Shown here: positions 1 through 64,000 of the stretch, one piece after another | Position numbering within the stretch: the stretch's first letter is position 1 | Layout: each line of letters starts with the position of its first letter | Source: Puniceicoccales bacterium Verruco_02 | GTDB taxonomy: Bacteria > Verrucomicrobiota > Verrucomicrobiia > Opitutales > Oceanipulchritudinaceae | DNA: 64,000 bases | Assembly (NCBI GenBank): GCA_001604585.1 | Contig: LVBW01000032.1 | Coordinates: 1-64,000 of the forward strand | Direction of reading: 5' to 3' | Made by a program: the position numbers and the translations under genes | The notes under the pieces: model-generated | What the model was told of the DNA's origin: nothing | The model's input: only the letters and a program-made list of their open reading frames with translations | Database searches by the model: none

Positions 1-35
1 GACCTGTCGCGCATCCCTAACAGGATGCACTAGGC

Positions 36-515
36 CTAGTACTCGTCGCCGCCACGGCCACCACGGAAGCCACCACGGCTGCCGCCACGGTCACCACCAC
101 GGCCACCACGGTCGCCGCCGAAGCCACCACGGCTGCCGCCACGGTCGCCGCCGAAGCCACCACGGCTGCCGCCACGGTCACCACCACGGTCGCCACCGCC
201 GAATTCACGACGGGGGGCGCCGCCACCGCCGAATTCACGGCGGGGAGGACGGGGGCCACTGCGTTCTTCCTTTGCGCGGGCCTCGTTCACTGTGAGGGGG
301 CGTCCGGCAAATTCCTTGCCATTGAGGCTCTCAAGCGCGGCCTGTGCAGCTGCGTCGTCTTCAAAGGTCACGAAAGCGAAGCCACGCGGCCTGCCTGTTT
401 CCCTGTCCTTGGGCATGAAGACTTCCTGAATCGCGCCGTAAGACGAGAGGAAATCCTGCAACTCTTGCTCGGTCGCCTGAAAGTTCAGGTTACCAACGAA
501 TATCTTTGTGCTCAT
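36..515 (-). CDS. RNA-binding protein, RRM domain plus RGG/glycine-rich tail
   Basis: MSTKIFVGNLNFQATEQELQDFLSSYG...GRPRGFAFVTFEDD has RNP2/RNP1 RRM motifs; C-term is (GGDRGGSRGGFGGDRGG)n. Confidence 0.93.
   Translation of the reverse strand: MSTKIFVGNLNFQATEQELQDFLSSYGAIQEVFMPKDRETGRPRGFAFVTFEDDAAAQAALESLNGKEFAGRPLTVNEARAKEERSGPRPPRREFGGGGAPRREFGGGDRGGDRGGSRGGFGGDRGGSRGGFGGDRGGRGGDRGGSRGGFRGGRGGDEY
45..250. repeat. In-gene tandem low-complexity repeat encoding the RGG tail
   Basis: Repeated 'ccaccacggctgccgccacggtc(accaccacgg)' units. Confidence 0.8.
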
Positions 516-835
516 TGATCGTAGTTGAAATCATCAGAAAACCGCATGGCGGTTCATCGGACAGCGAGATGGCATTGTCTTACGGAATAGATTCGATTCT
601 CGATACGATCAAAAGCCCTTTTCTAGCTACGCGAGCCACTTGGTTTCCCGAATACAGTCGAGCGTCAACATGGACCGACTTTTGCAGAAATGCAACCCGA
701 ATCGGTGCCTTGACCAAGATTTAACGTTCTTTCCCCCTTCCAAGCTGTGGATAACTGCCGGAAAAGACAGCCCCGCGCCGTTCAAAGCTCTCATGCTCCT
801 TGCTGAACGCGGGCGGAACACTTACATTCTGCCGG

Positions 836-1837
836 ATGTTCGTAGATGAAGCGATGGTTAAGCTGCGCGCCGGAGACGGCGGCAGCGGCACGGCGAGCTT
901 TCGCCGCGAGAAGTTCCTGCCAAGAGGCGGCCCTGACGGGGGCGACGGCGGGGACGGCGGAGACGTTGTACTGGAATGCGATGAAAACGCGAGCGACCTT
1001 CGCGCCTACATGTACAAGCCTCACTGGAAGGCCGACGATGGCGAGCGCGGACGCGGACGCCAGCAAACGGGCGCGCGCGGGCACGAGTGCCTGATGAAGG
1101 TGCCGCCCGGCACGATAGCCTTCGACCTTGAAGGACGCATCTGCGCGGAGCTAATCGAGCACGGCCAGAGGCACATCCTGCTAAGGGGCGGACGCGGGGG
1201 CCTTGGCAACCTGCACTTTAAAAGCAGCATTAACCGCGCCCCCCGCCAGCACACTCTGGGCAAGCCGGGCGAGGCTGGCCAGTTCAAGCTGGTCCTAAAG
1301 ACCATTGCCGACGCGGGCCTAGTCGGCTACCCGAACGCGGGCAAGAGCACCCTCACAGGCGCCATCACATCGGCCAGCCCCCGCGTAGGCGCCTACCCCT
1401 TCACCACCCTGCGCCCGAGCGTGGGCGTAATAAGCTACCCGGAACGCTATGAGACGCTGACCCTTGCCGACATACCCGGCCTTATCGAAGGCGCGCACGA
1501 GAACCGCGGCCTCGGCCACCGCTTCCTGCGCCACATAGAACGCTGCAAGGTGCTTCTATATATAGTGGACATGGCGGGCAGCGACACGCGCGACCCACGC
1601 GACGACTTTGCGAGCCTGCGCGAGGAACTTTGCAAGTACAGCGCCGCCCTCATCGAAAAGCCCTGCCTAGTGCTGGCCAACAAGATGGACGAAGCGGCCG
1701 CGGCAGAGAACCTGAAGGAATTCTGCGCAGCCAACCCCGGAATCGACGTTCACGCAATGTCCTGCATCACGGGCGAGGGCCTGCCGGAGCTTAAGGAACG
1801 CATTTACGCAATGGTGAAGGCACTGTCCCCCTCATGA
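836..1837 (+). CDS. obgE: GTPase Obg/CgtA
   Basis: MFVDEAMVKLRAGDGGSGTASFRREKFLPRGGPDGGDGGDGGDV and GYPNAGKSTL; start chosen at 836 inside ORF 800-1837. Confidence 0.96.
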   Translation: MFVDEAMVKLRAGDGGSGTASFRREKFLPRGGPDGGDGGDGGDVVLECDENASDLRAYMYKPHWKADDGERGRGRQQTGARGHECLMKVPPGTIAFDLEGRICAELIEHGQRHILLRGGRGGLGNLHFKSSINRAPRQHTLGKPGEAGQFKLVLKTIADAGLVGYPNAGKSTLTGAITSASPRVGAYPFTTLRPSVGVISYPERYETLTLADIPGLIEGAHENRGLGHRFLRHIERCKVLLYIVDMAGSDTRDPRDDFASLREELCKYSAALIEKPCLVLANKMDEAAAAENLKEFCAANPGIDVHAMSCITGEGLPELKERIYAMVKALSPS

Positions 1838-1920
1838 CCCGCCTCCGGCAAGTCCCTACCCATCATGGGCGAACACTATCCTTGCCCTCTGCGGGCAGGA
1901 TGCATAACCTTGCCTGAACA

Positions 1921-2412
1921 ATGGACATCGACAAATCGCTGTTCATACGCGGAAACAGGGCGCTCGGGCAGGCACTGGTGCAGAGTGGTCTTCTCTCGCA
2001 GAGTCGCCTTGACGAGGCCAACACCCGCCTTATCGACACAGTGCGCGCCGGAAATCTGCGCGCACAGGGCCTTTTGCCCATATTGACGCATCAGCTAGGT
2101 GCCCTGTCGGAAAATGCCCTGCTCCAGTATCAGGCTCAGGAATGCGGCACAGGCCTCATAGACCTGCACTCCTATGCCATGCGCCAGTTGCCCGGCACAG
2201 ACCCCGCAGCCTGCTGGGCCACCTGGACCCTGCCCATCGACGAGCGCGAAGGGGTGCACTTTCTCGCAAGCGCCTATTACCTAAGCCAACCAGTCCGCGC
2301 CTACTGGGAACAGCTACTGGGTGGGCAGATAGTGTGGTATGCAGCCAGCCAGCAGGTGCTGATAGAGGGAATCGAGCGCTTGGAAAGCCAGACGAAGGGA
2401 GCCTCATCCTGA
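1921..2412 (+). CDS. Hypothetical protein, upstream partner of the response regulator
   Basis: 163-aa ORF; 'LGQALVQSGLLSQSRLDEA' resembles GspE/MshE N-terminal-like segments; stop overlaps next start (TGATG). Confidence 0.65.
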   Translation: MDIDKSLFIRGNRALGQALVQSGLLSQSRLDEANTRLIDTVRAGNLRAQGLLPILTHQLGALSENALLQYQAQECGTGLIDLHSYAMRQLPGTDPAACWATWTLPIDEREGVHFLASAYYLSQPVRAYWEQLLGGQIVWYAASQQVLIEGIERLESQTKGASS

Positions 2413-3713
2413 TGGCACACCGCATCCTGATAGTCGATGACGACCAGATATTCAACAACCTGCTCGCGGACGTGTTCCGTCAGGCAGGTTACGAGGTAAG
2501 CTGCGTCTTCAGCGCGGCACAGGCGCGCGAAATGCTGGCCGGGGGCGGCTTCCACCTTGTGGTGACTGACAACCGGATGCCCACCGAGAACGGCACACAG
2601 CTTGTGCGCCACATCACGCGCGAGCACAAAAATCTGCACGTAGTGATGGTGAGCGGCTACCTGTCCAACGACGACATCCGCCAACTTATACGCGACGGGG
2701 TGGGCGGAGTCTTCATCAAGCCTCTCAACATATTCCAGCTACTAAAGCGCGCGGCCCAACTGCTAGAACATCGCGAAGAAACGCCCAAGGAAAAGACTCA
2801 GGACAAGGAAACGCGCAGTGAAAACCCCGCACAGAAGCTGAAAAGCTTTGCGGGAGCGGGTAGCTCTATGGCGCAAAAGTTCGCAAGACAGATTCTGTCC
2901 CTGCGCTCCTTCAGCAGCAACCTCATAGTGTCCGGGCAAGCCGGATCGGACTTCAAAGCCATCTGCGAAGACCTAGCCGAAGGTCCGGGCGAAACCCTGT
3001 TCATCCTCGACCCCGCTGATCTGGACAAACCGGATGTGCTGGCTTCGCGCCTTGGCGGACTGGCCGGAAACGGCAGGGCGGGCCGCCTGACCATCGCCTT
3101 CCAGCAGCTCGAACAGATCGACGCCAAAAGGGCCGAGGCAATCTTCTCCATAGCCAGAGTGCGCCCCCCATTCGACAACATCGGGCAAGGCACACGCTTC
3201 ATATTCTGCCTGAAGGAAAACCTCGACCAGATGTTCGACGCCGGACGCATCGACGAGAACTTGTACCTGTTCATGGGCACAATGGAGCTGAAGCTGCCCT
3301 CGCTTGACGAACTGCGCGAAGACCTGCCTGGAATCGCCAGAGCCATTCTCGAACAAAGACAGCCCTCGTGCAGACTCGACGAAGAGGGCGCCGCCCTTCT
3401 TGCCAGCATGAACTGGCCAGGAGACATGGCCCAACTATGCAAGGTGCTGGCCGATGCGGCGGCATTCTGCGGCGGGCAGTCGATAGGTGCCGACCTGCTA
3501 AGAGATGCCCGCGACGGGCTTCTTTCCAACCCTGTCCTTGAACCCGAGGCAAGCTCCGGCGGACTGCGCGAACACCTCGTGCGCTGCCGCGACAGCTACG
3601 TCAAGGCCATGAGCATCATTCTGGACGGCGACGCCACAGCCGCCCAGCTAGCGCTGGAAATCGGCAAAGAGTCGCTACAGCGGATACTCGCCAGCGGACA
3701 GGACCAGCCCTGA
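2412..3713 (+). CDS. Response regulator (REC) with degenerate NtrC/AAA-like C-terminal region
   Basis: MAHRILIVDDDQIFNNLLADVFRQAGYEV...VVTDNRMPTENG REC motifs; later region resembles a sigma54-activator ATPase without Walker A. Confidence 0.85.
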   Translation: MAHRILIVDDDQIFNNLLADVFRQAGYEVSCVFSAAQAREMLAGGGFHLVVTDNRMPTENGTQLVRHITREHKNLHVVMVSGYLSNDDIRQLIRDGVGGVFIKPLNIFQLLKRAAQLLEHREETPKEKTQDKETRSENPAQKLKSFAGAGSSMAQKFARQILSLRSFSSNLIVSGQAGSDFKAICEDLAEGPGETLFILDPADLDKPDVLASRLGGLAGNGRAGRLTIAFQQLEQIDAKRAEAIFSIARVRPPFDNIGQGTRFIFCLKENLDQMFDAGRIDENLYLFMGTMELKLPSLDELREDLPGIARAILEQRQPSCRLDEEGAALLASMNWPGDMAQLCKVLADAAAFCGGQSIGADLLRDARDGLLSNPVLEPEASSGGLREHLVRCRDSYVKAMSIILDGDATAAQLALEIGKESLQRILASGQDQP

Positions 3714-3868
3714 TGCAAGGCCCCCCCACGAACGCAAAGCGGTAATACATGCCCATGCAGGATAGATTCACTTTGCATCTGAAACCCCTGCGCCCGGCTC
3801 TTGTTGTTTGACTTGGGCAAGCTTTGCGCTGAAACTCCCAAACTTTTCCGCCAGCCCGACACAACGCG

Positions 3869-4558
3869 ATGAACACCCCCGAAAACGATCCCCGGAAGGC
3901 CCAGCCCGTCACAGTCATACGCAACAGCGGCGTAGATAGCGCCCTTCCCCCGGACGCAGACCCGGAAGAGCGTTTCAACCAGTTCTGGCGCGAGAACGGA
4001 ACCTCCATCTTTTCCTCCATCGCCATCGGCGCGGCCATTGTGATTGGGGTGCAGATCTGGCGCTACATCGAGGCCCAGGCGGAAAAGCGCACCCAAGAGA
4101 GCTATCTGGCCGCCGGAAGCAGCGCCGAGGCCCTCGTCAGCTTCGCTAGCGAAAAGGGCAAGCACCCTCTGGCCGGAGCCTCATACATGCAGATAGCAAC
4201 TGCCGAGTTTGCCCGTGGCGAGTACATACAGGCTGCCGAGCACTACGCGCTGGCGGCTGGCATATTGAGCGGCTCCGCCTTTGCCGAACGCGCGCGCCTT
4301 GGCGTAGCTATGAGCGAACTAATGTCCGGCAAGGTCGATAGCGGGCTGGAAAGCCTGCGCGCCATAATGGATAACCCAGACTACACCGAGCTTACCCGCG
4401 CCGAGGCCGCCTACAACCTGGCCCTCTACCACTACAAGGCAGGCAACGATGCCGCCGTGGCGGAAATACTCGCCATCACCGACACTTTTTCGGAAGGCAA
4501 CAACTACGCCACCGCGGCGGGCTACCTGCGCAATCGCCTGCCCAGCGCGGGCCAGTAG
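3869..4558 (+). CDS. Membrane-anchored TPR-like protein
   Basis: N-terminal TM 'SIFSSIAIGAAIVIGVQIWRYIEA' followed by helical TPR-like repeats (YfgM-like layout). Confidence 0.7.
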   Translation: MNTPENDPRKAQPVTVIRNSGVDSALPPDADPEERFNQFWRENGTSIFSSIAIGAAIVIGVQIWRYIEAQAEKRTQESYLAAGSSAEALVSFASEKGKHPLAGASYMQIATAEFARGEYIQAAEHYALAAGILSGSAFAERARLGVAMSELMSGKVDSGLESLRAIMDNPDYTELTRAEAAYNLALYHYKAGNDAAVAEILAITDTFSEGNNYATAAGYLRNRLPSAGQ

Positions 4559-4601
4559 CCGCTTCACACAAGGCCCTTCCACGGGCCTTATATGCTTAGC
4601 T

Positions 4602-6047
4602 ATGAGCGAAACGGTACCCGCCAAGGCCACGCCCGGCGCGCGCGAGCACATCGAGCGCGTGCGCGACTTTTACGAGCATAACACGCAGAGGGCGGGCCTT
4701 TTCGGGCGCACATACCGTCGCCAGCTCGCCCATTATTATCGCCACATAATTCCAGCCGAGGCCAGCGCGCTGGAAATAGGCTGCGGACGCGGCGGCCTGC
4801 TCGAACTATTGCCAAACCGCGACATATGCGGCGTGGACATCGCCCCGTCCCGTGTAGAAGAGGCGCGAAAGAGACTGCCACACGGAGAGTTCCACGTAAT
4901 GGCTGGCGAGGAGCTGAAGCTGGGGCGCAAGTTCGACTACATAATACTGTCCGACACGGTGAACGAAGCCGGAGACGTGCAGGCCGTGCTGGAAGCTGCC
5001 CTGACAGCGGCCCGCGAAGACACGCGTCTTGTCCTCAACTTCTACAACACCCTGTGGAAACCCATGCTCTCGCTTGGCACGGCGCTAGGCCTGCGCGTGC
5101 ACCATCCACAGCAAAGCTGGCTCTCGGGCGCGGACATTGCCAACCTTTTGCACCTATCAGGCTGGGAGCTTGTCCGGCGCGAAGGACGCATCCTCTGCCC
5201 TGCCCCAATCCCCTTCATCGCCAAGCTTGCTAATCGCCTATCCCCTCTCCTGCCCTGGGCAGGGCTTACAGTGTTCGAGGTGGCCCGCCCCGCACGCCAA
5301 GACCCATCAAGACGGCCCGGCCCCAGCGTCAGCGTCATAGTTCCAGCCCGCAACGAAGCTGGAAACATAGCCGACGCAGTGGCGCGCACCCCGCTGATGG
5401 GCGAATGGACGGAGCTGATATTCGTGGAGGGCGGCTCCAGCGACGACACCTGGGAGCGCATACAGGCCGTGGCAGGCACTGTCTCGCCCAAGGGAGTGCG
5501 TATCGTCCCGGCCCTGCGCCAAAAGGGACGCGGCAAGGGCGACGCTGTCCGCGAAGGTTTTGCCGCGGCAAAGGGCGACATAGTGATGATACTCGATGCC
5601 GACCTCACGGTTCCTCCCGAGGAACTAGCCAAGTTCCATGAGGCACTTGCCACCGGACGGGGCGAGTTTGTCAACGGCGTACGCCTAGTTTACCCGATGG
5701 AGGACAAGGCCATGCGCTTCCTAAACATGTGCGCGAACAAGTTCTTCGGCATTGCCTTCACCTGGCTGCTCTCCCAGCACGTGAAGGACACCCTCTGCGG
5801 AACCAAGGTCCTGTACAGGCGCGACTACGAGAAAATCGCCGCCAACAGGGCCTACTTTGGCGACTTCGACCCCTTCGGGGACTTCGACCTGCTCTTTGGC
5901 GCAGCACGCCTGAACATGAAGATAGTGGACCTGCCCATTCGCTACAAAAACCGCTGCTACGGAACGACAAACATAAGCCGATTCCGCCACGGGCTGATAC
6001 TATTCCGCATGATGCTGCACGCGGCGATGAAGCTGAAATTCATCTAG
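4602..6047 (+). CDS. Bifunctional class I SAM-dependent methyltransferase / glycosyltransferase family 2
   Basis: ALEIGCGRGGLLELLP (MTase motif I), then SVSVIVPARNEAGNIADAV...MILDADLTVPPEEL (GT2); start at 4602. Confidence 0.88.
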   Translation: MSETVPAKATPGAREHIERVRDFYEHNTQRAGLFGRTYRRQLAHYYRHIIPAEASALEIGCGRGGLLELLPNRDICGVDIAPSRVEEARKRLPHGEFHVMAGEELKLGRKFDYIILSDTVNEAGDVQAVLEAALTAAREDTRLVLNFYNTLWKPMLSLGTALGLRVHHPQQSWLSGADIANLLHLSGWELVRREGRILCPAPIPFIAKLANRLSPLLPWAGLTVFEVARPARQDPSRRPGPSVSVIVPARNEAGNIADAVARTPLMGEWTELIFVEGGSSDDTWERIQAVAGTVSPKGVRIVPALRQKGRGKGDAVREGFAAAKGDIVMILDADLTVPPEELAKFHEALATGRGEFVNGVRLVYPMEDKAMRFLNMCANKFFGIAFTWLLSQHVKDTLCGTKVLYRRDYEKIAANRAYFGDFDPFGDFDLLFGAARLNMKIVDLPIRYKNRCYGTTNISRFRHGLILFRMMLHAAMKLKFI

Positions 6048-6269
6048 GTCTATCGTACGATGGGATAAGCTCCGGCATATGCGCGGCCTTTTGCGGCGCA
6101 TTGGGCCGTGCAACGAGGCTCCTTGGCACATTATCCTTCGCCATCCAGCGAAACATTGGGCTTTGGCAGGGTTTTCACTGAAGGCACTCCCGTCTGAACT
6201 CCCTTCGGATTACCGCGAATGGGCAGCACAGTCATGGGACTGCTCCGGCGGCAACACCGCAACAAGGGA

Positions 6270-7433
6270 ATGCGGACACTAATCATACAGGACTATTTGC
6301 GCATGGGAGGCACGGAAAGGCAGAGCCTGTTCCTTGCCCGCGAGCTGCTGAAAGTCGGGCACAAGGCGCAGCTACTCCTGTTCCGCCCCGGCGGCTGCCT
6401 TTGGAAGGACATGCTGGCGGCGGACATTCCGCACAGCGTGCTCCAGAGCTTCGACACGCGCATTTGCTTCTACGCCCCCGGCCTCATGGAGAGTATCGAG
6501 GCCATCGCCCCGGATGTCATCCTATGCATGGGCCGCACGGCCAACTGTTACGCTGGCTTCATACAGAGGCACTTCCCGCAGACAAACGTCATCGCCACCC
6601 TTCGCACGGGCAAGCTGGTATTCCCTCTGCACCTCTGGTCGCTGGGGCAAGTGCGCGCCATCCTTGCAAACAGCAACTGGTGGAAGCGCAGGATGCTGGA
6701 GCGCGGCTTCCCGCCTGAAAAGGTCCGCGTAATCCACAACCCTGTAATGACGAGCAAGGCCGACGAGTGCCGTGCAAAATGGCGAGATGTGATGCGCGCG
6801 CGCAGCGGAGCCGGGCCGGATACCTGCGTGTTTCTGGATGTGGCGGCCCTGCGCCCCGGCAAGCGCCACGCGGAACTGCTGGACATGTTCACCCGCTTTG
6901 CCGCACACACGCGGCAGGACTGGCAACTATGGCTCGTGGGTGCGGGCAAGGAACTTGAACGCTGCCGCAAACTCGTTCGCCAGTCAGGCCTCGACCGGCA
7001 TGTGTTCTTTTTCGGCCAACAGGCGGACACAGGCCCCTACTACGCCGGGGCAGACGTGGCCGTATCGGCATCGAGGGAAGACTCTCTGCCCAATTTCCTA
7101 ATCGAGGCTCAGGCTATGGGCCTACCCCTTGTGGCCGTGGAGTGCCGCGGGGTCGGCGAATGCTGCATACCGGGCGAAACGGGCATAATAATCCCCCCCG
7201 ACATGCCAGCTCTCTTTGCCGATGCCCTCGAAGAAGCCGCCGCCAGCCCCGCCCTGCGCGCCACAGCAGCGGCAAGAGCGCCAAGCTTTGCCGCAGAACG
7301 CTTCGGATCAGCACGGCAGGCGGCGCTTTCGGTAGCCTTCCTTGAGGAAATCGCCTCGAACGGAGCCAACTCCCCAGGGGCGAAACTAAAGAGCGTCACG
7401 CATGTTTCGACAGAAAGGGGCTTGGCCGGTTAG
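6270..7433 (+). CDS. Glycosyltransferase (GT4-like)
   Basis: MRTLIIQDYLRMGGTERQSLFLARELLKVGH...SREDSLPNFLIEAQAMGLPLVAVECRGVGE; start 6270 (or 6219). Confidence 0.88.
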   Translation: MRTLIIQDYLRMGGTERQSLFLARELLKVGHKAQLLLFRPGGCLWKDMLAADIPHSVLQSFDTRICFYAPGLMESIEAIAPDVILCMGRTANCYAGFIQRHFPQTNVIATLRTGKLVFPLHLWSLGQVRAILANSNWWKRRMLERGFPPEKVRVIHNPVMTSKADECRAKWRDVMRARSGAGPDTCVFLDVAALRPGKRHAELLDMFTRFAAHTRQDWQLWLVGAGKELERCRKLVRQSGLDRHVFFFGQQADTGPYYAGADVAVSASREDSLPNFLIEAQAMGLPLVAVECRGVGECCIPGETGIIIPPDMPALFADALEEAAASPALRATAAARAPSFAAERFGSARQAALSVAFLEEIASNGANSPGAKLKSVTHVSTERGLAG

Positions 7434-7453
7434 CCTAGCAGCCCTGTTTCATC

Positions 7454-8776
7454 ATGCGCCCTCTTCGCTCCATTCTGCTGTCCCTGATTATTGCCGCCTG
7501 CACCTGCAACGCGGCGGGACTGTTGCCGGAGGACAACTTCCCCGCCCTGAGGGAACTGCTCGACCAGTTCGAGGCAAACAGCCCCGTACTGCGCAACGAG
7601 GCCGGGCGCATCGAAGAGGGACGCGCCGGACTTGAAGCCGCCAACCGCATCCGCCGCCCTAGGGTCAACAGCTTCTACCGCATTCAGGGCCAGTACGAAA
7701 CGCGCTTCAACAGCGAGGCCGACAACATAAACAACTTCGACTTCGGCCCCTTCGCATCGGTCAACCTGAGCCTGCCCCTCTTTCTCTGGGGCGAGGTGGA
7801 GGCTCGAAAAGACGCCGCCGAAGGCCGCATAGAGTCCGCCACGGCATGGACAGCGCACCGGGCAATGCAGCTAAGGCAGGAGCTGAGGCGAAACTTTGTC
7901 GAATACCAGCTCGCGATGTATGCCGCCGCCGTGGCCGAAGAAGGCATGGAATACGCAAGGCGCAAGGAGGAGGCCATCCGCGCAATGCTGGACAAGGGAC
8001 AGACGGCCCGCCAGAACCTGTATGAGGCGCAACTATTTGCACAGGAAAGGCAGGAAGAATACGACGACGCTATGGCGCGCGCGGGCAACTGCCTCGACAA
8101 CATGCGCGAGATCTGCGCCATGCCGCGCCTCATGCCCGGAGTAGCGCCCTTCCCGGGCCTCGGTCCCCTGCCCGTGGAGCTTCTCGAACGCATCTGCTCG
8201 GAGGCTGTATCAAGCCCTTCGGGCGAAGAGCTGTCCCTGCGCGGAGAACTGGAAACTGAGCAAGCCTTCTGGCGAGAGCTACAAGCCCGCAACAAACCCA
8301 AGATCGAGGCCGTGGCCTCGACCAACCTCGACTACGTGGACGAATACCGCGTCGGGGGCAATTACGAGAACGTCACAAGGGTTTACTCCTGGCTGGGCAT
8401 TCAGGCCAACTGGACAATCTACGACAGCGGCATGGTGAAAACCGAGCAGAGGGCCAGCACGGCAAGACAGCGCAGGCTGGAGGCCCGCATGGACGAGGCC
8501 CGCCTGCGCCGTGCCAAAGAGGCCTCGTCCATTGCGCGCGAGGCCCGCCTGAACATGAGCCGTATGCAGACCCGCGCCACAAGGCTGGACATGCTGGAGG
8601 CGAGCGTGAAGCTGATGGAGGCCCAGCTAGCCGACAACCTCATACCCGCCAACGACCTTTTCCAGCGAAAACTGGACCTTGAACGCACCCGGCTGGAACT
8701 TGTCCGCGCCGAGGCGGCCTACATGCTTGCAATTGCCGCCCTTGAAGAAATGGCCAAACCTTTGCTCGAAAAATGA
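7454..8776 (+). CDS. TolC-family outer membrane efflux protein
   Basis: Signal peptide and long helical coiled-coil regions; directly followed by adaptor and ABC permease/ATPase genes. Confidence 0.85.
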   Translation: MRPLRSILLSLIIAACTCNAAGLLPEDNFPALRELLDQFEANSPVLRNEAGRIEEGRAGLEAANRIRRPRVNSFYRIQGQYETRFNSEADNINNFDFGPFASVNLSLPLFLWGEVEARKDAAEGRIESATAWTAHRAMQLRQELRRNFVEYQLAMYAAAVAEEGMEYARRKEEAIRAMLDKGQTARQNLYEAQLFAQERQEEYDDAMARAGNCLDNMREICAMPRLMPGVAPFPGLGPLPVELLERICSEAVSSPSGEELSLRGELETEQAFWRELQARNKPKIEAVASTNLDYVDEYRVGGNYENVTRVYSWLGIQANWTIYDSGMVKTEQRASTARQRRLEARMDEARLRRAKEASSIAREARLNMSRMQTRATRLDMLEASVKLMEAQLADNLIPANDLFQRKLDLERTRLELVRAEAAYMLAIAALEEMAKPLLEK

Positions 8777-9891
8777 AAACGCTGCTGAAGATTCTCCTGC
8801 CCCTTGTTCTGGTGGCGGCACTGGCCTACTTCGGTATGGACAAGATGCGCGCGCAGGTTCCCGTGGCAAGAGCGCGCACAGGCACGGCCGTCAACGCGGT
8901 CACAGGCACGGTCAAGGTCTTTGCCAACATTGACCTGAAAGTGAAGACCGAGGTCGAGGGCCGCATCGCCGAAGTCCCGGCTGAATTGAATGCCAAGGTA
9001 AAAAAGGGCGACGTATTGATGGTGCTCGACTCCGACGAGCTGAGCCACCAGATACGCGAGAAAGTCATCCAGCTCAAGGCGGCTCAAAGACGTCTGCAAC
9101 TGCCGCTCAACCAAGTGCGCGAGATACAGAACATCGAGGACGACATAGCCCGCATCAAGCAGCAGATAGAATACGGCGGAGCGAGCAAGGCAGACCTGGA
9201 GCGTCGCCAGCGCGACCTGCAAAAGCAGCAGACAGAGTTTGGCCACCAGCAGATTGGCCGCGAGGAGCAGGCTGCGCTCTTCGAGGCCACTGTGGACCAC
9301 CTTCAGGCACAGCTTGAGCGCATGACAATCCGTGCGCCGATGGACGGCACCGTGACCGAGCACCTCAAGTTCGCCGGAGACTTCATCTGGCGCGGCAACG
9401 AGATCTGCCGCCTTGTATCGACGGGGCGCTGGCTAGAGCTGACCCTTGCAGAGGAGGACTCCGCCTATGTTACCAACGGACAGAAGGCGCGCGTACGCCT
9501 TGCGAGCTACCCGGACCGCACTTTCGAGGCCACTGTGACGGGCCTTAGCACGACGGCGGATTCGGACTCCAAGACGCGAAAGATATTTCTTAGTGTGGAC
9601 GCTTCGGACGATGTCCTTGTCCCCGGCCTGACGGGCGAAGCCGTCCTAATCAAGGCCGAAAGGGCCAACACGGTCCTCATCCCACGCCGCGCCCTCATCG
9701 GCAACCGCGTGTATGTGGTGAAGGATGGACTAGTGGAGATCCGCCGCGTGCAGCCGGGCTTCACCGGCCTGGACAGGGCCGAGATTCGCGAGGGGTTGGC
9801 CGCTGGCGAAATGGTGGTGACCGAGGGGCAGAGCATGTTGCGCAACGGCGAGCGCGTGGACAGCCTCGCTGAAGAGGTCTTCAAGCCCTAG
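8773..9891 (+). CDS. HlyD/RND-type periplasmic adaptor subunit
   Basis: KVKTEVEGRIAEVPAELNAKVKKGDVLMVLDSDEL and RAPMDGTVTEHLKFAGDF; overlaps upstream gene by 4 bp. Confidence 0.9.
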   Translation: MKTLLKILLPLVLVAALAYFGMDKMRAQVPVARARTGTAVNAVTGTVKVFANIDLKVKTEVEGRIAEVPAELNAKVKKGDVLMVLDSDELSHQIREKVIQLKAAQRRLQLPLNQVREIQNIEDDIARIKQQIEYGGASKADLERRQRDLQKQQTEFGHQQIGREEQAALFEATVDHLQAQLERMTIRAPMDGTVTEHLKFAGDFIWRGNEICRLVSTGRWLELTLAEEDSAYVTNGQKARVRLASYPDRTFEATVTGLSTTADSDSKTRKIFLSVDASDDVLVPGLTGEAVLIKAERANTVLIPRRALIGNRVYVVKDGLVEIRRVQPGFTGLDRAEIREGLAAGEMVVTEGQSMLRNGERVDSLAEEVFKP

Positions 9892-9903
9892 CATCGAACG
9901 AAC

Positions 9904-11145
9904 ATGGGGCTACTTCTGCAAATTGCGTGGCGTTTCCTCTTGGCCAAGAAAAGGGCCATGCTCATGAGTCTTGCCGGGATCGTGTTCGGCGTGGCCTTCT
10001 TCATCGTGTCGCAGGCGCAGACGAGCGGCTTCGAGAGCTACTTCATCACCCTTGTATGGGGTTCCAACGGCGCGCTCAAGGTGCAGGACCGCTTTCAGGG
10101 CAATGTCACCAGTATGCTGGCCGGAGATAGCGACGACAGCTTTCGCGTGGAGCTGAAGGAGGGGCGCAGCTACGTCGAGGGCATAGAGCATCCTTCGGAC
10201 ATCATGGAGGCTCTGCGCAGCTTCAGCGAGGTGGCGGGCGCGAGCGAGGTATTGCGCGGCAAGGCGGGGGTGCGCAGCGGCTTCCGTCAGGACGAGTGCG
10301 AGCTGTACGGCATCCGCCTTTCCGAGTATCTTTCCGTATCCAATCTTACCGGACAGATGCGCTATGGGGAACTCAACGACTTCGAGAACGACCCACAGGG
10401 CGTTCTAATCGGCGTAAAGCTGGCCGAGCGCCTGAGTCTGGACGTTGGCAGCGCCCTTTTCATCGAAAGACAGGGGCAGAGCCGCCGCTTCCGCGTGACG
10501 GGCATTTTCGAGACCGGCGTGGAGGACTACGACAAGCGCCGAGTGTATGTGCAGCTTCGTCAGGCAAGAGAGCTGCTGGACGAGCCATACAAGGCGAGCT
10601 TCATACAGGTGTCCCTTTACGACAATTACCGCGCAGACATCGTGGCCGCACACATGCAGGAGGTGCTCCAGCACGACGTGCGCCCTTGGCAGAAGAGCGA
10701 GAAAACCTGGCTCGAAGTGTTCCGCGCACTGAAGATTTCCTCGGGCATAACTATGAGCGTCATCATAATGGTGGCTGCCCTTGGAATGTTCAACACGCTG
10801 GCCATCATCGTGATGGAGCGTCGCCGCGAGATCGCCATCCTGCGCTCGATGGGCTACACGCGGAGCGACGTTGTGCGCATCTTCGTCGGGCAGGGCATCA
10901 TCGTGCTGGCCGCCGGGCTTGTCCTTGGCTGCGCACTCGCCTTCCTTCTGACGGCGGGACTTGAGCGTCTGCCCATTCGCATACGCGGCATATTTTCGAC
11001 GGACCACTTCGTTGTAAAATGGTCCATATGGCACTACGTGTGGGCCTGCATCGTGGCCGGGGCCGTGGTGCTCATCGCCAGTTACCTGCCCGCGCGAAGG
11101 GCCGCACGCATCGAGCCGGGCGAGATAATAAGGGGGGCCTCCTAA
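9904..11145 (+). CDS. ABC transporter permease, FtsX/MacB type
   Basis: N-terminal TM, MacB-PCD-like domain, C-terminal FtsX TM block (MERRREIAILRSMGYTRSDVVRIFVGQG). Confidence 0.9.
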   Translation: MGLLLQIAWRFLLAKKRAMLMSLAGIVFGVAFFIVSQAQTSGFESYFITLVWGSNGALKVQDRFQGNVTSMLAGDSDDSFRVELKEGRSYVEGIEHPSDIMEALRSFSEVAGASEVLRGKAGVRSGFRQDECELYGIRLSEYLSVSNLTGQMRYGELNDFENDPQGVLIGVKLAERLSLDVGSALFIERQGQSRRFRVTGIFETGVEDYDKRRVYVQLRQARELLDEPYKASFIQVSLYDNYRADIVAAHMQEVLQHDVRPWQKSEKTWLEVFRALKISSGITMSVIIMVAALGMFNTLAIIVMERRREIAILRSMGYTRSDVVRIFVGQGIIVLAAGLVLGCALAFLLTAGLERLPIRIRGIFSTDHFVVKWSIWHYVWACIVAGAVVLIASYLPARRAARIEPGEIIRGAS

Positions 11146-11849
11146 TGGCTGGAGACTCAGCGGAAGGCACTGCCCTACTGGAAGCAAGGGGCGTAAGGCG
11201 CACCCTTGGCAGGGACGAGGCGCGCACCCATGCCCTGCGCGGGGTGGGGATTACTCTGCATGCGGGCCGCAGCTACGCGGTGACCGGACCTTCGGGCTGT
11301 GGCAAGAGCACCCTGCTATACCTGCTGGGGCTTCTGGACAGGCCCGACGAGGGCACTGTAAGCATAATGGGGCGCGAACTAGCCCAAGCCGGGGACGAGG
11401 AGCGCACGCGCTTTCGCAACGAGCACGTGGGCTTTGTTTTCCAGTTCCACTTCCTTTTGCCCGAATTCAGCGCGCAGGAGAATGTCATGCTGCCGATGCG
11501 TCGCCTTGGGCGGGCAAGCCGCAGGGAGATGCTGACGCGTTCGGCCCTACTGCTTGAACAGGTGGGGCTGGCGGACAAGATGAGGCGCTCCACGGGGCAC
11601 CTGTCCGGCGGCGAACAGCAGCGCGTGGCCGTTGCCCGGGCACTGGCGAACGAGCCTGCCCTGCTGCTGGCGGACGAACCGACGGGCAACCTTGACGAGC
11701 GCAACTCGCGCCTGATTTTCGAGCTTCTGGCCGCTTCCGCTCGCAGACAAAACCGTGCCGTCCTGATAGTGTCCCACAACCCGGACTTGGCCGCCCGTTG
11801 CGACTGCGTGATGCGTATGCGCGACGGCCTGTTCGTGAATGATGGCTAG
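11145..11849 (+). CDS. ABC transporter ATP-binding protein (LolD/MacB type)
   Basis: GPSGCGKSTLLYLLGLLDRP, LSGGEQQRVAVARAL, LLADEPTGNLD; start overlaps permease stop (TAATG). Confidence 0.94.
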   Translation: MAGDSAEGTALLEARGVRRTLGRDEARTHALRGVGITLHAGRSYAVTGPSGCGKSTLLYLLGLLDRPDEGTVSIMGRELAQAGDEERTRFRNEHVGFVFQFHFLLPEFSAQENVMLPMRRLGRASRREMLTRSALLLEQVGLADKMRRSTGHLSGGEQQRVAVARALANEPALLLADEPTGNLDERNSRLIFELLAASARRQNRAVLIVSHNPDLAARCDCVMRMRDGLFVNDG

Positions 11850-12017
11850 AGAGTCATACGCAAGCTCCATACCACGAATATTTTAGGCGTAAAACGCGTG
11901 TCTCTGACAAGTGGCATTGCAAGGTAGCTGAGCACATAGACAAAGATAAATCGAGTCGCGTTCAAAGGGGGATTGACATGCCCGAGACATTGTGGCTTCA
12001 TAGCCGACTTTCCAGAC

Positions 12018-12095
12018 GGTGGTAGTAGCTCAGTTGGTTAGAGCATCGGATTGTGGTTCCGAGGGTCGCCGGTTCAAGTCCGGTTTACCACCCCA
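12018..12095 (+). tRNA. tRNA-His(GTG)
   Basis: Cloverleaf with G-1:C73, anticodon loop ttGTGgt, T-arm GGTTCAAGTCC, CCA encoded. Confidence 0.94.
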
Positions 12096-12144
12096 ATTTT
12101 TCTTCAGAAGCGGCGGAACAACCAACCCGCACCGCATTACTCCA

Positions 12145-12168
12145 GCCCGGCAGCCCATCGCGCCGGGC
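12145..12168. terminator. Palindrome/terminator-like hairpin after tRNA-His
   Basis: GCCCGGC-agcccatcgc-GCCGGGC followed by ttctt. Confidence 0.5.
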
Positions 12169-12501
12169 TTCTTCGTAAGTGGCTGTGGGCAATGAGTTAC
12201 GGAAGTGTGGGCCGAGAGCCAGTTTTCTGAGTTCCGCAGCGTGAACCCGATCATTCCGACGGCCCGGACGCTGGTTCTGAAAATCCCGGAAGTTTCTCTG
12301 AGAATCCCCTCATAATCCGCCGCGCTTGAGCAACAGTTAGTCTCGTTTGGGGTGGAGGAGACGGCACGCAGTGTGGAAAGGCGTTGGATCGCCTGAAAGC
12401 ATGAAATCGTCTTGCGAAAATACCGGCAAGCTACTAAGAACAAGTGGAATAAGTATTGCTTGACATTAGTAGCACCGTCACCCGCAAAACCCTCCCCGCC
12501 A

Positions 12502-12687
12502 ATGCCCTCGGAAGACACTAGTACACCACAAGCACTTGAGCAGGCTCGCCAAAGCATCATGAAACTTGCTCGCAATCAAACACCTGAGTATATTTGGAAG
12601 GCGGCTGACGCCTTCAATCGCCCCTCATCATCGCAGCATGGTTTGATAGTAGTCACTTCTGCAATTGGTACGGGCGATGCCGAGTAG
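12502..12687 (+). CDS. Small hypothetical protein, overlapping start of SDH protease gene
   Basis: MPSEDTSTPQALEQARQSIMKLARNQTPEYIWKAADAF...; stop lies 11 bp past the next ATG (12677). Confidence 0.5.
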   Translation: MPSEDTSTPQALEQARQSIMKLARNQTPEYIWKAADAFNRPSSSQHGLIVVTSAIGTGDAE

Positions 12688-13594
12688 AGAAGAGATCAAT
12701 CGGACCCTTTTTCCGCGAATCGACGATGTCCGAAGGAAGTTTCTGCAGGACTTGTCGGCTCACACCGGCCGCGATACGATATTATATGCTGCTGACACCG
12801 GCAACAAGTCGCTGCCTCCCGACATAGCGTTCCACCTCTCAATCGAGCAGAATGATCTTCAGGGTTTCATGGCCTCGCTTCATGAGCTGAAGCGGCAAGA
12901 ACTGGACCTTGTTCTTCATAGCGGAGGCGGTTCTCTGGAGGCCGCAGAGAAGATCGTAAACTACCTTCGCTGTAAGTATTCGAACATTCGGGCCATAATT
13001 CCGGATCGTGCCATGTCCGCCGCGACGATGATCGCTTGTGCCTGCGACTCAATCGTCATGGCTAAACACTCAGCTATCGGACCGATTGACCCACAGTTCG
13101 TAGTCAATGGCACTGCAATTCCTGCAAACGCGATCTTGGAAGAGTTTGCCATGGCCCGCAACGAGGTTTCGAAGAATCCCAACCTTGCATTCTTCTGGGC
13201 GCAGCGCTTCCAAAGCCTTCCTCCAGGGTTTCTCGATCAGTGTCGAATCGAGAGCGAGCGATCGGCTGCGGTCGTGGCGAAATGGCTGCTGGATCGAATG
13301 CTCAAGGGCAAGACACCAGACGAGGTTGCAGCAGTCGCAAAGTGGCTCTCAGATCGAGAGGCCCACAAGAGCCATGGACGCCCGATCTGCGCACAGGAAG
13401 CGTCGGATGCCGGTCTTAAGGTTGAACTGATGGAGAAAGATGCGACGCTTCAGAATCTCGTTCTGTCGTTGTATCACACGACAATGCTCACTTTCGAACA
13501 GAGTCCCACAATCAAGATTATCGAGAACCACGCGAAGAAGGGCTTCTACGTCAAGGTTCAGCAGATGACACAGCAGCGGAGCAACGGCGCATAA
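12677..13594 (+). CDS. SDH-type (ClpP/SppA-like) serine protease
   Basis: LVLHSGGGSLEAAEKIVNYLR...IPDRAMSAATMIACACDSIVMAKHSAIGPIDPQF fits the serine dehydrogenase proteinase family (ClpP fold). Confidence 0.87.
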   Translation: MPSREEINRTLFPRIDDVRRKFLQDLSAHTGRDTILYAADTGNKSLPPDIAFHLSIEQNDLQGFMASLHELKRQELDLVLHSGGGSLEAAEKIVNYLRCKYSNIRAIIPDRAMSAATMIACACDSIVMAKHSAIGPIDPQFVVNGTAIPANAILEEFAMARNEVSKNPNLAFFWAQRFQSLPPGFLDQCRIESERSAAVVAKWLLDRMLKGKTPDEVAAVAKWLSDREAHKSHGRPICAQEASDAGLKVELMEKDATLQNLVLSLYHTTMLTFEQSPTIKIIENHAKKGFYVKVQQMTQQRSNGA

Positions 13595-13617
13595 CTGCTT
13601 GGTTCACTCACGAAGCA

Positions 13618-13850
13618 ATAGGCTCCCCTCCTGCTCCCCCGGCTCTAGGAGGCGTAGGTTCATGCTCCTCGTGATGCGGGAGCGGTCGAGGCCGGTGATG
13701 GAGGCGAGTTCGGCGTAGTCTTTACTTCGCCCTTGGCTAACCACTCTTCAAAGACGATGTCGAAACCATCAGGCTGACCAAGCGCGAGACGGTCTTGGGG
13801 AGAGCCTTTGCCACTGGCGGCAAGCTCCACCCATCGCCCTGCTCATAGCG
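13618..13850 (-). pseudogene. Frameshifted 3' remnant of an HTH protein (mobile-element/recombinase-associated type)
   Basis: Minus-strand translation gives VELAASGKGSPQDRLALGQPDGFDIVFEEWLAKGEVK / DYAELASITGLDRSRITRSMNLRLLEPGEQEGSLLLRE in two adjacent frames (1-nt loss at gaagtaaag^actac). Confidence 0.55.
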
Positions 13851-14961
13851 ACAGCAGATCTGCGAAGTTCACATCCGCGGCAAGCACCCCGCAAAAAGCG
13901 CCCCGTTCATCAAACACCGGTCCCGACAAAGTGAAACAGAAGCTGTCCGTCGCGCTGGAGCGGTAAATGTCCGACACAGACACCTCGCCGGACTCTGCCA
14001 CGCTGCGGAACCAAGGCCTGACCGACCAGTCGCGCCCAAACACGCTGGCATCCACCCGCCCATCGCTCCATATGTTGGCGCTTAGCTGCCTGCCTCTGGC
14101 ATCGGTCAGGTAGAGCAGCTCGAAAATGCGCATCGTGGCCACCGCATCGCGCATCAGAGCCTCGCACTCGGCCCTGCGCCCACGGGAAAACACGGGGTTG
14201 CCCAGCAGCTTGCGAAATATGGCCACGGCGTGTTCGTGAGCGGGCATACGGAAACTGCCCACCTCCAAGAGCAGTTCCTCGCAAAGGCTGCGTATGCGCT
14301 CGCTAGTGCCATCCACGGTGCGGGCCGCAGCAGCCGTCTGCCCCGCAATGCTGGCCATCTCGTTCATCTCCGACCCCAGTCTTGCGATGCTGAAACCCTT
14401 GCGCGAAGCCGCCGAAGCCGCCTCGCCAAGACCCGCCGCGAGCACGGCGCTCTTGATATTGTTGCGAATCGTGTCCACCTTGCCCGAAATCTGGACCGTG
14501 GCGCTGCTCGTCTGCCCGGCAAGAGACTCCACCTCCTTGGCCACGGCGCCGAATGCCAGCCCTATCTGCCCAGCACGCGCCGCCTCTATGCTCGCGTTGA
14601 TGGACAGAATGCGCGTCTGATCGGCCACCCTCTTGATGGCGGCCACTATCTCGCTGACACTGCCCGAGGACAGGTTGAGCGTCTCCATTGCCGAAGAAAG
14701 AGCCTTGGCCATGCTGTCCACATTCTCGGCAATCACGCGCGACTGACTGGCCTGCTGCTGCGCCCCGCTGGCAAGCTGGGAAGCAATGGCCGTAAGCTCC
14801 GGGGCAAGGCGGGAGAGCGAAATCGTGGCTCGCGCCAGCTTCTCCATCTTATGGTTTGTACGGGAATCTGTCGAATTACTGGACGAGGAGGGCGAAAATG
14901 TACTGCCGAGGGGTGTTTTCACGGTATCCATGCCTGAAGCAAAGGGCATTCCCATATGCAA
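13843..14961 (-). CDS. Soluble methyl-accepting chemotaxis-like protein with C-terminal Cache/PDC-like sensor
   Basis: IKRVADQTRILSINASIEAARAGQIGLAFGAVAKEVESLA (MCP hairpin); C-term RDWSVRPWFRSVAESGEVSVSDIYRSSATDSFCFTLSGPVFDERGAFCGVLAADVNF; no TM. Confidence 0.87.
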   Translation of the reverse strand: MHMGMPFASGMDTVKTPLGSTFSPSSSSNSTDSRTNHKMEKLARATISLSRLAPELTAIASQLASGAQQQASQSRVIAENVDSMAKALSSAMETLNLSSGSVSEIVAAIKRVADQTRILSINASIEAARAGQIGLAFGAVAKEVESLAGQTSSATVQISGKVDTIRNNIKSAVLAAGLGEAASAASRKGFSIARLGSEMNEMASIAGQTAAAARTVDGTSERIRSLCEELLLEVGSFRMPAHEHAVAIFRKLLGNPVFSRGRRAECEALMRDAVATMRIFELLYLTDARGRQLSANIWSDGRVDASVFGRDWSVRPWFRSVAESGEVSVSDIYRSSATDSFCFTLSGPVFDERGAFCGVLAADVNFADLLSL

Positions 14962-15018
14962 GAGGCTGGGGAATTAAGAAAAAACTTACAATCGGCAAGA
15001 CACCGTCCCGCCTATACA

Positions 15019-16662
15019 TCAAAAAGTGGGCAGGAACCAGAAACACGCCCCCATGACCACAGTCGGGGCCAAAGCGCCAAGCAGCAGCTTCATGGGCGAA
15101 ATACCCCCACCCCCGAAAAAGCCGTTAAGAAGGGACTGCCCGGCAGGATTGGGCGCATTGGCTATGACGGTAAGACCACCACCAGTCACCGCTCCATAGA
15201 CCACGGCGTGCTGCAAGGCGGAATTGTCGGCAAAGGCAGGCACCTGCGAGGCGAGAAAAGTAATGGCCGCGTTGTCGTTGAAGGCCGTAAGCACTGTCGA
15301 GCCGAGGAACAGCGTAACATCGTCGAGCGAGGAGAGGACCGGCTCTATCCACCACTGCTGAAGCTTGCCATGAGTCACTAGGGCCGCGAGGAAGAACCCA
15401 ACAAGGAGCGGCGCACGTATATCCAACCCGCCCTGCCAGGTGCGCGTAGCCATGTAGAAGGCGATGAAAAAGAGGAAGCCGCCGATGAACATGGGCGGAT
15501 GGTGAACCGTGAACACCGTCCATGCCATGAAACCCAGGGCGCTTAGGATAATCCAGCCCGGCACCGGTTCTTCGCCATCGGGCAGGCCATAGTTGGAAAT
15601 GTGGCTGGTCTTTTCCTTTAGCTGATCGAATTCCGCCTTGAATATGTAGTAGTAGCCAGCGGTGGATATCAGAATGCCAATCACGGCCTTCCATCCGTAG
15701 TTCAGGAACATGAACTTCATGTCCCAGCCCCAGACCCCGGCCACCATAAGGACAGGCGGTGCGGCAAAGTGTGTGAGGGTGCCGCCTACCGATATGTTCA
15801 CAAAGAGCAGGCCAAGAGTGCCGTATTTCAACCTCTGAGAGGGGTTGAAACGGTAGAACATGCGCGAAAGCAGTATGGCCGATATGGTCATGGCGGCAGG
15901 CTCGGTGATGAAGGAGCCAAGGATGGGGCCGACAATCAGGATCGAAATCCACCATGCAGCCGGGCTGTTAGTCCCCAACCTGCGCGCTATGAAACGCATG
16001 CAGCGTTCGGCAAATCTAATCACGGGCCGCGTGTGCGCGATGGCCATTATGATGACAACGAACATCGGCTCTGTGTAGTTCACCTTGTGATCTACAAAGT
16101 TGGCAAAGTCGCTGAAGCTGTAAAAGAATGTCACAGCCAGCATCAGTGGTATCAGCCATAGGCCGAAAATCGCCTCCACCTCTCCGAACAGATGGACGAC
16201 CTGAGCCTTTACGCAAACATCGTCCTTGGCATTCTCGAAGGGCTTTGCACTGGCGGTGCGCCCCTCGCGAACGATGCGCTCCTTGTGCTTTTCCTCCAGA
16301 TGATGCGCATACTTGCTGATTGGCCCGGCGAGGAATGTGTGCAGCACGGCAAGCAGAAATATGGCCGTGGCCACAAGGTTGAAAGGCGTCTGCGAGGCAC
16401 GGCTTTTCAGGACGTTCCAAACCCCGCTTACCCCGTTCTCCCGCTCGTATTTCTGATACTCCTCCAGCGGCGGGGGAATACGAGTAACTCCGGGGACGAC
16501 ATCCGAACTCGCGCGCCCGTCAAAGGCGGCAAGTGTTGGCAGGGCGTTCCCTTCGTTTGTTACGGAAGCTGTGCCAGCCGACGTTTCCTGCACATGGGCA
16601 AGGCACGACAGCAGGAGGAGTAGTAATAGCCTGACTGTATGCATTTTTGATGCAGAGGGCAA
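15019..16662 (-). CDS. Putative Na+/H+ antiporter (PF07399-like)
   Basis: Many TM helices; IVGPILGSFITEPAAMTISAILLSRMFY, NISVGGTLTHFAAPPVLMVA, TAFNDNAAITFLASQVP. Confidence 0.83.
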   Translation of the reverse strand: MPSASKMHTVRLLLLLLLSCLAHVQETSAGTASVTNEGNALPTLAAFDGRASSDVVPGVTRIPPPLEEYQKYERENGVSGVWNVLKSRASQTPFNLVATAIFLLAVLHTFLAGPISKYAHHLEEKHKERIVREGRTASAKPFENAKDDVCVKAQVVHLFGEVEAIFGLWLIPLMLAVTFFYSFSDFANFVDHKVNYTEPMFVVIIMAIAHTRPVIRFAERCMRFIARRLGTNSPAAWWISILIVGPILGSFITEPAAMTISAILLSRMFYRFNPSQRLKYGTLGLLFVNISVGGTLTHFAAPPVLMVAGVWGWDMKFMFLNYGWKAVIGILISTAGYYYIFKAEFDQLKEKTSHISNYGLPDGEEPVPGWIILSALGFMAWTVFTVHHPPMFIGGFLFFIAFYMATRTWQGGLDIRAPLLVGFFLAALVTHGKLQQWWIEPVLSSLDDVTLFLGSTVLTAFNDNAAITFLASQVPAFADNSALQHAVVYGAVTGGGLTVIANAPNPAGQSLLNGFFGGGGISPMKLLLGALAPTVVMGACFWFLPTF

Positions 16663-16958
16663 AAGTTACCGCAAACGTCTCCCATCCCATCACCCAAGAG
16701 GCACCATTGTCAATCTGAACACAGAAAGTTGGTTAACTTTTCTACCTGAACGGTTCAACAAAGCTCAAGTGCGCATGACAACTGAGGAATACATGTAACA
16801 GAGTATTACAATCGGATGGAGACAGGACATTGTTAAGCAGACAGTGTGCCCAAGACATGGGGGACGGAGCCGATTGCCAACAATACGCCCTCTTTTCCGC
16901 ATCATCCTAAACAAGACGCTTGCTCCGTAGGCCCGGTCTTATTTGCTGTATTTCAACC

Positions 16959-18176
16959 ATGCGAATCCGCTGTTTCAAAGCCCTGCGCCCGGCCAAGGCC
17001 GATGCGCCCGTAATCTCCGCCCCGCCCTACGACGTGGTGAATACCGAGGAGGCCCGCGCCATCGCAGCGGGCAACCCCCTGTCTCTATTGCACGTATCCC
17101 GCGCCGAGATTGACTTTGCCCCGGGTCAGGACCCGCACGCGGACTGCGTGTATGCCAAGGCGGTGGAAAACTTCCGCAAGCTCGTGGATACGGGCCGTCT
17201 GAGCCGCGACGCCGAGCCTGGCCTCTTCCTCTACGAGCAGGAGATGAACGGACGGCGCCAGCGCGGCATAGTGGCCCTCTGCCTTGTGGAAGACTACGAC
17301 AAGGGCACCATCCGCCGCCACGAGAAAACGCGCAAGGACAAGGAGGACGACCGCACCCGCCTTACGGGCGACACCTCGGCCAACCTTGGCCCGGTGTTCC
17401 TGACCTACCGCGACGATGCCGCCGTGTCGGCCATATGCGCTGAGGCGCTGGCCAGCGAGCCGCTTTTCGACTTTGTGGCCGAGGGCGGAGTGGCCCACCG
17501 CGGCTGGCGCATCCCGCGCTCCGCAGAGCTTGAAAAAGCCTTTGCCGCCGTGCCCCGCGCCTACATTGCAGACGGGCACCACCGCGCGGCGAGCGCCGCA
17601 AGAGTGGGCCGCGAGCGCCGCAACGCCAACCCCGCCCACACGGGCGAGGAAGATTACAACGCCTTCCTCTGCGTGCTCTTCCCCGCCAGCGAACTGCGCA
17701 TCCTGGCCTACAACCGCCTCGTGACCGACCTAAACGGCCTATCCGAGGCGCAGTTCATAGCCGCTCTGGCAAAGGCGGGCACGCTTAGCGAAAACGCCAA
17801 CCCCGTGCCGCTGGGCGCAGCCAGGGTGTCCGTTTACATTGGCGGGCGCTGGCTTGGGCTGACATTCTCCGAGCCGCACGGGCATGACCCGGTTTCGAGC
17901 CTCGATGTGTCGATGCTACAGGACCGCGTGCTTGCCCCCGTTCTTGGCATCGACGATCCGCGCACCTCGGAGCGCATCAGCTTTGCGGGCGGCATACGCG
18001 GGACGGCCTACCTCGAAAAGGAGGTCGACGAAGGCCGCGCCGCAGTGGCCTTCTCGATGTATCCCACAAGCGTGGAGCAGCTGATGGACATTGCCGACGC
18101 CGACCAGATAATGCCGCCCAAGAGCACATGGTTCGAGCCAAAGCTGCGCTCGGGCCTTTTCATCCACAGCTTCTAG
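16959..18176 (+). CDS. DUF1015 family protein
   Basis: FKALRPAKADAPVISAPPYDVVNTEEARAIAAGNPLSLLHVSRAEID; YIADGHHRAASA. Confidence 0.9.
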   Translation: MRIRCFKALRPAKADAPVISAPPYDVVNTEEARAIAAGNPLSLLHVSRAEIDFAPGQDPHADCVYAKAVENFRKLVDTGRLSRDAEPGLFLYEQEMNGRRQRGIVALCLVEDYDKGTIRRHEKTRKDKEDDRTRLTGDTSANLGPVFLTYRDDAAVSAICAEALASEPLFDFVAEGGVAHRGWRIPRSAELEKAFAAVPRAYIADGHHRAASAARVGRERRNANPAHTGEEDYNAFLCVLFPASELRILAYNRLVTDLNGLSEAQFIAALAKAGTLSENANPVPLGAARVSVYIGGRWLGLTFSEPHGHDPVSSLDVSMLQDRVLAPVLGIDDPRTSERISFAGGIRGTAYLEKEVDEGRAAVAFSMYPTSVEQLMDIADADQIMPPKSTWFEPKLRSGLFIHSF

Positions 18177-18211
18177 AGGGATTTCCTACAAGGGAATTTT
18201 ATCCAAACAAC

Positions 18212-18262
18212 AAACGCGGCAGGCGCCGGGGACTCTTCCCCTTTGCCCGCCGCGTTGTTTTG
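18212..18262. terminator. Bidirectional terminator between convergent genes
   Basis: AAACGCGGCaggcgccggggactcttcccctttgcccGCCGCGTTgTTTT. Confidence 0.7.
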
Positions 18263-18276
18263 TACTGGCCCCTGCT

Positions 18277-21060
18277 CTATTCGCCGCCCTGCTTCGATAG
18301 CGTTTCCACTTTGCGCACCATGCCCATGAACTGTGTGCGCTCGGCGTCGGGCTTGTCGCCCAGTGCGGCCTCTGCAATATCCAGAACCATTGCGTAGCTG
18401 CCCTGCCCCGCGTGCTCGCTGCCGCGAAGCAGCATGCCGAATAGCGCCACGGCGCTGGCCCAGCGCGTGTCATTGCTCGCCTTGGCAAAGGGGCGGGCGG
18501 CGTCGCGCTTCAGGCTGAACTCCTGCTTGGTGCTCGTGTCGCCGTCGGGCTGCTTGTAGCGGATTTTCACCGTCAATAGCTCGTCCGATGCCGCCCTGTC
18601 AGCCGCCTTTGCCTTTTCGGCGGGCTGCTGGTATTTCAGCGCATCGACTCCGGGCTGCGTCCAGTCCACACCCACGGGCACAACTTCGTACAGTGCCGTC
18701 ACAGTATGCCCGGCTCCGATTTCGCCGGCGTCCTTGCGGTCGTCGTTAAAATCCTGCGCTGCGAGAGTGCGGTTTTCGTAGCCTATCAGGCGATAGGCCT
18801 GCACATGGGCGGGGTTGAACTCGACCTGAATTTTCACGTCCTTGGCGATTGTTATCATGTTGCCGCTTACGCCCTGGATGAAGACGCGCCGCGCCTCGGC
18901 CTCGCTGTCGATGTAGGCGTAGTTGCCGTTGCCCTTGTTGGACAGCTCTTCCATCGTGGCGTCCTGATAGTTGCCCCTGCCAAAGCCGCAGATTGTAAGG
19001 AAGACTCCGCTTTTTGCCTCCTGCTGGATAAGGTCGGTCAGCTCGCTGCGGCTAGTGACGCCCACGTTGAAGTCGCCGTCGGTGCAGAGTATGACGCGGT
19101 TTACGCCGCCTTTTATGAAGTGCTGCCGTGCCTGTTTGTATGCCATGCGGATGCCTCCTTCGCCATTTGTCGAGCCGCCGGATGAGAGGCTGTCTATGGC
19201 GTGCGAGATGGTCTCGCGGTTGTTGGCCGTGGTGCCGGGCAGGGCCAGACTTTCGCGCCCTGCGTAGGTGACGATGGCGACACTGTCGCGTCCGTCCAAC
19301 CGAGAGACGAGCATTCTTAGCGCCTTCTGCACAAGGGGGAGTTTGTTTGCGGCGCTCATCGAGCCGCTTACATCCACTAGGAAGACGAGGTTGCTCGCAG
19401 GGCGCTCGCTCCAGGGAATTTCGTAGCCTTTGAGGCCGATGCTGACAAGCTGATGCTTCTTTTCCCAGGGGGCGTTTGTTGCTTCCAGATGCGCGGCAAA
19501 GGGCGCGCTTTTGTCGGCAGGCGGTGCGTAGTCGTAGTTGAAGTAGTTGATCATTTCCTCGATGCGGACAGAACCGGCGGGGGGGCGCTGCCCGTAGGAG
19601 AGCAGGTCGCGGATATTGGAGTAGGAGGCGGTGTCAACGTCGATGGAGAAGGTGCTCAGTGGCTCCACTAGCGGCGTCGCAAAGGCGTTTTCCGTAATGG
19701 TGTCGTAGGCTTCGCGGGAGGGTTCGGGAACAGGAGGGTTTTCCTCGTAGATAAGGCAGTAGTCCCTGGCAGAAGCCCTTTTATCAACGACAACGACCTT
19801 CCCCTTGCTCGCTTTGCGAACGGCCCGCGTGGTACTCTCCGTCGTCGACCCGAAGGGCGAAAGATACACGACATCATCCGAAGAGGTGGCATTCCTGTTC
19901 CCGCCTATCGCGGCAGGCACCTGACGGGATGAACTTGGGGCGTTGGATGTAGCAATAGCAGAGCTGGGACCAATGTTATCCCGGAGACCACGCGTAGCGA
20001 CTGATGCTTGCCCATACTTCGTTCCCGCTACGACATTGACTGAAGCGTATCCCTCGCGCGGGGGAGCCACAACCTCCAAGGGCGGAAGACTGCTATCATC
20101 AACTACCGCAGTGGCAGGAACAGCCGCAGCTGCGACTTCCGTATTTGTGATGTAAACGAGAAGTTGATCAGAACTGGTAACGCTCACATCCTGAAGGAAC
20201 TGCTGACTGACGATGCCGTTCGCATTCGCAATATCTACCAAGCCTGAGTTCAGCCGGGTCTCGGCCAATGTATTGGGAGTCAATGAACCAGCACTCCCCT
20301 CCTGACTTGCTCTGAATTGCGGCAAGGCATAATTCTCGCCATCCTCCGCTACTTCAGCGTCACTCGCCTGCTCGATGTTGGCGACATAGCCCTCGCTGGC
20401 CAAGTACTTCATCAGATCCGCGCTAATCCGCGTCCCTACAAGTGACTCTGCTGAATGATAGTCCAAATCCTCTGTCACCTCCACCTCAAAGGGCGACATT
20501 TCCACCTCATCCGTCTTCTGCACAGGGACAGAGTCCGCAATAACTGCGGATGGCTCCGGCTGGCGTAGTTCGGCATGGGTCTGCGACGGCACCAAAGGCA
20601 ACGCCTCTTCGGGCTTCGCTTCGAGAGGCGGCACGATGTCAACAGGCTCCGGTCCTGCCTCTCTCATCTGGATCAGTGGCGGCTCCCGCTCTGGCCTTGT
20701 CAATGCTGGGATAACCAGCGCCATGACAAGGCAGGCCGCGATAGCGCTGCCGATGGGCAGCCATACACGCAAGGCGGAATTTGCCGGAATGAACGGCACA
20801 GTCCGAGAGTGATGCGCACCACTACGCGCCGGAGCAAGGGACGCCGTCTCCTCTCCGTACGCACCCTTCAGTGCGCCCGCCATTGCATTAATGCGCTCGT
20901 ATTCCGCCTTCAGGGCAGGATCGGCCTCCACTCTGGCCAGCAAGGCTGCGTCCTCCAGCTCGCCAAGAGCCAGCGCCGTAAGACGCGGATCGTCGGCAGA
21001 GAGCGGAACATCCCCGCCCTGTCCGTTAATGCCATTCACTTTGTCATCGAAATTGTTCAT
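18277..21060 (-). CDS. vWA (YfbK-like) protein with anti-sigma-like N-terminus and TonB-plug-like segments
   Basis: [31 protein letters not shown] (MIDAS); ...[38 protein letters not shown]-term TM; internal [43 protein letters not shown]. Confidence 0.9.
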
Positions 21061-21080
21061 CAGCTCGTTCTCCCGTGGTT

Positions 21081-21605
21081 TCAGGCGACTAGATCGCTGT
21101 TAAGACGCACGCGCTCCCTCAGGGTGCGCAGCGCGGTGTGTATGAGAACGCCCACGGCATTTGCCGTGCGGTCGGTCACTTCGCCAATCTCGGCATAACT
21201 GAGGCCGCCCTGAAACTTCAGGCGCAGCACCTCGCGTTGCGCTGGAGGCAAGAGGTCCACCTGCGCGAAAAGGACGCGCGCGGTGTCCTCGCTTTCTGCA
21301 ATCGTGACGGGGGCCGGGCAGTCCGCCGGCGCGTCGAAGTCATTTCCCTGCTCTATCATTCGGCCCTTCCTACGCAGAAAATCGATCACCTGCCTGCGAC
21401 AAACAAGAAAGAGCCATGCCGGTATTTTCGGCTCCACATCCGGGCGGCAGCTCCTGAAAAAGCGCAGCCAGGTGTTCTGCACCGCGTCGTTGGCCAGCTC
21501 CCAGTCCCGGCAAAGACTGTATGCGTAGCGGCGAAGCGGCTGGTCGTGCAAGCCCGCCAGTTCGCGGGTCCAGTCCGGAAAGTCGCTGACAGAGTGTTCG
21601 GACAT
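21081..21605 (-). CDS. ECF-type RNA polymerase sigma factor
   Basis: [27 protein letters not shown] (region 2), [46 protein letters not shown] (region 4). Confidence 0.92.
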
Positions 21606-21815
21606 CTGCGTATATGTAATGGGGTAATAAACGTATGCGTTGGAACGGGCACTTCTGCGGAAAGACCTCCGAAGCATGTGCCCGTTCAACAAGCTAACGC
21701 GAGAGCAGGAGGAAACATTATGAAGATATTTTGCATAAATAACAGCCAGCTCCATTGTTCTTTGCGCCTCACATACTGTTTGTAATGTTCGCTCGGCTCC
21801 GTAATGTAACAATTC

Positions 21816-24566
21816 ATGCGAATACCCCTCCGCTCCTACTGTGGCGCAGCCATGCTCGCCGCAATCGCACCGACCCATACCTCCGCCGCCCGCCAGACGC
21901 TGCTACTCGACAAAGACTGGCGCTTCGCCCTCGGCCACGCCACAGACCGCGAGGCCGACTTCCGCTTCAACACCTCGCCCTTCTCCTACATCACAAAACT
22001 CGGCTACGGCAGCGACGGCCCTGCCGCCGCCGACTACGACGACAGAGGCTGGCGCATCGTGGACCTGCCCCACGACTGGGGAGTGGAGATGCCCTTCTCT
22101 CCCCGCGGCACAAACAGCCACGGCTACCGCGCCTTCGGCCCCGGCTTCCCCGAAACAAGCGTTGGATGGTATCGCAACAGCTTCCACATCCCCGAGGCCG
22201 ACCTTGGAAAAAAGATCTTCATCGAATGCGACGGCGCGTTCCGCGACTCGATGGTATTTGTGAACGGCTTTTTCTGCGGGCGAGAACCGAGCGGCTTTTC
22301 CGACTTTCGCTACGACATAAGCGACTACCTCAACTACGGCGGGGAAAACGTCGTCAGCTTCCGCCTCGATGTATCCACCGAAGAGGGCTGGTACTACGAA
22401 GGCGCGGGCCTTTACAGGGACATACGCATCGTAAAGACAGAGCCTGTGCGCATCGAAAAGGACGGCATATGGGTGCGCACCCTGGAGCTTTCCCCCGGGG
22501 CCGCACAGCTCGAATTCCGCTGCGAACTGCGTAACGACAGCGACTCCGAAGCCGCCCTGCGCGTAACTCACGCGATCATTTCGCCCGATGGGCAGCGACT
22601 ATCCCTCATCGAGGGAGATCTTCAGGTGCCAGCGGCGGAAACTCTCACTAGCGCCATCCGCCACAATATCCCCGCCCCCGCGCTCTGGAGCATCGAAAAG
22701 CCCCAGCTCTACACAGTGGAGACAACCATACGGCAGGGCGGCAAAGTCATCGACAGCCTGAGCACCCGCTTCGGCATCCGCACGGCAAGATTCGACCCGG
22801 ACCGCGGCTTTCTCCTAAACGGCGAAGTCGTGAAGCTCAAGGGTGTCAACCTGCACCAGGACCACGCGGGCGTTGGCGTCGCAGTCCCCGCAGAACTGGT
22901 CGAATGGCGCATACGAAAGCTCAAGGAAATGGGCGTCAACGGCATCCGCGTGGCGCACCACCCGGCCTCGCCAGACCTGCTCGAAGCCTGCGACCGGCTC
23001 GGCATGTTCCTCATCAGCGAAAACCGCCTCATGGGCATCAACGACTACATGCTCGGCCAGATGGAGCGCATGATCCGCAGCGGACGCAACAACCCAAGCG
23101 TCATCCTATGGTCCATAGGCAACGAGGAATGGGGCATGGAGGGCAACGTCAAGGGCGCGCGCATAGCGGCCACCATGCAGAAAGCGGCTCAAAGGCTGGA
23201 CCCGGACCGCCAATATACGGCGGCGGTTAGCGGCGGCTGGGGTGGCACTTCGAGCGTAATCGAAGTACTGGGCGTAAACTACGTCAACCAAGGCCGCCCG
23301 GACCAGCAGCACGAGGAATTCCCCTGGCAGCCACAGCTCGGCACCGAGGAAAGCACAACGAGATGCACGCGCGGCATTTACGTAACAGACAAGGCAAGGG
23401 CGCACCTTGCCCCCAACGAGGCCGATCGCAACAGCGATGTCGTCGAAAGAGGCTGGAAGTTCTACGCCGAGCGCCCACACACTGGCGGAGTGTTCTTCTG
23501 GACAGGCATCGACCACAAGGGCGAGCCCAACCCCTTCGGCTGGCCACAGGTCGGCTCTCAGTGCGGCATACTGGATAGCTGCGCCTTTCCAAAGGACCCG
23601 GCCTATTACCTGAAGGCATGGTGGACGGGCGAGGACGTGCTGCACATATTCCCGCACTGGGACTGGCAGGGACGCGAAGGTGAGACCATACAGGTGCGCG
23701 CCCTGAGCAACGCCGATGAGGTGGAGCTGTTCCTCAACGGGAAGAGCCTCGGGCGCAAAGCCATGCCCACTAACGGGCACCTTGCATGGGACCTTGCCTA
23801 CAAGGCGGGAGAACTGAAGGCCATAGGCTACCGCGATGGCATAGCAGTGATGAGCGCCATTCGAGCGAGCACCGGCCCAGTTGACCATTTGAAGGCCGAA
23901 GTCGAAAAGGTGGACGCTATTCGCGGCGAAAAGGACCTGTATGTTGTAAAGGTGAGTCTTCACGACGCGGCAGGGAGGCTTTCCCCACTGGCCTGCAACA
24001 AACTCCGCCTCGGCCTACAAGGACCGGCCCGCATCATTGGCGTTGGCAATGGAGACCCGTCCAGCCACGAGCCTGACCTCTTTGTGGAAAGCGTGCGCTG
24101 CGAAGTGCTTGGCAAATGGGTGGCCCCCGATGCGGTGAACCCCGGCCCGACCGTGGCCTTCGAGGCCGTGTTCGATGCGCCCGATGCCGCTCCCGGCTCA
24201 AGCATGGAGTTGCTGCTAAACACCCTTGGTGCAACACAGACAGCTTGGCTCAACGGAGTGGAGCTATACCGCGACGCCGCTCCTGAAGCAGCCCGCCTGA
24301 CGCTCGCCCTGAACGCTGACAATTTGCGCGCAAAGGGCAATGTGCTGCGTCTTGAGGCCGTGCCATTGGACAATCGCTGGACGAGGGAAAGCCACTGGGC
24401 AAAGCTCATCCCCGCAATGCTTCGAGTGCAGACCCCGGCTCCACAGTGGGAAAGGAGCGCCTTCAACGGTCTTGCACAGATACTTGTGCAAAGGCTTGGC
24501 GAGGGCGAAATCTGCCTCGAAGTGAACAGCGAAGGACTGGAGGGGGCCATCGCAACGCTGAGATAG
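21816..24566 (+). CDS. Glycoside hydrolase family 2 (beta-galactosidase-like)
   Basis: LDKDWRFALG...VDLPHDWGVE; NGIRVAHHPASPDLLEACDRLGMFLISENRLMG; SVILWSIGNEEWG; signal peptide. Confidence 0.92.
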   Translation: MRIPLRSYCGAAMLAAIAPTHTSAARQTLLLDKDWRFALGHATDREADFRFNTSPFSYITKLGYGSDGPAAADYDDRGWRIVDLPHDWGVEMPFSPRGTNSHGYRAFGPGFPETSVGWYRNSFHIPEADLGKKIFIECDGAFRDSMVFVNGFFCGREPSGFSDFRYDISDYLNYGGENVVSFRLDVSTEEGWYYEGAGLYRDIRIVKTEPVRIEKDGIWVRTLELSPGAAQLEFRCELRNDSDSEAALRVTHAIISPDGQRLSLIEGDLQVPAAETLTSAIRHNIPAPALWSIEKPQLYTVETTIRQGGKVIDSLSTRFGIRTARFDPDRGFLLNGEVVKLKGVNLHQDHAGVGVAVPAELVEWRIRKLKEMGVNGIRVAHHPASPDLLEACDRLGMFLISENRLMGINDYMLGQMERMIRSGRNNPSVILWSIGNEEWGMEGNVKGARIAATMQKAAQRLDPDRQYTAAVSGGWGGTSSVIEVLGVNYVNQGRPDQQHEEFPWQPQLGTEESTTRCTRGIYVTDKARAHLAPNEADRNSDVVERGWKFYAERPHTGGVFFWTGIDHKGEPNPFGWPQVGSQCGILDSCAFPKDPAYYLKAWWTGEDVLHIFPHWDWQGREGETIQVRALSNADEVELFLNGKSLGRKAMPTNGHLAWDLAYKAGELKAIGYRDGIAVMSAIRASTGPVDHLKAEVEKVDAIRGEKDLYVVKVSLHDAAGRLSPLACNKLRLGLQGPARIIGVGNGDPSSHEPDLFVESVRCEVLGKWVAPDAVNPGPTVAFEAVFDAPDAAPGSSMELLLNTLGATQTAWLNGVELYRDAAPEAARLTLALNADNLRAKGNVLRLEAVPLDNRWTRESHWAKLIPAMLRVQTPAPQWERSAFNGLAQILVQRLGEGEICLEVNSEGLEGAIATLR

Positions 24567-24684
24567 CAGATATTGCCCGCCTGCAAAGCCTGAGCGACGG
24601 AATTGCAAGCCATTGAAGGGGAATACGCACCAAGGGTCGCGGCTCAAACCGGCAAAGCTCCCTCTTAACACTCCGAAGCGACTT

Positions 24685-25200
24685 ATGAATCGAATGACCA
24701 TTTCCGGGCTGGCACTTGCCGCAGCCATCATGCTGGCCCTGCCAATCAGCCGCCTTCTGGCCGCACAGGGCGAGGCTTCGCCAAAGGCCAACCCGGCTCC
24801 GGCATGGGAGACATCCTACGAAAAGGCACTGCAAAGGGCACAGGACGAGAACAAGCGAATCCTGATCGACTTCAGCGGCTCGGACTGGTGCCACTGGTGC
24901 AAGGTCATGGAGGAAGAGACTCTTTCGCGGCAGGCATTCAAGGACTACGCCGACGAAAAGCTCGTGCTGCTCTTCATCGACACCCCGCGCAAGCCCCAGT
25001 CCCAGCAGCTTACTGCGCAAAGCGAGCGGCTCCGGCGCAAATACGGGGTGGACGGCTTCCCCTGCTTTGTGGTGCTGGCCCCGGACGGGCGGGAGCTTGA
25101 CCGCCGCAGCGGCTACGTGCGCGGAGGTCCGCAGAATTTCATTGCCTTCCTGAAGGTGACAGAGTTCGCGGTGAAAAAGTCCGAAAAAGCCGCAGAGTAG
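24685..25200 (+). CDS. Thioredoxin-fold secreted protein
   Basis: RILIDFSGSDWCHWCKVMEEETLSRQAFKDYADEKLVLLFIDTP; signal peptide; WCHWC. Confidence 0.88.
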   Translation: MNRMTISGLALAAAIMLALPISRLLAAQGEASPKANPAPAWETSYEKALQRAQDENKRILIDFSGSDWCHWCKVMEEETLSRQAFKDYADEKLVLLFIDTPRKPQSQQLTAQSERLRRKYGVDGFPCFVVLAPDGRELDRRSGYVRGGPQNFIAFLKVTEFAVKKSEKAAE

Positions 25201-25908
25201 CTATATGTAAACGATGCGGCCGCAGGAATCGCAGCGCGTTATCGTGCCCTTGACCCTGGCCTGCTGAATCACGTCGTTGGACACCTTGAGGTGACAACCG
25301 CAGCAGTGCTGATCCTCTATGGGCACCACGTAGGGCGGGCGGCGCACCCTGCTCTTTACGTATATGTACGAGGCCAGCGCGTCTTCGGACACCTTCTTGC
25401 GCGCCGCTTCTGCCGCTGTCTTTGCCCCGTCCAGCTCGGCCTTCAGCGCAGCGCTCTGCCTCTGCATGGCGGATATGGCGTCGCGGTGACGGGCTATCTC
25501 GGCATCACATTCGGCTCGCTTGCCTTTGAGTGAAATCTCGGACTGGTCCAGCTCCAGCATCACTTCGATAGTCTGCGTTTCCAGCTCGTCGATGTGGACT
25601 CCGGCGGCCTCTATCTGCTTTTCGAGGGCTGCATATTCGTCGTTCTTCTTGACGGCAAGCTGCTGGGTGCGGAAGCGGTTGCGCTGCTCCTCGCTCTGAG
25701 ATGCCTGCTTTTCCAGCTCGCGCCGCTTCAGCTCAAGGGCCTTGTGCGCCTCTCTTGCCACATTGAAGCGGGCCTCGATGGCTGCGATGTGCTTCTCTTC
25801 GGCGGCCAGCCTTGGAGGTATGTCCTCCAGGTGGCGCACAATTTCGTCGTGGCGCACGTCCCTATCCTGAAGGACGAGCAGGTTCTCGATCATTGGGTCC
25901 AGAGCCAT
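25201..25908 (-). CDS. Coiled-coil protein with C4 zinc ribbon (PF02591-like)
   Basis: Central coiled coil and C-term HCCGCHLKVSNDVIQQARVKGTITRCDSCGRIVYI; start 25908 or 25929. Confidence 0.87.
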   Translation of the reverse strand: MALDPMIENLLVLQDRDVRHDEIVRHLEDIPPRLAAEEKHIAAIEARFNVAREAHKALELKRRELEKQASQSEEQRNRFRTQQLAVKKNDEYAALEKQIEAAGVHIDELETQTIEVMLELDQSEISLKGKRAECDAEIARHRDAISAMQRQSAALKAELDGAKTAAEAARKKVSEDALASYIYVKSRVRRPPYVVPIEDQHCCGCHLKVSNDVIQQARVKGTITRCDSCGRIVYI

Positions 25909-25998
25909 CAGAGAAGGGTTCTCCCGCATGAGGGGCGCACTTGCAAGGGAAAACGTCGGCTTGCAATGAGTTCCCATTGATGGCAGAGAAAGCGCACC

Positions 25999-26463
25999 AT
26001 GAGCGAGAACACGCAAAGCGCCGAAGGCCCGACGGGGGCCATTCTTTACGATCTGCCCTCCCCCTACATCCCGCATCAGGGAACGGGCCTTCTGCACCTG
26101 CCCCGCTTCATAGCCAAGATACGCAAGCACCTGGCCGGCGAGCTGCCCAAGAGCTACCAGCGGAACTTCTGCCGCGGCTTTGACGGCTTTCTCTGCGCCC
26201 ATCTGGGCGTGGAGCCACAGGCCGTCGTGGAGCTGGTGCGCGACTGTGGCGAGGACGAAGCCATGTTCGAGAAGCGTCTGCTCGAGATGCTGCCAGTGAA
26301 CCTGCGCGTGGCCGCGTGGAACCGCGAACTGGTGCAGCGGGGCATGAGCGAGATGGGCCGCCAGCGCCTGGCAGAGATAAAGGCGGACATGGGCATAGCC
26401 GATCGCGACGACCTGATAAGCTTTGCCGACATGATAGATTACGACGAGGGGCGCCTGAAGTAA
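25999..26463 (+). CDS. DUF5069-like protein
   Basis: LPRFIAKIRKHLAGELPKSYQRNFCRGFDGFLCAHLGV. Confidence 0.75.
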   Translation: MSENTQSAEGPTGAILYDLPSPYIPHQGTGLLHLPRFIAKIRKHLAGELPKSYQRNFCRGFDGFLCAHLGVEPQAVVELVRDCGEDEAMFEKRLLEMLPVNLRVAAWNRELVQRGMSEMGRQRLAEIKADMGIADRDDLISFADMIDYDEGRLK

Positions 26464-26478
26464 CTGGGCCCCTCTGCC

Positions 26479-27528
26479 CTACACAAATTGGCCGGTGCCG
26501 CCCGATATTGACAGCCCAGGCTGTGTGTTGACAGCTGCCGGGGTGGCGGCGCTTTTTACCACCGCCTCCTGTAAGTTCTTGAGCTTTTGCCCTTCGATTC
26601 GCCGCCCGTTCTTTGCGTAGGCAAGTATCAACGCCCCAAGAACCGGCGTGGCCCTTGCGTGGACCATGCTGGCGAAGGGGAGCTGCGCGTGCAGCGCCTC
26701 AAGTAGCCTGTCCTCAAAAGTCTGCCCGCTGTGGGTTATGCCGCCCACGGCCGCCACATGCGGGCGCTCCATGTCCAGCTCCCTCGCCACGGTGGCCACC
26801 ATCAGGGCCAGCTCGTCAAAGCCTTTCTTCAATATGGCGTTGGCGCAGGCGTCGCCAGCCTCGGCCACCTCGAAAATTATCGGCGCAAGCTCCGCCACCC
26901 TCTCGCGCGAGAAGTGGGGATTGTAAATGATGTTTGGCATCTCGTGCAGAGTCATGATGCGCAGAAAGTTGCGCACTCGCTCTTCCAGCATAGTCGTCGG
27001 CCCTCTGCCATCGCAGCTCCTTGCCGCGGCCCGCATCGCCTGATACCCCAGCCAGTAGCCGCTGCCGGGATCGTCGATAAACCAGCCCCAGCCACCTGCC
27101 TGCCGGGTGCGCCCGCGTTCATCGCGCCCGAGGGCCGCAGAGCCTGTACCGACAACGAGCACGACACCCGGCTCTCCCCCCAGTGCGGCGGCGTGCGCCA
27201 CGTCGAGGTCGTTGCCAAGGTGCAGCTGCGCCCCTCCAAGGCCAAGTGCGGCGAGCGGTTCCCGGAGAGCCTCTTCCACTGCCTTGCGGTCGGGCGAGGT
27301 GCGCACCCCTGCAAGGCCAGCGTAGATGCAAAGCTCCTGCGGCGGCTGCCCCATGTCGCGAAACGCCCTCTGGAGGGCCTCGCATACGCTGAAGGCCGTG
27401 CCTTCGAGGCCCACCGCCTTGGGATTGGACGCGCCCGAGGCTCCGTAGCCGACAAAGCCCCCGTTCTCATCCACAATCACCGCGCGGGTGCGCGTCCCGC
27501 CGCCGTCAACGCCACAGTAACAAGTCAT
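26479..27528 (-). CDS. BadF/BadG-type ATPase (GlcNAc kinase-like)
   Basis: CGVDGGGTRTRAVIVDENGGFVGYGASGASNP; VVLVVGTGSAALGRDERG. Confidence 0.88.
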   Translation of the reverse strand: MTCYCGVDGGGTRTRAVIVDENGGFVGYGASGASNPKAVGLEGTAFSVCEALQRAFRDMGQPPQELCIYAGLAGVRTSPDRKAVEEALREPLAALGLGGAQLHLGNDLDVAHAAALGGEPGVVLVVGTGSAALGRDERGRTRQAGGWGWFIDDPGSGYWLGYQAMRAAARSCDGRGPTTMLEERVRNFLRIMTLHEMPNIIYNPHFSRERVAELAPIIFEVAEAGDACANAILKKGFDELALMVATVARELDMERPHVAAVGGITHSGQTFEDRLLEALHAQLPFASMVHARATPVLGALILAYAKNGRRIEGQKLKNLQEAVVKSAATPAAVNTQPGLSISGGTGQFV

Positions 27529-27641
27529 CGCCAAGAGAGTATTGGCAAGCAAAGGCCCCGTGGCAATCTCTTGCGCTGGCGTCTTTGCACACTCCCCACC
27601 CGCTTCCATCTACCGTGTTGCACTTGGGCGGCATAAATGCG

Positions 27642-28085
27642 ATGATGGTATTTGTGGACGCCGCACGGCTCAAAATCGAAACGACGGTGCTTGAGAAGAC
27701 CTTTGCCGGGGCCTTCCGTCTTGGCGGCGAACCCGGAGATACGGCACGGCTGGAAGTGGATGTCACCGTGCCCGGCGGCGGGCGCTACACCCTGCTCCTT
27801 ACCTGCGCGGCGGACTATCCCTCGTCCATGCCGGACGCCTTTCTTATTAAACCCCTCGTTCTTCGCGACTATCACGGGCAGGAACTGCTGGCCATATCGC
27901 CCTCGCACCAAATGCACCTGCTCCGTCCCGAAGGGCGCTTCCTGCGGCTCTGCCATTACAAGCCCGAGAACTGGCACCCCAACGTCACCCTGTACAAAGT
28001 GGTGCTAAAATGCCTGATATGGCTAGTAGCCTACGAGAATCACCTTCAGAGTGGCCGCCCAATAACCGACTATCTAGGCAAGTGA
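27642..28085 (+). CDS. E2-like (UBC-fold) ubiquitin-conjugating enzyme homolog
   Basis: TLLLTCAADYPSSMPDAFLIKP...SPSHQMHLLRPEGRFLRLCHYKPENWHPNVTLYKVVLKCLIWLVAYENHLQSGRPITDYLGK; Cys104 in 'RLCHY' then 'WHPNVTL...WLVAYENHL' is the bacterial E2 active-site/C-terminal pattern. Confidence 0.78.
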   Translation: MMVFVDAARLKIETTVLEKTFAGAFRLGGEPGDTARLEVDVTVPGGGRYTLLLTCAADYPSSMPDAFLIKPLVLRDYHGQELLAISPSHQMHLLRPEGRFLRLCHYKPENWHPNVTLYKVVLKCLIWLVAYENHLQSGRPITDYLGK

Positions 28086-28104
28086 CATCACTTGTCATTA
28101 CCCC

Positions 28105-28287
28105 ATGAGAGAGCTACAATCGGCAGTCATTGGCGGGGAACTTCTCATGCGCGAGCGTGGGGAAAGGCCCATGCACAAGCTTGTCTTCGACCCCGGCAGC
28201 GGAGAGCTGCGCCTGCGCCCGCGAGACGAAATGCCGCTGGCCGAGGCTACGCCCGTTGACCAGATTGCGAGCGACGGCTTCGCATAG
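28105..28287 (+). CDS. 60-aa hypothetical protein between E2-like and E1-like genes
   Basis: MRELQSAVIGGELLMRERGERPMHKLVFDPGSGELRLRPRDEMPLAEATPVDQIASDGFA; tightly spaced in the same orientation. Confidence 0.5.
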   Translation: MRELQSAVIGGELLMRERGERPMHKLVFDPGSGELRLRPRDEMPLAEATPVDQIASDGFA

Positions 28288-28310
28288 ACACCCACCCGCA
28301 CCCACGCACG

Positions 28311-29525
28311 ATGCCTGCCCAAGTCAGCGTATTGAAGGCCCAGCTCGAAGAGCTGCGCGAGAGCGCCCGACGCCGCCACCTGCGCGTTGTCGAGGGCGTC
28401 GCCTTTGGCCTGCCCGGCGAGGACGTGTTCCACTGCTTCAGCACCCGCCCGTCATATCAGCCCCACGGCAGCCCCCTGCCCTGCTTCTTTGTGATGCAGG
28501 AAGGCGGGCGCCTGCCAACGGAGCTGCCAAGGACTCTGGCCAGCCTGCGCGCTGCGGACAAGTCGCCCGTTGTAATCGTGCCCTTCAACGGTCTTGACGC
28601 ACCCACAGCCTTCATTGGCACGGCGATGAGCGAAAGGGCCACCCTGCACCTTCTCTGCCCGCTGGACGATGCCGCTTCGCGCAGCCGGGGCCTCTTGGAA
28701 AGCGGAATGCTCGCCACCCGCCGCGTGCTCATTGCGGGCCTTGGCAGCTTCGGCTCCACGGCTGCGGTCGAACTGGCCAAGGCCGGGGTAGGCTCCTTCG
28801 CCCTGCTGGACATGGACAGGCTGGAGCCGGGCAACGTGACCCGGCACGAGTGCGGGCTGGCGGACGTAGGGCGCTGGAAAACCCTCGCCGTGCGCGATGC
28901 CATACTGGCGCGCAACCCTGCGGCCAAGGTGGACACTTTCGAGCTGGACCTTAACACCCGCCTCGACTTGGTCTGCGAAGAAGCCCGCCGGAGCGACCTA
29001 GTCATCTGCGTCACAGATCAGGCCCGCAGCCGCTTCAACTGCAACGTGGCGGCCCTATCCGCCGCCCGCCCAGCCCTGTTTGCCCGCGCTATCACCCGCG
29101 CCACCGGAGGGGACGTGTTCCGTATGCGCCCCGGCGGCCCATGCCTATCATGCCTGTTCAATCAGGGCCTGAGCATGGGAGAGGACGAGGTGGCAAGCGA
29201 GCGCGCTGCCGCCGAACGCACGCCGGACTATGCCCCGCCGGGCAGCGCAGTGCAGGCGCAGCCGGGCCTTGCCTGCGACATAGCCCCGCTTGTCCAGATG
29301 CTTGTCAAACTGGCCCTTGTAGAGCTGGCCCCCCGCGGCATTGGCCACTGGGAGCGCCTACGCGAAGACCTCGCAGCGCCATTCTACATATGGGCGAACA
29401 GGCGAGACGACATCTACCGCGACTGGCAAGCGATGGACTACCTGTACAACCGCAATTCCATCATGCGCTGGTACGGGGTTCGCGTGCCAAGGGACAGTAG
29501 CTGCATGAGCTGCTCGATGAGCTAG
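28311..29525 (+). CDS. ThiF/E1-like adenylyltransferase
   Basis: VLIAGLGSFGSTAAVELAKAGVGSFALLDMDRLEPGNVTRHECGLADVGRWKTLAVRDAILARNPAAKV; CxxC pairs CLSC and CMSC. Confidence 0.92.
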   Translation: MPAQVSVLKAQLEELRESARRRHLRVVEGVAFGLPGEDVFHCFSTRPSYQPHGSPLPCFFVMQEGGRLPTELPRTLASLRAADKSPVVIVPFNGLDAPTAFIGTAMSERATLHLLCPLDDAASRSRGLLESGMLATRRVLIAGLGSFGSTAAVELAKAGVGSFALLDMDRLEPGNVTRHECGLADVGRWKTLAVRDAILARNPAAKVDTFELDLNTRLDLVCEEARRSDLVICVTDQARSRFNCNVAALSAARPALFARAITRATGGDVFRMRPGGPCLSCLFNQGLSMGEDEVASERAAAERTPDYAPPGSAVQAQPGLACDIAPLVQMLVKLALVELAPRGIGHWERLREDLAAPFYIWANRRDDIYRDWQAMDYLYNRNSIMRWYGVRVPRDSSCMSCSMS

Positions 29526-29573
29526 GAGTGTTTGCAAATATACGGACTAGGCAGCCCGATTTGCAGACACTCC
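29525..29573. promoter_or_regulatory. 15-bp near-perfect inverted repeat after the E1-like gene
   Basis: GGAGTGTTTGCAAAT ... ATTTGCAGACACTCC (one G:T position), 19-bp spacer. Confidence 0.5.
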
Positions 29574-29590
29574 CTTGAAAACCCTCGAAG

Positions 29591-30721
29591 CTATTCGGGT
29601 AGGCTGCCAAGACGGACCGGCTGCGCCTCAGGGTGGCTCACCCTTGCAATCGTTCCCCCACCCCTGCGGCGCTCAAGGCGGATCTCCCCGCCAAGCATGC
29701 GTATGCCGTGCCGGGCCACGGTGAGGCCCATTCCGCGCCCGACTGCGGTCTTGCCCGATATGAAAGGCTCGAAGGCGTGGTCCTCGATCTCCGGGTCTAG
29801 CCCCTGACCACGATCCTGCACGAGCAGTTCCAAAGATCCCTCCCCCTGGGCGGGAATAACTTCCAGCTCTATGCTCCTGTCGGCTGAGGAGGCGTTGTCC
29901 GGGTAGCTCTCCCATGCGTTGATGAGCAGACGGCCCAACACCTCCTCAAAAGTCTCGATATTGGTCTCCAGATACATGCCGGGGGCCGGGTTGATGACGC
30001 GCACCTGTGCAGGCACTTTGTAGTCGCCAATGAAGCGACGTATCGCCCCCTCCACAGCCTCGTCCAAAGACACGCGCACAAAGTGCGGCTTCTCGTCGGT
30101 GGCGATGGTGGAGAGCTGCTGGACAATCTTCACCATGCGCTTCACGGCCTTGTCGATAAGCTCGCTGGAGCGGCGCACGAGGGCCGGGTTGTCCGAGGCC
30201 GTGCGCAGAAGGTCCACATAGCCCACCACCACGCCCAGCAGGTTGTTCAGGTTGTGGGCGATGCCCTGCGTAATGGCACCGACGGCGGCGGACTGGCGAG
30301 CATCGGCGAGGCGGTTTTGCAAGTCGAGGTTGCGGCGGTGGTTCTCGCGAATGCGCAGCTGCGTGTTCACGCGGGCCATCGTCTCGTCTAGGTCGATGGG
30401 CTTTGTAATGTAGTCCGAGCCGCCCGCGTTAAGCCCCGCCAGCTTGTTCTCGCGGCTGTCCTTGGCGGTGATGAATATTACGGGCAGATCCTCGGTGCCG
30501 GGCATCTCGCGCAGACGGCGGCACACCTCCATCCCGTCCATGACAGGCATCATAACATCCAGAAGTACCAGTGAAGGCTTGGACTCGGCAATGCGCTCCA
30601 GAGCCTCCACGCCGCTGCTTGCAGTGACAACACACATCCCTTCCTTCTCCAGCTTGCGCTGAAGAATTCTCACATTCACAGGCTGGTCATCGACGACCAG
30701 AATTGTGGGGGGCTTGTTCAC
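29591..30721 (-). CDS. Hybrid response regulator / sensor histidine kinase
   Basis: PTILVVDDQPVNVRILQRKLEKEG...LVLLDVMMPVMDG; GAITQGIAHNLNNLLGVVVGYVDLL; GLDPEIEDHAFEPFISGKTAVGRGMGLTVARHGIRMLGG. Confidence 0.93.
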   Translation of the reverse strand: MNKPPTILVVDDQPVNVRILQRKLEKEGMCVVTASSGVEALERIAESKPSLVLLDVMMPVMDGMEVCRRLREMPGTEDLPVIFITAKDSRENKLAGLNAGGSDYITKPIDLDETMARVNTQLRIRENHRRNLDLQNRLADARQSAAVGAITQGIAHNLNNLLGVVVGYVDLLRTASDNPALVRRSSELIDKAVKRMVKIVQQLSTIATDEKPHFVRVSLDEAVEGAIRRFIGDYKVPAQVRVINPAPGMYLETNIETFEEVLGRLLINAWESYPDNASSADRSIELEVIPAQGEGSLELLVQDRGQGLDPEIEDHAFEPFISGKTAVGRGMGLTVARHGIRMLGGEIRLERRRGGGTIARVSHPEAQPVRLGSLPE

Positions 30722-30823
30722 TGGAAAGGCGGTTACAGAACCGAGCGCGCTAGAAAGAGGGCGGAGTGTGTATTAAACAAAAGCAAGGGCGGCCGTGTTC
30801 CGAATCCTGTAAGCAACAATCGT

Positions 30824-31699
30824 TCAGCATCCACGCATCTTGAATGCTTTCAAGGTGTTTTTCATCAACATTGCAACTGTCATCGGACCAACACCGCCGG
30901 GAACGGGCGTGATGGCCTCGCAAAGGGGGGCCACGGCGTCGTAGTCCACGTCTCCGACAAGGCGCTGCCCGCTCTTGCGCGAGGCATCGGCAATGCGGTT
31001 GATTCCCACGTCTATCACCACAGCGCCCGGCTTGACCATGTCGGCGCTTACAAAGCGGGCGCGACCGATGGCGGCGATTAGTATGTCCGCCTGCGCCGTT
31101 TTCGAGGGCAGATCCTTTGTGCGGGAATGGCATACCGTCACGGTGGCGTCGGCAAAGGGGCCTTTCTGGAGCATTAGTAGAGCCGCTGGCTTGCCAACGA
31201 GCAGGCTGCGGCCGAGCACTACGACGTGCTTGCCGGCCGTGCGAACGCCCGTGCGGCGGAGCAGTTCCACGATGCCCGAGGGCGTGCAGGAGGCAAAGCC
31301 GGACTCGTCGTCCTGCACCAGTTTGCCGACGCTTGCGGCGTTCAGTCCGTCAACGTCCTTTAGCGGGCTGATGCGGTTAAAAGTGTCGCGCTCGTTCATG
31401 TGCTTGGGCAGCGGGGCCTGCACAAGGATGCCGTGCACGGAAGAGTCGGCGTTAAGAGCGTCGATGAAGGCGAAAAGCTCCGCCTGAGTCGTAGCCTCGG
31501 GCAGCACTGTGACTATGCCCGTCATGCCGATTTTTGCAGCAGTCTCCTGCTTCTTTTTGACATAGGACACCGAGGCCGGGTCCTCGCCCACGCGCACAAG
31601 GTGAATGCAGGGGCGGGCGTTTTCGGGCATGGCGCTCACTTCGGAGCGAAGCTCCTCGATGAGTTGCCCTGCAATGGCGTTTCCGTCGATGACTGTCAT
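30824..31699 (-). CDS. folD: Methylenetetrahydrofolate dehydrogenase/cyclohydrolase
   Basis: [56 protein letters not shown]. Confidence 0.96.
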
Positions 31700-31795
31700 G
31701 AATCCGGTGGCTTGGTTGGAGATGTGGAATGTATCCAAGCGCAGACTATTACGAATGCGCGAATTACTGAAGAAGAAAAAAACGGCGGCATATGC

Positions 31796-32080
31796 TCAGG
31801 CCACACCAAGGCGCGCCTTCACCTCTTCCATCGTCAGGCCATTCACCCTCAGCAGCTTCTCGCGGGAAGAGTCGCCCTTTTCCACCGCTACGGCGCGCTT
31901 TGGCAGGCCGAGCGCCCCTGCCAACAGCTCCTCCACAGCCCTGTTTGCGCGACCGCCCTCGGGCGGGGCGCTCACCTTCAGCTTCAGCCTGCCGTCCGCC
32001 TGCCAGCCGACAACTTCCGCTCGCGATGCGTTGGGCACCACGCGCAGCGGCAAAAGGCAACTAGCACCCTCCGCACTCAC
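31796..32080 (-). CDS. DUF167/YggU family protein
   Basis: LPLRVVPNASRAEVVGWQADGRLKLKVSAPPEGGRANRAVEELLAGALGL; GTG start overlapping the upstream stop (GTGA). Confidence 0.85.
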   Translation of the reverse strand: MSAEGASCLLPLRVVPNASRAEVVGWQADGRLKLKVSAPPEGGRANRAVEELLAGALGLPKRAVAVEKGDSSREKLLRVNGLTMEEVKARLGVA

Positions 32081-33153
32081 AGGCCGGTGTCCGGATAGCT
32101 GCCCAGCCAGCGCACCATCGGGCAGAGCGATTCCAGCTCGCTCATTGCCTCCTTTACGTGCGCCTCGTCCACATGGCCGATGAAGTCGATGTAAAAGTAG
32201 TAGTCCCAGGCCTTCCTGCGCGTCGGGCGGGACTCGATCTTGCAAAGGTTGATGCCCCGCTTGCTGAAACAGCTCACTACGTCCACTAGCTGGCCGGGCC
32301 GGTCGCGAATCGTGAACACGATGCTCGTGCGGTCCCTGCCCTTGCCAAGGGGCGGCGAGGAGTGCTTCCCGATGACGATGAAGCGGGTGACGTTGTCGCC
32401 CACGTCCGCGATGTTCTCCGCGATGATGGGCACCTCGTACATCTCCGCCGCCACGCGGCTGCCGATTGCGGCCACGCCCTCGTTGTCCCGCGCGTGGACA
32501 ACCGCCGCCGCCGTGCTGTCGCAGGCTATCTGCTCGGCATCGGGCAACATGCGCGCAAGCCACTGGCGACACTGTCCAAGGGCGTTGTCCTTGGAATAGA
32601 CAGTGAGAATTTCGCTTAGCGGACTCTTGCTGACCAAAAAGTGGTTAATTTCCAGATACACCTGCGCGGTTATGAGCAGCTCGCTCTGCACTAGATCGTC
32701 CAAGGTGCCCAGCACCGTGCCCTGCGTGGAGTTCTCCACCGGAACAATTCCGTAGTCGGCATCGCCACGCTTAACGGCGGCGAATACGTCCGGCACCACG
32801 CGGCAGCGAGAATAGTTGCAACTGGACCCGAACTGCTTCATCGCCGCCTGATGGGTGTACGTGCCCTCGGGGCCGAGATAGGCTATTGTAAGCTGCTTTT
32901 CCAGTGCGATTGCGGCTGAAATAACCTCGCGGTATATTTTGCGCAGGGCCTTGTCGGGGAGCGGCCCTTTGCTGGACGCAACGAGTTTGTCAAAGACCTC
33001 CTCCTCGCGGCTTGGCACGTAAATGTCCATGCCCTGCTCGTGCTTGATGTGCCCGATGCGGGCGGCAAGGCGCACGCGCTCGTTTAGGCGCTCGACTATC
33101 TCCTTGTCAATGGAGTCTATGGAATCGCGAAGTTGCTTGAGGCTGTCGTCCAT
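32077..33153 (-). CDS. pheA: Chorismate mutase/prephenate dehydratase
   Basis: LKQLRDSIDSIDKEIVERLNERVRLAARIGHIKHEQG; IAYLGPEGTYTHQAAMKQFG; ACT region ESRPTRRKAWDYYFYIDF. Confidence 0.95.
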   Translation of the reverse strand: MDDSLKQLRDSIDSIDKEIVERLNERVRLAARIGHIKHEQGMDIYVPSREEEVFDKLVASSKGPLPDKALRKIYREVISAAIALEKQLTIAYLGPEGTYTHQAAMKQFGSSCNYSRCRVVPDVFAAVKRGDADYGIVPVENSTQGTVLGTLDDLVQSELLITAQVYLEINHFLVSKSPLSEILTVYSKDNALGQCRQWLARMLPDAEQIACDSTAAAVVHARDNEGVAAIGSRVAAEMYEVPIIAENIADVGDNVTRFIVIGKHSSPPLGKGRDRTSIVFTIRDRPGQLVDVVSCFSKRGINLCKIESRPTRRKAWDYYFYIDFIGHVDEAHVKEAMSELESLCPMVRWLGSYPDTGL

Positions 33154-33377
33154 CGTAGGGCATACAATCAAGACAATTCGCGCCCTTCAGGCAAGAGCAC
33201 TCTTTGCCGCGAGGCCCAAGCCGCCAGAGCACAAAAATATTCCGGCAACTTTGTTTGAAAAAACAGCATTACCGAACACCTATAGTGAAACAGGTATCGC
33301 ATGGAATATATCCAACCGCCCACAAGCAAGGTCCTATTGTGATACGCGCCTCGTAAATAACCACGTATAGGCACTAC

Positions 33378-33992
33378 ATGAACACCCCCATCAGGCTCCT
33401 GCTTCCAGCACTGCTACTAATCTCAACCGGCTCCAGCGCGCGCGCTGACTTCTCAGGCGAGTTCGACCTTGGGACCGGAGCCACTTACTCCAACAGCTCC
33501 GGCAGCTTTGGGAACTGGTCGTATGAAATATCTACATACATGGGATCCGCCAGTGTGACCACCACAAATGCGCCCCTCTCGCTCTCTCTCTACACGTATT
33601 CCGACTGGGATGTCCCTTGCACAGCCTCGCTGACATATTCCGCCGCTGCCTTCGATGGCACCATCAGCTTCAGTGCAGACGTGCTCACGGGCCTGACAGT
33701 AACTGTGGGCAATGGTTCGGAGACGATCGACGCCGTGGACAACACCTTCACGTTCGACCTGACAAGCGGCGACACATTCACCATATCGCTGACCGCGACA
33801 GGCGACTATTACTGGCATGACTTTGGCGGTGGCAACGGTAGCTACATTTCTTTGCCCGTGACATACACCTCAGTCATATCAAATTTCACTGCCACACCTG
33901 TCCCCGAGCCATCCACATACGCCATCATTGCAGGCATTGGCACGCTTGTTTACGCCATCAGGTTACGCAAGCGCCACAGCAAAGGGCAATAA
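33378..33992 (+). CDS. PEP-CTERM sorting-signal protein
   Basis: Signal peptide; C-term VPEPSTYAIIAGIGTLVYAIRLRKRHSKGQ. Confidence 0.9.
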   Translation: MNTPIRLLLPALLLISTGSSARADFSGEFDLGTGATYSNSSGSFGNWSYEISTYMGSASVTTTNAPLSLSLYTYSDWDVPCTASLTYSAAAFDGTISFSADVLTGLTVTVGNGSETIDAVDNTFTFDLTSGDTFTISLTATGDYYWHDFGGGNGSYISLPVTYTSVISNFTATPVPEPSTYAIIAGIGTLVYAIRLRKRHSKGQ

Positions 33993-34028
33993 CTGCCAAG
34001 GGATAGAGTATTACAAGCCCACGTTGAT

Positions 34029-34057
34029 GCCCCCCTGCGCCGACGGGGGCTTCTTGT
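34029..34057 (+). terminator. Rho-independent terminator-like hairpin
   Basis: GCCCCCctgcgccgacGGGGGC + ttcttgttg. Confidence 0.6.
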
Positions 34058-34255
34058 TGATTTTGCCACACTCATCCATGGGGGCAGGCTTTCGCCTTGG
34101 TAGTCAACCCGTGGCACCCTGCCAAGGACACACGCGCAATAAAGAACAGCCAAGAAAGCGCATCCGAACCACTTACCGGGCACCCGGCTGCTGCACGGGC
34201 CACAAATGGAGACTTGCTACTGCGGGCTAGCAAGGCACAATCCAGCCTTTACGCG

Positions 34256-36091
34256 ATGAAAACCTTGAGTCCGCTAGAAGAACTCCGCCACTCGGCCAGT
34301 CATATACTGGCCACGGCGGTACTGCGCCTGTATCCCGAAGCAAAGCTCGACATCGGTCCCGCGACCGACGCCGGGTTTTACTACGACATAGACCTCGACA
34401 AGAAGCTCACTACCGAAGACCTCGAACAAATCGAGGCCGAGATGTACAAGGTCGTGAAGGAAAACCAGCGCTTCGAGCGCCGCGAGGTTAGCCGCGAGGA
34501 GGCCGTCGAACTCATCACACAGAGCGGGCAACAACGCTACAAGCTGGGCCGCCTCGCGGACGTGCCCGAAGGCGCACCCATCTCCTTTTACAAGAACGGC
34601 GAATTCCTGGACCTCTGCGCCGGGCCGCACGTCAACTACACATCGAAGGTCAAGGCGATAAAGCTCCTGCAAATCGCAGGCGCCTACCACCGCGGCGACG
34701 AGAAAAACAAGCAGCTCCAGCGCATTTACGGAACGGCCTTCCCGAGCAAGCAGGAGCTGGAGGACTACCTCAAGCAGCAGGAAGAGGCCCGCCAGCGCGA
34801 CCACCGCAAGATAGGCAAGGAGATGAACCTCTTTGTCATAGACGACAGCGTGGGGCCGGGGATGATACTCTGGACGGGGCGCGGCACGATAATCCGTCAG
34901 GAACTGATGGACTTCATCATGCAGCACCTGCGCCGTCAGGGCTACCAGCAGGTTACCACCCCTCACATCGGCCGTCTTGGCCTGTACCGCACCAGCGGTC
35001 ACTTCCCCTACTACCGCGCCAGCCAGTTCCCGCCCATCATAGAGCCGGGCGCAATGGAGACGCTTGTCGAGCACAAGTGCAGCTGCTCGGAACTGTCCAA
35101 CAAGCTCGATTCGGGCGATGCGGACGGCTTCCTCCTGAAGCCGATGAACTGCCCGATGCACATCAAGATTTTCCAGTCCCGGCCCCACTCCTACCGCGAG
35201 CTGCCCATCCGCCTTGCGGAGTTTGGCACCGTGTACCGCTGGGAACAGTCGGGCGAACTGAACGGCCTGACCCGCGTGCGCGGCTTCACACAGGACGACG
35301 CGCATATATTCTGCACCGAAGAGCAGCTGGGCGCGGAAATCAACGGCTGCCTCTCGCTCGTAAAGACCGTGTTCGCAACGCTGGGCATCAAGTCCTTCCG
35401 CGTGCGCGTCGGCCTTCGCGACCCGGACTCCTCCAAGTACGTCGGCAGCGCAGAAGGCTGGGACAAGGCAGAGAGCGCCCTGCGCAAGGCCGCCGAAGGC
35501 TTGGGCGTACCCTTCGTCGAGGAACAGGGCGAGGCCGCTTTCTACGGGCCGAAGATCGACTTCGTCGTAAAGGACGTGATCGGCCGCGAATGGCAGCTTG
35601 GCACCGTGCAGGTGGACTACAACCTGCCCGAACGCTTCAAACTCGAATACATCGGCGCGGACAACAAGGCACACCGCCCCGTCATGATACACCGCGCGCC
35701 CTTCGGCTCGCTGGAACGCTTCACAGGCGTCCTCATCGAGCACTTCGGGGGCAATTTCCCCACTTGGCTCGCCCCCGAGCAGCTCCGCATCATCACCATA
35801 ACCGATGCGGAAAATGCCTTCGCTGAGGAGCTTGTGGCCAAGGCCCGCGACATGGGCATCCGCGTGACGATGGATTCAGAGTCCGACAAGCTGGGCGCCA
35901 AGATTCGCCGCGCCGAGACGGAAAAGGTGCCCTGGATGTTCGTAATCGGCAAAACGGAAGCCGCCGAAGGCTGCGTGACCGTCCGCTCGCGCATCAGCAA
36001 GGCGTCCGAGGGCAAGAAGGGGGCCGACGAAGCCCTCGCCATGATAAGGCAGGCCATCGAGACCCGCGCCCTGCCCGAAGCAAGCGCCTAA
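34256..36091 (+). CDS. thrS: Threonine--tRNA ligase without TGS domain
   Basis: [80 protein letters not shown]. Confidence 0.96.
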
Positions 36092-36125
36092 GCCCATTAT
36101 TGAGCAAGAGTTTATGCAATCCGAG

Positions 36126-36157
36126 AGGCCCGGCCATTCGATATGGACCGGGCCTTT
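36126..36157 (+). terminator. Terminator-like hairpin after thrS
   Basis: AGGCCCGG-ccattcgatatgga-CCGGGCCT + TT. Confidence 0.65.
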
Positions 36158-36272
36158 CCGCTGTACTGAAGAGGCTGGCGTTAAGGCCAGGGAGCATACA
36201 ACGGCACGAAATAAACTCCTTTCGGGCATTGACAGGCAGGGGGCGTCCTGTTTCATTCGGACTTTTTCAGCC

Positions 36273-36398
36273 ATGAAAGTCGTAAGCTCCCTGAAGTCGC
36301 TCAAGCACCGCCACCCGGACTGCCAAGTCGTCCGCCGCAAGGGGCGCGTGTACGTGATCAACAAGACCAATCCGCGTTTCAAGGCACGCCAGGGCTAG
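36273..36398 (+). CDS. rpmJ: 50S ribosomal protein L36, Zn-ligand-poor (C-) type
   Basis: [41 protein letters not shown]. Confidence 0.93.
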
Positions 36399-36460
36399 TC
36401 CCATCAGGCAGCGCCACACGGAACAGTCCCCCAATAATTCAGGAGAGGAGAAGAGCAATC

Positions 36461-36709
36461 GTGAAATCCAACATTCATCCAAAGACCAGCCCGGTGTGCT
36501 TCATGGACGTGTCCACGGGCCGCAAGTTTCTCACCCGTTCCACCCTTCGTTCGGACCGCAAGGAAAAGATCGACGGCGTTGAATACACGGTGATACTGCG
36601 CGACGTGACCATGGACAGCCACCCGGTTTACACCGGCGAAAAGCGCTTTGTCGATACCGCGGGCCGCGTGGACAAGTTCAACAAGAAGTTCACCCGCCGC
36701 CGCGCCTAG
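36461..36709 (+). CDS. rpmE2: 50S ribosomal protein L31 type B
   Basis: MKSNIHPKTSPVCFMDVSTGRKFLTRSTLRSDRKEKIDGVEY...YTGEKRFVDTAGRVDKFNKKF. Confidence 0.94.
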   Translation: MKSNIHPKTSPVCFMDVSTGRKFLTRSTLRSDRKEKIDGVEYTVILRDVTMDSHPVYTGEKRFVDTAGRVDKFNKKFTRRRA

Positions 36710-36739
36710 CGCGAGTGGTCTGAATCACTTTATTCACCG

Positions 36740-36774
36740 TGCGCCCGCCGGGAGGCAATGCCCCGACGGGCGCA
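36740..36774 (+). terminator. Terminator-like hairpin after rpmE2
   Basis: TGCGCCCG ... CGGGCGCA + tgtt. Confidence 0.6.
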
Positions 36775-36920
36775 TGTTGTATGTAAACTTATGCGGTTTG
36801 GTGCCTTACAGCGGGCGGCCCACAACATGCCTTCGCACGGCTGAATGGGATTGGCGTGCCTCGCATCCAAGACTCCTGCCGCGTGCGCAACAAATACTCA
36901 TCCAACAAGAGCAGCAGCAT

Positions 36921-37850
36921 ATGTCAGTCGGTCTTCTATTCTCCGGTCAGGGCGCCCAGAGTGTGGGCATGGGCAAGAGCCTTTGTGACAACAGCGCAGC
37001 AGCACGCACCGTGTACGAAAGCGCGGACAAGGCGCTGGGCTGGTCCATAAGCGAGCTATCCTTCAACGGCCCCAACGAGGCCCTGACGCAGACCAAGGTC
37101 TGTCAGCCCGCGCTCTTTGTTCAGGGCATGGCAATAGTGGCCGCGCTGGAAGAGACCGGCCGCCTGCCGCAAGTGGGCACGGCGCTGGGCCTGTCGCTGG
37201 GTGAACTTACGGCACTGACCTACGCCGGGGCCTTCAGCTTTGCAGACGGCCTGCGCACAGTGGCAGAGCGCGGCAGACTGATGCAACTGGCCTGCGAGGC
37301 CACAGTGGGCACAATGGTGTCGCTAATTGGCGGCAGCGTGGAACAGGTAAAGGAGCTTTGCGCAGCGCATGACGTTGACATGGCAAACCTTAACTGCCCC
37401 GGCCAGATAGTCATATCCGGCGACAAGGACAAGTGCCTCAAGGCGGCCGAGGCGGCCAAGGCGTCGGGCCTTTTCAAGATGGTCGTCCCGCTCAACGTGG
37501 CCGGTGCCTACCACAGCCGCCTTATGCAGGGCGCGGCGGACGAGTTCGCCAAGTTCCTGACAACAGTGCAGATAAAGGCCCCGCGCATCCCGGTTTTCAG
37601 CAACGTTACCGGCAGCGCCCATACAAGCCCCGACTCAATCCGCGAAAACCTAGTAAAGCAGGTTACAAGCTCTGTGCTCTGGGAGGACGACATGCGCGCT
37701 GCTGCTGCACTCGGCATTGGCGAATACATAGAATGCGGCCCAGGCAAGGTGCTCAACGGCATGGCCAAGCGCATCGACCGCGCCCTGAAGGTGCAAAGCG
37801 TGAGCGAATGGGCAGAGCTTGAGGCGCTGCCCACGATAGTCAGAGCCTAG
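36921..37850 (+). CDS. fabD: Malonyl CoA-ACP transacylase
   Basis: MSVGLLFSGQGAQSVGMGKSL; GLSLGELTALTYAGAFSFADGL. Confidence 0.95.
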   Translation: MSVGLLFSGQGAQSVGMGKSLCDNSAAARTVYESADKALGWSISELSFNGPNEALTQTKVCQPALFVQGMAIVAALEETGRLPQVGTALGLSLGELTALTYAGAFSFADGLRTVAERGRLMQLACEATVGTMVSLIGGSVEQVKELCAAHDVDMANLNCPGQIVISGDKDKCLKAAEAAKASGLFKMVVPLNVAGAYHSRLMQGAADEFAKFLTTVQIKAPRIPVFSNVTGSAHTSPDSIRENLVKQVTSSVLWEDDMRAAAALGIGEYIECGPGKVLNGMAKRIDRALKVQSVSEWAELEALPTIVRA

Positions 37851-38544
37851 GCTTGGCGCGACTTTCCTCGAAGCGCTGCTTATGGATCAAAGGACTCAAC
37901 ACCTGTTCCCAGATGAGCCTGCATGCTTCATGACAACAGCAGGATTCAGGGTAGCTGATTCCCAATACATTCAATAATTCCAATTGCGTCGAGGAAGCTG
38001 GCTGACAAGGGTCGCTTTTCACGCATCTGCATAGAGCCTCATGCTCTTTGCGTGCCTCGCGGCCAAAGGTCAACCGTGCTTCGCTTTTGTACGGCTCAGG
38101 CATGACATTGAGGATGGCGCAGGCAAGATGCCGCCTTTCTATCTCAGACACCTGATTATCGTCCAGTATGTCATCCACGAGTGCCTTGAGATACGGTAGC
38201 GCCGGTATCGCATTTTCCTCCGCCCTCTCCAGCCAGCTCCTTAAAAGCTCGATTTCCTCATCAGCCAAGACCCCATCGGCGCAGACCGCCCTCAACAGGA
38301 GCAACAGCTCTTTAGCCGTGTGAAGTTTAAGCTGCTTGCCGGTCAATGATACATGTTCGTTCATGACAAGTTCAGCCTTTCTTAGCATACCTTCCAACCG
38401 TTTGATGAACATGTCAAACCTGCCTGCCAATCGTTTTTCACTTGCGTTCGCCAGAGGGCTTTCGGACGACCAAACTCTATGAGCGACAGCTAATGCTTGA
38501 AACGCTTGCATCGCGTATGACGCATTGGCATTGCCCGAGGGCAA
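37840..38544 (-). CDS. Hypothetical protein with TerB-like helical region
   Basis: LLLLLRAVCADGVLADEEIELLRSWLERAEENAIPALPYLKALVDDILDDNQVSEIERRHL. Confidence 0.6.
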   Translation of the reverse strand: MPSGNANASYAMQAFQALAVAHRVWSSESPLANASEKRLAGRFDMFIKRLEGMLRKAELVMNEHVSLTGKQLKLHTAKELLLLLRAVCADGVLADEEIELLRSWLERAEENAIPALPYLKALVDDILDDNQVSEIERRHLACAILNVMPEPYKSEARLTFGREARKEHEALCRCVKSDPCQPASSTQLELLNVLGISYPESCCCHEACRLIWEQVLSPLIHKQRFEESRAKPRL

Positions 38545-38629
38545 AGATTAGGGTTTCTTCCGAACATCAATCTGTGTAGAACAGCCAGTTTGCAAGCCCC
38601 ACGACACCGGGCATGACATCCCTTTCCAT

Positions 38630-40444
38630 ATGACACAACAGCTTCACAAGCGTAACTTCTGCATCATAGCGCACATCGACCACGGCAAGACGACCCTCAG
38701 CGACCGCCTGCTGGAGGCGACCAACGCCGTGCAGAAACGCGACATGAAGGAACAGTTGCTCGACTCGATGGACCTGGAGCGCGAGCGCGGCATCACGATC
38801 AAAAGTCACCCGGTCTGCGTCAAATACACGCACGAGGGGCGGGAGTATGAATTCAACCTCATAGACACCCCCGGCCACGTGGACTTTTCCTACGAAGTCT
38901 CGCGCAGTCTTGCGGCCTGCGAGGGCGCACTTCTGCTTGTGGACGCCGCGCAGGGCGTGGAAGCCCAGACGGTGGCCAACGCTCTTCTGGCCTCCAATCA
39001 GGGCCTTGAGATAATCCCCGTAATAAACAAAATCGACCTTCCCGGCGCGGACGTAGAAGGGGCGCGCCATCAGGTGGAGGAAGTGCTGGCCATCCCGGCC
39101 GACGACGCCATTCTGGCCAGCGGCAAGACGGGCATAGGCGTACCGGACATACTGCGCGCCATAGTGGAAAGGGTGCCCCAGCCGCGCTGGGCGGACTATG
39201 GGGCGGCCAGAGTGCTGATTTTCGACTGCGTTTACGACGCCTACAAGGGCGTAATCTGTTACGTGCGCGTATTCAGCGGCTCCATCAAAGTGGGCGACCA
39301 GATACTGATGATGAGCGACGGGGCGCGCACCGAGGTCAAGGAAGTGGGCCGCTTCGCCCCGCGCATGACCCCGGACAGCATACTGGAAGCTGGCGATGTA
39401 GGCTACATCACCACCTCCATCAAAGATCTGGCCGAGGTGAAAATCGGCGACACCATCACCCTGCTCTCCAACCCGGCCAAGGACATGCTTCCAGGCTACA
39501 AGGAAGTGCGCCCGATGGTGTTTGCAGGCATCTACCCAATCGACACCTCCGACTACGAGAAGCTCAAGGTCAGCATGGCCAAGCTGCGCCTCAACGACGC
39601 GGCCTTCACCTACACGGCGGAAAACTCCGTTGCTCTCGGCTTCGGCTTCCGCTGCGGCTTCCTCGGCCTCTTGCACATGGAGATAGTGATGGAGCGCATC
39701 CGGCGCGAGTACGACCTGGACATCATATCCACCTACCCGAGCGTGGTTTACAAGGTGGTGCTTACCGACGGGCGCCAGATAGAGGTCGATAACCCCGTCA
39801 ACCTGCCAGACCCCAGCACGATAGAGACAATTAGCGAGCCTACCATCGAGGCCAGCCTGCACATCCCCGTCACGGCCATTGGCGACATCCTGAGCCTTGT
39901 CATGGAAAAGCGCGGCATCTGCGGGCGCACCGAGAACATCGACGCGCACCGCGTCATCCTGCACGTAACCCTGCCGCTGAACGAAATACTCGTCGATTTC
40001 AACGACAGGCTCAAGTCCATCACCAAGGGCTACGGCTCCATGGACTACGAGCTTTCCGAATACGTGCAGAGCAAGCTCGTAAGGCTCGAGATTATGGTCA
40101 ACGGCGACGCCGTGGACGCCTTCTCATCCATCGTGCACGAGGACCGCGCCGTGTCGCGCGGGCGCCAACTCTGCGAAAAGCTCAAAGAAATCCTGCCCAA
40201 GCAGATGTACAAGGTGGCCATCCAAGCGGCAATCGGGGCAAAAGTCATAGCCCGCGAAACCATCAGCGCCCTGCGAAAGGACGTGACGGCCAAGTGCTAC
40301 GGCGGCGACATTACGCGCAAAAGAAAGCTCCTAGAAAAGCAGAAAGAAGGCAAAAAGCGCATGAAGCAGATAGGCAAGGTGTCGATCCCGCAGGAAGCCT
40401 TCGTGGACATTTTGAAAACATCTTCCGGCGGGTCTAACAACTGA
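38630..40444 (+). CDS. lepA: Elongation factor 4
   Basis: KRNFCIIAHIDHGKTTLSDRLLEATNAV; DSMDLERERGITIKSHPV; LepA C-terminal domain. Confidence 0.96.
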   Translation: MTQQLHKRNFCIIAHIDHGKTTLSDRLLEATNAVQKRDMKEQLLDSMDLERERGITIKSHPVCVKYTHEGREYEFNLIDTPGHVDFSYEVSRSLAACEGALLLVDAAQGVEAQTVANALLASNQGLEIIPVINKIDLPGADVEGARHQVEEVLAIPADDAILASGKTGIGVPDILRAIVERVPQPRWADYGAARVLIFDCVYDAYKGVICYVRVFSGSIKVGDQILMMSDGARTEVKEVGRFAPRMTPDSILEAGDVGYITTSIKDLAEVKIGDTITLLSNPAKDMLPGYKEVRPMVFAGIYPIDTSDYEKLKVSMAKLRLNDAAFTYTAENSVALGFGFRCGFLGLLHMEIVMERIRREYDLDIISTYPSVVYKVVLTDGRQIEVDNPVNLPDPSTIETISEPTIEASLHIPVTAIGDILSLVMEKRGICGRTENIDAHRVILHVTLPLNEILVDFNDRLKSITKGYGSMDYELSEYVQSKLVRLEIMVNGDAVDAFSSIVHEDRAVSRGRQLCEKLKEILPKQMYKVAIQAAIGAKVIARETISALRKDVTAKCYGGDITRKRKLLEKQKEGKKRMKQIGKVSIPQEAFVDILKTSSGGSNN

Positions 40445-40449
40445 GTGCC

Positions 40450-41526
40450 CTAAATACCTTTGCGACTGCGACCAATGCCGTCCGCAGCCAGCATCGCGGC
40501 CAACACCTTCTCGGGTGTGATTGTGCCCGCCTCGTGGTGAATGTACTCACCGGGGGCGCAGGCCTTGCGCGCAGCCTTCATCAGCTCCTCCTCGCCTGCG
40601 TCGCCAAGGCCGAGGCCGGCAAGCGTAGTCGGCAGGCCCAGAGCCTCGCAGAAGCTGAACACCGTTTCGCTTTCCGCCGGGTCGGCATCGGTCAGTTGCA
40701 GGCCGGACAATACGCCGAAGGCCACCTTTTCTCCGTGGAAATAGGCGTGCGTCTGTTCAAGGGCGGTCAGGCCGTTGTGTATGGAATGGGAGCTGGCAAG
40801 GCCGCCGCTTTCAAAGCCGACGCCGCTTAACAGAATGTTGGCCTCCACTATGTGCTCCAGCGCCGGGGTGACTATGTGGCGCTCTGCCGCCACCTTTGCC
40901 GCCGGACCGTATTTCAGAAGCGTGTCAAAGCAGAGCCTTGCCAGCGCCAGTCCGGTCATCGTGCCAAGGCCGCCGCACTCGTTCTGCGAATGCGTGGTGG
41001 AGCAGGAGCGGGCCTCGAACCATGTGGACAAGGCATCGCCCATGCCTGCGACAAGGAAGCGCGCCGGGGCCTGCGCAATTACCAGAGTGTCCACAAGGAC
41101 CAGCGCCGGGTTGCCCTTCTGGTAATACACGCGCTCGAACTCCCCTTGCTGCGAATATAGCACCGCGCAGCCGCTGCACGGGGCGTCTGTGGAGGCGATC
41201 GTGGGGACGATGATAACGGGGATCCCTGCCCTGTCGGCGGCGATCTTGGCGGCGTCGATGGCCTTGCCCCCGCCCATGCCAACGAGCACATCGGCCCCGT
41301 TTTCCGCAATGGCGGCGCTTATGCGGGAGACTTCCGCCTCGCAGCATTCCCCGCCAAAGGGGCAAATGGGAAGCTCAAGGCCGGGATAATGCCCAAGTAT
41401 GCGCCGCCCCGAGGGCGAGGCAAGGAGCAGGCCCTTCCGCCCAAGGCGGGAGATGAACGATGGAAGCTCAGCAAGCGCAGCACTGCCCTGCACATAGGTT
41501 CCGGGAAACTGGATTCGGTTGAGCAT
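40450..41526 (-). CDS. gldA: Glycerol dehydrogenase-like iron-containing alcohol dehydrogenase
   Basis: DVLVGMGGGKAIDAAKIAADRAGIPVIIVPTIASTDAPCS; LVAGMGDALSTWFEA. Confidence 0.88.
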   Translation of the reverse strand: MLNRIQFPGTYVQGSAALAELPSFISRLGRKGLLLASPSGRRILGHYPGLELPICPFGGECCEAEVSRISAAIAENGADVLVGMGGGKAIDAAKIAADRAGIPVIIVPTIASTDAPCSGCAVLYSQQGEFERVYYQKGNPALVLVDTLVIAQAPARFLVAGMGDALSTWFEARSCSTTHSQNECGGLGTMTGLALARLCFDTLLKYGPAAKVAAERHIVTPALEHIVEANILLSGVGFESGGLASSHSIHNGLTALEQTHAYFHGEKVAFGVLSGLQLTDADPAESETVFSFCEALGLPTTLAGLGLGDAGEEELMKAARKACAPGEYIHHEAGTITPEKVLAAMLAADGIGRSRKGI

Positions 41527-41589
41527 GGGCAGAACATACCCAAATGAGACTCCCTACGCAACCTCAATACCAGTCCCGTGCATGCACAA

Positions 41590-42792
41590 TCAACCCCCAC
41601 CAAATGGAAGCTCCTGCTGTTCGTCAACAGGCTTGGGACGCGGCCTGCTCATGATGTTCAACAAATCGAAAGCGGCATACAGGCGATTCCGTTTCTGACC
41701 CGAAAACTCCCTCAGAAGACCCTTCTTCTGCCAGAATTCCACAGCTTTTTGAGCTGTAAGGTAACTGATTGCGTTCCTTTCCGCATACTTGGAAATGGAA
41801 ACCACAGGATTAGCGAATATACGTTCCAGCATTCTCGCGGCCTCTCCGGGGATACGCTTGCCATCCTTAGCCACCGATTCCCAATGCCTGTGCTGTGCCA
41901 ACATCCAGTTGGTGTCATCTATCGCAAAGCGTGCCTGCTGACGTACTCCGCGCAGGAAATACTCCACCCACTCGCGCCAAGCGCCATGCCTGCTCACGTT
42001 CATGAGCAGGCGATAGTATTCACCCCGGGTATCATCGAAGAAGCCGGAAAGGTAGAGCAGAGGCAGAGACAGGCATCCTGAACTACACAAATACAGGGTA
42101 ATTAGAAGGCGGCCAATTCTGCCATTGCCATCCAGAAAGGGATGGATGGTCTCGAACTGGTAATGCATCAGGGCAGCCTTGATCAAGGGCGGCTCTCTTG
42201 ATGGAGCATTTACATACTTTTCCCACTCACCAAGAGCCGGCCCGATGTCCTCCCATTGCGGAGGGACAAAGCTGGCCTCAGCAAGTGAACAGCCTTGAGG
42301 GCCGATCCAGTTCTGGCTGCGTCGAAACTCACCTGGAGCTTTCGTGGACTCTCCACCACGAACATTTTTCAATAGCACTGCATGAAGCTCCCGTATAAGT
42401 CTCGTGCTGATGGGAATCTCCTTCATACGGGCAAGCCCAATGTCCATCGCTCGAACGTAGTTGGCCACTTCCAACGCTCCTTGCCGGGGGTCGATTGCCG
42501 AATCTTCTTCGAGGACGGCAAGCTCTTGCATATCAGCATGAGTGTCTTCGATGCGGGAACTGAGGATAGCCTCCCTCTTCAAGTATGGTCGGATAAGCAG
42601 GTGAGGATTGGGAAGCAACTGACCGGCACCAGACAACTCCGACATGGCCCGATCTGCTTCAGACAGCAAATTGACCAGTTCCCAATTTAGGTCGATCTTG
42701 GGCGGCAAAGAGTTGGGAAGGTATGCGTAATATCCCTCCAAGGTTTTGCGGCAATGCCCCGCGCTCGTGCTTTTGAAATCTTCAGGCTTCAT
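41590..42792 (-). CDS. Fic/DOC family protein
   Basis: FETIHPFLDGNGRIGRLLITLYL (HPFxxGNGRxxR); N-term EAILSSRIEDTHADMQEL; C-term wHTH. Confidence 0.93.
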   Translation of the reverse strand: MKPEDFKSTSAGHCRKTLEGYYAYLPNSLPPKIDLNWELVNLLSEADRAMSELSGAGQLLPNPHLLIRPYLKREAILSSRIEDTHADMQELAVLEEDSAIDPRQGALEVANYVRAMDIGLARMKEIPISTRLIRELHAVLLKNVRGGESTKAPGEFRRSQNWIGPQGCSLAEASFVPPQWEDIGPALGEWEKYVNAPSREPPLIKAALMHYQFETIHPFLDGNGRIGRLLITLYLCSSGCLSLPLLYLSGFFDDTRGEYYRLLMNVSRHGAWREWVEYFLRGVRQQARFAIDDTNWMLAQHRHWESVAKDGKRIPGEAARMLERIFANPVVSISKYAERNAISYLTAQKAVEFWQKKGLLREFSGQKRNRLYAAFDLLNIMSRPRPKPVDEQQELPFGGG

Positions 42793-42932
42793 GTTTCAAT
42801 CAACTGCTTATTTATGAAATAGGATGCTGCCTTATTTTGCCGAACTCAAATTTAATAAAATAAGAACCGCGCTTGTTATGCTTTGAGTAAACAGACCTGC
42901 TCTTTCGCAGTCTTCTCCCCTACAGAAACAAC

Positions 42933-42965
42933 AAAAAAGCCCCGGCCATTTCTGACCGGGGCTTT
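42933..42965 (-). terminator. rpsA terminator
   Basis: AAAAAAGCCCCGG-ccatttctga-CCGGGGCTTT. Confidence 0.75.
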
Positions 42966-43009
42966 GCTTGCCTGTATCCCTGCGCTCTTCGCGCCTTGGC
43001 TGGGGATAA

Positions 43010-44671
43010 CTAGCGGGTGGCTTCGTCGAGGATGTCGCCGAGGCTTGTCAGTTCGTCGCCGCGAAGGCTGTCGTACTGGGCCGTTTCGGCGGCGAGCTGG
43101 GCGTCGTCGTAGTGAGCGGCCTTGATCGAGAGGCCGATGCGGCGCTCGTCGCGGTCGATCTTGATGACGCGGGCTGTCACGTCCTGACCCACCTTGAGCA
43201 CGTCCTTGATCTTCTCGACGTGATCTTCGGATACCTGCGAGATGTGAACAAGGCCGTCGATGCCATGCTCCAGCTCAACAAAGGCGCCGTAGCTCGTAAG
43301 CTTGGAGATCTTGCCCTTGACTACGTCGCCAATCTTGTAGTGACGCTCCATCTCGCTCCAGGGGTCGAGCATCAGCTGCTTCATGCCCAAGGAGATGCGC
43401 TGGTTGGAGCTGTCCACGTCGAGAACGACCGCGTCCACCTCGTCGCCCTTCTTGACGGCTTCGGAGGGGTGGTTGATCTTGCGCGTCCAGCTCATGTCGG
43501 AGACGTGCACCATGCCGTCGATACCCTCTTCGAGTTCGACGAATGCGCCGTAACTAGTCAGGTTGCGCACCTTGCCGCGGACGCGGGCGCCCACAGGGTA
43601 GTTGTGGCGGACCATGTCCCAGGGGTTCGGCTCGACCTGACGGATGGAGAGGGAAATCTTCTGCTCCTCGCGGTTGATGCCCAGGACCATCGCCTCGATG
43701 TCGTCGCCCACCTTGAGCAGCTCGCTGGGCTTGCCAACGCGCTTTGTCCAGGAAAGCTCGGTGATGTGCACAAGGCCCTCGACACCCTGTTCCAGCTCGA
43801 CGAATGCGCCGTAGGGAACGAGGTTGACAACCTTGCCACGCACGCGGGCACCCACGGGGTAACGGTTTTCGATGCCGTCCCATGGGTTGGAAAGAGTCTG
43901 CTTGAGGCCGAGCGACACGCGTTCGCGCTCGCGGTCCACTTCGAGGATCATCACGTCGATCTCTTCGGAGACCTTCAGCAGTTCGCTCGGGTGGCTTATG
44001 CGGCCCCAGCTCATGTCGGTGATGTGGAGAAGACCGTCGAGACCGTCCAAGTCGATGAACGCACCGTAGTCGGTGATGTTCTTGACCGTGCCGCGGCGCA
44101 CGTCGCCGGGCTTGATCTCGTCGAGCAGGCGGCGGCGCTTGTCGCGGCGCTGTTCCTCGATCAGCTCGCGGCGCGAGATGACGATGTTCTTGCGCTCAAG
44201 GTTGATCTTGAGGACCTTGAAGTCGTAGGTCTGGCCGAGGTACTGGTCCAGATTCTTCGGGGGCTGGATGTCGATCTGCGAGGCGGGCAGGAAGCTGTCC
44301 ACGCCGATGTTGACGATCAGGCCGCCCTTGACCTTGGCCTTCACGCGGCCGGAGACAATGCTGCCCTCTTCGCACTTGGAAAGGATGTTCTCCCAGTTCT
44401 TCTTCTGCTGGGCCTTGTCGTAGGAAACGATGGGATTGCCGTCGCGGTCTTCGAGCTTTTCGAGGAACACCTCGATCTCGGAACCGACCTGAAGTTCGCC
44501 TAGGTCAATGAACTCGTGGCCGGGCACTATGCCCTCGGCCTTGGCCCCGATGTCGAGAACGACTTCGTTTTCACGGATTTCCGTGATGGTGCCCTTGATG
44601 ATCTTGCCCTCTACGAGGTTCTCGAACTGGCTCTGCGCCAGCAATTCTTCCATTATGGAGGAATAAGCCAT
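43010..44671 (-). CDS. rpsA: 30S ribosomal protein S1
   Basis: Repeated S1 domains (ARVRGKVVNLVPYGAFVELEQGVEGLVHITELSW...). Confidence 0.96.
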   Translation of the reverse strand: MAYSSIMEELLAQSQFENLVEGKIIKGTITEIRENEVVLDIGAKAEGIVPGHEFIDLGELQVGSEIEVFLEKLEDRDGNPIVSYDKAQQKKNWENILSKCEEGSIVSGRVKAKVKGGLIVNIGVDSFLPASQIDIQPPKNLDQYLGQTYDFKVLKINLERKNIVISRRELIEEQRRDKRRRLLDEIKPGDVRRGTVKNITDYGAFIDLDGLDGLLHITDMSWGRISHPSELLKVSEEIDVMILEVDRERERVSLGLKQTLSNPWDGIENRYPVGARVRGKVVNLVPYGAFVELEQGVEGLVHITELSWTKRVGKPSELLKVGDDIEAMVLGINREEQKISLSIRQVEPNPWDMVRHNYPVGARVRGKVRNLTSYGAFVELEEGIDGMVHVSDMSWTRKINHPSEAVKKGDEVDAVVLDVDSSNQRISLGMKQLMLDPWSEMERHYKIGDVVKGKISKLTSYGAFVELEHGIDGLVHISQVSEDHVEKIKDVLKVGQDVTARVIKIDRDERRIGLSIKAAHYDDAQLAAETAQYDSLRGDELTSLGDILDEATR

Positions 44672-44995
44672 TTGTATCTTTCTAATCACGCAAGCCCGTC
44701 AAAGCCGCCACGCCGACGCCGAAACATTCGGCCATCCAGTAAGCGAGGCAACCCCGCCGGGGTTGAGGTTTGGTTGTTTTGTTTGTCGTTATTGACCACA
44801 CAAGACCCTGAAGCCCAATTCCTTGCAAATGCACAAGGAAGGCCGCGGCCGATGTGCGGAGTTGAAAGGTGGAAATCTGGCACAAAGCGAAAAACCCGGC
44901 AAGCGCAAACACCAGCGTTTGCCCATGTGTCCGGGGTAGAAAAAAATGATTGCCGGAGGCGTATGCGCGTGCTTTCCTCTACCGCTCTGGAATAC

Positions 44996-45071
44996 GCCAC
45001 CCTAGCTCAGTTGGTAGAGCGGCTCATTCGTAATGAGCAGGTCATCGGTTCAAGCCCGATGGGTGGCTCCA
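44996..45071 (+). tRNA. tRNA-Thr(CGT)
   Basis: GCCACCC TA GCTCAGTTGGTAGAGC; CTCAT tCGTaat loop; GGTTCAAGCCC; GGGTGGC T CCA. Confidence 0.93.
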
Positions 45072-45292
45072 GCTTCTCCCGATTGGTCCCCGGCCAAGAC
45101 ATGGGAACTGGGAAGGCAATTGTGTTCATTTCGGCATTGCTTTGCCCTATTGGGCAAGGACGCGGCACCTCACTTATCCGCAATGCTTAAAACAGGCACC
45201 ATGCCTTGCGCGGAAGCGGCAAATCCGCTAGTTAGTGACTGACTGTTTATCCGCCCCCAAAGAACGCAGGACACTTACCATAGACCAACATC

Positions 45293-47257
45293 ATGTCAAT
45301 TGAAGCTATCCGCAAGGCAGGCGCCGAAGGCAAACTGCTCCCTTCCACTCTCAGCAACCTTGACGCCTGGCTTGGCGCGGGCTTTCTGCCCAAGTGGGCG
45401 CTCGCCAGCATCGACGAACTGGTGAACTCCGGCAACTGGGCCGAGCTGGACAACCGCTTCTTCAGGACAATCGCCTTCGGCACGGGCGGGATGCGCGACC
45501 GCACGATCGCCGCCAGCCCCACCAAGGCAGAGCTTGGCACCCTGTCCGAACTGGGCACCCCGGAACACGCCGCCGTGGGCAGCACGATGTTGAACGACTT
45601 CAACATCATACGCGCCGCGATCGGCCTGTACCGTTACAGCGCTGCCTACCTCAAGGATAAGATGGGCCGCGAAGAGCAGCCCCGCCTCGTAATCGCCCAC
45701 GACGTGCGGCACTTTTCCAAGCACTTTGCAGAGCTTGCCGCGGCGACCTTCGTCAAGCTCGGCGGCTCGGCCTTCATTTTCGACGGCCCGCGCTCCACCC
45801 CCCAGCTCTCCTTCAGCGTGCGCTACCTCAAGGCCACCTGCGGGGTAGTCATCACGGCCTCGCACAACCCCCCGGCTTACAACGGCTTCAAGGCCTACTT
45901 CGAGGACGGCGGACAGGTTGTGTCCCCCGCCGCAGAGGGCATCATAGACGAGGTGAACGCCGTTGACCTATCGAGTCTTGCCAAGTTCATGCAAAAGGAC
46001 ATGAGCCGCGTGGTCACCCTGCCCCCAGCGGCCGACGAGGCCTACATGGAAGCCCTGCGCGAGAACTTTACCGACACGGACTTGATAGCAAGAGCCGCGC
46101 CCAAGGTGGTCTTCACTGCGATCCACGGCACGGGCGCCGTTGGAACTCCCGCGGTCCTGCGCGCGGCAGGTGTTGAAGTAATCACCGTGGACGAGCAGAT
46201 GGTCATGGACCCGCGCTTCCCCACAGTCAAAAGCCCCAACCCCGAGGAGGGCGAGGCCCTTTCGATGGGTGTCGCGCTGGCTGAAAAAGTGGGCGCGGAC
46301 TGCGTTCTGGCCACCGATCCGGACGCCGACCGCATGGGCGTCGCCATTCGCGGGCACGACGGAAAGCTCAAGCTAATAACGGGCAACACCATCGGCTCGA
46401 TGATGGCCGAGTACCGCATACGCGCCCTCAAGGCCAAGGGCTGGCTGCCCGAAGAGGGCACGCCAAGCGCCTGCCTCATAAAGACCTTCGTGACGACGCC
46501 GCTTCAGGCCGACATCGCAAGGGCGCACGGCCTCAAGGTCATAGACACGCTGACAGGCTTCAAATTCATCGGCGACAAGCTTAACCAGTACGAGCAGACC
46601 CTGGCCAGCGAACTGCTGGAGGAGGACGGCCTAGTGCTCGACTACGACAAGTGCAGCCCGGATACGCGCCGCGACCTGCTCTTGAAGTACAGCACCTTCT
46701 ACGTATTCGGCGGCGAGGAAAGCTACGGCTACCTGGCCACCGACCGCGTCCGCGACAAGGACGCCAACGCCGCCGCGCTCGTCTTCTGCGAAATGGCCGC
46801 CGCGCTAAAGGCCGAGGGCCGCAGCCTTCAGGACTTTATCGACGAAATTTACTCAACTTACGGCTACTACAAAGAGGAGTTGCTCAACATCTACTACGAG
46901 GGGGCTAGCGGTTCGCAGAAGATTGCTAACATCCTCAAGAGCTACCGCGCCAACCCGCCCACCGAAATCGGCGGCAAGAAGGTGCTGGAGTTCAAGGACT
47001 TTGGAGTAAAGACCTTCAAGGACGCCGACGGGGTGGAGATTCCCAAGCAGGACTTCTACTTCGTCGAGCTTGAGGGCGGCTACTGCTACGCGGTGCGCGG
47101 CTCGGGCACGGAGCCGAAGATCAAGTTTTACTTCTTCGGCAAGGAGGCAGTGGAGTCCAAGGCGGACCTCGACCGCGCCGCCAAGGCGGTCAGCGGCGTT
47201 ATGGCCGGCCTCAAGGCTGCCGTGGACAAGGACGCCCGCGCAAGAGCAGAGGCATAG
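45293..47257 (+). CDS. Phosphoglucomutase/phosphomannomutase
   Basis: FGTGGMRDRTIAASPT; GVVITASHNPPAYNGFKAYFEDGGQ; ATDPDADRMGVAI. Confidence 0.94.
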   Translation: MSIEAIRKAGAEGKLLPSTLSNLDAWLGAGFLPKWALASIDELVNSGNWAELDNRFFRTIAFGTGGMRDRTIAASPTKAELGTLSELGTPEHAAVGSTMLNDFNIIRAAIGLYRYSAAYLKDKMGREEQPRLVIAHDVRHFSKHFAELAAATFVKLGGSAFIFDGPRSTPQLSFSVRYLKATCGVVITASHNPPAYNGFKAYFEDGGQVVSPAAEGIIDEVNAVDLSSLAKFMQKDMSRVVTLPPAADEAYMEALRENFTDTDLIARAAPKVVFTAIHGTGAVGTPAVLRAAGVEVITVDEQMVMDPRFPTVKSPNPEEGEALSMGVALAEKVGADCVLATDPDADRMGVAIRGHDGKLKLITGNTIGSMMAEYRIRALKAKGWLPEEGTPSACLIKTFVTTPLQADIARAHGLKVIDTLTGFKFIGDKLNQYEQTLASELLEEDGLVLDYDKCSPDTRRDLLLKYSTFYVFGGEESYGYLATDRVRDKDANAAALVFCEMAAALKAEGRSLQDFIDEIYSTYGYYKEELLNIYYEGASGSQKIANILKSYRANPPTEIGGKKVLEFKDFGVKTFKDADGVEIPKQDFYFVELEGGYCYAVRGSGTEPKIKFYFFGKEAVESKADLDRAAKAVSGVMAGLKAAVDKDARARAEA

Positions 47258-47284
47258 AACGTATCGGCCACATTCTGCACCAAC

Positions 47285-47320
47285 AAGCCGCCATCTGCCT
47301 TCAAAGGCGGTGGCGGCTTT
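47285..47320 (+). terminator. Terminator-like hairpin
   Basis: AAGCCGCC ... GGCGGCTTT. Confidence 0.65.
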
Positions 47321-47585
47321 GTCGTGCGCCATCGCGGCTCGTGTGCACTTTGCCCTTACATAAGTAAGCGAATACATGTGGGCTGCCCGTATCGGACGCC
47401 TCGCATATGCGTCCGATATGTCCGTAACATCTTGGCAGTATTGCAGGTAGCTACGGCGGCCCGCATAGCGCGATCTTCTGTCAAGTACGCGCCATCTGCA
47501 TTCCTTGGAGATGGCCGCGCGAGTGCAAGGCAAAGCCAATGCCGCATTTCTACTCCTCCATGTCCTGATGCCACACTTGAAAAAG

Positions 47586-47663
47586 TGGCATCCCGTAGCG
47601 GATTCGAACCGCTGTCGCCAGGATGAAAACCTGGTGTCCTAGGCCGGGCTAGACGAACGGGAC
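47586..47663 (-). tRNA. tRNA-Glu(TTC)
   Basis: Reverse complement gtcccgttcgtctagcccggcctaggacaCCAGGttTTCatCCTGGcgacagcGGTTCGAATCCgctacgggatgCCA. Confidence 0.93.
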
Positions 47664-47843
47664 ATGCCTTGGAAAGTTGGCCAAACTAGCCATTTGCCCC
47701 CGCTCTGCAAGAAGAAATGTATCCGATGACAGAAAAATCGTACACGCCCTTATCAGAAACGCTGATATGGCATGAACCGTTCCTAATCTGGTTGCCAATT
47801 TCCCGCTTCCTGCCCACAGTTTTTGCCCACAACCCGACAAACC

Positions 47844-48761
47844 ATGCCAGCACTAAGTGCAAACCAGATAGAGGAAGCCCTGCCCAGCCAAGCCCTGCTC
47901 CGCGTCCCGGAGCTGCCTTACCGCAAGGTGGGATCGGGCAAGGTCCGCGAGATTTACGACGTTGGCCAGTATCTTCTGCTCATCGCGACAGACCGCATCA
48001 GCGCCTTCGACGTAGTGATGCCCAACGGCGTACCCGGCAAGGGCATACTGCTGACCCAGATCGCGCGCTACTGGTTCGAGCGCACCGCCAGCTGGCTGCC
48101 CAACCAACTCCCCGACAACTACGACGCCAGGCTCGAAGAGGTGCTAGGCGAGAACGCATGGCTGGCCCCGCGCTGCACCCTTGCAAAGAAGCTGCGCCCT
48201 CTGCCCGTGGAGGCCATCGTGCGCGGCTACCTGTCCGGCAGCGGCTGGAAGGAATACAAAACAACAGGCAAGCTCTTCGGTCAGGATGTGCCAGCGGGCC
48301 TAGTCGAAAGCGACAAGCTGCCCCGGCCATACTTTACGCCCACGAGCAAGGCCACCGCCGGACACGACGAGCCGATGAGCCTCGAGGAGTGCGAGGAGCT
48401 GCTTACGCCCGGTATTTACCAGCAGGTGCTCGACGCCAGCATGAAGCTCTATGAGATCGGCCACAGCCGCGCAGCCGAGGCTGGCATGATACTGGCGGAC
48501 ACAAAGTTCGAGTTCGGCTTGGACGAGGCGGGCAAGCTCTACCTCATCGACGAGGCCCTTACGCCCGACAGCTCCCGCTTCTGGCCCGCGAACGAGTACC
48601 GCCCCGGTGGAGCACAGCCAAGCTACGACAAACAGTTCGTGCGCGACTATCTAGAAACCCTAGTATGGGACAAGACTCCGCCCGGCCCCGCCCTGCCCGA
48701 ATCGGTAATCTCCGGCACCCAGGCCCGCTACCTCTCGGCCGCCCGTCAGCTAATTGGTTAA
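47844..48761 (+). CDS. purC: Phosphoribosylaminoimidazole-succinocarboxamide synthase
   Basis: GSGKVREIYDVGQYLLLIATDRISAFDVVMPNGVPGKGILLTQI; DTKFEFGLD. Confidence 0.96.
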   Translation: MPALSANQIEEALPSQALLRVPELPYRKVGSGKVREIYDVGQYLLLIATDRISAFDVVMPNGVPGKGILLTQIARYWFERTASWLPNQLPDNYDARLEEVLGENAWLAPRCTLAKKLRPLPVEAIVRGYLSGSGWKEYKTTGKLFGQDVPAGLVESDKLPRPYFTPTSKATAGHDEPMSLEECEELLTPGIYQQVLDASMKLYEIGHSRAAEAGMILADTKFEFGLDEAGKLYLIDEALTPDSSRFWPANEYRPGGAQPSYDKQFVRDYLETLVWDKTPPGPALPESVISGTQARYLSAARQLIG

Positions 48762-48822
48762 GCGCCTTGGGCTGTTACGCCACTATATGGCCCCGATGCA
48801 GGAACGGGAGCCGAGTAATTGA

Positions 48823-48847
48823 CCGCACACACATGCGGGGGTTTTTT
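48823..48847 (+). terminator. purC terminator
   Basis: CCGCA cacaca TGCGG gggTTTTTT. Confidence 0.65.
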
Positions 48848-48927
48848 ATAGGCCCGGAAGGCTCGGATTTTCTTGCGCGGGCGGCCCGGCTGTTCTTTTG
48901 TTGACCGTTAATATGCAGACTAGGACC

Positions 48928-50076
48928 ATGTACGACAGACCCGGCGTCATCGCCCTTGAAGACGGCAGCGTATTTCGCGGACGCGCTTTCGGCGCAGTCG
49001 CCGTGAAAGCCGTCGGCGAGGCTGTGTTCAACACCTCGATGACGGGCTATCAGGAAATCCTGACAGATCCCTCCTACCTCGGGCAGATCGTCACCATGAC
49101 CGCCCCACAAATCGGCAACTACGGGGTCAACCCCGAGGACGTGGAAAGCGACGGCCCCAAGGTGACGGGCTTTGTCGTACGCGACCTCTCGCCCCTTGTC
49201 AGCAACTGGCGCGCCGCCGAAAGCCTGCACGAGTATCTGGCCCGCCACGGCGTGCCCGGCGTCACGGGCGTGGACACCCGCGCCATAGCCAAGCGCCTGC
49301 GCGTCACAGGCGTTCAGAAGGCCTGCATAGCAACCGAGGACATTTCCGATGAAGAGGCAGTGCGCCGCGCCCGCGAATGGGTGGGCCTCGAAAACGTGGA
49401 CTACGTCAAGGAGGTTTCGACGAAGGTAATCTACGAGTTCGACCCGGACAAGACCCCCGGCGGGCATCCCTTCTTTGTCGAGGGCACAAAGCTGGGCGAC
49501 TCCGTCCACACCGGGCCACGCAAACGCTGCGTCGCCTACGACCTTGGCGCCAAGTACAACACCCTGCGCAAGCTCTGGCGCGCCGGGTTCGACGTCACCG
49601 TGGTGCCCGCCAGCACGCCAGCCAGCGTGGTGCGCTCGATGAACCCTGACGCGATATTCCTATCCAACGGGCCTGGAGACCCCGCGCCCCTGACCTACGT
49701 CCACGAGGCCGTGCGCGACCTGATGCAGGACTTCCCAATGTTCGGCATCTGCATGGGCAACCACATGCTTTCGCACGCCCTCGGGGCGGACACCTTCAAG
49801 CTCAAATTCGGCCACCGTGGCGCAAACCACCCGGTGAAAAACCTTGAGACGGGGCACGTGTACATCACCTCGCAGAACCACGGCTTCGCGGCCAAGCCCG
49901 AGGATGTCACGGCAAAGGGCGGCGTAGTAACCGAGGTCAACATGAACGACGGCACCGTATCCGGCATCCGCCTCAAGGACAAGCCTGTCTTCGCCGTGCA
50001 GTATCACCCGGAGGCCTCCCCCGGCCCTCACGAGAGCGGCGTGCACTTCCAGACCTTCTTCGATTCCTGCAAGTAG
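48928..50076 (+). CDS. carA: Carbamoyl-phosphate synthase small subunit
   Basis: ALEDGSVFRGRAFGA; FNTSMTGYQEILTDPSYLGQIVTMT; FLSNGPGDP; FGICMGNHM. Confidence 0.96.
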   Translation: MYDRPGVIALEDGSVFRGRAFGAVAVKAVGEAVFNTSMTGYQEILTDPSYLGQIVTMTAPQIGNYGVNPEDVESDGPKVTGFVVRDLSPLVSNWRAAESLHEYLARHGVPGVTGVDTRAIAKRLRVTGVQKACIATEDISDEEAVRRAREWVGLENVDYVKEVSTKVIYEFDPDKTPGGHPFFVEGTKLGDSVHTGPRKRCVAYDLGAKYNTLRKLWRAGFDVTVVPASTPASVVRSMNPDAIFLSNGPGDPAPLTYVHEAVRDLMQDFPMFGICMGNHMLSHALGADTFKLKFGHRGANHPVKNLETGHVYITSQNHGFAAKPEDVTAKGGVVTEVNMNDGTVSGIRLKDKPVFAVQYHPEASPGPHESGVHFQTFFDSCK

Positions 50077-50117
50077 GCTTGGGACATCGCAAGCGATGTC
50101 GCAAGAGGCGACATTTC

Positions 50118-50158
50118 AAAGCCCGCATACCAAGGCAATGCCTCCGAATGCGGGCTTT
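50118..50158. terminator. Bidirectional terminator between carA and proS
   Basis: AAAGCCCGCAT ... ATGCGGGCTTT. Confidence 0.72.
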
Positions 50159-50202
50159 GTCGTGAATAGGTTCATGGGATTATCCCGCTATCAACCCATC
50201 CG

Positions 50203-51720
50203 CTAGTAGCTCTTGGCCCAGATAACGCGCTGCTTGCTCGGGCGGCCGCTGAAGGGACAGGTGCCTTCTTCGCTCGGCATGTTGAGCGGGATGCAGCGGA
50301 TTGTCACCTTGAGGTCGGCGCTGATTTTGTCCGCCACCTCGTCGGAACCGTCCCAGTGCGTGAAGGCAAATCCGCCGTGGATTTCCGGCTTGTCGGCGTT
50401 CTTCGCCGTGAAAAAGTCGTAGAACTCTTCCTTGGAGTCGATGCGGCGGATGTTGGAGTCGCGGAAGGCCTTGGCGCGCTCTAGCAGGGCGCGCTGCATG
50501 TCGTCGAGTATGGAGCCGACCTTTGCGACGAACTCCCCGCGGGGCAGCGTGGCCTTTTCCAGAGTGTCGCGGCGAGTGTAGAACACGCCGTTCGAGGCCA
50601 CGTCGCGGGGGCCGATTTCGATGCGGATCGGCAGGCCCTTCTTCACCCACTGCCATGCCTTTTCACCGCCGCGAATGTCGCGGTCGTCAATCTGCACTTC
50701 CAGCGTGCGGCCGTCCCATACGGTGGCCTTCAGCTCCGCCTTCAGGCTTTCGCAGTAGGCGAGCACTTCGGCGCGGCTGTCCTCCTTGGGCGTCACGGGC
50801 AGGATGACGATGTGGACGGGGGCCAGACGCGGAGGCACCACCATGCCGTTGTCGTCGCCGTGGGTCATTATCATGCCGCCGATAAGGCGAGTCGATACGC
50901 CCCAGCTCGTCGTCCATGCGTGCTCCTCCACACCCCTGTCGGAGAGGAATTTTATCCCGCTGGCCCTGGCGAAGTTCTGGCCAAGGAAGTGGCTGGTGCC
51001 CGCCTGAAGGGCTTTTTTGTCCTGCATCATGGCCTCGATGCAGAGTGTGGACACGGCACCGGGGAAGCGTTCACCGGCGGTCTTTTCGCCCTGAATGACG
51101 GGCATGGCCATCCAGTTTTCGGCAAAGTCGGCGTACACGGCCAGCATTTTGCGCGTTTCCTCCCATGCTTCTTCGGCTGTGGCGTGCGCTGTGTGGCCTT
51201 CCTGCCAGAGGAACTCTGCGGTGCGCAGGAACAGTCGGGTGCGCATTTCCCAGCGCACGACGTTGGCCCACTGGTTGATGAGGATGGGCAGATCGCGGTA
51301 GCTCTGCACCCACTTGGCGTACATTTCGCCGATGATGGTCTCCGATGTCGGGCGGACGATCAGGGGTTCGTCGAGGGGGCTGGCGGGGATGAGCTTGCCG
51401 TTGCCGTCGGCTTGCAGGCGACTGTGGGTGACAACGGCGCATTCCTTGGCGAAGCCTTCTACGTGGGCTGCCTCTTTTTCAAGGTAGCTGACGGGGATAA
51501 ACAGGGGGAAGTAGGCGTTTACGTGGCCGGTGTCCTTGAACTTCTTGTCCAGCGCGCGCTGGATGTTTTCCCACAGGGCGTAGCCCCAGGGTTTGATGAC
51601 CATGCAGCCGCGCACGGGGGAGTTTTCGGCCATGTCGGCGGCTTTGATGACTTGCTGATACCACTCCGGGTAGTCCTCGGAGCGGGTGGGCGTAATAGCG
51701 GTGCGTTCGGGCTTGGCCAT
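50203..51720 (-). CDS. proS: Proline--tRNA ligase (short, archaeal/eukaryal-like type)
   Basis: RSEDYPEWYQQVIKAADMAENSPVRGCMVIKPWGYALWE; RPTSETIIGEMYAKWVQSYRDLPILINQW. Confidence 0.95.
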   Translation of the reverse strand: MAKPERTAITPTRSEDYPEWYQQVIKAADMAENSPVRGCMVIKPWGYALWENIQRALDKKFKDTGHVNAYFPLFIPVSYLEKEAAHVEGFAKECAVVTHSRLQADGNGKLIPASPLDEPLIVRPTSETIIGEMYAKWVQSYRDLPILINQWANVVRWEMRTRLFLRTAEFLWQEGHTAHATAEEAWEETRKMLAVYADFAENWMAMPVIQGEKTAGERFPGAVSTLCIEAMMQDKKALQAGTSHFLGQNFARASGIKFLSDRGVEEHAWTTSWGVSTRLIGGMIMTHGDDNGMVVPPRLAPVHIVILPVTPKEDSRAEVLAYCESLKAELKATVWDGRTLEVQIDDRDIRGGEKAWQWVKKGLPIRIEIGPRDVASNGVFYTRRDTLEKATLPRGEFVAKVGSILDDMQRALLERAKAFRDSNIRRIDSKEEFYDFFTAKNADKPEIHGGFAFTHWDGSDEVADKISADLKVTIRCIPLNMPSEEGTCPFSGRPSKQRVIWAKSY

Positions 51721-51884
51721 GTTGATGCGAGGGATGAAAAGGGGAACCGCGTGCGGGTGCAGCGGTGTTGGAAACCGAGGGATTGTGCCAGCTTTCCGGG
51801 GGCGCTCAAGAAAAAGCTGATTACGAAGCGGCGTTCGTCAATAAATGTTTTGCGTTTACGGCAAGCGCGAAGAAAATTATACAA

Positions 51885-52047
51885 GGCTACCACTAACAAC
51901 TGGTTTCGTCGCGAGAACGAGTATTTGCGGATGGATGGCAAGGCTTTGGAAGTGATTAGTAATGTATGAATTACGGCGAACTTCCAAAACGCAGCCATCC
52001 ACCGTAAAGGCCGTTCATAGCAGAAAACAAAGTTATTAGAGGAGGCC
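51885..52047. repeat. 163-bp MITE-like palindromic element, copy 1
   Basis: Same length and ~87% hand-aligned identity to copy 2; ends GGCTACCACTAACAACT / AGTTATTAGAGGAGGCC. Confidence 0.85.
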
Positions 52048-52062
52048 AAAAAAGGGAAGCGT

Positions 52063-52674
52063 ATGTGCTGGGAGTATCTGAAGTCAGTTGATGTAAGCGG
52101 GGAGGTGACGGCTATAGCGGCAGCAGTTACAGCTGGAGCTGCCGTTTTTGCCGTAATTATCGCGAAGAAACAGTTAAAGACTTGGCGAGAACAACTGATC
52201 GGCACGGAAAGACGAAAGCTCGCCGTTGACATGCATAAATCTGCACTCCGGTTTCAATTGGCCATCAGGCAATGCCGTTGTCCCGTTTATGAATGGTCAT
52301 TTCAAAAATTCGATGACGCATATTGGAAGATAATTCAGGAGGAGAGAGTCAAACCAGTGGAAGAGGCTTTCCAGAACTTGGTGGACAAGAGTCTCGATTT
52401 AACAGTGAATCTCAAACGAGACATGGACTCCACCCTTGAACCATTTAACAAATTGCGAACGGAATTGATCCTAGCCATTGGAACAGTTTTTCGTTCCGAA
52501 ATGCGACCCACTGAAGCGAATGATGGGAATGCCAACAATCATCACTCAAACAAAGTTGAACAGGCCAGATTAATCTGGAGAAGACCTCTTGAAACAGAGA
52601 ATACTGACGAGTATGGAGATCGCGTAAATTCTGCAGTTAATAACCTTGCAGAACAACTCAAAGATTTTATCTAA
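52063..52674 (+). CDS. Hypothetical protein with one N-terminal TM
   Basis: 203-aa ORF, TM 'VTAIAAAVTAGAAVFAVIIA'; RBS-like aaagggaag. Confidence 0.55.
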   Translation: MCWEYLKSVDVSGEVTAIAAAVTAGAAVFAVIIAKKQLKTWREQLIGTERRKLAVDMHKSALRFQLAIRQCRCPVYEWSFQKFDDAYWKIIQEERVKPVEEAFQNLVDKSLDLTVNLKRDMDSTLEPFNKLRTELILAIGTVFRSEMRPTEANDGNANNHHSNKVEQARLIWRRPLETENTDEYGDRVNSAVNNLAEQLKDFI

Positions 52675-52698
52675 CCGTGCATTTTTTACGTAATTTAA

Positions 52699-52817
52699 GC
52701 CACAACGTGGCGGCATGAGATAGCCCGCGGGTGGAGGCCTGTCAGGCCGGAACCCCGGGGTACACGCCTCACCACCCCACCCCCTCTTTTTTCCAAGCCC
52801 TGCAAGGGCGGCATCAG
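52699..52817. repeat. REP-like unit, left of RAYT
   Basis: GCCACaacGTGGCggcatgagATAGCCCGCGGGTGGAGGCC...CCAAGCCCTGCAAGGGCGGCAT; inverted relative to 53446-53551. Confidence 0.75.
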
Positions 52818-52818
52818 C

Positions 52819-53438
52819 ATGCCACAATCTCTTTCGCAAATCCTTCTCCACGTTGTGTTCTCCACAAAAAACCGCGAACCGTTCCTTACGGATGCATTCC
52901 GGGACGAATTGCACGCCATAATCGGTGGCATTGTGCGCGAACACGGCGGCACCTCGCTAGTGGCCGGTTCGGTCAGGGAACATATTCAGGACAGCTCTAA
53001 CAACTGGTTTCGTCGCGAGAACGAGGATTTGAGGATGGATGGCAAGGCTTTGGAAGTGAGTAGTATTGAATGAAATCCGGCGAACTTCCAAAACGAAGCC
53101 AGCCGCCGCATAGACCGTTCGTAGCAGAAATCAAAGTTGTTAGAGGTGGCCTTCATCTTCTCATCACACATCCACGAACGGAAACCCCGGCGGACATGAT
53201 GAAGAACATCAAGACGGGTTCGTCCATGTGGATAAACAAGCACGTCGCCACTCAGGGAGGGTTCCATTGGCAGGCTGGTTACGGCATGTTTTCCATAAGT
53301 CCCGCGCATCGTCCCGCATTGGAGAGATACATTTCGTCTCAGCACGATCACCATAAGCGCGTGACGTTTCAGGAGGAATACCGGCGTTTGTTGAAGAAAT
53401 ACGGCATGGAATACGACGAAAAATATGTGTGGGATTAG
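52819..53438 (+). pseudogene. IS200/RAYT-type Y1 transposase, disrupted by MITE-like element
   Basis: MPQSLSQILLHVVFSTKNREPFL...GGTSLVAGSVREHI | HLLITHPRTETPADMMKNIKTGSSMW...HHKRVTFQEEYRRLLKKYG; the halves are separated by the 163-bp insert. Confidence 0.88.
52989..53151. mobile_element. 163-bp MITE-like element, copy 2, flanked by TTCA duplication
   Basis: TIR GGACAGCTCTAACAACT / AGTTGTTAGAGGTGGCC (15/17 complementary); TTCA at 52985-52988 and 53152-53155; excision restores EHIHLLITHP. Confidence 0.88.
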
Positions 53439-53445
53439 GCCCATG

Positions 53446-53551
53446 CCGCCCCGTTGGGGCTTGGTGATAAAAAGGTGGGGGGACCGTATTTCCCGGGGTT
53501 CCGGCCTGACGGCCTCCACCCACGGGCTATCACATTGCGCCCCGTTGGGGC
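53446..53551. repeat. REP-like unit, right of RAYT
   Basis: GCCGCCCCGTTGGGGCTTGG...GGCCTCCACCCACGGGCTATcacattGCGCCCCGTTGGGGC, inverted copy of the left unit. Confidence 0.75.
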
Positions 53552-53740
53552 GTTGAAACAGGCTGTTGCCGGATTTGCGCCTCGCTTCCAAATCGTATGG
53601 GACTCCAAGAACGCAGCTCAATCGCCACTCGAATAATCCGCCGCAATCCACCACATCCACTTGCCAACGACTCTTCGCTTTCGCCCCCTTTGCCCCTTTT
53701 CGAGACTTGGTCTCTTTCCAGATTTGACAAATACGCTGCA

Positions 53741-55045
53741 ATGACCTTCCTGAAGGAAGAGGTGGAACACTTCGTGCATCCACCCATAGGGGGCACATAC
53801 ACAGTGGCAACACAGACACACACTTTCGACATCGAGGCCGTCCGGGGCGACTTCCCACTCATCATGCGGGAAGCACTGCGCAAGCCTCCCCTGTCCTACC
53901 TCGACAACGCCGCCAGCACCCAGAAACCTCAGACCGTCATCGACGCCCTCTCGAACTTCTACTCGCAGGACTACGCCAACATCCACCGCGGCGTGCACTT
54001 CCTGTCCCAGCGTGCCACAGACCTCTACGACAAGGCGCGCGAAACGGTGCGCCGCTTCCTCAACGCCCGCGAAAGCGCCGAATGCATCTTTCTGCGCGGC
54101 GCCACAGAGGGGGTGAACCTCGTGGCCAACTGTTACGCCAAGCCCCTCCTCTGCCGCCCCGGCGCGAACATCGTCATCACAACGATGGAACACCACGCCG
54201 ACATCGTCCCCTGGCAACTCGCGATGGAGGACACGGGCGCGCAGCTGCGCGTGGTCCCAATCGACGGACGCGGCGTGCTGGACGAGGAAGCCTTTGAAAA
54301 ACTTGTGGACGAAAACACGGTCATCGTCGGCCTCTCTTACGTCTCGAACGTCCTTGGCACCGTGAACCCGGCCGAGCGTCTTATTGCCGCTGCGCACGCC
54401 AAGGGCGTGCCAGTCCTGCTGGACGCTGCGCAGGCCGCCCCACATGTGGCGCTGGACGTACAGCAGCTAGGCTGCGATTTGCTCGTAATCTCCGGCCACA
54501 AGATCTACGGCCCAACGGGCATCGGCATACTCTACGGACGGCGCGAAATACTCGAAAAAATGCCCCCCTGGCAGGGCGGCGGCGACATGATCCTGCACGT
54601 CAGCTTCGCGGGCACCACTTACAAGGGAATACCCGACCGCTTCGAGGCGGGCACCCCGCACATCGCGGGCGCGATGGGCATCGCGGCGGCAATGAACTAC
54701 ATCGAGCGCATAGGCATAGGCGCAATCGCAGCGCACGAGCACGAGCTTCTCGAATACGCGAACGCCGCCGTGACGGATATTGCGCAACTGCGCGTCATAG
54801 GCACTGCTCCGGGCAAGGCAGGCGTACTGTCCTTCGTAATCGATGGGGTACACCCACACGACATCGGGACATTCTTGGACGCGGACGGCGTGGCTATCCG
54901 CGCCGGGCATCACTGTGCGGAACCGCTGATGAAGCATCTCGGCCTGCCTGGCACGGCAAGGGCGTCGTTTGGCATGTATAACACTTTCGAAGAGATAGAC
55001 CGTTTCGCAGCAAGTATCCGCAAGATCGTGAAGTTCTTCCTCTGA
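53741..55045 (+). CDS. sufS: Cysteine desulfurase SufS
   Basis: LSYLDNAASTQKPQTVIDALSNFYSQDYANIHRGVHFLSQRATDLYD; ISGHKIYGPTGIGILYGR; IRAGHHCAEPLM. Confidence 0.94.
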   Translation: MTFLKEEVEHFVHPPIGGTYTVATQTHTFDIEAVRGDFPLIMREALRKPPLSYLDNAASTQKPQTVIDALSNFYSQDYANIHRGVHFLSQRATDLYDKARETVRRFLNARESAECIFLRGATEGVNLVANCYAKPLLCRPGANIVITTMEHHADIVPWQLAMEDTGAQLRVVPIDGRGVLDEEAFEKLVDENTVIVGLSYVSNVLGTVNPAERLIAAAHAKGVPVLLDAAQAAPHVALDVQQLGCDLLVISGHKIYGPTGIGILYGRREILEKMPPWQGGGDMILHVSFAGTTYKGIPDRFEAGTPHIAGAMGIAAAMNYIERIGIGAIAAHEHELLEYANAAVTDIAQLRVIGTAPGKAGVLSFVIDGVHPHDIGTFLDADGVAIRAGHHCAEPLMKHLGLPGTARASFGMYNTFEEIDRFAASIRKIVKFFL

Positions 55046-55152
55046 AGGCCACATGCCATGAGAAAGCAACTTTCGCAATGGCTATTTCTATCGCTTGCTA
55101 ATCTGCGAAACTCGGCGTTTATCTGCGGTTCCAAGACTTACCTTATTCAACC

Positions 55153-55599
55153 ATGAACGAGATGGAAGAGCTTTACCGGGAGATCATCCTGGACCACAAC
55201 AAGCGCCCGCGCAACTTTCGCAAGATGGAAGACTGCACCCATCACGCGGATGGGCACAACCCGCTCTGCGGCGACGAGATAGAGGTGTTCGTCAAGATCG
55301 AGGACGGGCGCATTGCCGACATCAGCTTTCAGGGCGAGGGCTGCGCCATTTCCAAGTCCAGCGCCTCGCTTATGACCAGCGCCCTCAAGGGCAAGACCCT
55401 CGAAGAGGCCCATCGCGAGGCAGGTATTGTAATTTCTATGCTCACGGGCAAGGGCGCGACTGCGGACGTGGAGGAACTTGGCGACATAGCCGCCCTTCAG
55501 GGCGTGCGCCAGTTCCCGGCCAGAGTCAAGTGCGCAACCCTGTCCTGGCACGCCTTGGAGGCGTCGCTCAAGGGCGAGGCCGGTACCAGCACCGAATAG
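55153..55599 (+). CDS. sufU: Fe-S scaffold SufU
   Basis: LYREIILDHNKRPRNF; NPLCGDEIEVFVKIEDGRIADISFQGEGCAISKSSASLM; RVKCATLSWHAL. Confidence 0.94.
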   Translation: MNEMEELYREIILDHNKRPRNFRKMEDCTHHADGHNPLCGDEIEVFVKIEDGRIADISFQGEGCAISKSSASLMTSALKGKTLEEAHREAGIVISMLTGKGATADVEELGDIAALQGVRQFPARVKCATLSWHALEASLKGEAGTSTE

Positions 55600-55734
55600 G
55601 CTTGCGGGGGCAAAGGCAGGCCGGGCCTTGTCCACGAATCTGCGGGGCGAGCCTGCGTGAGCCTTGGCCCTTGTTTTTCTTGCTCTCTTTGACGCTTGGG
55701 CGCATGTTCATAGTCTGCTTTCACTCATAGGACC

Positions 55735-56658
55735 GTGCCCATGAACACCCGCCGCCTCGTTATCGCCATCATATCGCTAGCCGCCGCCCTTTTGGCCGGT
55801 TGCAGCAGCTTTGTGCAGAACCTCACGCCCGCCCGTTTCGAGGCGAATGCGTCCGATATCTACACCTTCCGCGTGAAGGTGGACGAAAAGATGCGCAACG
55901 TCATCAAGGGGACAATGAAGGTGGAACTGGTGACCGACGGCAAGTCCTACAAGATGAAGCCCGACCCGGTGCTGGGCAAATACGTGTGGATGTACGAGCT
56001 TCAGGTGCCGAGCAACGTCTCGACCATTCCCTACTACTTTGTCCTCAACTATCAGAGCGAGGGCAACAGCGGCCCGGTCAACGAAAAGGTCTATTCGACC
56101 GAGTTTACACCCGAGCACAAGACCTACACATCCACGATCGCCAACCGCTACGTGGCACAGATTTCCAGCTCCCGCGGCCCCGTTGGCTCCACAATCGGCA
56201 TACTCGGGCAGGGCTTCACCAGTTACGACAAGGTTGTAATTGGCGATGTAGAGGCCCCCACGGTGTTCGTCTCGCACAGCCAGCTTAACTTCAGCATTCC
56301 GCCCATCCCCGCCGGCAAGACATACGTCGTCAGCGTGCGCACGGGCGACGGAGACCTCACGGCGGGCCGCCTGCGCGTGGACGCGGCAACCATTGGCGTA
56401 CAGCCCACAGCCCTCACATTGGGCGTTGGAGACTCCGTACCACTCACCTTTTTCATCGATGGCGTGGCCCCTGCGGGCGGCCTGCTGATCAACGTGACTA
56501 CGGACATCCCCTCGTCCATCGTGATGCCAGTGGTGGTAATCCCGGCCGGTCAGCGTTCCGTGAGCGTCACTGTAAAGGGCGCGGCTGCCGGAAGGGGCCA
56601 TCTCTGGATCTCCGCAGAAGGCTATTCGGAGAACAAGCTGCCGGTGACAGTGCAGTAA
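55735..56658 (+). CDS. IPT/TIG-like domain lipoprotein
   Basis: Lipobox LLAGCSS; VAQISSSRGPVGSTIGILGQGFTSYDKVVIGDVEAPTVFVSHSQLNFSIPPIPAGKTYVVSV. Confidence 0.82.
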   Translation: MPMNTRRLVIAIISLAAALLAGCSSFVQNLTPARFEANASDIYTFRVKVDEKMRNVIKGTMKVELVTDGKSYKMKPDPVLGKYVWMYELQVPSNVSTIPYYFVLNYQSEGNSGPVNEKVYSTEFTPEHKTYTSTIANRYVAQISSSRGPVGSTIGILGQGFTSYDKVVIGDVEAPTVFVSHSQLNFSIPPIPAGKTYVVSVRTGDGDLTAGRLRVDAATIGVQPTALTLGVGDSVPLTFFIDGVAPAGGLLINVTTDIPSSIVMPVVVIPAGQRSVSVTVKGAAAGRGHLWISAEGYSENKLPVTVQ

Positions 56659-56689
56659 CCCCCTCCCCCACAACAGGAGGCAACGCAGC

Positions 56690-57034
56690 GTGGCCGACAA
56701 GACAATCTTCCAGAAAATTGGCGACGGGGATATTCCAGTCAAAATGGAGTATCAGGACGAGCTTTGCTTCTGCATCCGGGACATCAATCCGCAGGCCCCC
56801 CTGCACCTCTTGGTTATCCCGCGCCGCCTGATAGCAAGGCTGGATAGCGCCGTGGAGGCTGACGAAGCCCTGCTGGGGCACCTGCTCCTAGTCGGACGCA
56901 AGGTGGCCCTCGGACTGGGCTTCGAGGACGGCTTCCGCATCGTTATAAACAACGGCCCAATGGCTGGCGAGACGGTACCGCACCTGCATGTCCACGTTCT
57001 GGCTGGACGCCAGATGGGCTGGCCCCCGGGTTGA
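56690..57034 (+). CDS. HIT family protein
   Basis: GDIPVKMEYQDELCFCIRDINPQAPLHLLVIPRR; GETVPHLHVHVLAGRQMGWPPG. Confidence 0.93.
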   Translation: MADKTIFQKIGDGDIPVKMEYQDELCFCIRDINPQAPLHLLVIPRRLIARLDSAVEADEALLGHLLLVGRKVALGLGFEDGFRIVINNGPMAGETVPHLHVHVLAGRQMGWPPG

Positions 57035-57379
57035 AACAAGGCTTTCTCCTAGGCGCAGTCCGCCCCATAGCCGCCGCACGACGGATTCTACCACAAGCCC
57101 GTTCCGCCCTGTCCGGGCGTGCCGCCTTGCACTGCCGATAACGCACCCTTCCGTGCAGCATTCTGATGCGTGTACAGTAGAAGGCGCCCCCGGCCTTGGG
57201 GGCGCCGTTCCGGGCCTAAATTTTGTTGGCCCGTAGGGATATTTCCCAGTGTCGTGCTGTTCTGCAACCTCTTGGTCCGACCAGTCATCGAGCACACTTA
57301 TTATATCGGAAACTCCGGGGAAAATTTACTCACTTTCGTCCGAAAAACGACGATTTCCGAACGAATAACGCCGCCCGTA

Positions 57380-58057
57380 TCAGGCGGGTAAAAGCTCGTC
57401 CACCCAACCCTGCTCGCGCATGAAAGCGGGCACATCGGCAAGGCTTGGCAACACCGCATCGGCCGCTGCGCGGATGTGCTCATCGGGAAATATGGAGTCG
57501 GGAATCATGATTATACGCGCTCCAGAGGCTCTTGCCGCCAGAACCCCGTTTGGCGAATCCTCCAACACTAGACAGGCCCCCGCCTCCATGCCCAAAGCCG
57601 AAGCGGTTTTGAGAAATATCTCCGGGTCGGGCTTGCCCTTTGTAACCTCGCTGCCCGTCACGATAGCGTCGAAGCGCCCCTCTATGCCTCCGCTGCTCAG
57701 TTTTACCTCTGCCAACACCCTGCCCGAAGAAGTGCCCACTGCCTTCCTTAGGCCCACCGCGTCGCAGTAGTCCAGCATCTGCATCAGGCCCGGCCTCTGC
57801 GGTATGGGCTGGTGGATATGCTCGCGGTACTGCCAGAGGCAACGCTCCATGTAGGAATCGGCATCAAACTTGCCAGCAAAGGCTTCGCGCAGGATAACCT
57901 GTATGTCTGCATAGGTTCTGCCGATGAGGCGGCGGTACAGCTCCGGATTCATGGGCACGCCCGATTCGGCAGCCTCTCGCATCCAGATTTCGCGGGCGAT
58001 TGTCTCGGTGTCGAGCATCAGCCCGTCCATGTCGAATATCACGGCCTTGACCTGCAT
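57380..58057 (-). CDS. HAD-IA family hydrolase
   Basis: VKAVIFDMDGLMLDTE; VTGSEVTKGKPDPEIFLKTA; LVLEDSPNGVLAARASG. Confidence 0.93.
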   Translation of the reverse strand: MQVKAVIFDMDGLMLDTETIAREIWMREAAESGVPMNPELYRRLIGRTYADIQVILREAFAGKFDADSYMERCLWQYREHIHQPIPQRPGLMQMLDYCDAVGLRKAVGTSSGRVLAEVKLSSGGIEGRFDAIVTGSEVTKGKPDPEIFLKTASALGMEAGACLVLEDSPNGVLAARASGARIIMIPDSIFPDEHIRAAADAVLPSLADVPAFMREQGWVDELLPA

Positions 58058-58236
58058 GTGTCCCGCAGTAAGGTAAAGCAGCCCGTCGGGCAAGATTAAC
58101 CAGTCACAGGCCGTGGAATTGACCAGCTGGCTGCAAAGTTGAGGAAAACGACGACAAGCAGGATTACATTGCTTGACACTCGGCACGCAGACGGTTTTTA
58201 TCCAGCCTTTCTTCCGAAACAGGAGTAATTTTCACA

Positions 58237-58437
58237 ATGCCCGTAGAAGTCAGAATCCGCAAGGGTGAACCGATGGAGCGCGCTCTGCGCCGCCTCAAGA
58301 AGAAGCTCGACCGCGAAGGCGTCATCCGTGACGTTCGTGCAAAGCGTTATTACGAGAAGCCGTCCGAAATTTCCCGTCGCAAGAAGAAGGTAGCCGCCTT
58401 CTCCGCGATGCTCCGCGCCCGCTACGAGAACCGCTAG
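58237..58437 (+). CDS. rpsU: 30S ribosomal protein S21
   Basis: MPVEVRIRKGEPMERALRRLKKKLDREGVIRDVRAKRYYEKPSE. Confidence 0.95.
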   Translation: MPVEVRIRKGEPMERALRRLKKKLDREGVIRDVRAKRYYEKPSEISRRKKKVAAFSAMLRARYENR

Positions 58438-58464
58438 CGCGTTCGACAGGGAAACAACTTTCCC

Positions 58465-58496
58465 GCCCCGGTGCCGCATAGGCCCCGGGGCTTTTT
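58465..58496 (+). terminator. rpsU terminator
   Basis: GCCCCGG tgccgcataggcc CCGGGGC TTTTT. Confidence 0.8.
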
Positions 58497-58643
58497 CATG
58501 TACAGGAAAGGTGTAGATAAACATCTGTTGCGACGGTGGCGAAATGCATCGACATTCCCCAAGCACCAATACGGACTGCCATGGACAGCAGCCCTAGGCA
58601 ATAGCGCGCAAGTCGTCGTTTATCTCACGGGGAGGGATGCTCC

Positions 58644-58877
58644 CTAGCCGCCCGCCACTATGCGGACTATCTCCAGACGGTCGCCATCGCAGAGAACAAT
58701 ACTGCGGGCCTCTGCCGGAGACAGGGCCTCGCCATTGCGCTCCACAACCACCCTGCCCGGGGCCTGCCCGCGCTGCGCAAGAAAGGCCGTGAGAGTCGTG
58801 GCAAAGGCTACCTCGAACCACTCGCCGTTGGCACGTATGCGGATATTACCCGGCGCTGGTGCTGCACTGTCCGGCAT
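58644..58877 (-). CDS. thiS: Sulfur carrier protein ThiS
   Basis: IRANGEWFEVAFATTLTAFLAQRGQAPGRVVVERNGEALSPAEARSIVLCDGDRLEIVRIVAGG, C-terminal GG. Confidence 0.93.
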   Translation of the reverse strand: MPDSAAPAPGNIRIRANGEWFEVAFATTLTAFLAQRGQAPGRVVVERNGEALSPAEARSIVLCDGDRLEIVRIVAGG

Positions 58878-60049
58878 CACGAGGCAAGCGCCTCCCCGTC
58901 GCGGCTGACAAAGGAACGGTCGAAGTCCTTCCAAACCGGCTCGTAACCCTTTGAGCGTATCATGGCCGCAATCTCGGCAGGGCCGCGCTCGTCGGCAACG
59001 TGGAACTGCTCGCCCGGCTGCGGGGTCTTCGGCCTCCAGTTACGTTCGTCAAAGTTGCTGTACCCGCCCGGCTCGGTGCTCGCACCCGCGCTCATATGCG
59101 TGGCCCCGGTCAGCACCATGCCATCGCGCAGGGCGGGAGCCTCGCGTGTGGTGACTGACATATCCACCCGCGGGAACATCATGCGAAAGGCACACATTAG
59201 CTGCACTGTCTGCCTATCGCTCATTATGTGCTCCGGCCTCGGGCTGAAACCTCCCGCCGCGGGTCTCATGCGCGTGAGGCCCACGGCAAGCTCCGCCTTC
59301 CAGCACTCCCGCTGAAGATGCCGGGCGTGCGCGGCCACGGCGATGGCCTCGTAGCGCCAGTTGTAGAGGCCGTACAAGGCACTGATGCCAAGGCGGCGCA
59401 TCCCGGCCTTGTAGGCCCTCTCCGGGGTGTCCAGACGGAAGGCAAAGTTCTTCTTCGGCCCTGCCGTGTGCATCTGGGCATAGGTAGCCAGGTGATAGCT
59501 CTCCTGATACACCACTATGCCCTCGGCCCCGGCCTCCACCATGGGGATGTATTGCTCGATTTTCGCAGGCCCAAGCTCGATGGAAATGCTCGGCATCAGG
59601 GGCAGACAGCGTCGAATGGCCTCCTGCACGTAGCCGTTACTGACGTATTTGGGATGCTCGCCCGCAACTATCAGCAAGGAGCGAAAGCCCTGCCTGTGCA
59701 ACATGCCCACCTCGTGCAGAAGTTGCTCCATCGAGATGGTAAGGCGAGGAATGATGTTGTTGCGCGAGAATCCGCAGTATTTGCAGATATTCACGCACTC
59801 GTTGGACAGGTATATGGGCGCGAAAAGGTGAATTGTGCGGCCGAAGTTACGCTGGGTAAGAGCCTGCGAAATGCGGGCCATGTGCTCCAGATACGGAGCG
59901 GCCGCCGCCGAGATGAGCGCGGCAAAGTCGTCCAGACTCTCCGCCGCGCCCCGTGCCAGAACACGTTCCACATCGCGGGCCGTTGCTGCCGCCGAGCGAG
60001 CCTCCAGCTCCGCAATGGGCAGAGAGGGCAGAATTTCGGAAAACATCAT
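58877..60049 (-). CDS. thiH: 2-iminoacetate synthase ThiH
   Basis: Radical SAM CKYCGF; YLSNECVNICKYCGFSRNN; THMSAGASTEPGGY. Confidence 0.95.
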   Translation of the reverse strand: MMFSEILPSLPIAELEARSAAATARDVERVLARGAAESLDDFAALISAAAAPYLEHMARISQALTQRNFGRTIHLFAPIYLSNECVNICKYCGFSRNNIIPRLTISMEQLLHEVGMLHRQGFRSLLIVAGEHPKYVSNGYVQEAIRRCLPLMPSISIELGPAKIEQYIPMVEAGAEGIVVYQESYHLATYAQMHTAGPKKNFAFRLDTPERAYKAGMRRLGISALYGLYNWRYEAIAVAAHARHLQRECWKAELAVGLTRMRPAAGGFSPRPEHIMSDRQTVQLMCAFRMMFPRVDMSVTTREAPALRDGMVLTGATHMSAGASTEPGGYSNFDERNWRPKTPQPGEQFHVADERGPAEIAAMIRSKGYEPVWKDFDRSFVSRDGEALAS

Positions 60050-60144
60050 GATAGCGGCGGAATTTGAACCTCTTCAAACCGCCTTGCAAGCGCAAGCGGC
60101 GGGAAGAAGCACGCGGCTGGCAACGAGAGTCGCCCCCCCTTTAT

Positions 60145-60933
60145 CTAGGGAGCGCCAACAGACGGTGTTTCAGGCAGAGGCGTGGCACGGCATAGTATGT
60201 CGTCAAAGTCCGCACTCTGGCTCAAAGTCATCACCCCGAGCCGCGCCAGCTCCAGTACGGCTAGAAAACTCGCCGCGAGTAAAAGCCGGGAAATGGCCCC
60301 ATCTGCGGGGAAAAGCTCCGTAAAGAGAAAGCTCCCCCTCTCTGCCAGTAGTGCGCGCACACTGTCCATGCAGTCGCTAACGCTGATTTTCTCCGCCTCC
60401 ACCCTGCCCTCGCGTGTGCGCTCCTCAAGACGGCGCAGAACGCGATTGAGCGCGCTCCACAGCTCGAAGCGGTCTGCATTCTCCAGCACGGCGTTCTCCG
60501 GCTCCGGTAGTGGCTCGGACGCTATGCGGCGAGGGATGAGGTCCATTGCGGCCACTATCCGGGCGGAAAGCTCCGCCGCGGCATCCTTGAAGCGGCGGTA
60601 TTCGAGAAGCATCCGCGTAAGCTCCCAGCGAGGATCCTCCTCATCGGCCGAAGCCTCTTCCGAACGCTCTGGCGCTGGCAAGAGCATCCGGCTTTTTATG
60701 CGCATGAGCGTGGCCGCCATTACGAAAAACTCGCCCGCCAGCTCCAACCGCCCGTCCCCGGCAGATGAAATGAAGTCCATGTACTGGTCGGCAATCTGCA
60801 CGATGGGGATGTCGCAGATGTCTATCTCGTCCCTGCGCACTAGGTGCAGCAACAGGTCCAACGGCCCCTCGAATGCAGCCAGACGCACGGGGCCTTCGAG
60901 CTTGGAACCAAGTGCATCGCGCCCCTGTGTCAT
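60145..60933 (-). CDS. scpA: Segregation/condensation protein A
   Basis: AFEGPLDLLLHLVRRDEIDICDIPIVQIADQYMDFI; FFVMAATLMRIKSRMLLP. Confidence 0.93.
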   Translation of the reverse strand: MTQGRDALGSKLEGPVRLAAFEGPLDLLLHLVRRDEIDICDIPIVQIADQYMDFISSAGDGRLELAGEFFVMAATLMRIKSRMLLPAPERSEEASADEEDPRWELTRMLLEYRRFKDAAAELSARIVAAMDLIPRRIASEPLPEPENAVLENADRFELWSALNRVLRRLEERTREGRVEAEKISVSDCMDSVRALLAERGSFLFTELFPADGAISRLLLAASFLAVLELARLGVMTLSQSADFDDILCRATPLPETPSVGAP

Positions 60934-60939
60934 ACTCTG

Positions 60940-63027
60940 CTAGAAACGGTGAGCCGCCACGGACACCGAGAAAGTCACGTCATCCTGTCGCAGGTCGCCC
61001 TTGCGGTAGGACACGCGGTAGCGAAGCTGCCAGAAGTCGCCAAGCTGCTGGAGAAGACTGAATGAACCGTGGTCGAACTCTCCCGCTCTGGCATCGTATC
61101 CGATGGTGCTCATGCTGCCCCAGTTGCGGCTCAGCTTGTAGTAAAAGCTGGCGTAGTAGCTCTCGTAATTGTTCACCCTGTAATCGGCATACAGGCTAAG
61201 ACGCCAGAGGTCCGCACTCTTCAGGCTAAGGCGCAGACGCTGCCAGCAGGAGCTGACCGAGTCCGAATAAACGCCGCTCTCGTAGTAAAGGCTTATAAAC
61301 GATGCGGGGCTTAGGGATGCCTGCACATAGCTCATGTTGTCCGTGTAGTCGCTTAGATAATGGTCCTGAAATATGCCTAGCGAGGCCAGCTCGCGGGAGC
61401 CATGCTCGCCGTCCCTTGTCTGAAGGACGTTCTCCACTCCGTAGCGTACAAGGTGCGGGTTTTCCATGTACATCGAATCGTTGAACATGCTCTCGCGCAG
61501 GTTGAGGCTGGGCATTTGCAGGCTGGGCACAGAAAAGTCGTTGTCCACAATGGACTTGTCCTTGTCCCCGGCAGAGCCGTAGCGGCGCCACTGAACAAGG
61601 GGCCTCACGATGTGGCGCAGCCCGTCTATGCCGAGCAGCTTGTGCTTCCAGTCCCAAGTAGCGTGGAAGTTCGCCTCAAGGTCCAGCCCAAGTTCGCCAA
61701 TGTAGTGAACGGCGCTGGACTTGTCCCAGTCGCTGTCATAGGCCACATCGTACCGGGCGACAAAGGCCCCGGCACGCGGGGTGAGGCCTAGCCAGGGGGC
61801 CAGAGCCACCGGGCGCAAGAGGCCGTAATAGGCGTGCAGACGCTGATTGTGAATGGCAAAGCCCACGGTCTTGGTAGAGATGACTGCGTAACTCGCATAG
61901 CCGGTATGGTAAAGCCCGCCAAAGGGCAGAGGGTTGGCCAGCATGTCGATACGAAGCTCCGGCAGGCGGTTCTGAACCGGGTAGTCGTTGCCAAAGGCAG
62001 AGAAGCGGACAAGGGAGCTGGCCACAATATCCTCGCTGATGGGCATGGTCCACTCGATGAAGCTGTCGGGATACTGATTGCCATCGAAGGCCTCGGGGCG
62101 AAAGTCGCGCAGCATGTCCAGATCGCTTAGTAGATTGATGTAGGCGGTCATGCGGACCCCGCCCTTCAAATCCTGCCGGTGCCTTGCGCTGAAAAGCCAG
62201 CGATTCTGAGAGATATTACGGGCGTAGTAATCGTAACCGGTATTGCCCTGATCGGAAATCCAGGCAAAGTCCACGCTGCCATCAAGCTGCCCCTGCTCGT
62301 CGGAAAGATCGTATTGCAGGGCCGGGCCGACGAGCACTCCGCGCGAGGAATAGATGTCGAGGTTAGCGCCCGCAGACACACCCTTTGTCACGGGTACAAG
62401 GCTTCGCGAACGCAGGTATGCGCCCAGCTTGCCACGGAAGCCAAGCTCTCCCTCGGTGCTAAGCTCTGGGGCTTCGTCGAGCGAGCCGGAGAACTGCGGG
62501 ATGCGCAGGACGCGGAAGCTGCCAAGACCGGGCTGGGCACCGACAACTAGCAGACGCCTGCCGGGGAGAAGATTCACCTTCTCTGCGACAAGGCTGGGCA
62601 CGGCCACACCCGGCTCGCCCATCCATGCGCGCACGTTTGTCAGCTCCATGTTGTCGATGTCGCCGCTGGCAGAGTCACCCTCTATGACAAGGGGCGGATA
62701 CCCGGCGCGGAATTTGCCACAGGAAAAGCTGCGCTTGTCGGAGTCGTAGCTCAGGCTCTCGGCCACAAGGCGCAGCCCAGGCCGCGTTACACGCACATTG
62801 CCGCTGGCACGCGCGACCTTGCTCGTCTGCACGTAGCGAATCTCGTCCGCTTCAAGGCGGAACTCGTCGTGTGTGAACACGGCCCTGCCCCTTGCCACGA
62901 GGCTGCCGCTGGCTGCGTCGTAAACCAGAGGATCGTCAGCGCTCAGTTCCGGCGCTGCGGCATTCAGCAGCACACAGGGAAGCAGAGTTGCAGCAAGAAA
63001 TAGGCTCCGTATGAGTTTGTTGCGCAC
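60940..63027 (-). CDS. lptD: LPS-assembly protein LptD
   Basis: N-terminal OstA-like repeats (YDAASGSLVARGRAVFTHDEFRLEADEIRYVQ), C-terminal beta-barrel ending in VSVAAHRF. Confidence 0.85.
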   Translation of the reverse strand: MRNKLIRSLFLAATLLPCVLLNAAAPELSADDPLVYDAASGSLVARGRAVFTHDEFRLEADEIRYVQTSKVARASGNVRVTRPGLRLVAESLSYDSDKRSFSCGKFRAGYPPLVIEGDSASGDIDNMELTNVRAWMGEPGVAVPSLVAEKVNLLPGRRLLVVGAQPGLGSFRVLRIPQFSGSLDEAPELSTEGELGFRGKLGAYLRSRSLVPVTKGVSAGANLDIYSSRGVLVGPALQYDLSDEQGQLDGSVDFAWISDQGNTGYDYYARNISQNRWLFSARHRQDLKGGVRMTAYINLLSDLDMLRDFRPEAFDGNQYPDSFIEWTMPISEDIVASSLVRFSAFGNDYPVQNRLPELRIDMLANPLPFGGLYHTGYASYAVISTKTVGFAIHNQRLHAYYGLLRPVALAPWLGLTPRAGAFVARYDVAYDSDWDKSSAVHYIGELGLDLEANFHATWDWKHKLLGIDGLRHIVRPLVQWRRYGSAGDKDKSIVDNDFSVPSLQMPSLNLRESMFNDSMYMENPHLVRYGVENVLQTRDGEHGSRELASLGIFQDHYLSDYTDNMSYVQASLSPASFISLYYESGVYSDSVSSCWQRLRLSLKSADLWRLSLYADYRVNNYESYYASFYYKLSRNWGSMSTIGYDARAGEFDHGSFSLLQQLGDFWQLRYRVSYRKGDLRQDDVTFSVSVAAHRF

Positions 63028-63138
63028 GGGGACCTATTTACCTGCCTGTTCAGGGCTTTGGCAAAGTGAATCTGCAAGAGTGCCTCGACAAGTTCAGAAC
63101 ATGGGCTATCAATTTTCGTGCATTACTACGAGCATAGC

Positions 63139-64000
63139 ATGTCGGTCCCCGTCCGACGAGCGCACCAAGAGGAACAACATCCCAACATCCTGCATCCTGT
63201 GATAATCTCCGATACAGAACTAAAGAGCTTCATCAATGCCGACAACGCCTCCCCGCATTCGATACTTGGAATGCACGCTGCAAGGGACAGGGAAGGCAAG
63301 GGACTAGTAGTGCGTGCCTTCCTGCGCGGGGCACGCGAGTGCGAGGTGGTGGATCTTGCCGACGCCACCAAGCGCTATGCGATGAAGATGCTGACCCCGG
63401 AAGGATTTTTTGAAGTGAAAATCGGCGACCGGGCAGAACCTTTCCGCTACCGCCTGCGCACGGTGGGCTACAACGAGGAAGTGCGCCAGTTCTACGACCC
63501 ATACTCTTTCCTTCCCACACTGGGGGAACAGGACCTGTACCTTTTCAACGAGGGCAACGAGTACCGTATTTACGAGAAAATGGGCGCCCATGTGCGGACT
63601 ATCGACGGGGTGCCGGGCGTGTCCTTCGCAGTGTGGGCACCGGGGGCAAAGCGCATCAGCGTGGTAGGCGATTTTAACGGCTGGGATGGGCGCTATCACC
63701 CGATGAGGCCGCTGGGCGCATCGGGTGTGTGGGAGATATTCATCCCCGGCCTGATGGAGGGGCAGAAATACAAGTACGAGATAAAGACGCAGGCCGGGCA
63801 CCTGCTGATGAAGACAGACCCCTACGGCACTGCCTTCGAGGCACCGCCAAACAATGCGTCCATAGTGTGCAATGTGCGCAAGTTCCACTGGAGCGATGAG
63901 GAATGGCTCGCCTCGCGAGAGAAGAACGACTGGCTGCGCCGCCCGATGAATGTGTACGAGGTGCACGCCGCTTCGTGGAAAAGGGTCAGCGAGGATGGCA
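63139..64000 (+). CDS. glgB: 1,4-alpha-glucan branching enzyme, truncated by window end
   Basis: Manual translation: NASPHSILGMHAAR...GVSFAVWAPGAKRISVVGDFNGWDGRYHPMRPLGASGVWEIFIPGL...MNVYEVHAASWKR. Confidence 0.93.
   Translation, partial: MSVPVRRAHQEEQHPNILHPVIISDTELKSFINADNASPHSILGMHAARDREGKGLVVRAFLRGARECEVVDLADATKRYAMKMLTPEGFFEVKIGDRAEPFRYRLRTVGYNEEVRQFYDPYSFLPTLGEQDLYLFNEGNEYRIYEKMGAHVRTIDGVPGVSFAVWAPGAKRISVVGDFNGWDGRYHPMRPLGASGVWEIFIPGLMEGQKYKYEIKTQAGHLLMKTDPYGTAFEAPPNNASIVCNVRKFHWSDEEWLASREKNDWLRRPMNVYEVHAASWKRVSEDG

Follow-up and report, generated by a model that had tools for sequence, protein, structure and literature searches.

The usual view is that ubiquitin-type enzymes act on modifiers of the beta-grasp fold. 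The Pup and UBact systems use a PafA ligase, and their modifier ends in Gly-Gly-Gln/Glu. Bacterial operons encoding E1, E2 and JAB proteins were described by Iyer et al. (2006; PMC1779556), with a sporadic spread and frequent mobility. In their types 6a-6c the E2 is fused to the E1, type 6e carries a polyUbl, and type 6d has separate E2 and E1 genes, a conserved His C-terminal to the Cys, a beta-grasp Ub-like gene and a helical protein (PMC1779556). In type II CBASS, Cap2 conjugates the cyclase, which has a non-ubiquitin fold, via a terminal Gly or Ala (PMC10097602). In B. cereus, the CBASS cyclase is attached by its terminal peptide KPGGFA to PspA lysines, and Cap3 detaches it without leaving a scar (PMC11153139). 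A cGAS-cGAS fusion is likewise cut by Cap3, behind the first copy (PMC10097602); this is the activity that would mature extended or E1-fused forms of the 60-aa module described below.

Here we describe a three-gene cassette in Puniceicoccales bacterium Verruco_02, the source genome (a 2.7-Mb draft, 97% complete). The window, meaning the whole stretch of DNA analysed, comprises 64,000 nucleotides of contig LVBW01000032.1. Sequence comparison makes it somewhat probable, in our judgement, that the cassette is a JAB-independent E1-E2 system conjugating a non-ubiquitin modifier of 60 residues. A literature search, with preprints and most subscription papers outside its scope, found no published description of the cassette.

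The cassette and its relation to described systems

A preliminary description of this DNA had reported three ORFs on the same strand, bounded by a divergent BadF kinase gene and a convergent kinase/regulator gene. We recovered the ORFs with identical boundaries, separated by gaps of 19 and 23 bp, and found both flanking genes in place. The features are as follows.

26479..27609, minus strand: BadF-type ATPase/kinase gene, divergent flank (PF01869, E 1.6e-37); likely start nearer 27528
27642..28085, plus strand: E2-like (UBC-fold) protein, 147 aa; candidate catalytic Cys104, then invariant His105
28105..28287, plus strand: gene of the 60-aa candidate modifier; hairpin-like motif LVFDPGSGELRL and C-terminal tail SDGFA immediately before the stop
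28276..28287, plus strand: GFA codons and stop (TAG) of the 60-aa gene; C-terminus kept exactly in the JAB-less genus
28311..29525, plus strand: ThiF/E1-like activating enzyme, 404 aa (PF00899, profile matches, ten-sequence alignment)
29591..30721, minus strand: response regulator-histidine kinase gene, convergent flank (PF00072, PF00512, PF02518)

The cassette is present in all three genomes examined from the genus, where it is chromosomal, and was found with the same gene order in eight more loci from other verrucomicrobial genomes, a Bradyrhizobium plasmid and a viral contig. The three genes are thus co-conserved, and none of the three findings that the preliminary description had named as refuting it (a first protein lacking the UBC fold, homologues lacking the Cys, genes that are not conserved together) was made.

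By analogy, the cassette would work most like CBASS Cap2 provided with a dedicated short substrate. It shares with type II CBASS an E2, a ThiF-type E1, a JAB (in relatives) and a candidate substrate ending in Gly/Ala (DGFA), and the Bradyrhizobium relative has a cyclase and Cap4 next to its cassette. In contrast to Cap2, an E2-E1 fusion, the cassette has separate E2 and E1 genes, and outside the zinc knuckle its E1 lacks conserved cysteines. The candidate substrate also differs from that of CBASS in being a dedicated 60-aa protein, and the source cassette contains no cyclase, effector or JAB. As in Bil (BilABCD), the E1, the E2 and the relatives' JAB are encoded separately. However, the cassette has no tandem beta-grasp BilA, no Cys domain is evident in the E1, and the E2 lacks the Bil motif CEHH (C, +6 E, +8 H, +13 H) when the ten-homologue alignment is set against the spacing in PMC11354881; the relatives' JAB profile likewise detects no BilC-type JAB in the source genus. 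In the three genomes of the genus the E2, the 60-aa protein and the E1 make up a conserved JAB-less cassette, which, as previously suggested, differs from four-gene Bil loci.

The separate E2 and E1 and the conserved His C-terminal to the Cys are reminiscent of Iyer type 6d, but the beta-grasp Ub-like gene and the helical protein are both missing, and none of types 6a-6e has a 60-aa module. Likeness to Pup/UBact lies in a non-ubiquitin candidate modifier of ~60 residues and in the ClpB-type AAA+ ATPase adjoining some of the cassette's relatives, whereas the cassette differs in its E1/E2 pair, its GFA end and the lack of a PafA-type ligase. The PRTRC NCBIfam models matched none of the three cassette proteins. 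Judged by its sequence, the cassette belongs to the bacterial E1/E2 operons generally; of the features tested that define type II CBASS, Bil, Iyer 6d or PRTRC, only the CBASS Gly/Ala end was found, on the candidate substrate.

Putative activating and conjugating enzymes

The E2-like protein had no significant match in a Pfam search and gave weak profile matches to PADLOC 'E2' (E 0.003) and Prok-E2_E (E 0.2). Its structural model, built on a shallow alignment of three sequences that left out relatives from whole genomes, had UBC topology (pLDDT 66, pTM 0.66). When this model was compared with the PDB using Foldseek, at least 43 of the 50 matches listed were UBC-like domains of E2, UEV or FANCL proteins. 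Their probability was near 1 for the best and their TM about 0.5, and none of the matches listed had an E below 0.001. Cys104-His105 and Trp111 were invariant among the ten homologues aligned. The preliminary description had proposed an E2 pattern with Cys104 as candidate catalytic residue, and the UBC topology of the model, the almost exclusively E2/UEV character of its Foldseek matches and the invariance of the cysteine all agree with it; we judge the predicted UBC fold to be a good assignment, though the model is of medium confidence. The E2 match in one genome (G065) contains two internal stops.

The third protein is a member of the ThiF/E1 superfamily (PF00899, E 1.2e-25), as had been recognised from its ATP site. 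This Rossmann/ATP region spans about residues 134-290 and is preceded by an N-terminal part of ~120 residues; the glycine motif, N175, R178-H179 and D229 are all kept in ten homologues. By profile, the nearest solved structures are MoeB, ThiF, MccB, UBA4, Cap2 and UBA5, and the best PADLOC matches are CBASS E1-E2 proteins. The nearest named record found, from an Opitutales MAG, has an E1 of 73% identity. An AF2 model built from two sequences reached a pLDDT of 38 and was discarded. C278, C281, C398 and C401 are also kept in the ten homologues, spaced CxxC...CxxC as in the zinc site of MoeB/ThiF, and the ten-sequence alignment has no conserved cysteine column beyond these four. Activation of the substrate by the E1 would therefore proceed through adenylation, perhaps with no thioester on the E1 itself.

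All three cassette genes are under purifying selection (dN/dS, three genomes). The original reading of the locus as a conjugation cassette was right about the E1 and E2 enzymes but missed the 60-aa ORF as a conserved family and the best modifier candidate.

The 60-aa module, its tail and the JAB peptidase

The 60-aa ORF is a real gene under purifying selection, with a dN/dS of 0.20-0.23 at a dS near 1 in three genomes. Its product matched no Pfam or NCBIfam model, those of known modifiers included, and a charge-hydropathy test of disorder gave a borderline value. A homologous module sits between E2 and E1 in 11 of the 11 loci found (L039, L040 and L074 from the same family; L041, L048, L056, L057, L058 and L069; L043 on the Bradyrhizobium plasmid; and L051 on the viral contig), and no alternative modifier candidate recurs across them. 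The module forms the N-terminus of the E1 polypeptide in L048 (G154), L043 and L051 and is a separate ORF elsewhere; in G542 and G903 the ORFs overlap. In G903 the module occurs three times before the E1 (L069 7622-8421, minus strand), with two copies within one ORF, which recalls the arrangement of polyubiquitin-type genes.

A hairpin-like motif, LVFDPxTGEL, is common to the modules of both clades. In the nearer clade the tail Asp/Glu-Gly-Phe-Ala is always present, with GFA invariant in 8/8 modules. The second clade (L041/G049, L043/Bradyrhizobium, L051 and L069/G903) keeps the hairpin and lacks GFA at the aligned place. The 60-aa ORF thus represents a separate conserved family and is the strongest candidate for a conjugated modifier. 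It is probably the tag, by analogy with the conjugated B. cereus CBASS cyclase, whose Gly-Phe-Ala tail is the same.

A JAB profile built from three cassette relatives detected no JAB in the three genomes of the genus, whereas all five further genomes searched gave one JAB each. The JAB frames of G516 and G903 each contain one stop, which may be an error in these drafts. In G947 (L074), the closest JAB-bearing relative, the JAB gene lies directly before the E2; in G515 (L057) the contig begins at the E2 and the JAB gene is off the contig. The earlier statement that no JAB or clear Ubl is visible is right for the source genome: in addition to the null result with the relatives' profile, its PF14464 matches are RadC, and a PF02597 search found only ThiS beside ThiH. 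The ThiS and ThiH genes are adjacent at 58644-60049 of the window (minus strand), and the genome yielded no second ThiS-type protein.

The residues that follow GFA vary with the locus. In the JAB-less genus the 60-aa protein stops exactly at the Ala, with TAG in the source genome, TAA in G118 and TGA in G105. In JAB-type loci, GFA is followed by AL (L074), GHE (L056), LRLAA (L057), LQEVA (L058) or the E1 itself (L048). Between L057 (G515) and L058 (G516) the extension differs at 3/5 positions and the preceding body at 5/59 (Fisher p 0.012). This is the pattern expected if a JAB exposes the GFA end and loss of the JAB obliges the gene to end there. We regard it as suggestive and not as proof, since the JAB-less state represents one lineage and one loss event.

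In the mechanism that we propose, the E1 would use ATP to adenylate the C-terminal Ala60 of the DGFA tail. The tail would then pass to Cys104 of the E2, probably straight from the adenylate, given that the only conserved cysteines of the E1 are those of its zinc knuckle, and the E2 would join it to amino or hydroxyl groups of target proteins. The JAB peptidase of relatives would remove whatever follows GFA, or free the module from the E1, and would also take conjugates apart, whilst the JAB-less genus would encode the mature GFA end directly. Adenylation, thioester formation, conjugation, trimming and the nature of the targets are all inferred. Several observations count against the 60-aa protein as modifier: the three E1-fused modules (L048, L043 and L051) would need cutting, GFA is missing in the second clade, the tail/JAB match stems from a single lineage, and the JAB gene is off the contig in G515 and interrupted by a stop in G516 and G903.

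The main rival explanation sees in the 60-aa protein an N-terminal piece of the E1 that has become detached and docks the E2 or the substrate; GFA would be the end of its conserved core, and another, unlinked protein would be the modifier. The fusion of the module to the E1 N-terminus in G154, Bradyrhizobium and L051, the overlapping ORFs of G542 and G903 and the retention of the hairpin in the GFA-less clade would suit such a segment. However, docking leaves unexplained why three different stop codons fall exactly after GFA in the JAB-less genus whilst variable residues follow it elsewhere, why the tail matches that of the conjugated CBASS cyclase, and why G903 has tandem separate copies. The tail/JAB pattern and the tandem copies weaken the view of the 60-aa protein as a mere E1 N-terminus, and we consider docking unlikely, albeit a serious contender.

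We also considered conjugation of the cellular ThiS, which ends in VAGG, with the 60-aa protein as an adaptor. Iyer et al. (2006; PMC1779556) raised this idea for operons without a modifier of their own, and the genome search turned up no ThiS/MoaD-type protein other than ThiS, with its GG end. Its position beside ThiH and the presence of a separate MoeB/ThiF-rhodanese E1 in the genome nevertheless indicate an ordinary ThiS role, making this explanation highly improbable. Least probable of all is that the cassette is what remains of a type II CBASS accessory module after loss of the cyclase, the JAB and the effector, and performs no present conjugation. The CBASS cyclase ending STFGA and the Cap4 beside the Bradyrhizobium relative, and the CBASS E1-E2 proteins that top the PADLOC matches of the E1, point towards such an origin. 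Against it, the source genome has no SMODS match, no cyclase was noticed beside loci other than that of Bradyrhizobium, and purifying selection on all three genes indicates that they are not decaying.

If the 60-aa protein is indeed a dedicated tag, E1-E2 machinery can work independently of the ubiquitin fold, and the cassette would be among the smallest E1/E2 systems known. It may further exemplify a separate class of prokaryotic protein tagging, a generalisation we hold as a tentative possibility that falls short of probable. Such a class would comprise non-beta-grasp modifiers of ~60 residues that end in Gly-Phe-Ala, are matured by JAB or, after its loss, encoded mature, and are served by a stand-alone E1 and E2, with a ClpB-type unfoldase or an adaptor with HEAT repeats linked to them in some lineages; it would combine a Pup-like tag with ubiquitin-type enzymes.

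Mobility and gene neighbourhoods of the relatives

The cassette is patchily distributed, occurring in 4/17 genomes of the family, including all three of the genus, and in 3/390 genomes representing the spread of the phylum. The preliminary suggestion of a cellular rather than mobile system fits the genus, where the cassette is chromosomal in 3/3 genomes, but does not extend to relatives found on a conjugative plasmid, on a viral contig and in an island. The plasmid is that of the Bradyrhizobium relative (L043), in which the cassette adjoins the STFGA-ending CBASS cyclase and Cap4. This cyclase (L043 9936-10811) is annotated from residue about 80, with its N-terminal part upstream in another frame, so that it is frameshifted in the record. 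Searches of viral contigs with the E2, E1 and 60-aa alignments yielded one locus, L051, which has a terminase and a recombinase near the cassette. In phage collections, the matches looked at were ThiF proteins without the cassette. The island, in one relative, also carries a HerA/conjugation-type ATPase. A defence role is plausible for the mobile relatives, and a cellular role is as possible in the source genus.

In three related genomes (L056 9170-11773; L057 2452-5199; L058 4651-7236), the E1 is followed, directly or with short membrane ORFs in between, by a ClpB-type AAA+ ATPase gene, which suggests a link to unfolding or disaggregation. Two other loci have a HEAT-repeat protein directly after the E1 (L040 5139-6986 and L074 5003-6775, both minus strand). 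The hairpin motif of the 60-aa module recurs at the N-termini of these proteins (as LIFDPATGEL and LIFNPETGEL). When ORFs totalling 78,000 residues were screened with the hairpin pattern, only one protein with no connection to the cassette matched; the copy in the HEAT protein is probably meaningful because the pattern is so rare among such ORFs, and it is possibly a docking motif.

A Mesorhizobium plasmid (L060 3808-7523) encodes a 57-aa protein ending LGGEY, an E2, a second E2-like protein, an E1, a JAB, a metallo-beta-lactamase-like protein and a patatin. A plasmid search found no further relatives of the 57-aa gene. This locus would be an analogous small-modifier system, with a tail of GG plus two residues. 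In L057, two short ORFs between the E1 and the ClpB-type gene (about 2061-2500) both begin MALRYNDQTGEFEE; they resemble small membrane proteins and also carry a hairpin-like motif. Upstream of the run of JAB, E2, 60-aa, E1 and ClpB genes in L056, two SPASM radical-SAM proteins and an amidohydrolase are encoded (2142-5931), possibly in one operon with it.
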